A stretch of 64,000 bases of DNA from Lysobacter capsici. Its GTDB lineage: Bacteria; Pseudomonadota; Gammaproteobacteria; Xanthomonadales; Xanthomonadaceae. The stretch is taken from contig NZ_CP094357.1 of NCBI RefSeq assembly GCF_014779555.2, positions 4,092,001 through 4,156,000 on the forward strand. Direction: 5' to 3'. Position 1 is the stretch's first letter, and every line of letters begins with the position of its first letter. The notes below the pieces were generated by a model. The model was given only the letters and a program-made list of their open reading frames with translations, had not been told where the DNA came from and ran no database searches. Positions 1 to 64,000 of this stretch are shown piece after piece. The position numbers and the translations under genes were made by a program.

Positions 1-104
1 ACGACTTCGTGCTGACCGACGCGAACGACCCGGAGTACTACCGTCGCCTGGCCGGGCGCATGGAAACCGGCGAGCATGGCATTACCGATCCGGGGTTGAT
101 CTAG
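1..104 (+). CDS. C-terminal fragment of an unidentified protein
   Basis: An open frame enters from the left edge and ends at a TAG at 102-104, giving the last 33 residues of a protein. The fragment is acidic and polar (DFVLTDANDPEYYRR near its start, ending in DPGLI). It shows no motif I recognise, so no function is offered. It is probably the real end of an upstream gene, because the frame is open to the edge and is followed by a typical non-coding stretch with REP elements. Confidence 0.5.
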   Translation, partial: DFVLTDANDPEYYRRLAGRMETGEHGITDPGLI

Positions 105-177
105 GCGTCCGTGGCGCAGGAATGGCGTTGGTCGCGGCGACGGCCGCGACCTCTTGCATGCGTCGTCATTGACGTTG

Positions 178-280
178 CGCGGTCGCGGCTCGCGCCGCTC
201 CTACACAAAGCAGTCAGTTATCTGCCGATACGCATGCATCGGCCACCCCCTGTAGGAGCGGCGCAAGCCGCGACCGCGAA
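178..280. repeat. Inverted pair of REP-like palindromes
   Basis: Two copies of the roughly 29-bp element that recurs through this window lie in opposite orientation, at about 178-205 (reading GGTCGCGGCTCGCGCCGCTC) and 250-280 (reading TGTAGGAGCGGCGCAAGCCG). Each copy is itself an imperfect palindrome. The pair fills the gap between the first gene end and the end of the MFS gene. Such pairs are typical intergenic REP elements of Xanthomonadaceae and Pseudomonas relatives. Confidence 0.8.
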
Positions 281-339
281 AACACAACTACGCCGCTACC
301 TCGAATTCGCGCAAACGGCCCAAGCCGCCACGCCGCCAA

Positions 340-1599
340 TCACATCGAATCCTGCGGCTCCACGATCACCGCGTCTTCCGGCATCCGCGCGCACGCGGCC
401 TTCGAAACAAAGGCCTCCCAACGCCAGAACCCCCACGCCACCGCGGTCAACACCGACGCGGCGATCGCCAGATGCACGGCGCTGTCGCTGAGCCAGGGCG
501 AGATCACCCCGGCCAGCAGCGCATTGACCACCAACCCCGAGAACGCCTGCAGCGACGAAGCCGAGCCGCGCTGATGCGGGTACATGTCGAGGATCGACAA
601 GGTCACGATCGGGAACACCAGGGCGATGCCGAACGCGCCGATGCACATCGGGATAATCGCCCACGGCACCTGCGGCTGCGAGGTCCACAGGTTGTAGCCC
701 AGGTTGATCGCCAGCGCGAGCGCGCAGAAACCGAAGCCGATATTGACCAGACGATCGCCGCCGATCTTGCCGGCGGCGCGACCGGACACGAACGAGCCCA
801 GCACCATGCCGCCGATGGTCGGCACGAAGAACCAGGCGAACTGGCGCTCATTGAGCTTGAGGATGTCGAGCACGAACGCCGGCGCCGAGGCGATATACAG
901 AAACAGCGCGCCGAAGTTGAACGCACCGGCCGCGGTCAACCGCTGGAAGCGCGGGTTGAGGAAGATCGCGACGTAGTCGCGCAGCAGCCGCTTGGGCTTG
1001 AGCGCCAGCCGCGCCTGCGGCGGATGGGTTTCCGGCAACAGCACGATCACCGCCGCCAGCAGCAGCACCGAGAACCCGACCAGGAACCAGAAGATCGCCG
1101 GCCAATGCGCCCAGCCGAGAATCCAGCCGCCGATGATCGGCGCGATCGCCGGGGCGATGCCGAAGATCATCATCACCTGGCTCATCAGCCGCTGCGCGTC
1201 GTCGCCGTGCAGCACGTCGCGGATCACCGCGCGGCCGACGATCAGGCCAACCCCCGCCGAAAGCCCTTGTACCGCGCGAAAGAAAAGCAAAGTAGGCAGA
1301 TCCGTGGACAACGCACAAGCCACCGAAGCCAAGGTAAACACCGCCAACCCGCCAATGATCACCCGCCGCCGCCCGATCGCATCCGACAGCGGCCCATGCA
1401 CGATGCTCATCAACGCATACGCGACCAGATACACGCTGATGGTCTGCTGCATCTGCAGCTTGTCCGCGCCCAGTTCGGCGCCCATCGCCGGAAACGCCGG
1501 GAAGATGGTGTCGATCGAGAACGGCCCGAACATCGCCAGGCCGCCCAGCAGCAAGGCCAGGCGACGGATCGACAACGGCACCTTGACGGAAGCGTTCAT
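340..1599 (-). CDS. MFS drug-resistance transporter, Bcr/CflA family
   Basis: A 419-aa inner-membrane protein with about 12 hydrophobic segments. The order of motifs fits Bcr/CflA-type drug:proton antiporters: an N-terminal FGPFSIDTIFPAFPAMGAEL segment, the GPLSDAIGRRRVI loop between helices 2 and 3 (MFS motif A), and RAVQGLSAGVG in helix 4. The start chosen (ATG at 1597-1599) overlaps the stop of the upstream VOC gene by four bases (ATGA), so the two are translationally coupled. A longer upstream open frame exists but has the composition of out-of-frame sequence. The substrate is unknown; export of a toxic small molecule is the family role. Pairing with a VOC protein suggests a small detoxification unit, which is an inference. 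Confidence 0.88.
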   Translation of the reverse strand: MNASVKVPLSIRRLALLLGGLAMFGPFSIDTIFPAFPAMGAELGADKLQMQQTISVYLVAYALMSIVHGPLSDAIGRRRVIIGGLAVFTLASVACALSTDLPTLLFFRAVQGLSAGVGLIVGRAVIRDVLHGDDAQRLMSQVMMIFGIAPAIAPIIGGWILGWAHWPAIFWFLVGFSVLLLAAVIVLLPETHPPQARLALKPKRLLRDYVAIFLNPRFQRLTAAGAFNFGALFLYIASAPAFVLDILKLNERQFAWFFVPTIGGMVLGSFVSGRAAGKIGGDRLVNIGFGFCALALAINLGYNLWTSQPQVPWAIIPMCIGAFGIALVFPIVTLSILDMYPHQRGSASSLQAFSGLVVNALLAGVISPWLSDSAVHLAIAASVLTAVAWGFWRWEAFVSKAACARMPEDAVIVEPQDSM

Positions 1600-2054
1600 C
1601 AGGTGGCCGCGCCCGAGGCCTGTGTATCGATCGGCACTTCGTCCGGCGGGCCCTTGAGTTCGACCAGATTGCCTTCCGGGTCGAACAGATATTGCGAGGG
1701 GCCTTCGCCCTCGGCGCCGTAGCGCGAACCGAAATCGCCGATGCGCACGCCGTGCGCGTCCAGATGGGCCACGATCGCCGCGCGGTCGAAGGGCTCGGCG
1801 CGCAGGCACAGGTGATCCATGTTGCGGCCCTCCTCGCCCGGCGCGGCGCCGCCCATGCGGCCGATCTTGCCGTCCACGTCGACCAGATCGATCAGCGAAG
1901 CGCCGGCGCGCAACTGCACCAGCCCGATCGGGTCCTGGCGGCGCTCGATCGTGCAGCCGAGCACGTCGCAATAGAAGGCGATCATCGCCGCGGTGTCGCG
2001 CACGCGCAGCACCACGTGATCGAGTTGCATCAGCTGAAACGGTGGCGCGCTCAT
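1599..2054 (-). CDS. VOC-fold (glyoxalase/bleomycin-resistance type) protein
   Basis: A 151-aa protein that looks like a single vicinal-oxygen-chelate domain. It starts MQLDHVVLRVRD after a short N-terminus, has AFYCDVLGCTIE in the first beta-alpha-beta-beta unit, and ends with YLFDPEGNLVELKGP in the second unit. The histidine of LDHVV and the glutamate of LVELKG are at the usual metal-ligand positions, and a second His is in NMDHLCLRA. Close relatives are annotated as glyoxalase-like or virulence proteins of unknown substrate. It is the first gene of a two-gene unit with the MFS exporter, with a four-base stop/start overlap. The length is normal for a single VOC protein. Confidence 0.85.
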   Translation of the reverse strand: MSAPPFQLMQLDHVVLRVRDTAAMIAFYCDVLGCTIERRQDPIGLVQLRAGASLIDLVDVDGKIGRMGGAAPGEEGRNMDHLCLRAEPFDRAAIVAHLDAHGVRIGDFGSRYGAEGEGPSQYLFDPEGNLVELKGPPDEVPIDTQASGAAT

Positions 2055-2310
2055 GTCGGCGTCGGGGGCTTGGGGGAGACTTCACAGCATACAACCGCGC
2101 GGGCGCGCGATCGGGTGGGAAGTTGTTTTGATTTGTCGATTGAGGGTGGTGGGTGCGGTGGCGGTGCGAGGGGCTTGAGCTTCTTTGGCTCTGACACCTT
2201 GTTGATCGCTCCTGCCGCTGCTCCGTCGCGCCGTCTTGCCCGTCGCTCATCGGGATTTTTTCGGCATCGTCGCCTTGCTGTCGTTACTCATACCGCGGCC
2301 ATCTCTCCTA

Positions 2311-2502
2311 TCGTCATTCCCGCGAAGGCGGGCTCTGCTTTACTTCGGCGCAGCCGAACATCCAGTGCCTTTCGTGCGAGAACACCTGAAGTCACTGGAT
2401 TCCCGCGTTCGCGGGAATGACGATCGTGAAAGATGACGCTGAAGTCTCTGGATGTTCGGCTGCGCCGAAGTAAAGCGCAGCCCGCCTTCGCGGGAATGAC
2501 GA
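2311..2502. repeat. Inverted-repeat element with 55-bp arms (CATTCCCGCG type)
   Basis: The arms at 2311-2365 and 2448-2502 are reverse complements over 55 bases with only a few mismatches. Both carry the CATTCCCGCGAAGGCGGG motif and a TTCGGCGCAGCCGAA palindrome. A third, shorter copy of the motif in the right-hand orientation lies at about 2399-2424. No gene is seen between the VOC start (2054) and the riboswitch, so this fills most of the gap. It resembles the small non-autonomous repeats (MITE or REPIN-like) scattered through proteobacterial intergenic regions. Confidence 0.75.
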
Positions 2503-2657
2503 ACTGAAAGATTCGCACCTGTCGAAGGACTCGTGCCACGGCTTCCGTGTCCCGCGCCCGTCATGGCGGCATTCCCGGCCCGAACCCACCCCAACCTCAC
2601 CCGACCGGCCCAACCCTGAACCCGCCCCAGCCCCTGCCCCCAGACCCCATCCCCGGC

Positions 2658-2663
2658 TATAAT
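2658..2663 (+). promoter_or_regulatory. Likely -10 box of the gcvP promoter
   Basis: A perfect TATAAT stands about 20 bases before the first aptamer of the glycine riboswitch, which would place the transcription start near 2670. No good -35 hexamer is visible 17 bases upstream, so the -10 box carries the call. Confidence 0.55.
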
Positions 2664-2681
2664 CCCCGGCTTGAAACACCC

Positions 2682-2940
2682 GGTGGGAGAAGCGGCCCGG
2701 CCCTCAAGCCTGGACCGCTGCCGAAGGCGCAACGCCCGTAATCGCTCAGGCCCCATACCGCCGTGTGTACAAACTCTGGAGAGACCGACCACCCGCGATC
2801 CAGCGGGCGGAACCGGCGCCGAAGGGGCACGAAGCCAGCGCGGAACGGAGCGGCCCCCAACGGCCATCCCTCCCCAGCCGTCACACCGCAGCCTGACCGC
2901 GGCGGCGCTTCCAAACTCTCAGGCAAAAGGACAGAGGGGC
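2682..2940 (+). promoter_or_regulatory. Tandem glycine riboswitch upstream of gcvP
   Basis: Two glycine-aptamer signatures follow each other. The first has GGGAGA at 2684, GCCGAAGGCGCAACGC at about 2719 and CGCTCAGGCCCCAT at about 2743. The second has TCTGGAGAGACC at about 2775, CGCCGAAGGGGCA at about 2817 and the near-invariant AAACTCTCAGGCAAAAGGAC at 2913-2932. The second copy ends about 45 bases before the gcvP start. Glycine riboswitches of this tandem form normally turn on the glycine cleavage system when glycine is abundant. The position directly in front of gcvP fits that role. The expression platform was not resolved by eye. Confidence 0.93.
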
Positions 2941-2985
2941 GCCTCGCGTGCGGCACCGCACGCTGCCTACGGACGCCCCCTGCCC

Positions 2986-5847
<2,862 letters not shown>

Positions 5848-5874
5848 GCGGCTTCGTTCCCACCTCGATGTAAG

Positions 5875-5906
5875 AAAAAGGGCTTCGCGGATGCGAAGCC
5901 CTTTTT
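5875..5906 (+). terminator. Rho-independent terminator of gcvP
   Basis: A perfect 14-bp stem, AAAAAGGGCTTCGC paired with its complement across a GGAT loop, ends in a CTTTTTCTTT tract. It begins 28 bases after the gcvP stop. The A-rich left side makes it potentially bidirectional, although no gene ends here on the minus strand. Confidence 0.92.
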
Positions 5907-5910
5907 CTTT

Positions 5911-6647
5911 GCGTTGCGTCGGGTCTGCCGCGCACAACGACCTCGGCGCCGTCACGACAGCGGCACCACGGCAAGGCGCCGATGCTCCGGCGGGTCGCAC
6001 ATCGCCATTCGCCACGAGCGAAAACGCATCCCGATCTTCGACCGCGCTCGCGATGCGTTCGCCGTCACCCTCGCGACCAACCAACTGCGCGCCCGGCGCC
6101 CTGCCCGGTTGTCCAACGGGTCCCGATTGTGCAGCGATTGATCCGCGCTGATCGACGCAGACACAAGGTTATCCAGCGCAGCCAAAGGTCGCGCTCGGAC
6201 TGCATTGCGCACGCAACGCCACCCAATCCGCCCCGTGCGGTTTTTCCCAAGCGTTCGGATCATCAATAACGATCGCATCTTCCAAGCGAGCGATGCGTTA
6301 GTACCAAGCCCATTAAAAACAACCAACGAAGTAATTCGCTCGAATCGGCCACGCGATAAAAGCTCGAATCAACTTCACGACGGCTACATATCCGAACGCG
6401 TCGAACGTGCAAACAAAACATCTCACAGCCCGAAGCATCGCGCGACCCAATCCTCAGTTCACATGAGTCTGCGGTTGCATTAACCACACGCGCGCTATCG
6501 CGCCCTCGCTTTGCCGCCGCTTGTCACGTTATTGGCGAGTGCGAAGCGATAAAAGTGGTGCCACGAACTCACCGAAAGTCACACGAAAACCATTCCGTCC
6601 GACTTCGCGAAATTATTTTCAGAACCGTAAAAAACAGGGGGAAACTC
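5911..6647. other. Gene-free stretch with an AT-richer right half
   Basis: No coding sequence is supported in these 737 bases. The left part has the usual high GC content. From about 6240 to 6640 the base composition drops visibly, with runs such as CCATTAAAAACAACC and GCGATAAAAG. Several short open frames overlap on both strands but none has a ribosome-binding site together with protein-like composition. The AT-rich part probably carries the promoter of the gene at 6648. Confidence 0.5.
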
Positions 6648-7130
6648 ATGGCCGCAACCGCGCGCCTTCCCAAGGCATTGCTTTGCGTTACCGCCGTTAT
6701 CCTGATCGCGCTGGCGTGGAAACCCTGGCATAAAGATCCGCCCGCATACTCGCGCGACGCGTCGACGCCGGCCACGGTCTCCACACCAGCCGACTCGCCC
6801 AAACCCGCCGCGACAACGGCCGAAACCGCACCGGTCATGACCACCACGATGCGCGCAGCGGCCGTGGCGGCCGAACACACGCGCAGCGCGAGCGCGCAGG
6901 CGCAACCGCCTCGCAACTACATCGGACCGGACGGCAAGCAACACGAGATCGTCTACAACCAGGGCCTGAACCTGTCGCCGGGCGCGCGCGAACAACTCAA
7001 GCGCGAATTGCTGGCGCAGATGCGCAAACAACCCGAGGCGGTGTCGCGCATCTATCAGATCAGCCCGGCCGATATCGCCGCCGTCGTCGCCGGCACCAAG
7101 GCCTTCCCCGAGAAGTTGCTCGATCAGTAA
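6648..7130 (+). CDS. Single-pass membrane-anchored protein, function unknown
   Basis: A 160-aa protein beginning at an ATG preceded by AGGGGG, a good ribosome-binding site. Residues about 9-24 form one hydrophobic helix (LLCVTAVILIALAW), followed by a Pro/Thr/Ala-rich linker (about 30-90). The charged C-terminal part (GPDGKQHEIVYNQGLNL, then helices ending in FPEKLLDQ) would sit in the periplasm. I do not recognise the family. The next gene, at 7272, also encodes an exported protein on the same strand 141 bases away, so the two may be co-transcribed. The open frame extends upstream of this ATG, but without a better start. Confidence 0.6.
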   Translation: MAATARLPKALLCVTAVILIALAWKPWHKDPPAYSRDASTPATVSTPADSPKPAATTAETAPVMTTTMRAAAVAAEHTRSASAQAQPPRNYIGPDGKQHEIVYNQGLNLSPGAREQLKRELLAQMRKQPEAVSRIYQISPADIAAVVAGTKAFPEKLLDQ

Positions 7131-7271
7131 TCGGACTTGAGATTCGGCGGCGGACAGCCATCGAAGACCAGCCGTGCGTCAGCCCGGATGCGACCCCACA
7201 CTAGCGTCCGGTTCGGAACGACCACCCATGGGCAATCGCCCGTGACCTTTATGGACGAGAGGGTTCCAATC

Positions 7272-8456
7272 ATGAAAGCCTATAAATACTGCTTGTTGGC
7301 GGCGGCCTTGTGCTGCTCGAACGCGTTGGCGCAGACCAGCGACGGTTACGGCACCTCGCTGCGGATTCCGCTCGTGGTCAACAGCTCGTCGTATTCCTCC
7401 ACCGTGTTCGTACGCAACGGCGGCGACAGCGACGCCAGCGTCAAGGTCACCTATTACGGCGCGCCGGGCACGCCGTTCGCCGGTACCCGTCCGTGCTCGA
7501 CGCTGACCGTCGCCGCAGGCGCCGTGGCGAGCAGCGATCTGGCCACGCTGTGCTCGGTTCCGGTCAGCGCGACCAGCAATTACGGTCAGCTGGCGCTTGA
7601 GGAACAAAGCGCGGCCAACGTGGCGATCTCGGGCTATTCCCGTGTTCAATCGGTGGCCGGACAGGGCTTCTCGGTGGAAGCGTTCAAGGTCGGCTCGCTG
7701 AGCGGCGGCGCGACCACCTCCGCGGTCGCCGGCCTGCGCCGCCAGGCCGCCGCGCCGGGCTACCAGAGCAACTGCTTCATCAGCGCGCTAGGCGAGCCGG
7801 TGTCGGTGAGCTGGTCGCTGCGCACCGGAGCCGGCGCGCCGCTCGGCAGCCCGCAGGTCAGCAACCTCAGCGCCAACGAAACCATCCGCTACCTCGACGT
7901 GTTCAACGTGGTCGGCGCGGCCGCGGGCGATTACTCCAACGTCCAGGCGGTGTTCACCGAATCCACCGCCAGCACCAACCCGGGCTATGTGGCGTTCTGC
8001 ACCACGCAGGACAACACCTATTTCGGCGGCGATTTCCGCATCGCCAAGGAAATCGATCCGTCCGATCAGCGTTCCAAGAAAGTCGGCGTGTCGCTGGACA
8101 GCTCGCTCGGCGTCCTGCTCGGCCTGGCCAGCGGCCAGGATCAATTCGGCCTGTACCTGCAGCATCCCGACTGGGTGCAGTGCCGGATCAACGGCACCGC
8201 CGCCAACCAGCTGGAAATGCGCCTGGAAGACCCGCAGGGCAACGTCGTCGCCGGCGGCAACAACGTCAGCTCGTTCCAGAAGGTCTATCTGGGCGAACGC
8301 AGCACCCGCAACGACGGCGCGCACGGCCTGTGGAAGCTCAAGGTCGAAACCCGCAACCTGCTGAGCCTGCCGGTGAATTACGGCCTGACCTGCGAGTCGG
8401 GCAACGGCTCCAACCCGCCGCTGTTCGTCAATCACTCGGTCATCGAAGAGTTCTGA
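7272..8456 (+). CDS. Secreted protein of unknown function
   Basis: A 394-aa protein with a clear signal peptide (MKAYKYCLLAAALCCSNALA, cleavage after ALA at about residue 20). The mature part is rich in Ser, Thr, Gly and Val with beta-strand-like alternation, for example SLRIPLVVNSSSYSSTVFVRN and SNYGQLALEEQSAANVAISG, and has a few cysteines near the C-terminus (VQCRINGTA and YGLTCESGNG). It looks like an extracellular or periplasmic beta-rich protein. No catalytic motif is visible. A strong hairpin terminator follows 22 bases after the stop. Confidence 0.65.
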   Translation: MKAYKYCLLAAALCCSNALAQTSDGYGTSLRIPLVVNSSSYSSTVFVRNGGDSDASVKVTYYGAPGTPFAGTRPCSTLTVAAGAVASSDLATLCSVPVSATSNYGQLALEEQSAANVAISGYSRVQSVAGQGFSVEAFKVGSLSGGATTSAVAGLRRQAAAPGYQSNCFISALGEPVSVSWSLRTGAGAPLGSPQVSNLSANETIRYLDVFNVVGAAAGDYSNVQAVFTESTASTNPGYVAFCTTQDNTYFGGDFRIAKEIDPSDQRSKKVGVSLDSSLGVLLGLASGQDQFGLYLQHPDWVQCRINGTAANQLEMRLEDPQGNVVAGGNNVSSFQKVYLGERSTRNDGAHGLWKLKVETRNLLSLPVNYGLTCESGNGSNPPLFVNHSVIEEF

Positions 8457-8478
8457 GCAACGCCTGACCATCGCCTGT

Positions 8479-8509
8479 AAAACGGTTCCGCCCACGGGCG
8501 GAACCGTTT
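8479..8509. terminator. Bidirectional rho-independent terminator
   Basis: The stem AAACGGTTCCGCCC pairs with GGGCGGAACCGTTT around an ACG loop. It has A's on the left and T's on the right. It lies between the convergent ends of the secreted-protein gene (stop 8456) and the flippase-like gene (stop 8515), so it can serve both. Confidence 0.88.
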
Positions 8510-8514
8510 CGGCG

Positions 8515-9444
8515 TCAGCGACGGCGCATGCCCACGACGAAACTGAGCAAGGCGAACAGCGCCTCGGCGAACGTGATCGCCACGCGCCAGGCCAGCGCCA
8601 GCATCGCGGCATTGGCCGCGCCGAGCAGCGGACTCAGGCACCAGAACAGGCCGGCCTCGCGCACGCCCAGGCCCGCCGGCACGAACAGCGCGGCCACCCC
8701 GGCCAGACCGGCGAAGCACAACGCGGCCGACAGCCGTAGCGCATCCAACCGCAGCCCGAACGATGCGGCCAGCAGCGCGAATGCCGCGCACATCGCCACA
8801 TACCCCGCCAACTGCAAGACCCACACCCGCCGCATCGTCGCCGCGTCCGGACACTCCGCGATGCCGTCGCGGACGATGCCCGGCAAACGAGCCATGACCG
8901 GCTCGGGCAGGCGCTTGAGCATCGCGATCCAGGTCAATGCCGCGGCAGCGGCGAGAAAGGCGCACTGAAACCCCACGCCCAGTCGCGGCGACAACGCGGC
9001 GGGAGCGGCGGCGGCGGCGATCAAGGCGCTGATGCCTAGCGACAACAGCTGCTCGCGCACGAACAACACGAACGCGGCGCCCGAACCGCGGTCGCGCGCG
9101 TACAGCGCACCTCTCGCCACGCCCTGCCAGATCTTGCCGGGCAGGTACTTGGCCAACAGGCTCTGCCCCCAGCGCAACTGATCGCCGAGCAATCGATCGC
9201 GCACCACCCGTCCATGCACGAACACGTGCCAGGCCAGACCCAGCAACAGCTGCATGATCAAGCACAGGCCCACCACCGCGGCGACATCGCGCGCCTGCAA
9301 TTGCCGCCAAAACGGCAGCCATTGTTCCTGCCGCGACCACGCTTGCGCCGCGACCAGGGCAAGCGCCAGCAGGCCCAGCACCCATCCCAGGCTGCGCGCC
9401 AACGACCGGGCGAACTTAGGCCAGCGCATCCAGGCATTCGGCAT
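8515..9444 (-). CDS. Flippase-like membrane protein (UPF0104 / AglD-type)
   Basis: A 309-aa integral membrane protein with about 8 hydrophobic segments. It contains QSLLAKYLPGKIWQGVARG and, near the C-terminus, LFVPAGLGVREAGLFWCLSPL, both characteristic of the lysylphosphatidylglycerol-synthase-TM / UPF0104 family (YbhN, AglD relatives). Members are thought to move lipid-linked sugars or lipids across the membrane; the exact reaction is unproven. The ATG at 9442-9444 was preferred because GGGGCGG lies just before it. An alternative ATG is at 9427-9429. Either start overlaps the end of the GT4 gene, so translation is coupled. It is the last gene of the four-gene cluster. Confidence 0.78.
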   Translation of the reverse strand: MPNAWMRWPKFARSLARSLGWVLGLLALALVAAQAWSRQEQWLPFWRQLQARDVAAVVGLCLIMQLLLGLAWHVFVHGRVVRDRLLGDQLRWGQSLLAKYLPGKIWQGVARGALYARDRGSGAAFVLFVREQLLSLGISALIAAAAAPAALSPRLGVGFQCAFLAAAAALTWIAMLKRLPEPVMARLPGIVRDGIAECPDAATMRRVWVLQLAGYVAMCAAFALLAASFGLRLDALRLSAALCFAGLAGVAALFVPAGLGVREAGLFWCLSPLLGAANAAMLALAWRVAITFAEALFALLSFVVGMRRR

Positions 9445-10480
9445 AACGCCGCCCCATCTGTCGCCAGGAACAATGCGCGGCGGCATACGCGCGCGCCGCT
9501 TCTCCTTTTGCGCGCAGGCCTTGGCGATCGGCCAGCAACTCGACGATCGCCAGGGCCCAGACGTCGGCATCTTCCGTCGGCAGCAGACGGCCCAGTTCGG
9601 GATGCGCGACGGCATCGCGCAATCCTTCCAGATCGGCGGCCACCACATAACGCCGGCTCATGGCCGCTTCCAGCGCGACCAGCCCAAAGCCTTCCGGATC
9701 GCCTTCGACCCGGACGTTGGGCATCAGCAGCAGATCGCATCGCGCAAGCCGTTGCGCCTTGCTCGCCTCGTCGACATCGCCCCACAGCCGCACCGCGTCG
9801 TCCAGGTTTGCGTCCCGTATCGCTTGCGCGATCGCCGCGCGTTCGGGGCCGTCGCCGACGATGTCCAGGCGCGCCGATCCCAGCGATGCGCGCAGGCGCG
9901 GCATCACCTCGCGCACGAACCACAACGCGCCCTTGCGCCGGACCAATCGCCCGAGGATCAGCAAGGCGGGCGGCGAATCGTTCCCGCCACCGGTTTCCGC
10001 CATCGGCGATTCGCTCGCGCCGGGATGGATCAATACACATCGCGACTCGTCCACGCCGCGAGCGATCAATGCATCGAGCACGAACCGGCTGATGCAGATA
10101 CAGCTGTCCATGCGACCGCGAAAGAATCGCCGCAGATACCATTGATAGCAGCGGTTCGGATAGGTCAGGTCGAGACCGTGAACCACCACCGCCACCGGTA
10201 CTCCGGCCCAGCGCGCGGGAACCGCCAGCAGCGACAGCACCGGATCGCCCAGCAGCAGCACCCGGACCCGGCCGCGCAGCAGGCCCCAACTCAGGCTCAA
10301 CAGCGCGCCGAGCACGAATATCGGCAATCCCCACTGCCCGGCGCGCCAGCGCAGCAAGGTCAGCGGCCGCAGGGCGCTCAGTTCGGTCGCGATGCGATGA
10401 CTCAGTTGCTGCATGCCGCCGCGCGACGGCGGAAACTTGCGGGTGATGTACCAGATCGACTTCAAGGCATCTGTCGCCAT
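9416..10480 (-). CDS. Glycosyltransferase family 4 (GT-B)
   Basis: A 354-aa GT-B enzyme. The N-terminal Rossmann half starts SIWYITRKFPPSRGGMQQ, the typical GT4 acceptor-side GG motif. The C-terminal donor-binding half begins LILGRLVRRKGALWFV and contains the DIVGDGPERAA loop and the EX7E-type region EGDPEGFGLVALEAA. It would transfer a sugar from a nucleotide donor to a lipid-linked acceptor on the cytoplasmic face; donor and acceptor cannot be read from sequence. The start overlaps the end of the GT2 gene by 19 bases and the gene runs into the flippase-like gene, so these genes are one operon. Confidence 0.9.
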   Translation of the reverse strand: MATDALKSIWYITRKFPPSRGGMQQLSHRIATELSALRPLTLLRWRAGQWGLPIFVLGALLSLSWGLLRGRVRVLLLGDPVLSLLAVPARWAGVPVAVVVHGLDLTYPNRCYQWYLRRFFRGRMDSCICISRFVLDALIARGVDESRCVLIHPGASESPMAETGGGNDSPPALLILGRLVRRKGALWFVREVMPRLRASLGSARLDIVGDGPERAAIAQAIRDANLDDAVRLWGDVDEASKAQRLARCDLLLMPNVRVEGDPEGFGLVALEAAMSRRYVVAADLEGLRDAVAHPELGRLLPTEDADVWALAIVELLADRQGLRAKGEAARAYAAAHCSWRQMGRRYAECLDALA

Positions 10481-11520
10481 TCCGCGCGGCGGCGACTGAG
10501 CTGTTGTTCTTCCAGCAGCCGGCGGTTGACCACCAGCTGATTCGCCAGCAGCCCCACCGCGCCGCCGATCGCACCGGCCAGCACCGCGGTCGCGGCCAGA
10601 ATCAGCGACTGAATGTGGCCGTCGCCATGACCCTGAAGGTATTCGAACAGGAACTTCGCTCCGATCCCGAGGCCCAGCAATGCCGCCAGACCCGACGGCA
10701 CCAGGAAGAACTCCAGCGGCCGATAGATCAGAAACGAGCGCAGGATCGTCAGAATCGAGCGGGCGATGTACTCGGGCACGCTGCGGATCAGCCGCGAAGG
10801 CCGGGTGGGCGGATTGACCTCGACCGGAACGCCCTTGATCCGCATTCCGGTCTGGCCGGCCTGGATCAGGGTTTCCAAGGTATAGGTGTAACGCGAATAG
10901 ACGTTGATGCGCATCGCCGCGTCGCGGCTGTAGGCACGAAATCCGCTGGTGGCGTCCTCGATGGCGACATTGGATACCGCCCGCACCACCCGGCTGCCCA
11001 GGCGCTGCAGGCGTTTCTTCCACCACGGAAAGTGGCCGATGCGCTCGATCGGCCGGCAGCCGACCACGATGTCGGCGCGACCGGCCACGATCTCGGCGAC
11101 CATGCGCGGAATCGCCGACGCATCGTACTGATTGTCGCCGTCGACATTGACGACGACATCGGCGCCGCGACGGCAGGCCGCTTCCAGCCCGGCCGAAAAC
11201 GCATGCGCCAGCCCGCGATTGCCCGGAAAACGCAACACCGCATGCGCGCCGTGTTCCAGCGCGACCTGAGTGGTCTCATCGGTCGAACCATCGTCGATGA
11301 CCAGCCACTCCACCGACTGCACGCCACCGATGAACGAAGGCAGCGCGGCGAGCGTTTCGGGCAACTGTTCGGCTTCGTCGCGGCAGGGAATCTGGATGAC
11401 CACCTTGATCGGCCGGCGCGCGATCTTCTCGCAGCCGATCGCCAGCGGCTCGGACAGCACCGCGTTGCCGGCATAACGAACCGTGATGTCTTCCGTGAGA
11501 AACGATCTGCGAGCGTTCAT
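10462..11520 (-). CDS. Glycosyltransferase family 2, polyprenyl-phosphate type, with C-terminal membrane helices
   Basis: A 352-aa protein. Residues about 38-270 are a GT-A domain with IQIPCRDEAEQLPETL, the first aspartates in LVIDDGSTDET, and the metal-binding NVDGDNQY. Two hydrophobic segments follow (about 275-300 and 310-335), as in DPM1-like and undecaprenyl-phosphate glycosyltransferases that make sugar-phosphate-polyprenol. Here the product could be the donor used by the GT-C enzyme encoded upstream, which is an inference from context. The gene overlaps the GT4 gene by 19 bases. Confidence 0.88.
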   Translation of the reverse strand: MNARRSFLTEDITVRYAGNAVLSEPLAIGCEKIARRPIKVVIQIPCRDEAEQLPETLAALPSFIGGVQSVEWLVIDDGSTDETTQVALEHGAHAVLRFPGNRGLAHAFSAGLEAACRRGADVVVNVDGDNQYDASAIPRMVAEIVAGRADIVVGCRPIERIGHFPWWKKRLQRLGSRVVRAVSNVAIEDATSGFRAYSRDAAMRINVYSRYTYTLETLIQAGQTGMRIKGVPVEVNPPTRPSRLIRSVPEYIARSILTILRSFLIYRPLEFFLVPSGLAALLGLGIGAKFLFEYLQGHGDGHIQSLILAATAVLAGAIGGAVGLLANQLVVNRRLLEEQQLSRRRAEWRQMP

Positions 11521-11627
11521 CGTTCGACCTCCTATCCGATTCCATGGCGATGACTTCGCCTTGCTTGCGCCGGTGCGCGAGCGCGTGGGTCAACGTCCGC
11601 TTGCGAGGACGCAGCCCGCGCGGCCGC

Positions 11628-13688
11628 CTATGGGCCGATCTGGACCACCTTCCAATCGCTGATTTCTTCGTGGGCGCCGTGCGCCAACGGGGTCATCGAG
11701 GTGATCCGGCGCAGACGCCGGATCCGCAACGTCGCCACCTCGACCGCATCGGCGCGACCAAGGTCCATACCGGCGAAATGCACCAATCGGCAGCCGCGCG
11801 CCGTCGCACCGCACACCGCATCCGCTTGCGGACCCGACGCTGATGCGACCGGCACCACCCGCGCGCCGAATCCGGTGATCAACGCACTGGCCAACGGGCC
11901 GGCCGCGACCACATAGCTCACCTGATCGCGCGGCAGTTGCCCGGCGATCGCCGCGATCTGCGCGACCATTCCGGCGTCCTCGCGCAGCAACAACGTGTCG
12001 CGCTGCAGCCATAGCAGATTCGCGCCGAGCGCCAGACTGACCACGGCCACCGCGGCGTACGCATACGACGCACGCCACCGCCGCGACAAGGCCGCGCAGC
12101 CGAGCGCGGCAAACACGACGCAGGCCGGGAATACCGCCGGCGCCCAACGCCGCGCGGCCCAGATGTGGTCGGGCGACACCATCGGCTTCCACAGATAGAC
12201 CAAGGTGGGCACCAGCAGAAACACCAGCACCCAGGTCCTGATCGAACCCGGCGTTCCGCGCAATGCCCATGACGATGCGAACGCCGCGCCAATGCCCGCG
12301 GCGATCGCCACCGGCAGCGACAGGTATGCGGCGACATTGACCAGACTCGCTTCGCGATAGTCGCGCAGTCCGTTCAACTGCGGCACCAGCTTCGACTCGA
12401 TCAAGGCATACGGCTGCAGATGCGGGCGTATCCACATCGCGTAAACGAACAGCGCCACCATCGCCAGCGCGACCGGCCCCGCGCCGCGCTCGGCGAAACG
12501 TCGCGGAATACGCAACGCGGCGCTGGTCTGCGCGGCGCGCGCTAGGCAGGCGCACAACGCGGTCGCGATGATCGCGCCCAGCACCATGTCCGCCAGACCG
12601 ACCAGATAAGGCTGCACGAAAGCGAGAAAATAGCCGAGCGCCAGCGCGGTGACCGCCGCGCATCCGAACGCGATTTCCTGCAACGCCGGATTGAACCGTT
12701 CGCTTCGCCGGCCGCGATCGACCGCCACCGCCGCCAGCCAGGCCGCGACGATCGCCAGCGGAAAAATGACCGCGTCGATGCGCACGAAACCGGCCATTCC
12801 GATCAACGCGCCGGCGCTCGCCGCGAGCACGCGCGAGCGCCTGGCCAGGGCGATCATCGCCAGCGTCGCGCCGTTGAGCACGAACCAACTGCAGAACGGC
12901 TCGCTCAAGCTGTTCCTGGAAATCCACACCTGCGCCGGCTGCAAGGCATACACCACCAACGCGGCGATCGCCCACACGCGCTGCGATGGCTTCAATATGC
13001 GCCGGACGAGAACGAAGAACGCCAGGCAGTTGAGCACGCCGACGATCGCATTGAAGCGGAATATTCCCTGCGGCCCGAGCACCGATCCGAGCATCGCCAT
13101 CCACACCGGCGTCGCCGCCGAAAACTGGAAGGTCCATCGCCCCGGAGTCGGATAAATACCCGGCAATTCGGGCGCGCGGCCGCGCTCGATCGCAACGATG
13201 GCGGGATCACCGGCAACGCCGAGCGCCTGCAGATCGATAGCCGACCCGCCGGTGCGCAGCAGATGCAGCGCATGCTGCGCATAGATGCCTTCGTCGCGCT
13301 CGCCGAGCAGGCTTTCCTTGGGAAAGAAGGCATACAAGACACCGGCGGTCATCACGATCGCGGCGACAACGAGGATGCCGAGCGCTTTGGCGCGCGGCTT
13401 CGCGTGCATTCGAATCCGGCCTGCGAGCCCGATCCACGGCCGCGCCCGCCAACACCACAGGCCGGCCAGCAACCAAGCGGCGATCCCGATCCACAATGGC
13501 GAAAACAATCCGGCCAGGGCCAGCGCCATCATCGACAGCGTCGCCACCGCGCTGCCCGCGCACAGCACGATGAGCGCATGCGAACGAAGACCCCGGGTTT
13601 CATGTCCGATCGAGGCGAGCGTCCATGCTCCCAGCGGATACACCGCAAACCACACGCCCAGCTTGGCCAGCGCTCCCAGATAATCCAT
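11628..13688 (-). CDS. Large polytopic membrane protein, GT-C (PMT/ArnT-like) glycosyltransferase candidate
   Basis: A 686-aa protein with a dozen or more hydrophobic segments spread along its length and a soluble tail of about 130 residues. An acidic first-loop motif, LGERDEGIYAQHALHLLRTG (about residues 128-147), matches the D/E pair placed after the first helices in GT-C enzymes that use polyprenyl-phosphate sugars. A second polar segment, WKPMVSPDHIWAARRW, lies late in the protein. It heads the cluster GT-C, GT2, GT4, flippase-like, which together could build and transfer a sugar to an exported acceptor. The acceptor is unknown. No peptidase or wzx/wzy gene is present nearby. Confidence 0.75.
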   Translation of the reverse strand: MDYLGALAKLGVWFAVYPLGAWTLASIGHETRGLRSHALIVLCAGSAVATLSMMALALAGLFSPLWIGIAAWLLAGLWCWRARPWIGLAGRIRMHAKPRAKALGILVVAAIVMTAGVLYAFFPKESLLGERDEGIYAQHALHLLRTGGSAIDLQALGVAGDPAIVAIERGRAPELPGIYPTPGRWTFQFSAATPVWMAMLGSVLGPQGIFRFNAIVGVLNCLAFFVLVRRILKPSQRVWAIAALVVYALQPAQVWISRNSLSEPFCSWFVLNGATLAMIALARRSRVLAASAGALIGMAGFVRIDAVIFPLAIVAAWLAAVAVDRGRRSERFNPALQEIAFGCAAVTALALGYFLAFVQPYLVGLADMVLGAIIATALCACLARAAQTSAALRIPRRFAERGAGPVALAMVALFVYAMWIRPHLQPYALIESKLVPQLNGLRDYREASLVNVAAYLSLPVAIAAGIGAAFASSWALRGTPGSIRTWVLVFLLVPTLVYLWKPMVSPDHIWAARRWAPAVFPACVVFAALGCAALSRRWRASYAYAAVAVVSLALGANLLWLQRDTLLLREDAGMVAQIAAIAGQLPRDQVSYVVAAGPLASALITGFGARVVPVASASGPQADAVCGATARGCRLVHFAGMDLGRADAVEVATLRIRRLRRITSMTPLAHGAHEEISDWKVVQIGP

Positions 13689-14028
13689 TGAAAGCCCTCA
13701 ATAGAGGTCCGAGTCTACGTGGCGTTCAGCTGACTAACTGCACAACTCGTCAAGCTTCAAGGTGGCTTTCTTGTGCATCGCGAGCAAGTATTGAATCCAT
13801 GAAATCGCGCACACAATCACTGCTGATGCCGTCGTGAATACAGGTGAAAACGGCTCGATTTCGTACTGTTGCCGCAGAACGGATTAGCGCTCGAAAACCG
13901 GACACGCGCGGACACCGCGCAATCGCGATGGCGTATCGCGGCGACTCGCTCTTCAGATTGCGCGGTCGGTCAGCGCCGATGTTGGGTGCCGACGACGATC
14001 CCGTTGTCGAAACTCGTCCAGCCGACGA
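13689..14028. other. Gene-free gap, probable promoter region of the glycosylation cluster
   Basis: These 340 bases separate the TetR stop from the GT-C start, both on the minus strand. Overlapping short open frames look like out-of-frame sequence. The GT-C start side (13690-13860) is less GC-rich and probably holds the promoter, but no clear -35/-10 pair was identified. Confidence 0.4.
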
Positions 14029-14796
14029 TCAGCGCTTGGCGCGCGTGGATATTTTTTTCTTGGGCGTCATGGCAACGCGTTGCCCCACCCGCCCCGACAG
14101 CAACAACTCGATAGCAAGCCCCGCATCGGCCGGGTCGACGCGCTGGTCGCTGATCACGTCGGCGTAGATGAACGACTCGGCCAGGCGAACCACCAGATAG
14201 GCCAGGGTGTCGATGTTCAACGGCAACTCGAGCGCGCCGCGTTCGCTTTCGAACTGCAGCAGGCCGCGCACCTTGTCGATCACCCGCGCCTGCAGCGGGC
14301 CGTGTTTGGAGGTCATCAGGCGCAGGGCGAATTCGGCGTCGAGTTCGATGAAGCGGCGCAGCGGGCGATAACGCAACATCGCGCGGATCGCGTACTCGCA
14401 GGTCGCCGCGACGCGCTGGGCGCCGTGTCCGTGCGAGGCCGCCGCGGCCTGATCGAGCAAGGGTTCGCACAGCGACCAGATCACTTCGCCGAGCAGTTGC
14501 TCGCGGCTGCCGACCCAGCGGAACGCGGTGGCGCGGCCGATGCCCAGTTGCGCGGCCAATGCGCCGATGTCGAGCCGTTCGCCATCGACCCAGCCCCGCC
14601 GCGCCAGTCGGAACAGGTCCAGCGGGCTGACCCGCGCCGCGCCGGGCTCGCGCAGGGCCTGGCCCAGGCGGGTCAAGGCGGCCGGTTTCGAGGCGGCCTG
14701 CTTTGATGCGACCTGCCTTGATCCGGCCTGTTTTGACGGAGCCTGCTTAGACAGCGCCGGCTTCGACGCGACCGATTTCGATGCGGATCTGGGCAT
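14029..14796 (-). CDS. TetR-family regulator, QsdR-like, with N-terminal pentapeptide repeat
   Basis: A 255-aa protein. Residues about 5-40 are seven degenerate copies of a five-residue unit of the form SK(P/Q)xx (for example SKPAL, SKQAP, SKQAG, SRQVA). A helix-turn-helix follows at about 70-100 (DIGALAAQLGIGRATAFRWVG), close to the QsdR type of TetR proteins. The C-terminal half is an all-helical ligand-binding domain, and the tail PKKKISTRAKR is basic. It is divergent from an acyl-CoA dehydrogenase gene, and an inverted repeat lies in the 82-base gap. It therefore probably controls that gene, and perhaps itself, in response to a lipid or acyl-CoA signal. That function is inferred from context. 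Confidence 0.82.
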   Translation of the reverse strand: MPRSASKSVASKPALSKQAPSKQAGSRQVASKQAASKPAALTRLGQALREPGAARVSPLDLFRLARRGWVDGERLDIGALAAQLGIGRATAFRWVGSREQLLGEVIWSLCEPLLDQAAAASHGHGAQRVAATCEYAIRAMLRYRPLRRFIELDAEFALRLMTSKHGPLQARVIDKVRGLLQFESERGALELPLNIDTLAYLVVRLAESFIYADVISDQRVDPADAGLAIELLLSGRVGQRVAMTPKKKISTRAKR

Positions 14797-14822
14797 TGCG
14801 GCAGCTTAGTCGAATCATGAAC

Positions 14823-14858
14823 TTGACGCTAGATGAGTCGTATCGCATAAATGACTCA
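14823..14858 (+). promoter_or_regulatory. Promoter of the acyl-CoA dehydrogenase overlapped by an inverted repeat
   Basis: TTGACG at 14823-14828 and CATAAA at 14846-14851 are 17 bases apart and suit a sigma-70 promoter reading into the dehydrogenase gene. The inverted half-sites TGAGTC (14834-14839) and GACTCA (14853-14858) flank the -10 box. This is where a repressor encoded by the divergent TetR gene would be expected to bind. Confidence 0.5.
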
Positions 14859-14878
14859 CTCTCCGCCGGACCGCCGCC

Positions 14879-16681
14879 ATGAGCTCCAGCCCCCTGATCG
14901 ACCGCCGCCACCTCGATTTCATGCTGTACGAATTGCTGCGCGTGGACACCCTGACCGGTTACGCGCGCTACGCCGAGCACAGCCGCGAAACCTTCGACGC
15001 GGCGATCGAGCTGGCGCACCAGCTCGCGGTCAGCAAGTTCCTGCCGCACAACCGCAAAAGCGATCTGCACGAGCCGCATATGGTCGACGGCAAGGTCGAA
15101 CTGATCCCGGAAATCGGCGAAGGCCTGCGCGCATTCAACGAAGCCGGTTTCATGGCGGTGCTGGCCGATTACGACGACGGCGGTATGCAGTTGCCGTTCG
15201 TGATCGGCGCGGTCTGCGACTGCATGTTCTCCGCGGCCAATCCGTCGACCGTGGCGTATCCGGCGCTGGCGCGCGGCGCGGCCAACCTGCTCGAAGCCTA
15301 TGGCGACGAACAGCAGAAGCGCCTGTACATGAAGCCGATCGTCGACGGCCGCTACTACGGCACCATGTGCCTGTCCGAACCGCAGGCCGGTTCCTCGCTG
15401 GCCGACATCAAGACCGTCGCCGAACCGCAGGCCGACGGCAGCTATCGCCTCAGCGGCGCGAAGATGTGGATCTCGGCCGGCGATCATGAGCTGGGCGAGA
15501 ACATCGTGCACTTGGTTCTCGCGAAAATTCCCGGCGGCCCGGCCGGCGTGCGCGGCATCAGCTTGTTCATCGTGCCGCGTTGGCGGGTCGACGACGATGG
15601 CGTCCGCACGCAACGCAACGACGTACGCCTGGCCGGGCTCAATCACAAGATGGGCCAACGCGGCAGCGTCAACACCTTCCTCAAGTTCGGCGAAGCCGGC
15701 GATTGCCACGGCTATCTGGTCGGCGAGCCGCATCAGGGCCTGAGTTACATGTTCCACATGATGAACGAGGAACGTATCGGCGTCGGCTTGGGCGCGGTGC
15801 AGCAAGGCAGCATGGCCTATCTGTACTCATTGCAGTACGCGCGCGAGCGGCATCAGGGCCGGCATCCCGATCAGAAGGATCCGAGCTCGGCGCCGGTGGC
15901 CTTGATCGAGCACGCCGATGTGCGGCGCATGCTGTTGCAGCAGAAGTGCTGGGTCGAAGGCGCGCAGGCGCTGGGCTTCTACACCGCGTTGCTGGTCGAC
16001 CAGGGTCGCGATCCGGACGAGACCGTTCGCAACGAAAGCCATCTGTTGTTGGACCTGCTCACGCCGATCATCAAGGCCTGGGGCTCGGACTATTCGCTCA
16101 AGGCCAACGAACTGGCGATCCAGATTCTCGGCGGTTATGGCTATACCCGCGAGTATCCGGTCGAGCAGTGCTATCGCGACAACCGCATCAACCCGATCCA
16201 CGAAGGCACCAATGGCATCCAGGCGCTGGACCTGCTCGGGCGCAAGGCGATGATGCACAACGGCGCGGCGTTGAAGTTGTTGCTGCGCGAGATCGGTTTG
16301 ACATGTGCTGATGCTGGCTCGCTGTCGGAGCTTTCTGCGTTGGCAGCGCAGTTACAGGCTGGGGCGAAGCTGGCTGGGGAAACGACGCTGGCGGTGGGTC
16401 GGCGCATGGCCGCGGGCGAGGTTCGCCTGGCCTTGGCCAATGCGGGGCATTACATGACCTTGCTCGGGCATCTGACGATTGCGTGGTTGTGGTTGCGTCA
16501 GGCGGCGATCGCGCAGCGAGCGTTGGCGGGGGCGAATGCTGCCGATACGGCGTTTTATCTGGGCAAGTTGCAGGCTTGCCGGTTTTTCTTTGCTACCGAG
16601 TTGCCGCAGATTGAGTTGGCGGCTCGGTTGGTGGGGGAGGCTGAGCCTAGTGCTTATGAGATGCGTGCGGAGTGGTTTTGA
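14879..16681 (+). CDS. Acyl-CoA dehydrogenase with C-terminal extension (DmdC-like subfamily)
   Basis: A 600-aa flavoprotein, longer than a standard acyl-CoA dehydrogenase of about 380 residues, matching the subgroup with an extra C-terminal helical domain that includes 3-methylmercaptopropionyl-CoA dehydrogenases. Visible family features are TMCLSEPQAGSSLADIKT and GAKMWISAGDH (FAD and substrate loop), NEERIGVGLGAVQQG, and the signature QILGGYGYTREYPVEQCYRD followed by IHEGTNGIQALDL. It would oxidise an acyl-CoA in the alpha-beta position. The chain specificity cannot be read. Divergent from and probably controlled by the QsdR-like TetR gene. Confidence 0.92.
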   Translation: MSSSPLIDRRHLDFMLYELLRVDTLTGYARYAEHSRETFDAAIELAHQLAVSKFLPHNRKSDLHEPHMVDGKVELIPEIGEGLRAFNEAGFMAVLADYDDGGMQLPFVIGAVCDCMFSAANPSTVAYPALARGAANLLEAYGDEQQKRLYMKPIVDGRYYGTMCLSEPQAGSSLADIKTVAEPQADGSYRLSGAKMWISAGDHELGENIVHLVLAKIPGGPAGVRGISLFIVPRWRVDDDGVRTQRNDVRLAGLNHKMGQRGSVNTFLKFGEAGDCHGYLVGEPHQGLSYMFHMMNEERIGVGLGAVQQGSMAYLYSLQYARERHQGRHPDQKDPSSAPVALIEHADVRRMLLQQKCWVEGAQALGFYTALLVDQGRDPDETVRNESHLLLDLLTPIIKAWGSDYSLKANELAIQILGGYGYTREYPVEQCYRDNRINPIHEGTNGIQALDLLGRKAMMHNGAALKLLLREIGLTCADAGSLSELSALAAQLQAGAKLAGETTLAVGRRMAAGEVRLALANAGHYMTLLGHLTIAWLWLRQAAIAQRALAGANAADTAFYLGKLQACRFFFATELPQIELAARLVGEAEPSAYEMRAEWF

Positions 16682-16750
16682 TCACCGCCGGTAGCTGTCG
16701 ATGACGCTGCGCGGGTTGCTGCGTCGGTGCGCTTGCTTTCTTGAAAGCTA

Positions 16751-17425
16751 GATCAAAAGCTTCCGCCCGCAAGCGGGCGGGTTACTTTCTTTTGTCTAAA
16801 GCAACAAAAGAAAGGTAACCAAAGAAAAATGCTTTTTTGTGAATCAAGGGCCCGCAAGATCGATGCATTCGCGGGCACGCGCCACACGGGACATCCTGTC
16901 CCGGTGGCGCGCGGCGCACATCCATGTGCGCCGCCCTACGGGTGTCCTCTTGTTCTCGCGAGCTCCGAGCTTCGCAGCGCTGGATTAACTGCGCGGCTTC
17001 GAACTCAAGCAGAGCCACATGGTCTACCTGTAGGAGCGGCGCAAGCCGCGACCGCGAGACTACGGGCCACTTCGTGGCTTGCGGCGTAGTCGCAATCCCG
17101 CGGTCGCGGCTTGCGCCGCTCCTACAGGTAGGCCATACAGCTTTTGGCTTTGGCTTTGGCTTTGGCTTGAGGCGCTAGTTCACCACCAGCGCTGCGAGGC
17201 TTGTAACTCGCGTTAGCAAACGCACACCCGAAGGGCGGCGTGCAGGATGCACGCCGTGCGCCACCGGGACATGGATGTCCCGTGTGGCGCATGCCCGCGT
17301 CAGCACCGCACTTGCGGGCCCTTGATTCAAAGAAAAGCGTTTTTCTTTGGTTACCTTTCTTTTGTCGCTTTTGACAAAAGAAAGTAACCCGCCCGCTTGC
17401 AGGCGGAAGCTGTTGCCTTTGCTCC
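16751..17425. repeat. Composite repeat locus: two facing 260-bp elements around a REP pair
   Basis: The element at about 16751-17012 recurs in reverse orientation at about 17161-17425. Both contain, in order, a palindrome around GGTTACTTTCTTTTGT and its complement, an AAAGAAAAAYGCTTTT stretch, GCGCCACACGGGACATCC with its complement, and GGCGCACATCCATGTGCGCC in the first copy. Between them are two REP-like palindromes in opposite orientation (about 17030-17058 and 17098-17128), so the locus is nearly a large palindrome. Short open frames inside have repeat-derived composition and are not called genes. Another copy of the same arrangement lies at 54.6-55.5 kb. The remaining bases from 16682 to 17619 hold nothing else I can support. 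Confidence 0.85.
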
Positions 17426-17619
17426 GAGAAGCCGTTGCTTCTTCTCCAAAAAAAAGCAAACACCCAAAAAAACGTGACCTGATCACGACTTGACCGCGAA
17501 CATGGCCGCCCGAAAGCCCAATCCGCGTCATTGCCTATGTCGAACCCGACGTCCCAACTCCGCCGCCGCCGCGCGACCCGCGCCGCAGCCACGCGACATC
17601 ACCCGACCGAAGGGGTCCC

Positions 17620-19620
17620 ATGGCCAGCTCGCCCAGCCCATCCGCCACGCCCGACGCATCCACCGAACCCGACACCGTCGCAAAACCCAACATCCTGATC
17701 ATCCTCGTCGACCAACTGCGCTTCCCGCGCTACGCCTACGGCGCCCAAGGCGGCTTCGTCGACGACCTCAAGGACATCGTCGGCTTCCAGGGCGAACCCG
17801 ACGCCGACAACGATTACCGCCAGTACTTCCCCGGCCTGTGGTCGCTGCGCAAACATTCGGTGGTGCTGCGCAAACACACGATCGCCTCCTCCGCGTGCAT
17901 TCCCAGCCGCACCGCCCTGATGACCGGCCAGTACGGTGCGCGCACCGGCGTGACCCAGACCGACGGACTGTTCAAGAACGGCGACGCCGCGGCATTTCCG
18001 TGGCTGGCCGCCGACGGCATCCCCACGCTCGGCCACTGGTTCCGCGGCGCGGGCTACAAGACCCATTACTTCGGCAAGTGGCACGTCAGCAATCCGCCCG
18101 AGCATTCGCTGCAGCGCTACGGCTTCGACGATTGGGAACTGTCGTGGCCCGAACCGCACGGTTCGAGCATCAACAACCTCGGCGCGTACCGCGATGTCGG
18201 TTTCCGCGATCTGGTCTGCGGTTTTCTGCGCGGCCAGGGCCTCGGGCTGCCGTACAACCGCCAACTCGCCCAGCACGATCAAAGCAAACCGTTGACGCCC
18301 GACCCGAGCACGCAGCCCAAGCCCTGGCTAGCGGTCGCCTCGTTCGCCAATCCACACGACATCGCGACCTATCCGGGCCTGCCGCGCGGACTCGATCCCG
18401 AGGCCAAGCCGATCGGCCCGCTGATGGTTCCGGCCCAGGGCACCTGGAGCAACACACCGACCGCCGGCACCCTGAGCCTGAACCTCAATCCGCTCGCGTT
18501 TCCGCAGGACAACGCCAACGTGCCGCCGAGCCTGGGCGATCCGCTGACCAACAAGCCGGCCTGCCAGTTCGATTACGCCTACAAGATGGGCCTGGCGCTC
18601 GCGTCCAAGACCGGCTTGTCGGCGCAACAACAGGCGGGGCTGGATGCGGTCAACGCGGCCTTGCTGTCGGGCATTCCGTTCCAGCTGACCGCCGATCCGC
18701 ACAACGCCGCGCTGCGGTTCGTGCAGTACTACGCGTGGTTGCAGCATCTGGTCGACGGCCATATCCGAAGCGTGCTCGACGCACTCGACGAATCGGGCCA
18801 GCGCGACAACACCATCGTGGTGTTCATGGCCGACCACGGCGAATACGGCGGCGCGCACAACTACATGATCGAGAAGTGGCATACCGCGTATCAGGAAGCG
18901 CTGCACGTGCCGGTAGTGATCCAGTCGGCGAAGCTCAACATCGAACCCGACATGCGTCAGATCGATGCGTTGACCAGCCATGTCGACATCGTGCCGACCC
19001 TGCTCGGCCTGGCCGGCCTGAGCGAACAGGACGTCGCGCGCATCGGCGAAGAGCTGCGCCAGACCCGGCCGGTGCCGCCGTTCCCCGGCGTCGATCTGAC
19101 GCCGGTGATCCGCGGCACCCAGAGCGAGCCGACGCGGCCCGACGGCCAGGTGCGCGAAGGCGTCCTGTTCGTCACCGACGACGAAATCACCGAACGTCTG
19201 CACGGCGATGCCGATCCGCATCAAGTGCATTCGGACCGCGAATTCAAGATCTTCCTGGAGATGGTCGACGTGGTTCGCGACGGCGGCAGCAAACTGCCGT
19301 TCAACGGCCCGGTGCCGCAGCTCGCGCCCGGCCCGGTGCGGCAACCCAACCACGTGCGCTGCGTGCGTTCGGGCGAATGGAAACTGGTCCGCTACTGGGA
19401 TCCGAACCAGATCGAGGCCGACGAATGGGAACTGTACGACCTGCAGCACGACGGCTGCGAGATGACCAATCTGCTGGTCACCAACGCCAGCTTCCCGACC
19501 CCGATCGCGCAGCTGCCGTCGTATTACACCGATGCCGGCATCGTCGACACCGCCAATCGCCTGAACCGATTATTGCAGCGTTACGAGGCCGAAATGCTGT
19601 CGATGCCGGAAACGGTTTGA
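17620..19620 (+). CDS. Sulfatase (formylglycine-dependent, alkaline-phosphatase superfamily)
   Basis: A 666-aa protein. The core starts PNILIILVDQLRFPRY, with D31 a metal ligand. The catalytic signature SACIPSRTALMTG contains C93 of the CxPSR motif, which must be oxidised to formylglycine by a maturase not in this window. Further conserved elements are YKTHYFGKWH and VFMADHGEYGGAH, which carry metal and sulfate ligands. No signal peptide is visible: the first 22 residues are Ser/Pro/Thr-rich and not hydrophobic, so it may act in the cytoplasm or leave by another route. The substrate is not predictable. It stands alone on this strand, followed by the convergent aldolase gene. Confidence 0.9.
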   Translation: MASSPSPSATPDASTEPDTVAKPNILIILVDQLRFPRYAYGAQGGFVDDLKDIVGFQGEPDADNDYRQYFPGLWSLRKHSVVLRKHTIASSACIPSRTALMTGQYGARTGVTQTDGLFKNGDAAAFPWLAADGIPTLGHWFRGAGYKTHYFGKWHVSNPPEHSLQRYGFDDWELSWPEPHGSSINNLGAYRDVGFRDLVCGFLRGQGLGLPYNRQLAQHDQSKPLTPDPSTQPKPWLAVASFANPHDIATYPGLPRGLDPEAKPIGPLMVPAQGTWSNTPTAGTLSLNLNPLAFPQDNANVPPSLGDPLTNKPACQFDYAYKMGLALASKTGLSAQQQAGLDAVNAALLSGIPFQLTADPHNAALRFVQYYAWLQHLVDGHIRSVLDALDESGQRDNTIVVFMADHGEYGGAHNYMIEKWHTAYQEALHVPVVIQSAKLNIEPDMRQIDALTSHVDIVPTLLGLAGLSEQDVARIGEELRQTRPVPPFPGVDLTPVIRGTQSEPTRPDGQVREGVLFVTDDEITERLHGDADPHQVHSDREFKIFLEMVDVVRDGGSKLPFNGPVPQLAPGPVRQPNHVRCVRSGEWKLVRYWDPNQIEADEWELYDLQHDGCEMTNLLVTNASFPTPIAQLPSYYTDAGIVDTANRLNRLLQRYEAEMLSMPETV

Positions 19621-19742
19621 GCGGTGGATGCAGCGCCGGTTCGGGCCGGCGCGCTTAACAGGCAGGGATCTCGATCGGGAGGTCCCTTCTCGTCGCGGCG
19701 CGACGATGTGGCGATATGGAACGGCTTTCGGCGGCCGAAGCC

Positions 19743-20900
19743 TCAACCGTTCGCGGCCTCGATCAACCATCGCGCCAGTTGCGCCGCCGGCACCCGCAAC
19801 AAGGTCGGATTGACCTGCATCGGCATATCGCCGCTGCCCGGATGAGCGCGCGGCAGGATCACCCCGCGCTTCGCCGCGCGTTCGGCCAGCGCGGTCGGCT
19901 GCACGCCCGCGACCTTCAACACGAACCGGCAGGTCCCGTCGGCGATGCGTTGCGCGGTGAAACGCGGATCGGCCTGCAACAGCGCGATCAATTGCTCGGC
20001 CACGCGCCAGGCGTTCGCGTAGTCCGCTTCGAAGCCCGGCGCGTAACGCGGCACCAGCGCCACTTCCGGCCACGCCTGCGGCAGCGATCCGCCGAACATG
20101 CGGCGCGTGTGGTACAGGCCGTCGATGAATGCCGCATCGCCGGCGAGAATCGCGCCGGACGCGGCGTTGAAGTGCTTCCACAGCGAGACATACACGGTAT
20201 CGAACAACGCGGCGTGTTCGCGCACGCTCTTGCCCGAATGCAGCGGCAGGTTGAACAAGCGCGCGCCGTCGAGGTGCAGGCGGATGCCCTGCTCGCGCGC
20301 ATAGGCGCTGATGCGTTCAAGTTCGGCGAATTCGAACATGCGGTGATCCATCCGTCGCACCGGGTTTTCGATCGAGATCGCGCCGACCTTCATCGCGACC
20401 CGGCCGCCGGCCGAGCGCTCGACCCAGTCGCGCACCTGCGACAGCTCGAAGCTGGCCCGGCCCGGCGCCAGCGGAATCAGATTCAGACCGCTGAGCACTT
20501 CGGCGCAATCGCCGCTGTCGTTGTACAGATGGCTTTCGGCCTGGACCAGCACGCGGCGGTCGTTGCCGGCGAGTTTGCGGATCGCGATCTGGTTCGCCAG
20601 CGTGCCGGTCGGCAGGAAGATCGCGGCCTGTTTGCCGAGCATCTGCGCGAAGCTGCGCTCCAGCTCGGCGACGATGCCGCCGTTGGAGTAATAGTCCGCG
20701 CCGACCGCGCCGGCGGCGACGGTGTCGTGCAACACGCTGGCGTATTCGACCGGGTCCAGGCCCAGGCCGTCGCTGGTGAAATCCACGCGTTTGGATCCCG
20801 CGCGCGGCGCATCGGCCCTGGCCTGCGCCGGCCCCAGATGCGCCAGCATCGGCATCGCGGCCGCCCACCCGCCCAGGGCGAAGAATCGGCGTCGGTCCAT
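19743..20900 (-). CDS. Tat-exported PLP-dependent threonine aldolase-like enzyme
   Basis: A 385-aa protein from the ATG at 20898-20900, which follows a GGAGACAGGT ribosome-binding site. The N-terminus MDRRRFFALGGWAAAMPML is a twin-arginine signal, with probable cleavage after AQA near residue 28. The rest is a fold-type I PLP enzyme of the beta-eliminating lyase / threonine aldolase family: FTSDGLGLDPVEYA, AIFLPTGTLANQIAIRKLAG, IRLHLDGARLFNLPLHSG with the PLP-contacting Asp, and VSLWKHFNAASGAILAG carrying the presumed Schiff-base lysine. Family enzymes cleave beta-hydroxy amino acids to glycine and an aldehyde. Export of such an enzyme is unusual. The preceding open frame to about 21272 is not protein-like and was left out. 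Confidence 0.83.
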   Translation of the reverse strand: MDRRRFFALGGWAAAMPMLAHLGPAQARADAPRAGSKRVDFTSDGLGLDPVEYASVLHDTVAAGAVGADYYSNGGIVAELERSFAQMLGKQAAIFLPTGTLANQIAIRKLAGNDRRVLVQAESHLYNDSGDCAEVLSGLNLIPLAPGRASFELSQVRDWVERSAGGRVAMKVGAISIENPVRRMDHRMFEFAELERISAYAREQGIRLHLDGARLFNLPLHSGKSVREHAALFDTVYVSLWKHFNAASGAILAGDAAFIDGLYHTRRMFGGSLPQAWPEVALVPRYAPGFEADYANAWRVAEQLIALLQADPRFTAQRIADGTCRFVLKVAGVQPTALAERAAKRGVILPRAHPGSGDMPMQVNPTLLRVPAAQLARWLIEAANG

Positions 20901-21411
20901 ACCTGTCTCCTGACTGTTCCTGTCGTTGGCTTGCCGCATCCATGCATCGGAGCATGTCGCACAGCCGCGTGTCGTCGTCGAGCTTAGTCGGCGCGCGCGG
21001 CCAGCGACAAGCAAGCGCGATCCGCGGCGGGCATGGTATCGAAGCGGCCTTGCGATCATTTCGTGCAGCGCCGAGCCGCGCCTGTCCGTATCGCAGCGGT
21101 ATTCGTCGTAGCGGCGCGAACGCGGGCGTTCCCGGGTTCGCGGCGACCCGGGTCGAAAGCGTCGGGCGGCTGAAGCTCGTTCCCACGAAATATCCCGCGG
21201 CCGCCTGATCGATTGCGAGACGGCTTTCAGCCCCCGATGCTGCCGTCTCCTATCACGGCAACCGGAATTCACCCGCCCCCACGCGCAGCCGCGCCGGCTT
21301 CACACTGCGCAACACCGGCTCCATCGCCGTATCGTCGTTCCGGTCGCAAGCCGCTTCCCCCGCGCGCGCGGCCCACTATGCTCTGTTCCACGCCTCCACC
21401 CGGACTCCACC
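20901..21411. other. Gap between divergent aldolase and histidine-kinase genes
   Basis: About 510 bases between two divergent genes. Several overlapping open frames on both strands look like out-of-frame sequence with no good ribosome-binding sites. The region presumably carries both promoters. I did not find a convincing -35/-10 pair or a notable repeat. Confidence 0.35.
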
Positions 21412-22671
21412 GTGATCAAGAGTTTCTTCTTCGTCGCCCGCCTCGCCGCCGCCTGGTTCGGCCTGTTCGTGCTGCTGGCGATGTTCGCCTCGGCGGTGCC
21501 GGCATTGCAGCACGAGGACACCGGGCCGCTGTTCCTGCTGGCGCTGATCGTCGTCGCCATCGTCATCACCCACGCGTTCTCGCACCTGCGCCGGGTGCGC
21601 CTGATCGCCGGCGAGGTCAACGCCAGCGCCTTGTCCAACCGCCAGCGCCGCCAGATCGAGATGCCGTTCGATGCCGACGAGGCCTTCGACCTGCTCGACG
21701 CCGCCGTGCGCGAACTGCCGCGCACCTTCGAACTGGAAAGCGCGCGCGACAGTCTGCAGGTGCGCGCCAAGGTGCATCGTCCCGGCCAGCAAGGGCGCCA
21801 CGCGCTCAGCCCGGTCACCCTGTACCACTGGTGGCTCGGCACCACCCGCAATCAGATCCTCGCCACCGTGACGCCGGGCGAAGGCACCAGCCGCATCACC
21901 CTGATCTGCGAACCCGATACCGGCGCGTGGAGCGACTGGTTCCGGGTCGACGAAGGCACCAACCTGGAAAACGCCGAAGCCCTGGTGCGCGCGATCACCC
22001 GCCGCGTCGCCGAGCGCCGCCGCCACGAACGCGCCGCGGTCACCCGCACCGTGGTCGAGAAGGAACTCGCGGTCGCCAAGCTGAGCCTGTTGCACGCCCA
22101 GGTCGAACCGCATTTTCTCTACAACACCCTGGCCAGCGCGCAGTACCTCGCGCGCAACGACCCGCCGCGCGCCGACGAAATGCTCGGCCACCTGATCGAT
22201 TTCCTGCGCCGTTCGCTGCCGCGCACCGAGGACTCGCTGTCCACCCTGGGCGACGAACTCGATCGTTCGCGCGCTTATCTGGAAATCCTCAAGCTGCGCA
22301 TGGGCGATCGCCTGAGCCTGCAACTGGACGTGCCCGAAGAACTGCGCGCCCTGCCGCTGCCGCCGATGATGCTGCAGACCCTGGTCGAGAACGCGATCAA
22401 GCACGGCCTGGAACCTAAGCCCGGCGGCGGCACCGTGTGGATCCTCGCGCGCCGCGGCGAGCATTCGATCGCGATCACCGTCGCCGACGACGGTCTGGGT
22501 TTCAATGCGCAGACCGCAGGCACCGGCATCGGCCTGCGCAACCTGCGCGAACGCCTGCACCTGGTTTATGGCGGCGGCGCCGTGTTGTCGATCGTCGCCA
22601 ACTTCCCCAACGGCGTCGCCGCCACCCTGACCATCCCGTCCCTGCAACAAGAAGAAGCCGAACATGCCTAA
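21412..22671 (+). CDS. Sensor histidine kinase, LytS/YehU (His_kinase) family
   Basis: A 419-aa inner-membrane kinase starting at GTG. Two hydrophobic segments lie near the N-terminus (about residues 8-32 and 40-56). The phospho-acceptor region is VEPHFLYNTLASAQYLAR, typical of LytS-class kinases. The ATP-binding domain has LVENAIKHGLEPKPGG (N box) and VADDGLGFNAQTAGTGIGLRNLRERL (G boxes). The gene overlaps the next, a LytTR response regulator, by eight bases, so this is a complete two-component pair. The signal it senses is unknown. The divergent aldolase and the downstream lipoprotein gene are possible targets. Confidence 0.93.
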   Translation: MIKSFFFVARLAAAWFGLFVLLAMFASAVPALQHEDTGPLFLLALIVVAIVITHAFSHLRRVRLIAGEVNASALSNRQRRQIEMPFDADEAFDLLDAAVRELPRTFELESARDSLQVRAKVHRPGQQGRHALSPVTLYHWWLGTTRNQILATVTPGEGTSRITLICEPDTGAWSDWFRVDEGTNLENAEALVRAITRRVAERRRHERAAVTRTVVEKELAVAKLSLLHAQVEPHFLYNTLASAQYLARNDPPRADEMLGHLIDFLRRSLPRTEDSLSTLGDELDRSRAYLEILKLRMGDRLSLQLDVPEELRALPLPPMMLQTLVENAIKHGLEPKPGGGTVWILARRGEHSIAITVADDGLGFNAQTAGTGIGLRNLRERLHLVYGGGAVLSIVANFPNGVAATLTIPSLQQEEAEHA

Positions 22672-23455
22672 GCCCCTCACCGCGGTGATCGCCGAAGACG
22701 AAGCGCTGCTGCGCCAGGCCCTGGTCGATGCCTTGCGCAGCGCATGGCCGGACCTGCGCATCGTCGCCGAATGCGAAGACGGCGCGGTCGCGCTCGAAGC
22801 GCTGGCCGAACATCGCCCCGACATCGCCTTCCTCGACATCCGCATGCCCGGCCTGAGCGGCCTGGACGTCGCGGTCGCCGCCACCGACGTCAGCCCCCAG
22901 ACCCAGGTCGTGTTCGTCACCGCCTACGATCAATACGCGATCGACGCGTTCGAACACGGCGCGATCGACTACCTGCTCAAGCCGGTCACGCCCGAACGGC
23001 TCGCGGTCACCGTGCAGCGTCTGCAGGCGCGCGGCGGCGCGGGTTTCGGCGGAAGCGAAGGCGAGGCCGATGCGCTCGCCGTGCTTTCGCAACGCCTCGC
23101 CGCGCAGCGCGCCAAGGCCAGCGACAAGCCGGCGCTGACTTGGCTCACCGCCAGCGCCGGCCGCGAAACCCGGCTGATCCTGATCGACGACGTGGCCTAC
23201 TTCCGCGCCGACAACAAGTACACCACCGTGGTCACCGCCGAAGGCGAGGCGCTGCTGCGCAAGCCGATCCGCGAACTGCTGGAAGTGCTCGACAGCAACA
23301 CCTTCAAGCAGATCCATCGTTCGACCATCGTCAATCTCAAGGCCATCGCCGGCATCGTCCGCGACGAAAGCGGCAAAGGCACGGTGCGGTTGCGCAACCG
23401 GCCCGAGACCCTGACCGTCAGCCAGCCGTTCATGGCCCTGTTCCGCACGATGTGA
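22664..23455 (+). CDS. Response regulator with LytTR DNA-binding domain
   Basis: A 263-aa regulator. The receiver domain (about 5-125) has the acidic pair in IAEDEALL, phospho-acceptor D58 in AFLDIRMPG, the conserved Thr in VFVTAYDQYAI and the Lys in YLLKPVTPERL. A linker of about 35 residues leads to a LytTR domain (about 165-263) with DDVAYFRADNKYTTVVT, LRKPIRELLEVLD and FKQIHRSTIVNLKAIAG. LytTR regulators usually bind pairs of short direct repeats ahead of target promoters. The start lies eight bases inside the kinase gene, so the two are translationally coupled. Confidence 0.95.
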   Translation: MPKPLTAVIAEDEALLRQALVDALRSAWPDLRIVAECEDGAVALEALAEHRPDIAFLDIRMPGLSGLDVAVAATDVSPQTQVVFVTAYDQYAIDAFEHGAIDYLLKPVTPERLAVTVQRLQARGGAGFGGSEGEADALAVLSQRLAAQRAKASDKPALTWLTASAGRETRLILIDDVAYFRADNKYTTVVTAEGEALLRKPIRELLEVLDSNTFKQIHRSTIVNLKAIAGIVRDESGKGTVRLRNRPETLTVSQPFMALFRTM

Positions 23456-23499
23456 CGGTTCCGCCCCGCCTCGCCCGGCTCATCCAACCGAGATCGATC

Positions 23500-23922
23500 A
23501 TGCGCAAGCTCATCGCCGTCCTGTGTTACTCGTTGCTGTTGGCCGGCTGCGACGTCGGCGGCAAAACCATCGTGCATCGCGAAAAGGACGACGGCGGCGA
23601 CATCATCCACAGCAAGGTCAAGATCGACGAGCGCAGCGCCCGTTTCGCATGCATCGCCAGCCGCAGCGGGCAGTGCCACTACAGCTTGTTCCGCAAGGTG
23701 TGTCCGCAGGCGCCCGGCGCGGTCGCGTCCGTCAATGCGCTGGCGAGCGCGGCGACCAGCCCGGGCGGCCGCAAACCGGAGTGCGCCGATCGCATCGTCG
23801 AACGCTTCGCCGTCAAGGCCGGCACCATCCGCGCGGCCCTCGACATGAAGCCGGGCTTCACGGTCTGCGTGAAGCCCGACGACACCCCGGTGGCGGCCGA
23901 TTGTAAGCCGCCGGCGTCGTGA
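23500..23922 (+). CDS. Small cysteine-rich lipoprotein, function unknown
   Basis: A 140-aa protein with a lipoprotein signal: MRKLIAVLCYSLLLAGCDVGG, lipobox LLAGC, acylated Cys at 17. The mature part has several cysteines (for example RFACIASRSGQCHYS, KVCPQAPG, PECADR, FTVCVKPD), suggesting disulfides in the periplasm. It follows the LytTR regulator by 44 bases on the same strand and may be part of its operon or a target. No family is recognised. Confidence 0.65.
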   Translation: MRKLIAVLCYSLLLAGCDVGGKTIVHREKDDGGDIIHSKVKIDERSARFACIASRSGQCHYSLFRKVCPQAPGAVASVNALASAATSPGGRKPECADRIVERFAVKAGTIRAALDMKPGFTVCVKPDDTPVAADCKPPAS

Positions 23923-24037
23923 GGACACGGCGGTCCGTACGCGGGCCGCCGTGGAGCGCTCAGTCATCCGCGGATGTGCTTGAACGCGGTTAGCGCATCG
24001 AACCGATTCGACTCAGCGCCTGCATCGGCCGCGACGA

Positions 24038-24451
24038 TCATTCGCTGCGATCGCGCATCGCCAGCAAGGCCTGCTGTTCAAGACTGCATGAGTTAACGCT
24101 GATACCCAACTGTCCATTTCCCTGGACATCGACCGGCCAAAGCATGCCGTGATCCAAAATCCACCAGGGACTGAATACGGGAATAAAATCCCGCAGTGGT
24201 TCTATTTCGTGCGCCACCAAATGCTCGTACAGATCCTGCGATTCCCAACACCGCTCCTCGCGTGCGCGTTCGCGTAGATGATCGGTCAGAAACCCGGCCA
24301 CCCGCCGGGCCGTCTTGGCCAGCGGATCCTCGCGCTCATCGCGATGCCAGCTGTTGGACAAATCGCGCTTGCTGGCGTCCGACAACTGCGACCACCAGCG
24401 GCGTACCGCCGGGTCGTTCGACTGCGCATAGGGCATGTTGATCGAGGCCAT
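24038..24451 (-). CDS. Small soluble protein, function unknown
   Basis: A 137-aa protein with a strong ribosome-binding site (AGGAGG six bases before the ATG at 24449-24451). It is rich in charged and aromatic residues, for example VRRWWSQLSDASKRDL and FIPVFSPWWILDHG, with no signal peptide or membrane helix. I do not recognise the family. It stands alone between the lipoprotein (opposite strand) and the methyltransferase (454 bases away, same strand). Confidence 0.6.
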   Translation of the reverse strand: MASINMPYAQSNDPAVRRWWSQLSDASKRDLSNSWHRDEREDPLAKTARRVAGFLTDHLRERAREERCWESQDLYEHLVAHEIEPLRDFIPVFSPWWILDHGMLWPVDVQGNGQLGISVNSCSLEQQALLAMRDRSE

Positions 24452-24905
24452 GGTTCCTCCTGTGGGTTTGGGAAGGCAAACATCTGCGCTACCGGTTCGA
24501 ATCGATTGGATCCGGTCCGAGTCGGCGTCGTGCTTCGGGCAAATGAAGCGGCGGATTTACCGGCGCACGGGCATTGGAAAACACGAAGGCGGACACGAAG
24601 GCGAGTCGGCCATCGTGGTCGCGAAATGCGCTCAGTCGCTGGCGGCGGACTCCCCAGTCCACCGCATCGAGGCGCCCCAGGCGGGGCATGCGAAAACGAG
24701 CCGGCATGGTACCGCCGCCAACGCGAATTCGGCGCGGCCCGGCGCGCGGCACTTCAGCGCCGGTCGGGGCGAGTTGCGCTATGATTCTGCTGTCGGTGAA
24801 CGCGGTCTCGCGCCCAGCCGAGGCCTCCAGAGCAAGCGTCCACTGCGTGAATACGCCGCAGTCGGCCCCCTACCCGCCCCTGTCCGACCTGCCACTAAGC
24901 GCGGC
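24452..24905. other. Gene-free gap with nothing recognised
   Basis: These 454 bases lie between the small unknown gene and the end of the methyltransferase gene. Open frames that cross the region are extensions of shadows. No repeat or hairpin of note was seen. Confidence 0.35.
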
Positions 24906-25790
24906 TCAAGCCTCGCGAACGCTACTCCATACCACGATCCGATCGCCGCGCAGACCGTCGTCGCTGCGCAACCACGGCTCGGCGGCGATCAGCGCCGTGC
25001 ACGGCCCCAGGCTGCAGACCCGGATCGGACGCGCACGCGCGATCCCGCGCAAGCTATCGAGCACGCTGCGCAATACCGAGCCGGTGAACGGGGTGTACAG
25101 ATAGAACACCGTGCCCGCGGAAAGATCGGCCGCGCGCGCATCGGCCTGGACGAAATCGGCCCGGTCCAGATTCAGGCCACGCGCGCTGCGCCGTGCGATC
25201 TCGACATAGGCCGGCTCCAGCTCGACGCCGAGGCTGCGCGCCGGCGTACACGCGGCGACCATCAGCGGCACGTGGCCCAGCCCCGCGCCCAGATCGACCA
25301 GCAGATCGTGCGCATCCAGATCCAATCGCGCGATCAGATCGAAGATATGCCGCGCGGGCGTGGGTTGGTAGAACACCATTTCCGCGGCCGGCTCGATGCC
25401 GTCGGCCTGCGGCGGTTCGAACTGCAACACACCGCTCAGCAGCGCATCGAGGTGATCGTAAGCGTCGCCGTCGGCATCGTACGCCGCATCGAAGCCGGCG
25501 CCATCGGACGCGTACTGCAACAGCCGTCGCGCGCCGGCACCGCTACGCAGGTCTTCGCGCAGGTCGCGGTACACCTCCTGATCGATCGCTTCCAATCGGG
25601 CCTGCAAGGCCTGGGCGCGATCGAGCAAGGCCTGATCGGGATCGACGCTTCCGGCCGCGACCGTCGGCAGATACAACATCGCGCGCTCGATCCGGTCCAG
25701 CGCCTCGGCGCGCTCGCGCAATCGCCCGGGCGCCTGCCACGACGGATCGCGTTCCAGTTCGGCGAGCAGGCTCTGCAATGGAGCGATCAT
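24906..25790 (-). CDS. Class I SAM-dependent methyltransferase
   Basis: A 294-aa protein. The N-terminal third is helical (LLAELERDPSWQAPGRLRERAEALDRIER). A Rossmann methyltransferase domain follows from about residue 155: LLVDLGAGLGHVPLMVAACT is motif I, LGVELEPAYVEIARR supplies the acidic residue for the SAM ribose, and DFVQADARAADL is the next acidic loop. YLYTPFTGSVL lies at the motif IV position. The substrate is unknown. The ATG at 25788-25790 was chosen over an upstream in-frame start because the protein-like sequence begins there. It is the last of a run of minus-strand genes with the two paralogous membrane proteins. Confidence 0.82.
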   Translation of the reverse strand: MIAPLQSLLAELERDPSWQAPGRLRERAEALDRIERAMLYLPTVAAGSVDPDQALLDRAQALQARLEAIDQEVYRDLREDLRSGAGARRLLQYASDGAGFDAAYDADGDAYDHLDALLSGVLQFEPPQADGIEPAAEMVFYQPTPARHIFDLIARLDLDAHDLLVDLGAGLGHVPLMVAACTPARSLGVELEPAYVEIARRSARGLNLDRADFVQADARAADLSAGTVFYLYTPFTGSVLRSVLDSLRGIARARPIRVCSLGPCTALIAAEPWLRSDDGLRGDRIVVWSSVREA

Positions 25791-25901
25791 CGTGGGGCTC
25801 GGATTCGACGGGTGCGCAACGGCCGGTCGCGCAACCAACCCATCATCCCGTCGCCACGCCGATCGCGCAATGCGCGCAGCCGTTCGCCGCCGTCGACAGC
25901 C

Positions 25902-26570
25902 TCAACGACCGGCCGCCGACACCGAATCCTCCAGCGCCCGCGCCTCGGCCGGATCGAGCGCATCGCGATGCGCCCGCAAGAACGTCCGCACCGCATCGCG
26001 ATACTCGGCGGCGAAGCGCGGATTGCGCGGACTCACGGCCAGTTGCGCCGCCGCGCGCCGCACCGGCTCGCGATCCTGGTTCAAGCGATGGCGACGCCCG
26101 TACCCGGACTCATCGACCATGATCGCGATATTGCGCTCGAAACCAGGCACATAGCGAACCGCGAACGGGTCGCCCGGCGGCGGCAACAGATTGTTTGCGC
26201 GCGGCGGATACAAAGCGACATTCAAGGTATCGAAGTCGACGTTTACATCGGCGCCGTCGGCGGTCCTGAGCACCGCGCGATAAGCGAACACGGCCTGCTC
26301 GCTGTAGCTGATGGGAACCTCGTCGATGCCGACGACGGTCGCGCTGCCGGCGGTTCCACGGGCATGCAGGAACCATGCATTGAGATGGCGACCACCCGGT
26401 AGATTGGCGATGCCGGCCACCGCGCCGATCGCGCATAGCCACAGCCAGCGCTTGCTGCCGGTCCATTGGCTCAACAGCAGGGCCACGCCGTTGCAGCCGG
26501 CGATGAGCAGCAGCAAGGACCAGAACGGGTGGCGGCTGAGGAAGTAAGCGGCGGCGGACAAGGTGGCCAT
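25902..26570 (-). CDS. Membrane protein, paralogue of the gene at 26729-27442
   Basis: A 222-aa protein with two to three N-terminal hydrophobic segments (about residues 5-70: FWSLLLLIAGCNGVALLLSQW and WLWLCAIGAVAGIAN). A soluble domain follows with YRAVLRTADGADVNVDFDT, FAVRYVPGFERNIAIMVDES and a helical tail. Large parts align by eye with the upstream neighbour, including RTADG(A/R)DV, YVPGFERN(I/V)AI(M/L)VDES and NQDREPV/AQDREPV. The two are therefore a tandem duplication. No family or function is recognised. Confidence 0.68.
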   Translation of the reverse strand: MATLSAAAYFLSRHPFWSLLLLIAGCNGVALLLSQWTGSKRWLWLCAIGAVAGIANLPGGRHLNAWFLHARGTAGSATVVGIDEVPISYSEQAVFAYRAVLRTADGADVNVDFDTLNVALYPPRANNLLPPPGDPFAVRYVPGFERNIAIMVDESGYGRRHRLNQDREPVRRAAAQLAVSPRNPRFAAEYRDAVRTFLRAHRDALDPAEARALEDSVSAAGR

Positions 26571-26728
26571 GGTGTCGAAGTTTCCCGCGGGCGCGGCGTG
26601 GCCGCGTCAGCTTGACGCGAGCCGATGACAGCGTCGCGTCAGCGGCGCGATCGCGCCAAGATCGATGCGCGGCCGGCATGCTTGCCTGCGCGCCATTCGA
26701 CGGCGTCGCGAACGCGCGATCCGCGCCG

Positions 26729-27442
26729 TCAATGCCTCTGCGTCTTCACCTGCAGTTCGTCGAGGCGTTGTTGCAGCGACTGCACCTGCGCCGGATCGAG
26801 CTGGTCGCGATGCTTGTCGAGAAACGCCTCGACTGCTTGCCGGTACTCGGCGATGAATTCCGGATTGTCCGGACTGACCGCCAGTTGCGCCCGCGCGCGC
26901 TCTACCGGCTCGCGGTCCTGCGCGATCAAGCGCGCCTTGCCGTAGTCGGACTCGTCGACCAGGATCGCGACGTTGCGCTCGAAACCAGGCACGTACTTGA
27001 CCACGAAGGTCTCGCCCTTCGGCGGAATCAGGATCGCATTGCGGATCGGATAGGTGCTGGCCGACATGGTGTCGAAGTCGAACTTCACGTCGCGTCCGTC
27101 GGCGGTCCTGAGCACCGCCGCGTACTCCCAGACCGGATTGTCGTTGAGGGTGGAACTGGTCGGGCTCGACTGCACGATCACCGCGGTGCCGCGGGTGCCG
27201 TAGGCGTTGAGGAAGGCCGCGTTGAGAAACGAACCGGTGAAGATGTTGGCCTGCGCCAACAACAGGCCGCCCAGGCTTAGCCAGGCCCATCCGCTGCCGG
27301 CGCGCCACACCGATACCAGAACGCCCAGGCCCATTCCGCCGAACAGGATCAGCAGGAACGACCAGAGCGGATGGTGCGACAGGAAATACAGGACCGACGA
27401 CAAAACGACCACGCGTGCGACTCCGGCAGGGCTTGCGCGCAT
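26729..27442 (-). CDS. Membrane protein, paralogue of the gene at 25902-26570
   Basis: A 237-aa protein with N-terminal membrane segments (LYFLSHHPLWSFLLILFGGM and a second near residues 50-70), then a domain carrying EYAAVLRTADGRDVKFDFDT, FVVKYVPGFERNVAILVDES and a helical C-terminus ending in QSLQQRLDELQVKTQRH. It is clearly related to the next gene downstream, with 158 bases between them. The ATG at 27440-27442 was selected as the first start with protein-like sequence after it; the open frame continues upstream with out-of-frame composition. The function is unknown. Confidence 0.66.
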   Translation of the reverse strand: MRASPAGVARVVVLSSVLYFLSHHPLWSFLLILFGGMGLGVLVSVWRAGSGWAWLSLGGLLLAQANIFTGSFLNAAFLNAYGTRGTAVIVQSSPTSSTLNDNPVWEYAAVLRTADGRDVKFDFDTMSASTYPIRNAILIPPKGETFVVKYVPGFERNVAILVDESDYGKARLIAQDREPVERARAQLAVSPDNPEFIAEYRQAVEAFLDKHRDQLDPAQVQSLQQRLDELQVKTQRH

Positions 27443-27744
27443 GGTCGCATGGCGTCGATGGCGGTCGCGACCGCGCTTCGACCCGGCGGCGGCGAATCGG
27501 CGCGCAACGCCGTGGTGGCGACAGCCCGACGCCAACACCGGTCGCGATGCTGATCCAGGCCTCGTTCGGCGGGCCATCGGGCGCCGCCTGCCAGCCGCCG
27601 CGTCGCCGCTCCAGACCGCCTGGGCCGCGGCCGCCGGCATTCCGTCCCTCACGCAGCGGCCTGCCGCGAATGCTGCGCCGCACAAGCCAATGCAGGGGTT
27701 TTTGCCCCGGTGATCGCCCCACGGCAGGCCTTGCCCCGTCAAAC

Positions 27745-27781
27745 TTGACCATATTGAAAATTAATTTTCATATTCTGAAAA
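27745..27781 (+). promoter_or_regulatory. Palindromic operator and probable promoter of the D-glutamate/peptide operon
   Basis: In a short AT-rich island, TGAAAATTAATTTTCA (27755-27770) is a perfect 16-bp palindrome. A third half-site, TGAAAA (27776-27781), makes an overlapping inverted pair with TTTTCA. TTGACC (27745-27750) and CATATT (27769-27774) could be -35 and -10 with an 18-base spacer, which puts the palindrome inside the promoter. The first gene of the operon starts at 27899. The regulator is not encoded nearby. The rest of the 456-base gap (27443-27898) shows nothing else. Confidence 0.6.
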
Positions 27782-27898
27782 CTGTCGACAGGCCGCTCGA
27801 CCCGGTCTGAGGCCCAGTCCGACCACGCTTTCCGGCCCGCCGCGACGACACCACGGGTGCCGCCGAGATCCGTTCCGACCCCATTCGTGGAGTGCGCA

Positions 27899-28975
27899 AT
27901 GCCGAAGCTCGCCGCCTCGTCCCGTCTGCAGCTCGCGCTGGCGATCGAACCGTTGCCGTTGAAAACGCCGTTCCGCATCGCCGGCCATCGCTTCGATGCG
28001 ATGCCGGCGCTGACCGCGATCCTCAGCGACGCGCGTTGTTACGGCCGCGGCGAAGCCTGCGGCGTCTACTACCTCGACGATCGCCCCGAGACGATGCACG
28101 CCACTTTGCAGGCGCATCGCGACGCGATCGAGGACGGCATCGACCGCCAGCAACTGCGCGCGTTGCTGCCCGCGGGCGGCGCGCGCAACGCGATCGACTG
28201 CGCGCTGTGGGAACTGCAGGCGCAGCGCGAAGGCCGGCCGGTGTGGGCGCTGGCGCGGATGCCGCAACCGCGCCCGCGCGTCACCACCTTCACCCTCGGC
28301 GCCGACGATCCGGCGACCGTGGCCGCCAATGCACTGGCGTATGCGCAGGCGCGCGCGCTCAAGCTCAAACTCGACGGCGACCTCGACAGCGATATCGAAC
28401 GCGTCCGCGCCGCGCGCCGCGCGCGTCCCGACACCACGCTGAGCGTCGACGCGAATCAGGCTTATCGCCTGGACACCATCGCGCCGCTGATCGCGGCCCT
28501 GGTCGATCACGGCGTCAGCCTGCTCGAGCAGCCGTTCGCGCGCGGTCGCGAGGCCGATCTGGACGCGCTCGATTGCCCGATCGACATCGCCGCCGACGAA
28601 AGCGTCCAGGGCCTCGACGAGGTCGACGCGCTGCGAGGCCGGGTCGATGTCATCAACATCAAGCTGGACAAATGCGGCGGCCTGACCGAGGCGCTGCTGA
28701 TGGTCGAACGCGCGCGCGCGCTCGGCATGAAGACCATGGTCGGCAACATGCTCGGCACCAGCTGGGCCGCCGCGCCGGCGTTCGTGCTCGCGCAGGTGTG
28801 CGATGTGGTCGATCTCGACGGCCCGATCTTTCTCGCCGGCGATCGCGCGCAGGCGGTCGTCTATCGCGACGGCCATATCGATTGCCCCGCGCAGGTGTGG
28901 GGCAGCGGTGTCGCCGATGGCGGCGTCGCGCTCGAACGCGATGCCGTCATCGCGACCCACGCGCCTTCGTCTTGA
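27899..28975 (+). CDS. dgcA: Enolase-superfamily racemase/epimerase, DgcA-like (N-acetyl-D-Glu racemase or dipeptide epimerase)
   Basis: A 358-aa member of the muconate-lactonising-enzyme subgroup. The catalytic set is complete: K155 and K157 in LKLKLDGD, metal ligands D184 (SVDANQ), E210 (LLEQPF) and D233 (AADES), the second base K258 in INIKLDKCGG, and the D305-x-D307 motif in VDLDGP that binds the amino group in Ala-Glu epimerases. Such proteins are either L-Ala-D/L-Glu epimerases or, when paired with DgcN, N-acetyl-D-glutamate racemases. A DgcN-like gene four genes downstream in the same operon favours the second reading. The ATG at 27899 has GGAG seven bases before it. It is the first gene of the operon. 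Confidence 0.85.
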   Translation: MPKLAASSRLQLALAIEPLPLKTPFRIAGHRFDAMPALTAILSDARCYGRGEACGVYYLDDRPETMHATLQAHRDAIEDGIDRQQLRALLPAGGARNAIDCALWELQAQREGRPVWALARMPQPRPRVTTFTLGADDPATVAANALAYAQARALKLKLDGDLDSDIERVRAARRARPDTTLSVDANQAYRLDTIAPLIAALVDHGVSLLEQPFARGREADLDALDCPIDIAADESVQGLDEVDALRGRVDVINIKLDKCGGLTEALLMVERARALGMKTMVGNMLGTSWAAAPAFVLAQVCDVVDLDGPIFLAGDRAQAVVYRDGHIDCPAQVWGSGVADGGVALERDAVIATHAPSS

Positions 28976-29036
28976 ACCGATTCGCTTCGAACCCAACCGC
29001 CGACTCCCCACTCCAGCACCGATCAGGCCCGCGACC

Positions 29037-30206
29037 ATGACCCCCGACACCGCACGACTCAGCCGCCGCCGTCTGCTTCAGGCCACCGCCGCCGCGGCAA
29101 CCCTGGCCCTGCCCTTGCACACGCTGGCCGCCGCCAAACCGGCCTCAAACCCCGGTACGAACACGCGCTCGACCACGACGAAGTATTCGCCGCGCGCCCG
29201 CGCCATCGTCGAACGCGCGCTGGTGATCGACATGCTCGCGCCGCTGCGCCTGGACCTGCGCGCCGATGCGTATGCGCTGCCGCTGAGCGACCAACACCTC
29301 GCCGACTTTCGCGCCAGCGGCATCGACGTGTTTCACAACTCCTGGGGCCTGGGCGGGCCGGATGCGCGCGAACGCGTCGCCGAACATCTGGCTGGCTGGA
29401 ACGGCTGGATCGCCCGCCACAGCGACCTGTTCTGCCTGGTCGACAAGGCCGCCGACCTGGACCGCGCCAAGGCCGCGGGCAAGATCGCGGTGATCGCCGG
29501 GGTGCAGAACGCCGAACACTTTCGTAGCAAGGACGACGTCGCCTTCTTCCACGGCCTGGGCCTGCGCTGCGCGCAGTTGACCTACAACAGCCAGACCGTG
29601 ATCGGCTCGGGCAGCACCGAGCGCGAGGACGGCGGCTTGAGCGACTACGGCGTGAGCGTCGTGGGCGAAATGGAAAAGGTCGGCATGCTGATCGACGTCT
29701 CGCATTGCGGCGACCGCACCACCCTGGACGCGATCGAACTGGCCAAGGGACCGATCGCGATCACCCACTCCAACTGCCGCGCGCTCAACGACCATCCGCG
29801 CCTGAAGACCGACGAGGCGATCCGCAAACTCGCCGCCAAGGGCGGGGTGATGGGCATCACCGGCGTGCGCATGTTCGTCAGCGCCAAGGAACCCACCACC
29901 CTCGACAGCATGGTCGATCACATCGATCACGTCGCCAAGCTGGTAGGCATCGAGCATGTCGGCATCGGCTCGGACGCGGACCTGTACGGCTACGACGCAC
30001 TGCCGCCCGATCAACTCAAGGCATTGCGCGATTCCTACAAGGCCAGCTACGGCTTTCGCGAGCGCATCGACATCGAAGGCTTCGATCGCCCGACCAAGAC
30101 TTATGAACTCACCGATGCGCTGATCCGCCGCGGCTACAGCGACGGCGATATCGAAGCGGTGCTCGGCGGCAACTTCCGCCGCCTGCTCGGTCAGGTCTGG
30201 CGTTGA
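29037..30206 (+). CDS. Exported M19 membrane (renal-type) dipeptidase
   Basis: A 389-aa protein with a Tat-type signal (RLSRRRLLQATAAAATLAL, cleavage after about residue 32). The M19 fold is recognised by the bridging glutamate E160 in GVQNAEHF, H223 in LIDVSHCG, H244 in IAITHSNCRAL, and GIGSDADLYG near the C-terminus. The usual N-terminal HxD metal pair is altered: ALVIDML has V63 where the His is expected, and D65 is kept. M19 enzymes cleave dipeptides, including those with a C-terminal D-residue. In this operon it could release D-Glu or L-Ala from peptidoglycan-type dipeptides in the periplasm, which is inference. The ATG is 62 bases after the DgcA stop. Confidence 0.88.
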   Translation: MTPDTARLSRRRLLQATAAAATLALPLHTLAAAKPASNPGTNTRSTTTKYSPRARAIVERALVIDMLAPLRLDLRADAYALPLSDQHLADFRASGIDVFHNSWGLGGPDARERVAEHLAGWNGWIARHSDLFCLVDKAADLDRAKAAGKIAVIAGVQNAEHFRSKDDVAFFHGLGLRCAQLTYNSQTVIGSGSTEREDGGLSDYGVSVVGEMEKVGMLIDVSHCGDRTTLDAIELAKGPIAITHSNCRALNDHPRLKTDEAIRKLAAKGGVMGITGVRMFVSAKEPTTLDSMVDHIDHVAKLVGIEHVGIGSDADLYGYDALPPDQLKALRDSYKASYGFRERIDIEGFDRPTKTYELTDALIRRGYSDGDIEAVLGGNFRRLLGQVWR

Positions 30207-30302
30207 TCGCAAGGTCCGATCGACCGCGATAGGCCGATATCCAAACCACGCGACACGACGTTTCAGGCATCGCCACGACATCCGCTCTCCGGGGAGAGAA
30301 TC

Positions 30303-32552
30303 ATGCCGCAGCTCGATACGCGCCACACCGCACGCCATGGCCTGGGCCTGGCGATCGCCTTCGCCCTGACTACGTGGTCGTGCGCCGGCCTGGCCCAGAC
30401 CACAGCGGACGCATCCGAAGAAAAGACGCCCGAGCGCACGAGCGCGCAACCCTCGGCGACCCTGGAAGCGGTCACCGTCACCGCGCAGAAACGTACCGAG
30501 AACGCGCGCAAGGTGCCCGCGTCGATCAGCGTGGTCAGTGAGCAGCAACTGGAAAACCAGCACGTCACCCAGTTGGCGGATTTGAACGGCTATCTGCCGG
30601 CGATGACCATCACCGATCGCGGCACGCCCGGCCAGACCGCGGTGTCGTTGCGCGGCATTCCGACCCTCGGTCCGGGCGCGGTGGTCGGCACTTATCTCAA
30701 CGACACGCCACTGGGATCGAGCAGCAACTTCGCCCGCTCCAGCGGATTCGTGCTCGACCTGCTGCCCTACGATATCCAGCGCGTGGAAGTGCTGCGCGGC
30801 CCGCAAGGCACGCTGTACGGCGCCGGCGCGATGGGCGGCTTGCTCAAGTACGTGCTCAAGGATCCCGATCTCGACAGTTTCGAAGGCCGCGTCGGCGGCG
30901 GAGTGTCCAGCATCGACGGTGCCGGCGGCAACGGCTGGAACGTGCGCGCCGGCGTCAACGCGCCGCTGGTCGAAGGCAGACTCGCGCTGCGCGCCTCGTT
31001 CGCCAACGAGTTAACTCCCGGCTGGGTCGACAATGCCTACACCGGCCGCAAGGACATCAACGACACGCTTCAGCGCAGCGGTCACGTCTCGCTGCTGTGG
31101 CAGGCCAGCGACGATGTGAGCGTCAAGTTCACCGGACTGCATCAGACCGTCGATGCCGACGACAACAGCCTGTCCATTCTCGATGCGAACCGCCGCCCGC
31201 GCTTCGGCCTGGACGGCACCGACAAACCAGCCAGCGAATGCTTCGAGAAGAAGGTCGACTTCTTCGCCGCCACCGTCGACTGGAACCTGCAATGGGCCGA
31301 CTTCGTCTCGGCCACCAGTTATTCCAGGACCAAGACCTACCAGCTCAACGATCAGAGCAAGACCTACGGCCCACTGTTTCCGCTGTTCGGCGCGCCCGAG
31401 GGCGTGTCGACGTTTCCGCTCAGTCTGGACCTGAAGAAATGGACCCAGGAATTCCGCCTGGCATCCAAGTCCGACGAGCACATCGAATGGATGCTCGGCG
31501 CGTTCTACACCCATGAAACCTCGGCCAATCATCAGGAACTCAGCGCGCGCTCCTTTGCCGGCGTGCCGGTCGCCGGGCTCGACCCGCTGGCGATCGTCGA
31601 CTTGCCGTCGACGTACAAGGAACGCGCGCTGTTCGGCAACCTCACCTACAAATTCAGCGAACGCTTCGATATCACCGCCGGCCTGCGTTACGCCAGCAAC
31701 GATCAGGATTTCAAGCAGATCGCCACCGCCGGCAGCCTGCTCGAACTGGGCACCACCACCGGTCAGTCGTCCGAGGACGTCGCCACCTACCTGCTCGGCG
31801 CGCGCTGGCATCTGGACAACGACAGCCTGCTGTATGCGCGCATCGCCAGCGGCTATCGTCCCGGCGGCCCCAACGTCGCCCTGCCGGGCGTGCCGCCTTC
31901 GGTCGATTCCGACAGCCTGGTCAACTACGAATTCGGCTGGAAATCGTTGTTTCTCGACCAGCGCGCATCGATCGACCTGGCCGCGTTCCTGATCGACTGG
32001 AAGGACATCCAGCTGTCCGCGTCCACTCAAGACGGACTGACCTACTCGGCCAACGGCGGCAGGGCGCGCAGCCGCGGCGTGGAGCTGACTTCGGCATTCA
32101 AGCTCACGCCGAACCTGCGCGTGGGTTTCAACGGCTCGTTCACCGATGCCTCGCTGAGGGAGGACGCGCCTTCGCTGAAAGGCCTGTCCGGCGACACCTT
32201 GCCGGGCATTCCGCGCTGGACCGCCGCGCTGAGCGCCGATTACGACTTCCAGTGGAGCGCCGGTTTCAACGGTCATGTCGGCGCCGGTTACCAGTGGATC
32301 GGCAAGCGCAAGACCAACGTCGATCACAACCCGAACGCCGCGCCATTGCCGGCGAGCGGCCAGCTCAACCTCAACGCCGACGTGTCGCGCGACAACTGGA
32401 CGCTGCGCCTGTACCTGCGCAACCTCGCCAACGAACGCGATATCACTTCGCTCGGCCCGGTCACCAGCGCCACCACTGGCGCGATCGTGGAGTGGCAGGC
32501 CAACCGCATCCAGCCGCGCACGGTCGGGCTGGAATTCGACGTTTGGTTCTGA
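30303..32552 (+). CDS. TonB-dependent outer-membrane receptor
   Basis: A 749-aa receptor with a signal peptide ending at GLAQ (about residue 33). The TonB box region is LEAVTVTAQKR. The plug domain has VPASISVVSEQQLEN, VSLRGIPTLGPGAVVGTYLND and IQRVEVLRGPQGTLYGAGAMGG. The 22-strand barrel follows, ending in an aromatic residue (GLEFDVWF), as outer-membrane proteins do. There is no N-terminal signalling domain, so it is not of the sigma-regulating type. It lies between a dipeptidase and a DgcN-like gene and probably imports peptides or amino-acid derivatives. A GGGGAG ribosome-binding site precedes the ATG. Confidence 0.95.
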   Translation: MPQLDTRHTARHGLGLAIAFALTTWSCAGLAQTTADASEEKTPERTSAQPSATLEAVTVTAQKRTENARKVPASISVVSEQQLENQHVTQLADLNGYLPAMTITDRGTPGQTAVSLRGIPTLGPGAVVGTYLNDTPLGSSSNFARSSGFVLDLLPYDIQRVEVLRGPQGTLYGAGAMGGLLKYVLKDPDLDSFEGRVGGGVSSIDGAGGNGWNVRAGVNAPLVEGRLALRASFANELTPGWVDNAYTGRKDINDTLQRSGHVSLLWQASDDVSVKFTGLHQTVDADDNSLSILDANRRPRFGLDGTDKPASECFEKKVDFFAATVDWNLQWADFVSATSYSRTKTYQLNDQSKTYGPLFPLFGAPEGVSTFPLSLDLKKWTQEFRLASKSDEHIEWMLGAFYTHETSANHQELSARSFAGVPVAGLDPLAIVDLPSTYKERALFGNLTYKFSERFDITAGLRYASNDQDFKQIATAGSLLELGTTTGQSSEDVATYLLGARWHLDNDSLLYARIASGYRPGGPNVALPGVPPSVDSDSLVNYEFGWKSLFLDQRASIDLAAFLIDWKDIQLSASTQDGLTYSANGGRARSRGVELTSAFKLTPNLRVGFNGSFTDASLREDAPSLKGLSGDTLPGIPRWTAALSADYDFQWSAGFNGHVGAGYQWIGKRKTNVDHNPNAAPLPASGQLNLNADVSRDNWTLRLYLRNLANERDITSLGPVTSATTGAIVEWQANRIQPRTVGLEFDVWF

Positions 32553-32689
32553 ACGCAACGCGCGCCGCGAACCGCGCATCCCTTGATCGCGGCGCATCAG
32601 TCATCGAACCGGAGCGGCGAGCGCTCGGGTTCGCAGCCTCATCGACGACCGTGTCCCGCCACGGCCCGACCTCACAACGGAATGTCCGC

Positions 32690-33748
32690 ATGCCGATTTA
32701 CGCAACAACCGATGCCGCCACCTTCGAACCGCTCGACCTGCCCCAGCCTTATCTGTTGTTTCTGGGCGATGTCACCCACCCGGCCTACGCCAAGACCGCA
32801 TTGGGCCTGCGCGACTGGGCGCCCGAGCGCTGCGTCGGCGAACACCGCCTCGATGACGCCGGCGTCAGCGTGGGCCTGCCGGCGATGACGCCATCGCAAG
32901 CGCGCGCGGCCGGCGCGCGCGCGCTGGTGATCGGCGTGGCGAATGTCGGCGGGGTTATTCCCGATCACTGGATGCCGGCGCTGCTCGATGCCTTGGCGAA
33001 CGGACTCGACCTGATCAGCGGCATGCATATGCGCCTGGCCGACATCGCGGCCTTGCGCGAACAGGCGCGGCATCACGGCCGGCGCCTGATCGACGTGCGC
33101 GAACCGCCGTCGTCGCTGCCGGCCGCGAGCGGGCGCAAGCGCAGCGGCAAGCGCGTGCTGACCGTCGGCACCGACTGCGCGCTGGGCAAGAAATACACCG
33201 CGCTGAGCCTGGCCCGCGCGCTGCGCGAACTCGGTGTCGACGCCGACTTCCGCGCCAGCGGACAGACCGGCATCCTGATCGCCGGACGCGGCCTGCCGAT
33301 GGACGCGGTGGTGTCGGACTTCGCCGCCGGAGCCGCCGAATGGCTCAGCCCCGATGCCGATCCCGCGCATTGGGACGTGATCGAAGGCCAGGGCTCGTTG
33401 TCGCATCCGGCCTACGCCGGCGTGTCGCTGGCCCTGCTGCACGGCAGTCAGCCCGATGCGATCGTGGTCTGCCACGAACCCGGCCGCCGCGACATGCTCG
33501 GTTATCCGGGTTATCGGCTGCCGAGCATCGAGGAAACGATCGAACTGAATCTGCTGCTGGGCCGTCGTACCAATCCGGCGATCCGCTGCGCCGGGATCAG
33601 CCTGAACACCTCGCAATTGAGCCCGAACGAAGCGCAGGCCCTGATCGCCAGCGAAAGCGCGCGCCTGGGCTTGCCGGTCGCCGATCCGATCCGCGGCGGC
33701 GCGGCCCTGCATGCGTTGGCGCGCGCCTGTCTGGACACGGCGTCGTGA
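32690..33748 (+). CDS. dgcN: DUF1611 protein, DgcN-like (D-glutamate N-acetyltransferase)
   Basis: A 352-aa cytoplasmic protein of the DUF1611 family. The N-terminal domain begins PYLLFLGDVTHPAYAKTALG, and the C-terminal P-loop-like domain has VGTDCALGKKYTALSLARAL (a Walker-A-like GTDCxxGKKYT), RASGQTGILIAG, VIEGQGSLSHPAYAGV and VCHEPGR. Members encoded beside an enolase-superfamily racemase have been described as DgcN, which N-acetylates D-glutamate so that DgcA can convert it to the L form. Both partners are present here, which supports that assignment; the activity itself is not proven for this protein. The gene is followed 25 bases later by a transporter. Confidence 0.83.
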   Translation: MPIYATTDAATFEPLDLPQPYLLFLGDVTHPAYAKTALGLRDWAPERCVGEHRLDDAGVSVGLPAMTPSQARAAGARALVIGVANVGGVIPDHWMPALLDALANGLDLISGMHMRLADIAALREQARHHGRRLIDVREPPSSLPAASGRKRSGKRVLTVGTDCALGKKYTALSLARALRELGVDADFRASGQTGILIAGRGLPMDAVVSDFAAGAAEWLSPDADPAHWDVIEGQGSLSHPAYAGVSLALLHGSQPDAIVVCHEPGRRDMLGYPGYRLPSIEETIELNLLLGRRTNPAIRCAGISLNTSQLSPNEAQALIASESARLGLPVADPIRGGAALHALARACLDTAS

Positions 33749-33773
33749 ACGCCGCGCGCGAGGGCCGCGCATC

Positions 33774-34931
33774 ATGAGCGATCCGACCCGGCCGGCTACG
33801 TGGTTCCAGCGCTATCTGCTGCCCGGTTTCGCGTTCAAGGCGGTGGTGATCGGCGGCGGTTACGCGACCGGCCGCGAACTGGCCGAGTTCTTCCTGCCCA
33901 GCGGGCCCTGGGGCGGCGTCGCCGGCATGCTGCTGGCGATGGCGCTGTGGAGCGTGGTGTGCATGGCGACCTTCGTGTTCGCCCACAGCGCCCACGCCTA
34001 CGACTACCGCAGTTTCTTCAAGCAGTTGCTCGGGCCGTTGTGGGGCTTGTTCGAGTTCGCCTATCTGGCCTTGTTGATCGTGCTGCTGGCGGTTTTCGGC
34101 GCGGCCTCGGGCGCGATCGGCGCGGCCATGTTCGGCTGGCCCGCGCTGGTCGGCAGCTTGTGCCTGATGGTCGGCATCGCCGCGTTCGTCAGCTTCGGCA
34201 ACGAAGCGGTCGAACGTCTGTTCAAATGGGTCTCGTTCTTTCTGTACGGCATCTACGCCTTGTTCGTGCTGCTGGCGCTGTCGCGCTTCGGCGATCGCAT
34301 CGCGGCCAACTTCGCCCTGCCGCACAACGGCGAGGGCTGGGCGCTCAACGGCCTGACCTACGCCGGTTACAACATCATCGGCGCGGTGGTGATCCTGCCG
34401 ATCGCGCGCCACTTCCGCGGCCGTCGCGATGCGCTCGCCGCCGGCCTGATCGCCGGGCCATTGGCGATGCTGCCGGCCCTGTTGTTCTTCGTGTGCATGA
34501 TCGCCTACTACCCGCAGATCGCCGGTGAGGCCCTGCCCTCGGACTTCCTGCTGCAACGCCTGCAGATGCCGTTGCTGCACGGCGTGTTCCAACTGATGAT
34601 CTTCTCGGCCTTGCTTGAAAGCGGAACCGGCGCGGTGCACGCGATCAACGAACGCGTGGCCACGGTCTGGCGCGCGCGGCGCGGCGACGCGCTGCCCAAG
34701 CGCGCGCGCCTGGCGATCGCCGCGGCCTTGCTGATCGGTTCGATCTTCCTCGCCGACCGTTTCGGCCTGGTAGCCCTGATCGCCCAGGGTTACCGCGGCC
34801 TGTCCTATCTGTTGCTCGCCGTCTACGTAGTGCCGTTACTCACCTGGGGTCTGTGGCTGTTGGGGAACGGACGTCTGCGTCCGCCGCCCGCGACGCCGCC
34901 CCTCGCTCATTCCACTGGAGGACGTCCATGA
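33774..34931 (+). CDS. YkvI-like membrane transporter (APC superfamily)
   Basis: A 385-aa inner-membrane protein with about ten hydrophobic segments. The first helix has FKAVVIGGGYATGRELAEFF, the glycine-rich break seen in the amino-acid/polyamine/organocation superfamily and specifically in YkvI-type proteins. NGLTYAGYNIIGAVVILPIAR lies in a middle helix. In this operon it would be the step that moves the released amino acid or small peptide from periplasm to cytoplasm, which is inferred from context. Its ATGA end overlaps the start of the serine hydrolase gene. Confidence 0.8.
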   Translation: MSDPTRPATWFQRYLLPGFAFKAVVIGGGYATGRELAEFFLPSGPWGGVAGMLLAMALWSVVCMATFVFAHSAHAYDYRSFFKQLLGPLWGLFEFAYLALLIVLLAVFGAASGAIGAAMFGWPALVGSLCLMVGIAAFVSFGNEAVERLFKWVSFFLYGIYALFVLLALSRFGDRIAANFALPHNGEGWALNGLTYAGYNIIGAVVILPIARHFRGRRDALAAGLIAGPLAMLPALLFFVCMIAYYPQIAGEALPSDFLLQRLQMPLLHGVFQLMIFSALLESGTGAVHAINERVATVWRARRGDALPKRARLAIAAALLIGSIFLADRFGLVALIAQGYRGLSYLLLAVYVVPLLTWGLWLLGNGRLRPPPATPPLAHSTGGRP

Positions 34932-36919
34932 AGTTGTCGCGTCTGAAATCCTTCGCCGGCGCGCTGTTGCTGGTCGCCGCCATCGGCGCCCCGCATGCGC
35001 AACCGGCGCCGTTGTCGCCGGCGCCGCCCGCGGCCGCCATGCCCGCGGTCGCGCCCGCTGCTGCCGCGTCCCAGCGACTCAACACCCAGGAGCTGGCGGC
35101 CTATGTCGACGGCGTGGTCGAGTCCTATCAGCGCCGCTTCGGCATCGCTGGCGTCACCGTGGCGGTGGTCGATGCGCAAGGGCCGCTGCTGCTGCGCGGT
35201 TATGGCATCGCCTCGCAGGACCCGCCGCACCCGGTGAGCGCCGATCGCACTCTGTTCCGGATCGGCTCGGTGTCCAAGACCTTCACCTATCTGGAAACGC
35301 TGAAACTGATCGACGCCGGCAAGCTCAAGCTCGACGCGCCGGTCAACGATTACCTGCCGGCCGATCTGAAACTGCCCGACGACGGCTACAAGCCGGTGCT
35401 GCTGCGCCATCTGCTCACCCACACCGCCGGTTACGAAGACTCGGCCTTCGGCCATCTGTTCGCCAAGGACCCGAAGCAGGCGCCGAGCCTGCACGACTAT
35501 CTGCAAAAGCATCGTCCCGCGCGCGTGCGCGAGGCCGGCACCCGCGCGGTCTATTCCAACTACAGCGTCGCCCTGCTCGGCGAAGTGCTGTCGCAGGTCA
35601 GCGGCGTGCCGTTCGAAGCGCTGATCGAACGCGACCTGTTCGCGCCGATGGGCATGAGCCGCACCACCTTCCGCGAACCGCTCGGCGCGGGCGATCCGCG
35701 CGATTCGGGCGCCGCGTTCAAGGGCCTGTGGTCGACCGGGCATCAGCGCAGCGCGGGCGGGTTCGAGCCCAACGGCTTCGAGTACATCGCCCAGGTCGGA
35801 CCGGCCGGCGCGGTGTCGAGCAATGCCGCCGACATGAGCCGTTATCTGCGCATGCTGCTCAATCGCGGCGAACTCGACGGGCGCCGCATCGTGTCGGCCG
35901 AGGCCTTCGCCAAGCTGGAAGGCGCGCCGCTGTTTCGCAACGCGCCCGACGCGACCGGTCTGGCCTACGGTTTCTTCCGTCGTCAGTACGGCCAGGTGCA
36001 TGGCCTGGAACATGGCGGCGCGACCTTGTACTTCCATTCCAATCTGCTCGCCGTGCCCGAACTGGGCTTCGGCGTGTTCGTGTCGACCAACACCGACACC
36101 GGCGCGCGTCTGGCCGCGGAATTGCCGGCGCTGTTGCTGCAGCACTATTTCGAACGCGCCCGCCCGACCGCGCTGCCCAAGCCGGCGAAAGACGCGGCGA
36201 CGGCGCTCGCGCCCTATGTGGGCAAGTACCTGAGCGAGCGCCGCAACCATCGCCAGTTCGAGAAACTGCTGACCGCGTCCAACGGCGACGTCGGCGCAAC
36301 CAAGGACGGCTATCTGACCTTGAGCGCCGGTGGCGAGACTTCGCGCTGGGTGCAGGAAAAGGCCGACGTGTTCCGCGCGGTCGAAGGCCCGGGGCGGCTG
36401 GTGTTCCTGCGCGACAAGGGCGCGATCGTCGGCTTCGTGTCGCCGTACGGCCACGATGTGCTGGCGCGCGCCGGGGTGTTCGATACGGCGAATGCGCTGT
36501 ACGGCTTGCTGGCGCTGAGCGTGCTGGCCTCGCTCGGCGTGCTGACCGGCGCCTGGCTGCGGCGGCGCGCATCGCCCAAGCATCCGTCTTCGCCGGCGCA
36601 TCGCGGCGCGCGTTGGCTGACGATCACCGCGATCGCGTGGTTGTTGTTCGTTATCGCATTCGGCGTGTCGGTCGCGCAGATCGTCTCGGCCGGCAACGAG
36701 GCGATCTATAGCTATCCGACCGGCCTGCTGCGTCTGGCCGTGTGGCTGGGTTTGCTGCCGCTGCTGCTGAGCCTGCTCGATGCCGCGCTGCTGTGGCCGG
36801 TGTGGCGGTCGAAGGATTTCGGCGTGTGGCGCAAGCTGCGCCATACCCTGGTGGTGGCGATCTTCCTGCTGACCGCGTATGCGATGTGGAGGTGGAATGT
36901 GATCGGCTGGAAGTTGTAA
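34928..36919 (+). CDS. Beta-lactamase-fold serine hydrolase with C-terminal membrane helices
   Basis: A 663-aa exported protein: signal peptide about 1-25 (ALLLVAAIGAPHAQ), an Ala/Pro-rich linker, then a class C-like beta-lactamase/D-peptidase domain from about residue 55. The nucleophile motif is GSVSKTFTY (SxxK). The YxN motif is in VYSNYSVALLGEVL, and HGGATLYFHSN is at the third-motif position. A middle domain of about 130 residues follows, then about four hydrophobic helices at the C-terminus. It should be anchored in the inner membrane with the catalytic domain in the periplasm. Family members include D-aminopeptidases and DD-peptidases, so a role in trimming D-residue peptides fits the operon. 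It is the last gene. Confidence 0.85.
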   Translation: MKLSRLKSFAGALLLVAAIGAPHAQPAPLSPAPPAAAMPAVAPAAAASQRLNTQELAAYVDGVVESYQRRFGIAGVTVAVVDAQGPLLLRGYGIASQDPPHPVSADRTLFRIGSVSKTFTYLETLKLIDAGKLKLDAPVNDYLPADLKLPDDGYKPVLLRHLLTHTAGYEDSAFGHLFAKDPKQAPSLHDYLQKHRPARVREAGTRAVYSNYSVALLGEVLSQVSGVPFEALIERDLFAPMGMSRTTFREPLGAGDPRDSGAAFKGLWSTGHQRSAGGFEPNGFEYIAQVGPAGAVSSNAADMSRYLRMLLNRGELDGRRIVSAEAFAKLEGAPLFRNAPDATGLAYGFFRRQYGQVHGLEHGGATLYFHSNLLAVPELGFGVFVSTNTDTGARLAAELPALLLQHYFERARPTALPKPAKDAATALAPYVGKYLSERRNHRQFEKLLTASNGDVGATKDGYLTLSAGGETSRWVQEKADVFRAVEGPGRLVFLRDKGAIVGFVSPYGHDVLARAGVFDTANALYGLLALSVLASLGVLTGAWLRRRASPKHPSSPAHRGARWLTITAIAWLLFVIAFGVSVAQIVSAGNEAIYSYPTGLLRLAVWLGLLPLLLSLLDAALLWPVWRSKDFGVWRKLRHTLVVAIFLLTAYAMWRWNVIGWKL

Positions 36920-36982
36920 GCCATCCAGGCGCGCGATATCGAAACCGATTCGCGGGCTGAAACCACGGCGTCGGGTCTGAAG

Positions 36983-37030
36983 GCCCTGTCACGACGGACC
37001 GCGCGAGCGCGGAATCGTTGGTGACAGGGC
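36983..37030. other. Long branched hairpin downstream of the peptide operon
   Basis: GCCCTGTCAC (36983-36992) pairs perfectly with GTGACAGGGC (37021-37030). Inside it, CCGCG pairs with CGCGG around a CGAG loop. It lies about 65 bases after the serine hydrolase stop and has no T-tract, so it is either a 3' end structure of the operon or a small repeat. The rest of the gap (36920-37224) shows nothing else. Confidence 0.55.
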
Positions 37031-37224
37031 GCTTCGGCCCGGCGCTTTCGTTTGGATCGTCGTCAATCGCGAAGACGCCGTCGGCGCCCTGGCGCAACAC
37101 CGACCACTCGCCCCGGCCCCGCTGTCTTCGATTTGTCACGAAACGGCCATAAATTGATGGAATCCCGCTGCGAATGGTCCGCGATCCGACCTGTCGAGCG
37201 CACTCAATCAAGGCCCTGCCCGCA

Positions 37225-37737
37225 ATGCGTTATTTCAAGTTGGTTCTGCTGCTGACCCTGCTGCTGTCCGCGCCGCTTCAGGCCAAACCGCCGTACGTCG
37301 AACTGGAACAGCGGCTGACGCCGGAGCAGTTGCGCGAAGTCGGCCTGTCGGCCGAACAGCTCGCCACGCTCAACCGGATGCTGCGCGAAGCCGACGCCAA
37401 GTCCACGACCACCATCGCCGAGTCGGCACCGCAAGCCAGCGACGGCCCGCAAGTCGGCGCCGGCGCGCCGCCGGTGCGCGCGCCCGGCACGGGTCAGTTC
37501 ATCGGTCTCAACGATGAGCCGATCAAGAGCCGGCTCAAGCACGACGTCAGCGGCTGGGAGCCGGGCACCGTGTTCGAGCTGGAAAACGGCCAGCAGTGGA
37601 AGGTGCTCAAGGGCAGCATGAAACTGAAGAAGCCGATGGTCACGCCGGAGATCGTCGTGGTCCCGGGCGTCGCCGGGCGTTGGTTCATGCAGGTCGACGA
37701 GGACATGCCCAAGGCGCGGGTGTACCGGATCGATTGA
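37225..37737 (+). CDS. Secreted small protein, function unknown
   Basis: A 170-aa protein with a signal peptide (MRYFKLVLLLTLLLSAPLQA, cleavage after about residue 20). The first mature part is helical (VELEQRLTPEQLREVGLSAEQLATLNRMLRE). After a flexible linker comes a beta-rich domain with GWEPGTVFELENGQQWKVLK and VPGVAGRWFMQVDEDMPKAR, which resembles a small barrel. Similar proteins are common in Xanthomonadaceae, but no function is known to me. It stands 152 bases before the DUF2252 gene on the same strand. Confidence 0.68.
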   Translation: MRYFKLVLLLTLLLSAPLQAKPPYVELEQRLTPEQLREVGLSAEQLATLNRMLREADAKSTTTIAESAPQASDGPQVGAGAPPVRAPGTGQFIGLNDEPIKSRLKHDVSGWEPGTVFELENGQQWKVLKGSMKLKKPMVTPEIVVVPGVAGRWFMQVDEDMPKARVYRID

Positions 37738-37889
37738 TTCCGAATCGATCGATGCGGGATCGACGAAGCCGCATCGGTCACCTCGCATCGATTGATTCCG
37801 CGGCACGGACGCATCGCTGACACAGGCCGATGCTGGACTGTGCGGGCCGGCCGCGTTTCGGCCGGTCCACTCACGCCAGGAACCCGCCC

Positions 37890-39257
37890 ATGCCGACACC
37901 CCGCATCGCCTTGCTCGCCCTCACCCTGGCCGCCTGCGCCGTCGCCGGCAACGCCGACGCGGCCAGCGCGCGCGACAGCTGGGTGGTCGCGCAGATCCGC
38001 GACTACAACCATCCGTATGCGGCCAGCGCGAGCGGCGAACTCGATACCAAGCTGGCGACGATGGCGCGCAGCGCCTACGACTTCTACCGCGGCAGCGATC
38101 CCATCTTCTTCCAGGACATGGCGACGCGTCCGGCCTCGGCCTATGCCACCGCGCAGACCGGCGCCACCTGGATCGGCGGCGACACCCACCTGGGCAACTT
38201 CGACGCCGCGCGAGACAGCAGCGGCAAGGCCGTGTTCAAGGTCGCCGATTTCGACGAAGGCTACCTCGGCCAGTACGTGTGGGATCTGCGCCGGCTCGCC
38301 GCCAGCATGGTCCTCGCCGGCCGCGACAACGGCCTGAGCGACGCCGACATCGGCGCCGCCATCGACAGCATGGTCGGCGCCTATCTCGACCAGATGGCGC
38401 AGTTCAAGGGCAGCAACGGCGAAGCCAGTTTCCGCCTGGACAAGGACACCACCACCGGCGTAGTCGACGACACCATCGACAAGGCCGACGGCAAGACCCG
38501 CGCGAATATGTTGGCGAAATACACCGCGCTCAGCGGCGGCGCGCGGCGCTTCCAGAACCTGTCGGACCTGATCGCGGTGCCGGCGGCGACCTACAGCGAC
38601 GTGACCGCGGCGATGCCCGCCTACGTCGGTTCGATTGCCGCGTCCAAGCGCTACCCGAGCGGCTATTACACGGTGAAGGACGTGCATCGCAAACTCGGTT
38701 CGGGCGTCGGCAGCCTCGGCAAGCTGCGTTACTACGTGCTGATCGAGGGCGCGACCTCGTCGAGCTCGGACGATGTGATCCTCGAACTCAAGCAGCAGGC
38801 CGTCAGCGCGGTGGCGACCGCCGCGCCCGGGCGCCTGCCGTCGTCGGCGTACGAAAGCCATCAAGGCATGCGGGTGGCGCGCACGGCCAAGGCCCAGGTC
38901 ATCAATGCCGAGGTATTGATCGGCCATGCCAGCATCGCCGGCCTGCCGTTCTACGTGCACGAGAAGTCGCCGTTCCAGGAAGACTTCGATGTCGCCAAAC
39001 TCGACAGCGCGGGCAAGTTCGACACCGCCGCGCAGTATGTCGGCCAAGCTCTGGCGAGCGCGCATGCCTTGGCCGATCAGGACTACGATGCCACCGTGGT
39101 CGGCTACAGCATCGACAAGCAGGTCACCGAGGCGGTGACGAGCCGCAGCGGACTCAAGTCGGAACTGCGCGCGTTCGCCTTCGATTACGCCGCGCAGACG
39201 CAACTGGACTGGCAGGCGTTCGTGGATGCCTACGAGGCCGGCACGCCGCTGTACTGA
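37890..39257 (+). CDS. Exported DUF2252 protein
   Basis: A 455-aa protein. The N-terminus PRIALLALTLAACAVAGNADA is a signal peptide and could also be read as a lipoprotein signal (LAAC). The rest matches DUF2252: MARSAYDFYRGSDPIFFQDM, TWIGGDTHLGNFDAARD and KVADFDEGYLGQYVWDLRRLA, then LKLG-type C-terminal elements. The GDTHLGNF and DFDEG motifs resemble the catalytic and metal loops of kinase-like phosphotransferases. The export signal is odd for such a fold, since ATP is not expected outside the cytoplasm. The start was placed at the ATG after the upstream spacer because a signal peptide begins there. It is convergent with the flavoprotein gene. Confidence 0.82.
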   Translation: MPTPRIALLALTLAACAVAGNADAASARDSWVVAQIRDYNHPYAASASGELDTKLATMARSAYDFYRGSDPIFFQDMATRPASAYATAQTGATWIGGDTHLGNFDAARDSSGKAVFKVADFDEGYLGQYVWDLRRLAASMVLAGRDNGLSDADIGAAIDSMVGAYLDQMAQFKGSNGEASFRLDKDTTTGVVDDTIDKADGKTRANMLAKYTALSGGARRFQNLSDLIAVPAATYSDVTAAMPAYVGSIAASKRYPSGYYTVKDVHRKLGSGVGSLGKLRYYVLIEGATSSSSDDVILELKQQAVSAVATAAPGRLPSSAYESHQGMRVARTAKAQVINAEVLIGHASIAGLPFYVHEKSPFQEDFDVAKLDSAGKFDTAAQYVGQALASAHALADQDYDATVVGYSIDKQVTEAVTSRSGLKSELRAFAFDYAAQTQLDWQAFVDAYEAGTPLY

Positions 39258-39272
39258 ACGCGGCCGCGCCGC

Positions 39273-40010
39273 TCAATCCAGGCCGCTGCGTCCCGGCGCC
39301 CAGTACGGCTTGCTGCGCAGTTGCGTGGCGTCGAAGCCGTGAGCCTTGAGCGCGCGGCCGACCCGCTGGATCGCCGGCGCGCGCCCGGTCAGCACGAAGC
39401 TGGTGCGGATCTCGGCGCTGCGCCGCACCGCATCGATGGCTTCGTCCATATGGCTGTCGTCGTCGCGGCGCTCGATCAGGCGCGCGTTGCCCAGGCCCAG
39501 CGCGTGCAGCACCGCGCGCGACTGGGTCGGCGATACCACTTCGAACACGCAATGCAGACCCGGTTCGTCGCGGCGCAAGGCCGCGGCCAGTCCGAACGAG
39601 GTTTCATCGCCGAACAGCACCGTGCACGAGGCGAGGTTCTGCAGATTCAATGAACCGCGCGGACCGAACAGCGCCCTCGCCTCGCCAGCGCGCGCGCCGC
39701 GCACCCAGTCGGCGCCCGGGCCGGGCCCGTGGCAATAGCCGACGATGCGCATGCGGCCGCTGTGCGGATCGAATTCGAACGGGGTGTAGGTGCGGGTCTG
39801 CAGACCGCCGTCGAGCTTGATCTGGACCTTGTCGCCGGGCATCCAGTCGTAGTGCCTGAGCGATTCGCCCTGCAGGGTGATGAAACGGAAATCCGGCTGC
39901 GGCGCTTCGACATCGGTGACCTGCACCATGCGCATCAGCAAGCGGGTGAAGGCGCGTTCGATCAGGCCGGCGCCTTGCGGCAATGACAGGGGAACCGCGG
40001 TTTGTCGCAT
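39273..40010 (-). CDS. Siderophore-interacting FAD-binding protein (ferric reductase type)
   Basis: A 245-aa flavoprotein of the ViuB/SIP family, which reduces ferric siderophores in the cytoplasm. Visible features are the FAD-binding strand RTYTPFEFDPHSGRMRI (RxYT/S motif), DKVQIKLDG before it, FGPRGSL, and the C-terminal NAD(P)H-side segment TVLFGDETSFGLAAAL. TSFVLTGRAPAIQRV lies near the end. The ATG at 40008-40010 has AGGAG eleven bases upstream. It is convergent with the DUF2252 gene (15 bases between stops). Confidence 0.85.
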   Translation of the reverse strand: MRQTAVPLSLPQGAGLIERAFTRLLMRMVQVTDVEAPQPDFRFITLQGESLRHYDWMPGDKVQIKLDGGLQTRTYTPFEFDPHSGRMRIVGYCHGPGPGADWVRGARAGEARALFGPRGSLNLQNLASCTVLFGDETSFGLAAALRRDEPGLHCVFEVVSPTQSRAVLHALGLGNARLIERRDDDSHMDEAIDAVRRSAEIRTSFVLTGRAPAIQRVGRALKAHGFDATQLRSKPYWAPGRSGLD

Positions 40011-40183
40011 ACGCAATGAACTCCTGGCTCGGTGATGGCCGTGACGATCGGCGCGCCTACGCGCCGATCGTGCATGGGCGGCGCGCGGATACGCGTCGCT
40101 CAAAGGCCCGCGTTCGGCCGCGCGAAACAAACGCCGCCGGAAGAAACGGCTGAAGAAACCTCGTGCCCGCCGTGGTGCCCGGA

Positions 40184-40987
40184 TCAGAAACTGCGCGACA
40201 CGCCGAAGAACGCCTGGCCCACGCCGTCGGTGTCCTCGGCGATCAACGGGCTGTCGCTGATTTCATCGGGCAGCACCTGATAGGTCAGGTTGGCGATGAA
40301 GCGCCACTTCTGCGCGAACGGCTTGGCCAGGCTGACGCCGACATACGGAATGGTCACGCTGCCGGGGCGATAGCTGACCACGCCGCGCGCGACCTCTTCG
40401 TCCAGGGTGCCGTAGTAGTAATTGGCCAGGTCCTTGGACAGCATGCTGACGCCGACCGTGGGCGTGATCAGCAGGCCGGCGGCCTTCATCGGATAGCGGT
40501 AGCTCAGGTCGGCCTCGTAACCGCCGCTGACATCGGCGATGTCGCCCTTGAGTTCGAGCTGCACTTCGCCGGCCGAGCCGCGCCAGCTCGCCGACACGCC
40601 GGCATCGACGCTGTCGTCGCGGTCTTCGAGCAAGTCGCGATTGATGCCGCGGCGGGCCAGGTCGCGCCGGCCGAAGTCGTTGGCGTCCATCGCGTCCAGA
40701 CGGCCGGACAGGAAGCCGTCGAGCACGAAGCTCTCGTTCTGGATCAGGTGATAGCCGGCGGTGATGCCGCGGAAATAGAAACGCTCGCCTTCGTAACCGA
40801 AGAACGGAATCGCGCGGGTGTGGTTGCCCTCGCCCGCGTACAGCTCGGTGCGGATTCCGCCGGCGATGCCGATGCTCCAGTTGGACGGCGCGACATCCGC
40901 GCGCTCCTCGCCCTCCTGCCGCACTTGGGCCGATACCGCAAACGGAAGCAGAAGCACGAACGGCGTTACGACGCGAACGAGGCGCAT
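40184..40987 (-). CDS. MipA/OmpV-family outer-membrane protein
   Basis: A 267-aa protein with a signal peptide (LVRVVTPFVLLLPFAVSAQ, cleavage near residue 21). Alternating strands then follow, consistent with a 10-12-strand barrel, for example GIAGGIRTELYAGEG, FFGYEGERFYFRGITAGYHL and GGYEADLSYRYPMKAAGLLI. It ends in phenylalanine (FFGVSRSF), the usual outer-membrane insertion signal. MipA/OmpV proteins are linked to scaffolding of peptidoglycan enzymes or to porin-like functions; which applies here is not known. No partner gene is obvious. Confidence 0.86.
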   Translation of the reverse strand: MRLVRVVTPFVLLLPFAVSAQVRQEGEERADVAPSNWSIGIAGGIRTELYAGEGNHTRAIPFFGYEGERFYFRGITAGYHLIQNESFVLDGFLSGRLDAMDANDFGRRDLARRGINRDLLEDRDDSVDAGVSASWRGSAGEVQLELKGDIADVSGGYEADLSYRYPMKAAGLLITPTVGVSMLSKDLANYYYGTLDEEVARGVVSYRPGSVTIPYVGVSLAKPFAQKWRFIANLTYQVLPDEISDSPLIAEDTDGVGQAFFGVSRSF

Positions 40988-41309
40988 GGGAGAAGTCCTG
41001 AAGTGGGGGGAGGAATGAATCAGTGCGACGGCGGCGGCTTCGCACTCCCGCGAAACTAGCGAGCGGGCTTTAAGAGTTCTTTAAAAAACCGCCGTCTTGC
41101 TCGGCCATAAGTCCGGCAACCAGGCGCGGGTTTAGCGGCCGTTGTGGAAACTCCGGCGCGGATGCGCGACCACACCTTGGCGTATCCATCGGCGCGATGA
41201 CGCATTGCGATGCGGCACGGCGGAGCAATCGCGTCGTGGTGCCCGGTCTGGATCTGTGACGCCGCGTGCAATCGCGGCGATCGCGCTACCGCGATGCGAT
41301 GCGACCCGT

Positions 41310-42209
41310 CTAAGCCTCGCCGGTCAGCATATCGATCAAGGCCCGCGACGCCGCCGACAGGCGCCGGTGCGGCGCGTAGATCAGCGAGAACGGCCGCGAG
41401 CGTCCGCGCAATTGCGGCAGCAATTCGACCAGCACGCCGCGGTGCAGGCGGTCTTCGACGATGAAGTCGTAGCTCTGGCAGATGCCGGCGCCGTGCTCGG
41501 CCAGCGAGACCACGCCGAGCACGTCTTCGGACACGCGCAGCGTCGACGGCGGCGCCCAGTCGATATCGCGTTCGCCGTCGCGAAACAACCAGTTGGCGAT
41601 GCGGCCGGTGCTCGGCATCTCGAACGGCAGGCAGGCGTGCTTCGACAGATCGTCCAGATCGCGCGGCAGGCCGGCGCGTTCGAGATAGGCCGGCGAGGCG
41701 ACCACGCACAGCGAAGCATCCTCGAGCTTGCGCGCGACCAGCCCGCTGTCGGGCAAGGCGCCGAGCCGGATCGCCAGATCGAAGCCTTCGGCGACCAGGT
41801 CGACATTGCGGTTGGCGATGTTGAGTTCGACCTGCACGCCCGGATAGCGCTGCAGGTAGCGTTGCAGCACCGCCGGCAGGCGGTAATGGCCGTAGGTGGT
41901 CGGCACGCTCAGGCGCACGCGTCCGCTGAGTTCGCCATCCTGGCCCTGGATCGCGCGCTCGGCATCGTCGATCAGCGCGAACGCGGCGCGGGCGTGTTCC
42001 TGATACAGGCGCCCGGCCTCGGTCAGGCCCTGGCGCCGGGTCGTGCGCCGCAGCAGCTGCGTCCCCAGTCGGGTTTCCAGCCGCACGATCGCCCGGCTGA
42101 TCACCGACGGCGTGGTCGCCAGGGCCACCGCCGCGGCGGTCAGCGAGCCGTGCTCGATCACCGCGATGAAGGCCTCCACGTCGCCCAGGTGGTCGAATCG
42201 ACGGCTCAT
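41310..42209 (-). CDS. LysR-type transcriptional regulator
   Basis: A 299-aa regulator: winged helix-turn-helix at about 5-65 (VEAFIAVIEHGSLTAAAVALATTPSVISRAIVRLETRLG), linker helix, then a two-lobed effector-binding domain with VRLSVPTTYGHYRLP and GFDLAIRLGALPDSGLV. The longer open frame upstream of the ATG at 42207-42209 runs over the divergent gene and was discarded. It is divergent from the first DJ-1/PfpI gene with about 100 bases between them, so it most likely controls that gene and its neighbours. Confidence 0.93.
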   Translation of the reverse strand: MSRRFDHLGDVEAFIAVIEHGSLTAAAVALATTPSVISRAIVRLETRLGTQLLRRTTRRQGLTEAGRLYQEHARAAFALIDDAERAIQGQDGELSGRVRLSVPTTYGHYRLPAVLQRYLQRYPGVQVELNIANRNVDLVAEGFDLAIRLGALPDSGLVARKLEDASLCVVASPAYLERAGLPRDLDDLSKHACLPFEMPSTGRIANWLFRDGERDIDWAPPSTLRVSEDVLGVVSLAEHGAGICQSYDFIVEDRLHRGVLVELLPQLRGRSRPFSLIYAPHRRLSAASRALIDMLTGEA

Positions 42210-42225
42210 CTTTGCCTCCAAAGAA

Positions 42226-42236
42226 CAAATTATTTG
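42226..42236. promoter_or_regulatory. Palindrome in the LysR / DJ-1 intergenic region
   Basis: CAAATTATTTG is a perfect 5-1-5 inverted repeat in an AT-rich patch of the 99-base gap between the divergent LysR and DJ-1 genes. Its size and position suit part of a LysR-type binding site overlapping the promoters. Confidence 0.45.
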
Positions 42237-42308
42237 CTCATTCCTGAGTTTATCGCCGCCAATCGGCGCAATACAGTGCCCGCTCACTCTTCCACGCAGG
42301 TCAAGACC

Positions 42309-43016
42309 ATGAACCCGACTTCCGCCGCCTCGCTCAAACCCGTGCTGTTCGTGCTGACCAGCCACGCGCTCAAGGGCGCCACCGGCCAGCCGACCGGCTA
42401 CTACCTCGGCGAAGTCACCCACCCGATGGCCGAACTGGAGGCCGCCGACATCGCGGTCGAGTTCGCCTCGATCCAGGGCGGCGAGCCGCCGGTCGACGGC
42501 CTGGACGTGGACGATGCGATCAACGCGCGCTACTGGAACGACGAAGGCTTCCGTCAGGCCGTGCGCACGACCTTGAAGCTGGACGACGCCGATGCCTCGC
42601 GCTACTCGGCGATCTTCTTCGCCGGCGGCCACGGCGCGATGTGGGATTTTCCGGGCAGCGCCGCGGCGCAACGCGTTGCTCGTGAGATCTATGAGGCGGG
42701 CGGTGTGGTCGCCGCGGTGTGTCATGGGCCCGCGGCCTTGGTCAACGTGATGTTGTCCAACGGCGAGTACTTGGTCGCCGGCAAGCGCGTGAGCGCGTTC
42801 ACCGACGACGAAGAACGCGCGGTCGGATTGGCCGACGAGGTGCCGTTCCTGCTCGCGAGCACGCTCGGCCAGCGCGGCGCGTTGCATCAGCCGGCGCCGG
42901 ACTGGACCGCGAAGGTCGTGGTCGACGGTCGTCTGATCACCGGACAGAACCCGCAATCGGCCGCTGGCGTCGGCGCGGCCCTGCGCGACAGCCTGCTCGC
43001 GCGCGCGTCGGCTTGA
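42309..43016 (+). CDS. DJ-1/PfpI-family protein, class I glutamine-amidotransferase fold (Hsp31-like)
   Basis: A 235-aa cytoplasmic protein. The nucleophile elbow AAVCHGPAAL has C138 followed by H139. E35 in TGYYLGEVTHPM is at the acidic position near the nucleophile in Hsp31/glyoxalase III-type proteins, and FFAGGHGAMWDF is the usual preceding loop. Members act as glutathione-independent glyoxalases or chaperones. The gene is divergent from a LysR regulator and 27 bases ahead of a paralogue, so the two form an operon. Confidence 0.88.
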   Translation: MNPTSAASLKPVLFVLTSHALKGATGQPTGYYLGEVTHPMAELEAADIAVEFASIQGGEPPVDGLDVDDAINARYWNDEGFRQAVRTTLKLDDADASRYSAIFFAGGHGAMWDFPGSAAAQRVAREIYEAGGVVAAVCHGPAALVNVMLSNGEYLVAGKRVSAFTDDEERAVGLADEVPFLLASTLGQRGALHQPAPDWTAKVVVDGRLITGQNPQSAAGVGAALRDSLLARASA

Positions 43017-43043
43017 ATCCCGAATAGCACGCAGGAACCTTCG

Positions 43044-43886
43044 ATGAAAACCTTTCACGCCCTCGCCGCTTCGCTGGCGCTGATCCTCGCCGCCGGCAGC
43101 GCCCACGCCGGCCACGTGTTGGTGGTGCTGTCCGATGCCGGCCAGCTCGAACTCAAGCACGGCAAGACCTTCGCCACCGGCTTCTATCTCAACGAACTGA
43201 TGCAGCCGGTCAAGCTGTTGCTCGACGCCGGCCATCAAGTCAGCTTCGCCACTCCGCTCGGCCGCGCGCCGACGCTGGACCGCGGTTCGGTCGATCCGAT
43301 GTACTTCGGCGGCGACGCGGCCGCGTTGCGGACGCATCAGGCCTTGCTGGAAAAACTCGCGCTGACCTCGCCGGAAACCTCGCCGGTGATGAGCCTGGCG
43401 CGGGTCGAGCAACTGGGCTACGACCGATTCGACGCGGTCTATGTCCCCGGCGGCCACGCGCCGATGCAGGATCTGCTGGACAGTCCCGCGCTCGGCCGCT
43501 TGCTGAGCGACTTCCATTCCAAGAACAAGACCACCGCGCTGGTCTGCCACGGCCCGATCGCGTTGCTGTCGACCTTGCCGCAGGCGCATCAGTTCAGCAC
43601 GCGACTGGCGCAGACCGGCAAGGCGAGCGCGCCGCCCGATTGGATCTACGCCGGCTACCAGTTCACCGTTATCAGCAATCAGGAAGAAACCATCGCCAAG
43701 CCGCAACTCAAGGGCGGCGAGATGAAGTTCTATCCGCAGACCGCGCTGGAACAGGCCGGCGCGCGTTATCGCAGCAACACCCAGCCGTGGACCTCGAACG
43801 TGGTGACCGATCGCGAACTGATCACCGGGCAGAATCCGGCCTCGGCGGTGGATGTGGCGAAGGAGCTGTTGCAGCGGCTCAAGTAA
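43044..43886 (+). CDS. Exported DJ-1/PfpI-family protein
   Basis: A 280-aa protein related to its upstream neighbour but with a signal peptide (MKTFHALAASLALILAAGSAHA, cleavage after AHA at about residue 22). The catalytic layout is kept: E51 in TGFYLNEL, the loop VYVPGGHAPMQDL, and C168 with H169 in ALVCHGPIAL, followed by the shared C-terminal VTDRELITGQNPASA (the neighbour has VVDGRLITGQNPQSA). Having a cytoplasmic and a periplasmic member side by side suggests protection of both compartments against reactive carbonyls. That role is inferred. Confidence 0.85.
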   Translation: MKTFHALAASLALILAAGSAHAGHVLVVLSDAGQLELKHGKTFATGFYLNELMQPVKLLLDAGHQVSFATPLGRAPTLDRGSVDPMYFGGDAAALRTHQALLEKLALTSPETSPVMSLARVEQLGYDRFDAVYVPGGHAPMQDLLDSPALGRLLSDFHSKNKTTALVCHGPIALLSTLPQAHQFSTRLAQTGKASAPPDWIYAGYQFTVISNQEETIAKPQLKGGEMKFYPQTALEQAGARYRSNTQPWTSNVVTDRELITGQNPASAVDVAKELLQRLK

Positions 43887-44048
43887 GCCGTCGTGGGGGC
43901 ACGCCATCGCGCCACGCCATCGCCCGATGGCGCGGCCGGCGGCGTCAGCGCCGAGGCGATCGTTTGCCGATGTCACACACGCGCCAGGTCGTTCGTCGAA
44001 CCGATAACGACCCGCGTTGCAAACGCCCACCACCCCGGAGCCATCGCC

Positions 44049-44513
44049 ATGAACCACCCGCCTCGCATGAACAACCCCGCCGTGATCCTGCCCGACACCA
44101 TGAAGGCGCTGTGGGCGCTCAAGGCCTCGGTCGAGAACAAGGGCGTGGCCGACGCCACCTTGATCCTGATCGAATTGCGCGCCAGCCAGATCAACGGCTG
44201 CGGCGTGTGCGTGGACATGCACGCGAAGATCGGCAAGCAGCACGGCGAAACCGACGAACGCCTGTTCGCGGTCGCGGCCTGGCGCGAAGCGCCCTACTTC
44301 AGCGATGCCGAGCGCGCGGCGTTGGCGCTGACCGAAGCGCTGACCCGGATCAGCGACCGGCCCGAACCGGTGTCCGACGCGATCTGGGCCGAAGCCGCGC
44401 GTCATTACAGCGACACCGCGTTGTCGGCGCTGATCGTCGCGATCGCCAACATCAATGTGTGGAACCGGTTGAACGTCGCGGTGCGGCAGCCGGTGGGGTC
44501 TTGGAAGGTCTGA
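44049..44513 (+). CDS. AhpD-like / carboxymuconolactone decarboxylase-family protein
   Basis: A 154-aa all-helical protein with the redox motif ASQINGCGVCVDMHAK: C51-x-x-C54 and H58, as in AhpD-type alkylhydroperoxidases. ALIVAIANINVWNRLNVA is the matching C-terminal helix. It is on the same strand as the two DJ-1 genes, 162 bases downstream, and could belong to the same stress response under the LysR regulator. A ribosome-binding site is CGGAG eight bases before the ATG. Confidence 0.88.
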   Translation: MNHPPRMNNPAVILPDTMKALWALKASVENKGVADATLILIELRASQINGCGVCVDMHAKIGKQHGETDERLFAVAAWREAPYFSDAERAALALTEALTRISDRPEPVSDAIWAEAARHYSDTALSALIVAIANINVWNRLNVAVRQPVGSWKV

Positions 44514-44548
44514 GGGTTGCGCGGAGACAGCGAAAGCGAGAGCAAGAG

Positions 44549-45072
44549 CAAATCCCCCGCGCCGCTCGGCTCACCTGCATCGCACTAACGACGGGCGCCC
44601 GCCCCCTTTTTCAAAGTGGGCGATCATTTACGCGAGGATCCATCGACATGGATCGCCGCCCCTCGAAATGGATCGCCGCTCCCCGAAGAATTCCCCTCTT
44701 TGAAAAAGGGGGACCAGGGGGGGATTTGCTTTTCCCGCCAGTTCGCCGCGCCATACGAGCGAAAGCAAATCCCCCGCGCCGCTCGGCTCACCTGCATCGC
44801 ACTAACGACAGGCGCCCGCCCCCTTTTTCAAAGTGGGCGATCATTTACGCGAGGATCCATCGACATGGATCGCCGCTCCCCGAAATGGATCGCCGCTCCC
44901 CGAAGTATTCCCCCCTTTGAAAAAGGGGGGCCAGGGGGGATTTGCTTTTCCCGCCAGTTCGCCGCGCCACACGAGTGAGAGCAAATCCCCCGCGCCGCCA
45001 GGCTCACTTGTATCGCAATAACGACGGACGCCCGCCCCCCTTTTTCAAAGTGGGCGATCATTTACGCGAGGA
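44549..45072. repeat. Tandem repeat of 216-bp unit, two full copies and one partial
   Basis: The unit begins GCAAATCCCCCGCGCCG at 44549, 44765 and 44981, exactly 216 bases apart. The third copy stops after about 92 bases. Each unit holds inverted pieces: an early CCCCCTTTTTCAAAG and a later CTTTGAAAAAGGGGG, then GGGGGATTTGC. ATGGATCGCCGC also recurs within the unit. The copies differ at only a few positions. Open frames reading through the unit (for example on the plus strand at 44616 and 44833) are repeat-derived and are not called genes. Confidence 0.9.
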
Positions 45073-45118
45073 TCAATGCAATGCAGATCATTCCTGCCGC
45101 ATAGCCCGGCAAGCCTGC

Positions 45119-46198
45119 TCACGCCGTCGAACTGGACCGCATCCCCGCCGCCGCGGACGTCACTCCTCGTGCAACACGCACCGATGCCGTCTCAACCGGC
45201 GCAGCAGATGACCCAGCACCCGCGCCCACACCCGCACCCGCATCGAGATACACCTGCACCGCCTCCACATCGTTGCTCTCGATCGCATTGCGCAACAACG
45301 TCTGCCCATCCTTCAAACTCGCATCCGGGTCCAGCCCGGCCGCGAACAGCGCCTGCAGGCACGCGGCCGAACACGGCAGCTTGAACTGACTCAAGCGCCA
45401 GGCGTTGAACAACAGGTTCGGCCGGCCGACCACCAGCGCGGCCAGCAGACGCCCAAGAATCAACGCCGGCATCTGCTTGTCCGCCACGGTGGCGTGGTTG
45501 CGATACGACTCCACGCAATCGAATTCGATCGCCGCGCGCGCAGGCCGCACCTCGCCCGCCTCGCGTTCGCGGCGGATGCGTCGCAGCGCCCAATGCTGGA
45601 ACTCGGGCAACAGCACCAGCGGGTCGAACGCCCAGCGCAGGTCGCGCGCTTCCAGGTAATCGGGCAGGAACGCGAAATCCTCATCGGCTTCGCGCGGCGA
45701 TTTCAGCACCGCCTGCCATGCGCGCAGACGGCCGCGCGCGGCGCGGTAGTGGCTGTCGGGAAACCAGTCGGCTTGCTCGTGATCGCTTACAGGCTGATCG
45801 CTCAGCGCGCGATACGCATCCAGACGCCGGCCGGCCTGCTCCAGGCTCGCCGCATCGGGCCGGTCTTCCAGCGCCAGCAGCGCGGCGGCGACATTGCTCA
45901 CCCGCAGCAGCGCCGGTCGGATCGCGCCGATCGCGGCGGGCGGCTGGGCGAGCAGATCGAAGGCACTGGCCAAAGCGCGGCCCAACGTCCACGGATAACG
46001 GCTCCGGTCGCCGTCGGGCGCGCTCCATTGGATGGCGTCGCGGATATGGCTGGCAATATAGGCGTAGAGCACGACCGGATCGCGCGCAAAACGCTTGAGC
46101 CCGTCGTCGGCGACGCGGCGGCGGTTGCGGTTGCTGGAATCGGGAATCAGCAGTTCGGCCCGCAATGCGGGCAGATCGCCGGAGGCACGGTCCGTCAT
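45119..46198 (-). CDS. Protein with C-terminal ankyrin-type repeat, beside an XVIPCD effector; possible immunity protein
   Basis: A 359-aa protein without signal peptide. The first 280 residues are helical and unlike any family I know (LKRFARDPVVLYAYIASHIRDAIQW, FLPDYLEARDLRWAFDPLVL). Near the end, AACLQALFAAGLDPDASLKDGQTLLRNAIE followed by VEAVQVYLDAGAGVG reads as one to two ankyrin repeats. The last 30 residues are low-complexity (Ala/Ser/Val). It lies 200 bases downstream of the lipase effector on the same strand, and another ankyrin protein lies upstream of it. Ankyrin proteins beside toxin genes are often immunity proteins, but this is inference here. Confidence 0.6.
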   Translation of the reverse strand: MTDRASGDLPALRAELLIPDSSNRNRRRVADDGLKRFARDPVVLYAYIASHIRDAIQWSAPDGDRSRYPWTLGRALASAFDLLAQPPAAIGAIRPALLRVSNVAAALLALEDRPDAASLEQAGRRLDAYRALSDQPVSDHEQADWFPDSHYRAARGRLRAWQAVLKSPREADEDFAFLPDYLEARDLRWAFDPLVLLPEFQHWALRRIRREREAGEVRPARAAIEFDCVESYRNHATVADKQMPALILGRLLAALVVGRPNLLFNAWRLSQFKLPCSAACLQALFAAGLDPDASLKDGQTLLRNAIESNDVEAVQVYLDAGAGVGAGAGSSAAPVETASVRVARGVTSAAAGMRSSSTA

Positions 46199-46397
46199 GC
46201 GAACGAGTCCTTTCGGGGGATGGACGTCCTTAGTTCAGACGAACCGGCGGCGCGTATCCCGCACCCCTCGCCTCAGGCGCGGTTTCAAAACCTGAATGAG
46301 ATAAATGCAAAACGGCGACCACGAGGGCCGCCGTTCGCTTTGTTCCAGCGCGACGGCAACCCGAAGGCCGCCGTCCGTTCGCATCAATGCATGCCGA

Positions 46398-47678
46398 TCA
46401 ACTCATCACCGCGCGCCGCGTTTCCTGCTGCTGTTGCGTTTCCGCCGGCGCGGGCGGGTTGTGCGCGGCGACCTGCGGCGGCGGCGACAACGCGCGCGCT
46501 TCATCGACGAAGGCGCGGCGGCTGCCCGGGTCGGCCAGGCCGCCCTGGACGATGAAGAATCCACCGCCGTCGCGACCGGGCACCACGTGATCGATCCGAT
46601 CCATGCCGTTGGCGCGCGCATCCAATGCCGCATGCGTGGCGGCGTTGCGATAGCCCTGCTCGCCGCGGAAATCCATCGCCTTGGCATCCATGCCGTGCAG
46701 GCCGCGCAGCGCCTGGTCGTACAGGCCATGGTTCGGATGCGAGGGATGCGACAACTGCGCCGTTGCCTGCGCTTCGCCGCGCGATCCCGCCGACGCGGCG
46801 ATGCCGACCTCGGCGTTGGCATTGCCGCGCACGCTGCGATCGCCGTCGGCGCGCGCCGGATCGCTCGCGCTGATGCCGGTCGCGGTGCGCGCGGTTTCAG
46901 GCGAAGCCATCTCCTGCGCCTTGATGACCGCGTCGATGTAGTGGATGTCGATGCCGTGCTTGATGCCGTTGCCCGGGATCATCCGCTTCCAGAACGACTG
47001 CGGGTCCGGATCGGGCAACTCGATCTTGTGGCCGACCGCGTCGGGCATCGCCCACTTCAGCGGGATGCTGTGCTCCTGCAGCTCGGTCAGGATTTCGTTC
47101 TTGACCGAGTAGCGGCGGATCTGTCCATTGTCCTTGACCTCGTCCTTGGCCGCGTCGGCATCGATGCCGAGCCGCTCCAGGGTCTTGTCGTGGACGCCGG
47201 AGGAATTGAAGGTCACCGCCGGAATGCCGCTGGCGATCGAGGCCGCGCCGCCCAGGCCGCCGCCGAGCGAATGGCCGGTGATCACCACCTCATCGCCGAA
47301 CGCGACCTTGGCCTCGCGCGCCAGCGCGATGGCCTGGTTGTACTGCGCGTCCTCGAAGCCCAGGCCCTGGCGGAAATTGGTCAGCCAGTCCTTGCCTTCG
47401 TCGGTGCCCGAATAGGCCAGCACGTAATGGCCCTTGTCGTCGCCGTAGACGCGGGCGAGGAAACCCGAATCCTTGTTTTCCAGCGTCGACGGATCGATGC
47501 CCGCGCCGCGCAACTGTTCGGCGCTGAGCGGCTTGAAGCCGTCGATGCCGGGGCCTTGATCGTAGAGGTCGTCCATGATGCGGGCGAGCGTCTTGTCGAT
47601 CGGTTTGGCGTCCAGGCCGCGGACCTGGTCCGCGAACGAAGGCTCGCCACTGGCGGGTGGGATGGACTGCTGGCTCAT
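46398..47678 (-). CDS. Type IV secretion effector: lipase-fold toxin with C-terminal XVIPCD domain
   Basis: A 426-aa protein. Residues about 30-270 are an alpha/beta-hydrolase of the DUF2974/lipase class-3 type: YVLAYSGTDEGKDWLTNFRQG, nucleophile S137 in VVITGHSLGGGLGGAA, and FNSSGVHDKTL. From about residue 310 the sequence matches the XVIPCD pattern: HPSHPNHGLYDQALRGLHGM, AATHAALDARANGMDRIDHV, GFFIVQGGLADPGSRRAFVD, and a Gln-rich tail (QQQQE). XVIPCD tails deliver antibacterial toxins through the Xanthomonadales VirB/D4 system. It probably attacks the phospholipids of rival bacteria. It is flanked by two ankyrin-type genes on the same strand. Confidence 0.88.
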   Translation of the reverse strand: MSQQSIPPASGEPSFADQVRGLDAKPIDKTLARIMDDLYDQGPGIDGFKPLSAEQLRGAGIDPSTLENKDSGFLARVYGDDKGHYVLAYSGTDEGKDWLTNFRQGLGFEDAQYNQAIALAREAKVAFGDEVVITGHSLGGGLGGAASIASGIPAVTFNSSGVHDKTLERLGIDADAAKDEVKDNGQIRRYSVKNEILTELQEHSIPLKWAMPDAVGHKIELPDPDPQSFWKRMIPGNGIKHGIDIHYIDAVIKAQEMASPETARTATGISASDPARADGDRSVRGNANAEVGIAASAGSRGEAQATAQLSHPSHPNHGLYDQALRGLHGMDAKAMDFRGEQGYRNAATHAALDARANGMDRIDHVVPGRDGGGFFIVQGGLADPGSRRAFVDEARALSPPPQVAAHNPPAPAETQQQQETRRAVMS

Positions 47679-47754
47679 GCTTCGATCTCCCTGAATCCTT
47701 GGAATTCCTGCTCGCTTCGAAAATATCGTTCGCGCCGGTCGCGCCCGCGCGGTT

Positions 47755-48411
47755 TCAACCTTCCACCGCGATACCGTGTTCGCCCAGCCAGGCGATCAGC
47801 GCATCGCGATCCTGCCGCGTCGTCGCGTTCAACACACTGACCGGGGTCATGAACAGATAACGCTGGAAGGTGACGTTCTGGGCGTTGCGCGCGCGCGCGT
47901 CGGCGCCGGCCTGCAACAGCGTCAGCGCGTGATTGGGTTGATTGATCTTGCCGGCCACGTGCAACGCGGTGTTGCCCATGCGGTCGGCGTGATTGACCTG
48001 CGCGCCCGCGGCCAGCAAGCGCTTGAACTGCGCCGGCCGCTCGCCCATCAGCGCCGCGCTCAACGGCGTCGCGCCGGTATGCGCATGCACGGTGTCCGGA
48101 TCGGCGCCGTGCGCGAGCAATGCGTCCAGATACGCCGGATCGTTGGCCATCGCCGCCAGATGCACGACGGTGCTGCCGTCGATGCCCGGCTGCGCCGGAT
48201 CGGCGCCCAGATCGAGCAAGGCGTTCAAGCCGTCGAGACTTTTGTTGAGCACCGCCCATTCGAGCAAGGTGACGTTCTTGTCGCCGTGGCTGCGCAAATC
48301 CACGCCTTCGGCCAGACGCCGGATATCGGCCACTTCGCCGTCGGCGACGGCTTCGGCCAGATCGGCCACCGCCGGATCGGCGAATACTTCATGAATATCT
48401 ACCGCTGCCAT
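47755..48411 (-). CDS. Ankyrin-repeat protein upstream of the lipase effector; possible immunity protein
   Basis: A 218-aa cytoplasmic protein made of about five ankyrin repeats: LEWAVLNKSLDGLNALLDLGADP, STVVHLAAMANDPAYLDALLAHGADP, TPLSAALMGERPAQFKRLLAAGAQVN and NTALHVAGKINQPNHALTLLQAGADA, then a short cap. The start at 48409-48411 has AGGAGG eight bases before it, which rules out the longer open frame. It lies 76 bases upstream of the XVIPCD lipase gene in the same direction and is probably co-transcribed. It could shield the producing cell or hold the toxin before secretion. Confidence 0.82.
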   Translation of the reverse strand: MAAVDIHEVFADPAVADLAEAVADGEVADIRRLAEGVDLRSHGDKNVTLLEWAVLNKSLDGLNALLDLGADPAQPGIDGSTVVHLAAMANDPAYLDALLAHGADPDTVHAHTGATPLSAALMGERPAQFKRLLAAGAQVNHADRMGNTALHVAGKINQPNHALTLLQAGADARARNAQNVTFQRYLFMTPVSVLNATTRQDRDALIAWLGEHGIAVEG

Positions 48412-49099
48412 TCTGGACTCCTCCTGAGCACCTGCTGGACTACCCCTACGCCCACCGACAGGCGGGACGTGTAGCGACTTCCCCGCCAATGGGCGGGAGA
48501 TCGAGCGACGCGCACGGTGACTTTCCCCTGCCGTAGTGACGAGCACATACGGTTACGTACCGTGGCTTTGGGAGCCTAACAAGAACCCGCCGGCACATGC
48601 CGTGCTGACAAGCTGACGCCGGTCACAGTTCAGCTGCGCCACCGGTCAAATTGGACGGACGGCAAGATGAATGCGCGACCGCTTCGCGGGTTTCGCCGCG
48701 CCGAGACGCGACCGTCGCCCTCGCATCAGCATCGCCGTCGAACATGGCAGGCGTGCGGCGATGCGGCGCGCGATCGCATGCGCCGCGATCGGATTTCGCC
48801 GCGCGCCATGTCTCCATGGTTGCCAGTTGCCAGTCGCCAGCGACACCGGCAGCGCATGCGCTTCGCAGCTCGCGAAGATGACTGACGTCATGCGTAAACC
48901 GTCACGGTGACGTTCTGTGATGCCGCGCGCGGATGCATGGTGTCAACGTGATAAAAACGCGCGGTCGATCGTTTTGCGCATACGGACGGATGCGCGAAAC
49001 GCTGCAAGCCTCACCGTCCAGCACATCGCATCACCACGCCACGCGAACCCGCCCGCGTCGTCGCGAACGGTTCGTACCACGCACTGCTAGGAGAGTTTC
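48412..49099. other. Gap between the effector operon and the lanthipeptide locus
   Basis: No gene is supported here. Overlapping short open frames on both strands (48646-48910) lack good ribosome-binding sites and look like GC-rich noise. The right half should hold the lanA promoter and includes a palindromic patch (TGACGTCA at about 48883-48890, then the inverted repeat at 48900-48912). Confidence 0.45.
48900..48912. promoter_or_regulatory. Inverted repeat upstream of the lanthipeptide precursor gene
   Basis: CGTCACGGTGACG is a 6-1-6 inverted repeat, close to an upstream TGACGTCA palindrome, about 190 bases before the precursor start. It could be an operator for the lanthipeptide genes. No regulator gene is adjacent. 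Confidence 0.35.
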
Positions 49100-49258
49100 A
49101 TGCCCATGAATGCGGAAATCTCACAGGACGTCCTCAACCGTCTGCTGTCCGAAAGCATCGGCTCGCCCGATCTGAGCGACGACAAGCTGGTGGACCTGTC
49201 CAGCAACCTGCTCAGCCTGTCCTGCGTCTACACCAGCTGCCACAACTGCCGCGAGTGA
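49100..49258 (+). CDS. Class II lanthipeptide precursor peptide (LanA-like)
   Basis: A 52-aa peptide starting at an ATG six bases after TAGGAGA. The first 35-40 residues form an acidic leader (AEISQDVLNRLLSESIGSPD and DLSDDKLVDLSSNLL), as in precursors modified by LanM enzymes. The C-terminal core (about SLSCVYTSCHNCRE) has three cysteines and several Ser/Thr, the residues LanM dehydrates and cyclises into (methyl)lanthionine rings. The next gene is a LanM synthetase in the same reading frame, separated only by this peptide's TGA. There is no Gly-Gly at the leader/core border, so the cleavage site is not obvious. I believe this is a real gene because of the ribosome-binding site, composition and neighbour. 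Confidence 0.85.
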   Translation: MPMNAEISQDVLNRLLSESIGSPDLSDDKLVDLSSNLLSLSCVYTSCHNCRE

Positions 49259-49285
49259 ACCCGGCCTTCCTGTGATCGATGCGGG

Positions 49286-52252
49286 CTGCACCGCGAGGCG
49301 CAGCCCGCTTGGCATCCGGCCTACGGCGATACCCCGATCCTTCCGCACGAACACGACTCCATCGACCCGGCCCTGCGGCCGCTGCTGCGCTGGGCCGAAC
49401 CGATCGTCGCGCCGGCGCGCGAGCGCTGCCTGGCGCAGTGGCGCGGCCATGCGCTGCGCGATCGGCATGCCTTCGACTTCGACCGTCTGCGCGCGAGCAT
49501 CGAGCATGCGTTCGCGGCGCCTGCGTTGGCCTGGAGCCAACGCAGCCTGCTGCTGGAACTGGCGATCGCGCGCCATCGCGGCAGCTTGCTCGGCGATACG
49601 CCGCAACAACGTCACGAGTATTTTCTCGACTGGATCGACAGCGCCGCGGGCCGGCGCGAACTGGACGACCGCTATCGCCTGCTGAGCGCCGATATCGCCG
49701 CGCAGGCCTTGCGCACCGAAACCTTCCTGAGCCGATTCGCGCAGCGACTGACTGCGGATCGCGCGCAACTCGCGCCGCTGTTCGCGCACAACGACGCGCC
49801 CGGCCGCCTGCTCGACTTCGACTGCGGCCTGGGCGATCGTCACGATCACGGCGGCAGCGTGATCGATCTGCGTTTCGAACACGGGCGCGCCCTGTACAAG
49901 CCGCGTTCGCTGGCGATGGACGGCGCCTATGCGGCATTCCTCGCGCATTTGGCCGAACACGGCATCGAACCCGTGCAAGCCGCGGCCACGACCCTGGATC
50001 GCGGCGACCATGGCTACGCCGCCTGGATCGAACACCGGCCGCTCGCCGACGAGCAGGCCGCGCAACGCTACTACCAACGCTACGGCGGCCTGACCGCGAT
50101 CGCATATGCATTGGCTTGCACCGACCTGCATCTGGAAAACCTGATCGCCTGCGGCGAATACCCGATCGTGATCGATCTGGAAACGGTGCTGCAGCCGTGG
50201 ATGACGCGCGCCGCCGCATCGCAGCCGGCCACCCGATCCATCGGCCCTTACGCACCGTCGGTGGTGTTTTCCGGCCTGCTGCCGGGCGGCCGCAACGAAG
50301 CCGGCGCGCAGGACCTCAGCGGCCTGGCCTGGGCCGAATACCGCTTCGACACGCGATGCGCGGTCGATGCCGGCAGCGATCAACTGCGTCTGGCGCCGAC
50401 CGAGTCGGTCGCGCCGCCGGGACGCAATCTGCCGCACTACGCCGACGGCCGCCGGATCGCGCCGCATCTGCACAGCGAGGCCATCGTCGACGGCTTCGAC
50501 CGAACCTATCGCGGGCTGCTGCGGCTCAAACCCAAGCTCGATTTCGACGACGGACTGCTGGCGCCGTTCGCCAGCCTGCGAACGCGTGCCTTGCTGCGCT
50601 CGACCCACATCTATGCGCGCCTGCTCGATGCCTTGTCGCATCCGCAGCATCTGCAATCGCAGCAGCAACGCGACGCGGTGCTGGCGCGGCTCGAGGTCGG
50701 ACAGCGCGAATGGCCGTTCCTCGCCCGCACCCAGGCCGCCGAGCGCGACGCGCTGCTGCGCGGCGACGTGCCGCGCTTCACCATCGCCGTCGGCGGCACC
50801 GATGTTGAGGACGGCGACGGCCGTCGCATCGATGCGGTGTTCGCGCGCAGCGGTCGCGACGAAGCGCGGCGTCGGCTGCGGATCCTGTCGGAGCGCGATC
50901 GCCAACGGCAGACCTATGCCTTGGCGCAATCGCTGGAAAGCCTGCGCCCGTGGTCGGCGATCGAACCCGAGCGCGACTGCGCACAGACCCGCGCGGCAAG
51001 CGATTCCGACGACGACGCACACCGCGGGCTTGCGCTCGATACCGCCATCGCCCTCGGCGACGAACTATTGCGCTTGTCGTTCAACGGCCGCGGCGAACGC
51101 GCCTGGTTCCAACCCGAATACCGCAACCGTCCCGAGCCCTCGCTTGCGCCGATGGGCCTGACCTTGTACGAAGGCCTGCCCGGCGTGATGCTGATGTTCG
51201 CCGAACTGGGCGCGCAAAGCGGCCTGCCCCGCTTCACCCGCGCCGCCGAAACCACGCTGGCCGCGTGCCGGCGTCAGTTGCGCGAAGACCCGCGCGCGCT
51301 TGCGTCCGTCGGCCCGTGGTCGGGATGCAGCGGCTGGATGTATGCGCTGCTGGTATTGGCGCGACGCTGGCAGCGCGCAGACCTGCTGGACGAAGCCGCG
51401 GCGGTCGTGCCATGGATCGCCGAACGCATCGCCACGGACCGCGATCTGGACCTGATCAGCGGCGCCGCCGGCGCGCTGCTGGTGTTGCTGGAACTGCAAC
51501 GTCTGCGCCTGGACGCGCGGACACTCGCCGTTATCGAGGCCTGCGCGGCGCACTTGATCGAACACGCGCAGCACGGCGACGACGGCGCCTGGTGGACCTG
51601 CCCCGCCTCGCCGGATCGCGGCCTGAGCGGTTTCGCCCACGGCAATGCCGGCATCGGCGCCGCATTGGCGGGCCACGCGGCGCTCAGCGGCGATAAGACC
51701 GCGCTGCAGCTCGCACGCGACGCGCTGCGTTACGAACGCAATGCTTACCGACAGCGCGGGCAGCGTTGGTACGACCTGTTCGAACCTGCGGCCGAATCGG
51801 ACGACAAGCCCGACAGCGCGCGCGACATCCATTCGTGGTGTCACGGCGCGCCCGGCGTCGGTTTCGCGAGACTGTTGCTGCCCGAATCGCTGCGCGATGC
51901 GGCCTGGCACGAGGACGTTCGCCAATGCATCGCCAGTACGCGCCAGTCGGGACTCAGCGGCGGTCACTGCCTGTGTCACGGCCAATGGGGCAATCTCGAT
52001 CTGCTGATCCAGCACGCCGCGCTGCGCCGCGATCGCGACGCCCTCGCCGAGTGCCGCGCAATCGGCGCTTCCTTGATCGAACAGATTCACCCGCACTGGC
52101 ATTGCGGCGGCCGCTCGCCACGCGAACGGCCGCTGGGATTGATGGTCGGCCTGGCCGGCGTCGCCTACGGTTGCCTGCGGCTCGCCGATCCGGCGAATGC
52201 GGCCTGCGTGCTGATGCTTTCGACCGGGCCGCAGCTCATCGCGACGCAGTGA
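49286..52252 (+). CDS. lanM: Class II lanthipeptide synthetase LanM (dehydratase plus LanC-like cyclase)
   Basis: A bifunctional enzyme, about 988 aa if it starts at the CTG at 49286. The first ordinary start codon in frame is a TTG at 49526 (908 aa). The extra 80 residues read as real protein, so 49286 is given with an uncertain start. Counting from 49526: dehydratase kinase-like core YKPR (124-127), TDLHLEN (199-205) and IDLET (216-220); then a LanC-type cyclase with GFAHGNAGIGAAL, zinc ligands C772 in SWCHGAPG, and C817 and H818 in GGHCLCHG. Together these dehydrate Ser/Thr and form thioether rings in the precursor encoded just upstream. No export or protease gene is nearby. Confidence 0.92.
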   Translation: MHREAQPAWHPAYGDTPILPHEHDSIDPALRPLLRWAEPIVAPARERCLAQWRGHALRDRHAFDFDRLRASIEHAFAAPALAWSQRSLLLELAIARHRGSLLGDTPQQRHEYFLDWIDSAAGRRELDDRYRLLSADIAAQALRTETFLSRFAQRLTADRAQLAPLFAHNDAPGRLLDFDCGLGDRHDHGGSVIDLRFEHGRALYKPRSLAMDGAYAAFLAHLAEHGIEPVQAAATTLDRGDHGYAAWIEHRPLADEQAAQRYYQRYGGLTAIAYALACTDLHLENLIACGEYPIVIDLETVLQPWMTRAAASQPATRSIGPYAPSVVFSGLLPGGRNEAGAQDLSGLAWAEYRFDTRCAVDAGSDQLRLAPTESVAPPGRNLPHYADGRRIAPHLHSEAIVDGFDRTYRGLLRLKPKLDFDDGLLAPFASLRTRALLRSTHIYARLLDALSHPQHLQSQQQRDAVLARLEVGQREWPFLARTQAAERDALLRGDVPRFTIAVGGTDVEDGDGRRIDAVFARSGRDEARRRLRILSERDRQRQTYALAQSLESLRPWSAIEPERDCAQTRAASDSDDDAHRGLALDTAIALGDELLRLSFNGRGERAWFQPEYRNRPEPSLAPMGLTLYEGLPGVMLMFAELGAQSGLPRFTRAAETTLAACRRQLREDPRALASVGPWSGCSGWMYALLVLARRWQRADLLDEAAAVVPWIAERIATDRDLDLISGAAGALLVLLELQRLRLDARTLAVIEACAAHLIEHAQHGDDGAWWTCPASPDRGLSGFAHGNAGIGAALAGHAALSGDKTALQLARDALRYERNAYRQRGQRWYDLFEPAAESDDKPDSARDIHSWCHGAPGVGFARLLLPESLRDAAWHEDVRQCIASTRQSGLSGGHCLCHGQWGNLDLLIQHAALRRDRDALAECRAIGASLIEQIHPHWHCGGRSPRERPLGLMVGLAGVAYGCLRLADPANAACVLMLSTGPQLIATQ

Positions 52253-52306
52253 CTGCGATACGCCGCAGCTGCGTCGGCATCCGCCGATCGCAGCCATGGC
52301 CATGCC

Positions 52307-54211
52307 TCAATAATCGGCGGGATTGGCGCTGAAGCGCACCGGCACGTCGACCTCGATGCAGGCGCCGACCGGCAGCACCGCGCCGCTGATCTGCACGCTG
52401 TTGCCGCCGGCCGCGCCGCCGCTGGCCGGACAACTGCCGCCGCCGCCCGCGCTCGCGCAGGTCCACGGGCCGCTGAGGGTCGCGCCTGCCGGCAGGTTGT
52501 CGCTCACGGTCGCGCCGTTGGCCGCATCCGGGCCATCGGTGTTGCAGGCGCGCAATCGGTACGTGGCCAGACCGCCGGGTGTGTAGCTCACGTTGCTGTC
52601 GTTCTTGCTCAGCGACAACGACACGCACACCGCATCGACCGAAGCGCTCGCGCGGTTGTCGGCGTTGCCGCCGGGCGCGGGCGTGACGAAGCCGCTCTGC
52701 GCCGAACCGCCTTCGGCCAAGGGCGCGTTCGCCGCGATGGTCGACACGTTGGCGATCGCCGCGCATTGCCCGGCGCCGAGCGTGGCGTTGATCGTGTAGC
52801 TCAGGCTGCCACCGGCCGCGCCGTTGCCGGCCGGCAGATTCGCGTTGCCGCCGATCGCGCCGGTGCCGCTCGCAGCCGGACAGGTCGCGCCGCCGCTCGC
52901 AGTGCAGGTCCACGAGGTGAACGTGAGACCGGCCGGCACCGCATCGGACAGACTCGCGATCACATCGTGCGCGGTGGTGTCGCCCACGGTCGGACGCGCG
53001 GTGTTGTTGCGATACGTCACGGTGAACTGGGTGCCGCCGCCCGGCGCGGGCGCGGCGTCGGCGACCGACTTGGTGGTCGTCAGATCGACGTCGTTGTCGC
53101 TGATCGTCAACGTCGCCACCGTCTGGCCCGCGGCCGCCGAACACGTCGTTGTCGAGGTCAGGGTGTAGTTCGTTGGATCGGGCTGCACGGTGAAGACGAC
53201 GGTTTCGTTGTTCTCGATTACCGCATCGTCGACGATCGCGACCGGCAAGGCGAAGCTGGCGTTGTCGTAGGTGCCGGCCGCGATCGCCACGTTGACCGTA
53301 TTGCCGCTGCCGGAGGTGACGGTGAAATCGCTGCCGAGCGTCGCGGTGCCGCCGGTGATCCGCACCGGTACGACGATGCCGCCGGCCGGCACGGTGCCGA
53401 TGATGCGCAGCTGCGGCAGGACCGCGGCCTGGCCTTCGCGGGTGGCGACGTTGGTGGCGACGAATTCGATGTACGGCCGCAGGGTGATCTGGATTTCGTC
53501 GAGAAAATTGCCCAGCGAAATGCCGCCGCTGCTGCTGTCGGCGGCGAAGCCGACCTGCTGCACGCCGCTGCCGCCGGCATAGGTGAAGCTGCCGCTGTAA
53601 TCGCGCCAACCATTGCTGGTGGCGCCGATGGTCAACGTGCCCTGCGTGGCCGAGGACGCGGTGCCCGCGGTATCGACCCGATCGCTGCCGTTGTTGGTGG
53701 TGCCGATGCGCGCGATCTGACTGTCGACCGCGACCGCGGTGCTGGCGATGGCATTGATGCCGAAGCTCATCACGTCCGGCGTGGTCGCCGAATTGCGGCC
53801 GCGATGGCTCAGCCGCCAGCTGATCACCTCGCCGTTGGTCAGGCAGATGTTCTGGAAGATGCGCGAGGCCTGGCTGGCATTGAGTTCGGCGTGCTGCTTG
53901 CCGGCGCGCGCCGGCACCGAACCGAAGCTGTTGCCCCACAATTCGATCAGCGGACCGCTGGCCGGATTGCCGACGACACCGCAACCGCCGGTAACGCCGG
54001 ACGGATGGGTCGTGTTCCAACCGGTGACCTGTTGCGGCCCGGCGAAGAATCCCACGCAGGCATTGGTGCCCAGATCGGGCTGTTCGAAACCCAGATTGAC
54101 GAAGGTGCGCTGGACCTGCGCCTGCGCCGGCATCGCGGCCAGCGCCATCAACGCGAGCAGACCGAACCGGCGCCGCCCATGCGGCGTGCGCCGGGTGGAA
54201 GACTGGATCAT
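52307..54211 (-). CDS. Large secreted surface protein with Calx-beta and DUF11-type domains
   Basis: A 634-aa exported protein (signal peptide ending in AMPAQA at about residue 32). The N-terminal half begins VNLGFEQPDLG with a GWNTTHPSG motif, a C-terminal jelly-roll-like extracellular domain seen in adhesins. Residues about 245-370 carry a Calx-beta-like repeat (YIEFVATNVATREGQ, TATLGSDFTVTSG, AIVDDAVIENNETVVFTV). The last part has two DUF11-type repeats (TTTKSVADAAPAPGGGTQFT, LSLSKNDSNVSYTPGGLATY). The ATG at 54211 has GGGGAG at the right distance, while the base before it gives only a TTG. Probably a cell-surface or secreted adhesin. No anchoring motif is clear. Confidence 0.83.
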   Translation of the reverse strand: MIQSSTRRTPHGRRRFGLLALMALAAMPAQAQVQRTFVNLGFEQPDLGTNACVGFFAGPQQVTGWNTTHPSGVTGGCGVVGNPASGPLIELWGNSFGSVPARAGKQHAELNASQASRIFQNICLTNGEVISWRLSHRGRNSATTPDVMSFGINAIASTAVAVDSQIARIGTTNNGSDRVDTAGTASSATQGTLTIGATSNGWRDYSGSFTYAGGSGVQQVGFAADSSSGGISLGNFLDEIQITLRPYIEFVATNVATREGQAAVLPQLRIIGTVPAGGIVVPVRITGGTATLGSDFTVTSGSGNTVNVAIAAGTYDNASFALPVAIVDDAVIENNETVVFTVQPDPTNYTLTSTTTCSAAAGQTVATLTISDNDVDLTTTKSVADAAPAPGGGTQFTVTYRNNTARPTVGDTTAHDVIASLSDAVPAGLTFTSWTCTASGGATCPAASGTGAIGGNANLPAGNGAAGGSLSYTINATLGAGQCAAIANVSTIAANAPLAEGGSAQSGFVTPAPGGNADNRASASVDAVCVSLSLSKNDSNVSYTPGGLATYRLRACNTDGPDAANGATVSDNLPAGATLSGPWTCASAGGGGSCPASGGAAGGNSVQISGAVLPVGACIEVDVPVRFSANPADY

Positions 54212-54597
54212 CAACGACGTACTCCCCTGTAGGCAGCGATCGCCCGCTCCGCTCCCGTACGACGGCGGCTGCCCTGGCTGCGACCGCAGGCCTCGGGTGA
54301 ACCCCCTACCGTCGAACGGCTGGCGCCGAACGCTGATGTGGTGATTTACGACACAAAATGTGTCGTACGTCGCATTTTATAAGCCAAGATGTGAGTGTTC
54401 TGTTGCAAGGAAGCAACATGAATGGGGCTTCGGGGACGTGGAGGCCGCATTCATCTTGGGAAATTTGGTCTTCGACCGGGGGAGTCCCCTGTTCAGCCGA
54501 GGCCTGGGCCGAAGGCTCCCGCTGCTCGACTCAGCCCGCCGCGGATCCACCTATCGCGCGTCATTTGAAGCACGCGGGCGAGCGGCCACATGGCCTA

Positions 54598-55475
54598 CCT
54601 GTAGGAGCGGCGCAAGCCGCGACCGCGACATCTCGGCGACGTCGAGGTTTGCACCGTGGTTGCGTTCTCGCGGTCGCGGCTCGCGCCGCTCCTACAGGTA
54701 GGCCATGGGGCTTCGGCTTGAGCTTGAAGTCTCAGTGCACCACTGTGGCGCGTGCCCGCGTCTGCATCGACCTTGCGGGCAGCTGATCAACAACGAGGTA
54801 TTTTTCTTCGGCCACCTTGCCTGCGTAGTAATTGCATTTTCGCGGTCGCGGCTCACGCCGCTCCTACAGGTAGGCCATGCACCTTCTGCTTGAGCCTGAA
54901 GTCCCAGTGCACCACTAGCGCTGCGAGGCTTGTAACTTGCGTTAGCAAAAGCACACCCGAAGGGCGACGCGCATGGATGCGCGTCGCGCGCCACCGGGAC
55001 ATGGATGTCCCGTGTGGCGCGTGCCCGCGTCTGCATCGATCGCGCGGGCTCTTGATTCACAAAAAAGCATTTTTCTTTGGTTACCTTTCTTTTGTTGCTT
55101 TAGACAAAAGAAAGTGACCCGCCGCTTTAGCGGCGGAACGCTTTTGATCCTGCTTGCAGATTTTAAAGGCTTCAAAGCTTTGAAGCTCTAGAGCTTTTGG
55201 AGCCAAAGGCAAGATCAACAGCTTTCGTCCGCAAGCGGCCGAGTTACTTTCTTTTGTCAAAAGCGACAAAAGAAAGGTAACCAAAGAAAAACGCTTTTCT
55301 TTGAATCAAAGGCCCGCGCGTGCGGAGCATTCGCGGGCATGCGCCACACGGGACATCCTGTCCCGGTGGCGCACGGCGCACATCCATGTGCGCCGCCCTT
55401 CGGGTGTGCTGTTGTTCTCGCGAGTTCCAAGCGTCGCAGCGCTGGATGAACTGCGCGGCTTCAGGCTCAAGCAAC
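54598..55475. repeat. Second composite repeat locus: three REP palindromes and two back-to-back 260-bp elements
   Basis: REP-like palindromes lie at about 54598-54629, 54669-54700 (opposite orientation) and 54840-54870. The 260-bp element seen at 16.8-17.4 kb occurs here in reverse at about 54880-55150 and forward at about 55212-55475, so the two point away from each other. They share AAAGAAAGGTAACCAAAGAA, the GCGCCACACGGGACATCC palindrome and GGCGCACATCCATGTGCGCC. No coding gene is supported between the surface-protein start (54211) and the GH75-like stop (55523). Short open frames within the elements are repeat-derived. Confidence 0.85.
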
Positions 55476-55522
55476 AGCCTAAATCTCAAATCCCGAATCT
55501 CGAATCCCGAATTGAAACCTCA

Positions 55523-56470
55523 TCAACGCTCGTAATCGGCCACGCACGCCGACAACCGCTCCACCCCACCCCACGCCTCAAACCGCCGCATCGCCGCCGG
55601 ATCGATCCGCTCAGGCGTCATGAACGGCGCAGCGCGATCGCCGCTGCCGGGAAAGATCAATACCACCGCCTTCGGCACGGTCCAGCCGCGCCCCACGAAC
55701 GGCCGCTTGCCGCGTACTTCCAGATAATTCTGCGGCGGCGCCTCGCGCCCCAGCAGACGACCGTTCAAGGCGATCGACGCCTCGCCGAGTTGCCCCGACG
55801 GACCCGAATCGCCGATCACCGCGAATACCGGCCGCGCGCTGCCCGGCACCATCGCCACCGCGAGATCGCCGACCTTGGCGCGGCCGGCGAATGCCGACGG
55901 ACGCTTGGGAATCACCAGCGCCGGCGTGACCAGCGCATCGACGTAATTGGCGATGTCGCAGACATCATTGACGGCCGGCGCGTGCAAGGCCGTGGCCGAT
56001 ACCAGGAAACCGTCCACCGGCGGACACGGTTTGCCGTTGCGGAACGGAATGATCGACGGCGAAATCCTGGTGGCGCGCAGCTGATCGGCCGGCCAACCCG
56101 CGGCGGCGGCCTGCTGGGTGGCGATGCGGCGCGCGCGCAGTTGCGCGCTGGACAAGCCGGCGCAGCCGTCGCTCATCGCATTGCACAAGTTATTGAGCGC
56201 ATGCCGCTCGCCCCAGAAATCGTCGACGCTGTACGAACGCCGGGTGCCGTCGGTGTTGACGTTCAAGCCTTCGACGAACAACAGCGACGACGCGTTCGCA
56301 TCGGCCCACACCTCAGTGCGTCCGCCGCGCGCGTTGCCGTCGGCCTGCTGAAACGACAAGCGCATGTCGCATTGCGCGCCGCGCGCGGGCGCGATCGCCG
56401 ACAGGTAGATCCCGATCAACGCCGCCAACGGCAGCCAGCGTTTCACGGCGAATGATGAATGCGCAGCCAT
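55523..56470 (-). CDS. Secreted GH75-like (fungal-chitosanase-fold) protein
   Basis: A 315-aa protein with a signal peptide (SSFAVKRWLPLAALIGIYLSA, cleavage after ARGA at about residue 31). The C-terminal half has VCDIANYVDALVTPALVIPK, KVGDLAVAMVPGSARPVFAVIGDSGPSGQLGEASIALNGRLLG and YLEVRGKRPFVGRG, resembling the glycoside hydrolase 75 (chitosanase-like) domain with its DSGP...GEAS loop. The ATG at 56468-56470 follows AAGGAG. Chitosan- or cell-wall-degrading activity would suit a Lysobacter, but the family assignment rests on pattern only. It is divergent from the lipoprotein/effector pair. Confidence 0.62.
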   Translation of the reverse strand: MAAHSSFAVKRWLPLAALIGIYLSAIAPARGAQCDMRLSFQQADGNARGGRTEVWADANASSLLFVEGLNVNTDGTRRSYSVDDFWGERHALNNLCNAMSDGCAGLSSAQLRARRIATQQAAAAGWPADQLRATRISPSIIPFRNGKPCPPVDGFLVSATALHAPAVNDVCDIANYVDALVTPALVIPKRPSAFAGRAKVGDLAVAMVPGSARPVFAVIGDSGPSGQLGEASIALNGRLLGREAPPQNYLEVRGKRPFVGRGWTVPKAVVLIFPGSGDRAAPFMTPERIDPAAMRRFEAWGGVERLSACVADYER

Positions 56471-56603
56471 GGCGCGCTCCTTGTGCCCAGACCTTGAGGA
56501 GAACGCCGGCGCGGGCTCGGGCCGGCCAAGCCTCGTTGACAGGCCATACCGGCCGGGGTTCACTTCAAGGCGCCGCACCTTCGAGCGGCGCGGCCAAGGA
56601 CGC

Positions 56604-57056
56604 ATGCCCATGCTCGGATCGATTCCAGCAAGATCGATACTTCTGCTGTCGCTGCTGGCGCTCAGCGCCTGCGCCGCGGTCGACGCCCGATCGTCGAGCG
56701 CCGATCCGAGCGAAGACACCGCGGCAACCACGACCCGCTACGAATTCGAATTCGATTGCCCGCCTTCGGGCAAGTTCCGCATCGCCGGCACGACCCAGTG
56801 GGTGGACGATCACGGCTATCGCTCGCAAGTCAGCGAGCTGCGCATCGGCGCCAAACCGCTCGCCAAGCGCTGGATCGATGAGATCAACCGCCGCATTCCC
56901 GCCGAGGCGTATCAGGAGCGTCCCTGGCTGACCTGCAGCGGCGGCGGCGCGTCGATCGAGCTGCGTTTCGTCGATCGCAACGACGGCAGTATCGCGCGCT
57001 CGCCGCGCCTGAAATTCATCGTGCATCGCGAAGGAACCCTAGAGTTTTTGGATTGA
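56604..57056 (+). CDS. Lipoprotein, likely immunity protein for the next XVIPCD effector
   Basis: A 150-aa protein with a lipoprotein signal (ARSILLLSLLALSACAAVDA, lipobox LSAC, acylated Cys near residue 23). The mature domain starts TRYEFEFDCPPSGKFRIAG and has a second Cys in WLTCSGGGASIEL, so one disulfide is possible. It is 29 bases ahead of the XVIPCD effector gene. In Xanthomonadales, type IV-secreted toxins that act in the periplasm are typically encoded beside a lipoprotein inhibitor of this size, so an immunity role is likely. Confidence 0.72.
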   Translation: MPMLGSIPARSILLLSLLALSACAAVDARSSSADPSEDTAATTTRYEFEFDCPPSGKFRIAGTTQWVDDHGYRSQVSELRIGAKPLAKRWIDEINRRIPAEAYQERPWLTCSGGGASIELRFVDRNDGSIARSPRLKFIVHREGTLEFLD

Positions 57057-57085
57057 TTCCAGCCATCGAACGCAAGGAGCCCGCC

Positions 57086-58087
57086 ATGGCGAAGATAGGA
57101 CAGAACAACACCAACCCGGACCTGGCCCAGACCGAGGAGCTCGCCAAGGATCTGGCCAGGCAGATCGAGGCCAAGAAGGATCACGAAAAGGTCGAATACG
57201 TCGCCGTGGTGTACAAGGACGGCGACGAATTGAAGACCACGCAATTGTTCTCGAAGGGCAGCTACAACTCGGCGCCGCTGAGCGACGCCATCGCGGCGGC
57301 CGGCGGCAAGGACAAGGTGCTCGCCGTGGTGCACAACCATACGCAGAAAAATGTCGACATGCAGTTCGACAAATCCACCGCGCAGGCGATGGAACGGCTG
57401 CCGTCGTCGCGGCCCCACGACAAGGACAACCCCGCCGACTGGGATGTGGCGCGCAAGCAGTTCGGCGATCGCACGGACGTGGCCTATTACCTGCTCGATC
57501 CCAAGGACAAACTGCGCCGCTACGACTACGCCGACCGCGAGCATTGGATCGACGAAGTGAAACCGGCGACCGGACGTGAGGCGGCAAGCGGCAGCAAGAC
57601 ATTCCATCCTGCTCCGGAGATGGATATGCAGCCCTCGCTGAAGCCGGCGCAGCCGTCGACGACGCCCGCATCGACGCCGGCCCTGGGCGACGCCACGGTT
57701 TCGCTGTCCGACCCTCGCGCCACGCGCTTGCAGTCCCAGGCGCACGAAGCGGTCGCTCAAATGGAGACCGGCCTGGGCGTGGCCTGGACCGGCAACAGCG
57801 AACGCGTGGCCGCCTGCGTCGGGCGCCTGGCCTATCAACAAGGCTTCGACGGCATCGTCGCGGTCGCGCCCAATCGCGCCACCGCCGATCACGCCGCCGG
57901 CGAGCTGATCTGCGTGCAGGGGCGATCGTCGAGTCCGGACCCTTACGCCAATCGCGCCATCGTCGCGACCGCCGAAGCCATGGCGACGCCGGTCGAGGAA
58001 TCGCAACGCCAGACTCTGGCGCTGCAGAACGAAAACGCGCGCCAGAGCCCGGCCGAGCCATCGCAGCAGGCTTCGATGTCGCGCTGA
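57086..58087 (+). CDS. Type IV secretion effector with JAB-like N-terminal domain and C-terminal XVIPCD
   Basis: A 333-aa protein. The ATG at 57086 follows AAGGAG. The N-terminal 160 residues contain VEYVAVVYKDGDELKTTQLF, LAVVHNHTQKN with H83 and H85, and PSSRPHDKDNPADWDVA. This spacing recalls a JAB/MPN or DUF4329-type HxH...S..D metal site. After a Pro/Thr/Ser-rich linker (about 165-215) comes the XVIPCD: LSDPRATRLQSQAHEAVAQM, RVAACVGRLAYQQGFDGI, AAGELICVQGR, AEAMATPVEES and a Gln-rich end. This domain directs export by the bacteria-killing type IV system. The lipoprotein gene upstream is the probable immunity partner. The toxic activity is uncertain. Confidence 0.82.
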   Translation: MAKIGQNNTNPDLAQTEELAKDLARQIEAKKDHEKVEYVAVVYKDGDELKTTQLFSKGSYNSAPLSDAIAAAGGKDKVLAVVHNHTQKNVDMQFDKSTAQAMERLPSSRPHDKDNPADWDVARKQFGDRTDVAYYLLDPKDKLRRYDYADREHWIDEVKPATGREAASGSKTFHPAPEMDMQPSLKPAQPSTTPASTPALGDATVSLSDPRATRLQSQAHEAVAQMETGLGVAWTGNSERVAACVGRLAYQQGFDGIVAVAPNRATADHAAGELICVQGRSSSPDPYANRAIVATAEAMATPVEESQRQTLALQNENARQSPAEPSQQASMSR

Positions 58088-58120
58088 AGCCGCATCGCGG
58101 GCGACGATCCGTTCGGCAAC

Positions 58121-58147
58121 AAAAAACCCCGCTTTCGCGGGGTTTTT
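58121..58147. terminator. Bidirectional rho-independent terminator
   Basis: AAAAACCCCGC pairs with GCGGGGTTTTT around a TTTC loop, with A's on one side and T's on the other. It lies between the convergent ends of the XVIPCD effector (58087) and purA (58170) and can end both transcripts. Confidence 0.92.
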
Positions 58148-58169
58148 CGTAACAACTATCGCGGCGAAC

Positions 58170-61599
<3,430 letters not shown>

Positions 61600-61999
61600 G
61601 ACGCGACTCCATGGTCGTGTAGGTGCTGCATGGGTATGCGTCGCGACGCGGCGACGGGACGCGCCGCGCGAACGCGGCGAGTCGCGTGGCCTGACGTCAC
61701 CGCCCGCGACGGAAGCGGCGCGATGCGCGCGTCGCGAACGGCCGTTGCCGTCGCCGCACGCATCCCTGCCGCGACCGTTTCTAGGCGCATGCGGGCGATG
61801 GCGACAGGGCGAAACCGGGATCGAGCCGGGACAGGCCGGGAAGGTTTCGCGTTCGCCGCGGCGTTAGGGTGATGGCGGTCGCGGCGGCGGCATGACCGGC
61901 GTCGAGAGTCGGTTAGTCAGGGTGAGCGAGTCGGGCTGGAGGTGGAGCGTGCGCGCACCGAGCGGCAGGTCGATCGAAGGCGGCCGCCATCAGACCAAT

Positions 62000-62690
62000 G
62001 GCCGCAATGTTCACGGGATAAGCGCTGCCGCGATGCTCCCTGTAGGAGCGGCGCGAGCCGCGACCGCGACACTGCGCTTGGGTCGTGACCTTTGGATCGC
62101 AGCGCTTGGCGCAAGCGCTTGCTTCGCGGTACTCGCGTCATACCTGTGATGTCGCGGTCGCGGCTTGCGCCGCTCCTACAGGGGGCTGTCCGAACAATGG
62201 GGGCAGCTGCCGCATCGATCCAAGCGACGGACGCCAGGCTGTTGGCCAGAATGTTCACGGGATAAGCGCTGTCGCGATGCTCCCTGTAGGAGCGGCGCGA
62301 GCCGCGACCGCGACACTGCGCTTGGGTCGTGACCACTGGATCGCCGCGTCTGGCGCAAGCGCTTGCTTCGCGGTACTCGCGTCATACCTGTGATGTCTCG
62401 GTCGCGGCTTGCGCCGCTCCTACAGGGGGCTGTCCGAACAATGGGGGCAGCTGCCGCATCGATCCAAGCGACGGACGCCAGGCTGTTGACCGAGATATTC
62501 AAGCGAGAAGCGCTGCCGCGATGCTCCCTGTAGGAGCGGCGCGAGCCGCGACCGCGGCACTGCGCTTAGGTCGTAACCTCTGGATCGCCGCGTCTGGCGC
62601 AAGCGCTTGCTTCGCGGTACTCGCGTCATACCTGTGATGTCGCGGTCGCGGCTTGCGCCGCTCCTACAGGGGGCTGTCCGGACAATGAGG
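62000..62690. repeat. Tandem array of a 244-bp unit (three copies), each with an inverted REP pair
   Basis: The motif CTGTAGGAGCGGCGCGAGCC starts at about 62040, 62284 and 62528, so the period is 244 bases. Units run about 62000-62243, 62244-62487 and 62488-62690 (third shortened). Each holds one REP-like palindrome forward and one in reverse (GCGGTCGCGGCTTGCGCCGC) about 85 bases apart, with GTTGACC/GTTGGCC-type joints between units. Copies are nearly identical. Open frames that repeat with the unit on both strands are not called genes. The array sits in the gap between the metalloprotease (61599) and DUF2065 (62810); nothing else is seen in 61600-61999. Confidence 0.9.
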
Positions 62691-62752
62691 TGGGCATTCG
62701 CGGCGCTTGGTGTGAGCGCTGGCTTCGCGTTATTTACGCCGTTGCCGTGGTG

Positions 62753-62782
62753 CCGCGGTCGCGGCTCACGCCGCTCCTACAA
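62753..62782 (-). repeat. Single REP-like palindrome
   Basis: One reverse copy of the same element (GGTCGCGGCTCACGCCGCTC) follows the array, about 30 bases before the DUF2065 gene end. Confidence 0.75.
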
Positions 62783-62809
62783 GGGGCTATCGAAACCGCG
62801 CGGCGGGCG

Positions 62810-63001
62810 TCAGCTGCTGCGCAAGACCCACAGCGCGATCACCCCGACCGCGACGACGATGCCGCCGACGATACGCAGTTGCTTGTCGGGTAGCGCCTGC
62901 AATTGTTCGGCCGCGCGCTTCCAGCCGTTGGGCGCGACGAACAGGAACAGGCCTTCGAGCACTGCGACCAGGCACAGCGCTCGTATCAGTTCACCGGCCA
63001 T
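62810..63001 (-). CDS. DUF2065 small membrane protein (YjeT-like)
   Basis: A 63-aa protein with two hydrophobic helices: LIRALCLVAVLEGLFLFVAP and IVGGIVVAVGVIALWVL. This is the small DUF2065 protein normally encoded between hflC and purA. It is six bases after the hflC stop, so it is part of the hfl operon. Its function is not known. Confidence 0.9.
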   Translation of the reverse strand: MAGELIRALCLVAVLEGLFLFVAPNGWKRAAEQLQALPDKQLRIVGGIVVAVGVIALWVLRSS

Positions 63002-63007
63002 GTCCGA

Positions 63008-63871
63008 TCAGCGATCGGACTTGAGGTATTGCAGGAACGGATCGTCGCGGTCCAGCACGATCACGCTCTGGCCGTCGGCGAAGGACTTGCGGTAGCTCTC
63101 CAGGCTGCGCTGGAAGGCGAAGAACGCCGGGTCCTTGTTGGCGGCAATGCCGTAGATGCGGGTGGCCTCGGCATCGCCCTCGCCGCGCGAACGCTGGGCG
63201 TCGCGCTCGGCTTCGGCCAGGATCACGGTCTTGTCGCGGTCGGCGGTGGCGCGGATCGCCTGCGCCAGTTCGAAACCTTCGGCGCGCAGCTGGCTGGCGA
63301 CCTGCAGGCGCTGCGACTTCATCTGGTTGTACACCGACGCCAGCACGTTGCTGTCCTGCGGCAGGTCGATGCGCTTGATCCGGATGTCCTTGATCTGGAC
63401 ACCCAGGGTCGCCGCGCCCTTGTTGATCGCGACCAGTTGTTTGCCGATCACCGCTTCGCGATCGCCCTTGACCACGTCGAGCAGCTTGAGCGAGTTGATC
63501 TCGTTGCGCAGCGAATCGCGGATGATCGGCGCCAGACGCTCGGCCGCGACGCTTTCGTCGCCGCCGGTGGCCTGGAAGAAACGGCGCATATCCTTGATCT
63601 GGCCCACGGCGAAGAAATCGACGCTGACGTCGAGCTTGTCGGCGGTCAGGTAACGCTCGGGCTCGGCCGGCAGGATCTTCAGGCGCAGGTCGAACACGCG
63701 CTGGCTTTCGATCAGCGGCCACTTGAAGTGCAGGCCGGGGCCAAGGTCGCTGCGCACCACGGTGCCCAGGCGGAAGATCATCGCGCTGTGACCGGCGTTG
63801 ACCACGAACATCGACCCCATCAGGGCCAACAGCAGGGCGACGCCCGCGGCAATCAGGGCGGGAACTCTCAT
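63008..63871 (-). CDS. hflC: HflC, SPFH-domain regulator of the FtsH protease
   Basis: A 287-aa inner-membrane protein: one N-terminal helix (VPALIAAGVALLLALMGSMFVV), then an SPFH/band-7 domain with NAGHSAMIFRLGTVVRSDLGPGLHFKWPL, FAVGQIKDMRRF and IRKIDLPQDSNVLASVYNQMKSQR, and a helical C-terminus. It forms a complex with HflK that modulates FtsH in the membrane. Its ATG overlaps the hflK stop by four bases. Confidence 0.97.
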   Translation of the reverse strand: MRVPALIAAGVALLLALMGSMFVVNAGHSAMIFRLGTVVRSDLGPGLHFKWPLIESQRVFDLRLKILPAEPERYLTADKLDVSVDFFAVGQIKDMRRFFQATGGDESVAAERLAPIIRDSLRNEINSLKLLDVVKGDREAVIGKQLVAINKGAATLGVQIKDIRIKRIDLPQDSNVLASVYNQMKSQRLQVASQLRAEGFELAQAIRATADRDKTVILAEAERDAQRSRGEGDAEATRIYGIAANKDPAFFAFQRSLESYRKSFADGQSVIVLDRDDPFLQYLKSDR

Positions 63872-64000
63872 CGCATCACCTCGTCACGGGTCTTCGGGCG
63901 CGTCGGTCGGCCGACATAGGGCACGGTGCTTTCGGTCGCGGTCACCGGGTTGAGCAACTCGGGTTGAGTCAGCGGCACGCTGACCGGACCGGGGGTGACC
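63868..64000 (-). CDS. hflK: HflK, C-terminal end (cut by the window edge)
   Basis: The last 43 residues of a protein, ending RPTRPKTRDEVMR, with a TGA at 63868-63870 that overlaps the hflC start (ATGA). The position directly ahead of hflC in the same operon identifies it as hflK. The visible tail is the variable Pro/Thr-rich end (PELLNPVTATEST), not the SPFH domain. Confidence 0.9.
   Translation of the reverse strand, partial: VTPGPVSVPLTQPELLNPVTATESTVPYVGRPTRPKTRDEVMR

Follow-up and report, generated by a model that had tools for sequence, protein, structure and literature searches.

The locus at positions 49100 to 52252 of the window, i.e., the whole 64,000-nucleotide stretch of the Lysobacter capsici genome that was analyzed here, is best explained as a two-gene class II lanthipeptide operon, and we put the probability of this reading at about 86%. 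A gene for a 52-residue precursor is followed by a gene for a LanM synthetase. The locus is conserved among relatives and is probably functional, and its precursor family lies outside DUF6229.

A precursor gene linked to a complete LanM

The precursor open reading frame, identified by reading the sequence, runs from 49100 to 49258 on the forward strand and has an AGGAG ribosome-binding site (49089-49093, +) six bases ahead of its ATG. The predicted leader, residues 1-36 (49100-49207, +), is acidic, with seven Asp/Glu against two Lys/Arg, and carries a conserved IGxxDLxDD(K/R) motif. The predicted core, residues 37-52 (LLSLSCVYTSCHNCRE; 49208-49258 with the stop codon, +), has three Cys and four Ser/Thr. 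Thus, the acidic leader, the three-Cys C-terminus with Ser/Thr and the strong ribosome-binding site described in the initial annotation are all seen. The boundary after residue 36 is a putative one, placed by homology to the double glycine of a more distant relative, G067. When the precursor was compared against Pfam, NCBIfam and DUF6229, no match to a known lanthipeptide family was found.

The LanM frame is open from 49259 to 52252 (+) without a stop, giving 997 residues, and lanM itself is suggested below to span 49361-52252 (+). The frame matches the TIGR03897 LanM profile with 676.7 bits (E 4e-203) against a cut-off of 304. Both hallmarks of class II are present in the one protein: a DUF4135 dehydratase domain (Pfam E 6e-89; frame residues 146-509, 49694-50785, +) and a LanC cyclase domain (LANC_like, E 8e-57; frame residues 631-982, 51149-52204, +). 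We took the functional residues from those given for CylM in PMC4550811. In the alignment, the zinc ligands Cys875, Cys911 and His912 of CylM correspond to Cys861 (51839-51841, +), Cys906 and His907 (51974-51979, +), and nine of the nine dehydratase residues are found, as Asp193, His195, Lys214, Asp289, His291, Asn294, Asp306, Arg443 and Thr449 (numbers refer to the 997-residue frame, with aligned residues counted by hand). All twelve are invariant across 22 aligned LanMs. LicM2 (PDB code: 6ST5) and CylM (PDB code: 5DZT) match with E values of 3e-87 and 3e-26; they share the LanM family and the functional residues, but the similarity is distant and the precursors are different. The precursor had been described as followed at once by a full dehydratase/cyclase with its zinc ligands. 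The enzyme is indeed complete, with three of three ligands, but "at once" hides a start-codon problem, which is taken up in the next section.

The two genes occur together. The precursor and LanM searches covered the same 20 genomes of the genus, with every candidate scored. The precursor profile gave matches of E <= 1.5e-22 in eight of them, and these are the same eight that encode a LanM of at least 44% identity. None of the 12 genomes without such a LanM has the precursor; five of the 12 have weak matches only (E 0.05 to 0.8). Across 395 genomes of the family, taking the best two LanM candidates per genome, a LanM of at least 44% identity is found at 11 places in 10 genomes, and three more genomes have best LanM matches of 32-38%. 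The precursor profile, applied to the family with the 17 best candidates per genome, recovers the same 11 places. This recovery follows from how the profile was made, namely from precursors of this kind, so that the information lies in what the search did not turn up: the 395 genomes yielded no further convincing precursor, the one extra match (E 0.006) being at chance level and inside a 674-codon frame. The initial annotation had named, as outcomes against it, a lanM kept without the 52-residue frame or a precursor lying elsewhere. What we found, among the top candidates, is a precursor directly upstream of the LanM orthologue in 11 of 11 places, with neither gene present without the other. 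Since the precursor frame recurs beside an orthologous LanM, it is not a chance open reading frame. Thus, the linkage in genus and family supports the proposal that this LanM would act on the adjacent precursor. Named carriers are Lysobacter sp. Root690 (91%), ISL-50, Root916 and yr284, Luteimonas panaciterrae and L. aquatica. Fulvimonas sp. R45 and Rhodanobacteraceae bacterium ZG21-1 were added by a survey of GTDB species genomes, in which 80 of 105 relatives were retained, so that the two-gene unit is distributed over Lysobacter, Luteimonas, Fulvimonas and this Rhodanobacteraceae strain.

By mechanical gene calls, the flanking genes vary between locus groups and no conserved accessory gene was seen. 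In the window, two XVIPCD (PF20410) proteins flank the operon, XVIPCD being a domain of Xanthomonadales type IV secretion effectors. One of them has a weak lipase match and is followed by ankyrin-repeat genes, whose products are possibly immunity proteins (XVIPCD and ankyrin genes at 46401-47678, 47758-48546 and 45122-46198, all on the reverse strand, and at 57053-58084, +). Separately, the same peptide strings appear on both strands in overlapping mechanical open reading frames at about 44550-45060 and about 54700-55450, an indication of intergenic repeat elements. About 105 nucleotides upstream of the precursor there is a dyad, GCGCATACGGACGGATGCGC (48976-48995, +). Its pattern, which was itself built from the loci that it matches, is found once per genome in 5 closely related genomes out of the 20 of the genus, at this locus, and the reversed control gave 0. 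The dyad is possibly a regulator site or an RNA hairpin, a CsrA/RsmA-type hairpin being one idea. A search of Rfam returned one chance-level miRNA match and nothing else.

The start of lanM and its expression

The first ATG, GTG or TTG of the LanM frame in the window is the TTG at 49526, which is codon 90 and lies 55 codons past the start that we propose. Likewise, our start table, which covered the region from the end of the precursor gene to the conserved PLLRWA motif, has no such codon for this genome (G000) or for two others (G003 and G010), so that 3 of the 13 loci have a lanM without a canonical start. Since the three are close relatives, the loss represents one event. It is expected to lower LanM expression.

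Three pairwise comparisons among these genomes separate the frame into distinct parts. Codons 1-34 have 6-9 nonsynonymous and 1-2 synonymous changes, codons 35-90 have 1-3 and 8-14, respectively, and over codons 91-997 dN is about 0.05 against a dS of about 0.3. In the AlphaFold model (mean pLDDT 85.9), residues 1-33 have a pLDDT below 50, though this may partly reflect few aligned sequences, and the first helix begins at residue 37. From the codon test, the predicted structure and the start-codon table together, we infer that lanM starts near codon 35, at ATC 49361. Two TTG codons were considered as starts and rejected. Initiation at TTG 49526 would cost the protein two of its predicted helices, a portion of another and the well-constrained codons 35-89, and the codon is CTG in G003. 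The TTG at codon 42 of G003, which is CTG in the other two genomes, is unlikely as a start, being inside the conserved PLLRW motif. Codons 1-26 have no synonymous change in any pair, while dS for the gene is about 0.3; thus the DNA itself seems to be constrained here, perhaps via the intergenic hairpin described below.

Alternatively, the synthetase could be produced by recoding, either through readthrough of the precursor TGA into LanM or through a frameshift from ATG 49279. This is unlikely but has points in its favor, since precursor and LanM share one frame, split by a single TGA, in all three start-less loci, where the GTG/ATG stretch at 49272-49281 is also unchanged. However, three loci that stem from one event would share a frame by chance in one case out of three, the two frames differ in 8 of the 10 other loci, and the linker codons 1-34 are without constraint at the protein level. 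The two other loci that do share a frame have an ATG for lanM. If readthrough were true, there would be a natural precursor-LanM fusion. There are engineered leader-LanM fusions with constitutive activity, and we know of no natural one. A stricter proposal is that this Lysobacter group makes its synthetase only by a non-standard event, either AUC initiation or, more boldly, UGA readthrough joining the precursor in cis to its own synthetase, which we regard as improbable. Were UGA readthrough to operate, the recoding rate would set the enzyme dose and the resulting LanM molecules would carry a built-in leader. Decay of lanM, leaving little or no enzyme and an unmodified precursor, would also account for the lack of an ATG, GTG or TTG ahead of PLLRWA in the three genomes. 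Yet the frame has neither a stop nor a frameshift, the catalytic residues are intact, and the excess of synonymous over nonsynonymous changes in codons 35-90 and 91-997 is that of a constrained gene, so decay is very improbable. We therefore favor a functional lanM that begins near codon 35, and the lack of a start codon common to three genomes offers a clean system for testing non-canonical initiation.

The two genes also differ in their translation signals and are separated by a hairpin. GGAG precedes the precursor at 12 of the 13 loci, whereas only one of the ten loci with a canonical lanM start has it within 16 bases before that start. In the window, the hairpin (49281-49308, +) has a 9-bp stem and a 10-nucleotide loop and is not followed by a T-run. 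All 13 loci have a hairpin between precursor and lanM; of 200 shuffled versions per locus, no more than 7 matched it in strength, and in the window 2 did. Its sequence varies between locus groups, and in three loci a T-run follows it. A classic terminator is unsupported for the window, because the hairpin lacks a T-run and went unreported in the terminator scan; the scan for promoters and terminators returned nothing for this operon. We suggest that the hairpin and the weak lanM start may keep LanM scarce relative to its substrate.

A precursor family distinct from DUF6229

The precursors have in common the leader motif IGxxDLxDDKLVD, with small changes, and their cores vary, with one to four Cys each. 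The Lysobacter group has SLSCVYTSCHNC, the Luteimonas pair has NTCWRTCIFC and NTCYRSCLHC, Root916 has VRCTCMIGADYFG and a further group has the single-Cys PRWTCIA. Among five Lysobacter species (six pairs compared), residues 37-50 have no amino-acid change, while up to nine nonsynonymous changes separate the leaders. After residue 36, each Luteimonas core holds exactly three Ser/Thr and three Cys, where the window core holds four and three, and the register is nearly the same. These counts point to three thioethers and to three or four dehydrations. Thus, the product probably has three thioether rings, and the earlier estimate of up to three fits the predicted cores. A second precursor, with a different core, occurs in both Fulvimonas and ZG21-1, so that a single LanM may have several substrates. 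These second precursors belong to the same leader family, lie near 7529 in L061 and near 6522 in L062, and end in CFTTTTVHTSGTC and CPTTTVNRTFDC.

The genome has five LanC-like genes, and three of the others adjoin DUF6229 precursors. Membership of the present precursor in DUF6229, the kind that is usual in Lysobacter, was rejected: it has no PF19740 match in Pfam at E <= 1, and the three PF19740 matches of the genome are at other loci. In a tree of 32 proteins, the 13 LanMs of this precursor family form one group (support 100/100) and nine DUF6229-associated LanMs form a separate group (100/100). The LanM of G067 (38%), which has a long branch, is placed as sister of the group of 13 (100/100). 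G067 has a double-glycine leader and a LanT, its LanM is related, and the leaders can be aligned by eye (VELDDQALASIAGG versus PDLSDDKLVDLSSN). Two side observations were made in these comparisons. In L102, a contig titled Comamonas sp. KCTC 72670, the LanM pairs with a Myxococcus LanM in the tree, which could reflect a wrong label or a gene transfer. In L044, a large open reading frame at about 1756-3864 directly follows a DUF6229-associated LanM of this genome and looks by eye like an M13-type peptidase.

Rhodanocin is described in PMC9576775 as a DUF6229 product. The locus resembles the rhodanocin/DUF6229 systems of Lysobacter and Rhodanobacteraceae, as presented in PMC9576775 and PMC11451712, in being class II, in having the precursor beside LanM and in its genus; it differs in leader motif, core and LanM tree group. 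PMC11451712, a 2024 preprint, gives 72 class II clusters for Lysobacter with 27 unique precursors, 21 of them DUF6229. Since these figures imply six precursors that are not DUF6229, the one reported here may already be listed. The other precursors of the genome raise a last alternative, that this LanM modifies one of them and the 52-residue peptide is not its substrate: the genome does encode at least three more class II precursors, all of the DUF6229 family, but these adjoin LanMs of their own, whereas the 52-residue precursor co-occurs with this LanM and is conserved in leader and core, which makes the idea hardly credible.

Leader removal, export and the proposed pathway

PMC7268733 describes the leader motif that is usual in class II and links double-glycine leaders to C39 proteases. 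None of the 14 distinct precursors has a double glycine at the homologous leader position; one, that of ZG21-1, has it at residues 21-22 instead, which precede the DL motif. Nine loci of this precursor family, with about 8 kb to either side of each, were scanned for motifs, and none has a C39-like or ABC-like open reading frame, while the same scan was positive at 9 of 15 other LanM loci. In G067 the leader ends in AGG and a C39-ABC transporter lies 2.7 kb downstream of LanM, so it has both features, unlike the family described here, which has neither. The three DUF6229 loci of this genome likewise gave no C39- or ABC-like open reading frame in a motif scan of the available stretch, and the missing exporter is therefore not special to this precursor family within the genus. 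In the eight genus genomes with the locus, PF03412 matches lie either on a different contig or no closer than about 147 kb. Two C39 domains are encoded elsewhere in the genome, and these could act in trans. With no exporter or C39 protease nearby and no double glycine at the usual site, leader removal, if any, would need a host protease.

Lys or Arg occupies the position of residue 29 in all 14 distinct precursors. According to the review PMC10885120, the unlinked protease SflL cuts a class IV leader after PDLLK. As in the class III and IV systems with an AplP-like protease treated there, the present loci have no cluster protease, and PDL or DL precedes Lys/Arg in most leaders. However, the synthetase class is another one and the likeness is a short motif, so an AplP-like or Lys-specific protease is a lead that this motif offers.

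We propose the following pathway. The precursor would be well translated from its strong ribosome-binding site, while the hairpin between the genes and a weak or non-canonical start codon would limit the synthetase, giving many substrates per enzyme. LanM would bind the leader, phosphorylate Ser/Thr of the core and eliminate phosphate. The zinc-bearing LanC domain would then add Cys42, Cys47 and Cys50 onto dehydro residues, probably forming the three thioether rings with residues drawn from Ser39, Ser41, Thr45 and Ser46. If the leader is removed at all, a host protease would do so, with the conserved Lys/Arg at position 29 as one candidate site. The missing double glycine and the missing nearby exporter raise the question of how, or whether, these peptides exit the cell. 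A fixed leader in front of cores with one to four Cys provides a natural test of LanM tolerance. LanM expression was raised in L. capsici and L. gummosus in the work of PMC10380237 and PMC10745450 (2023), which state that no lanthipeptide had been isolated from Lysobacter as of then. Thus, to a genus with no isolated lanthipeptide by these accounts, the locus adds a precursor family outside DUF6229.
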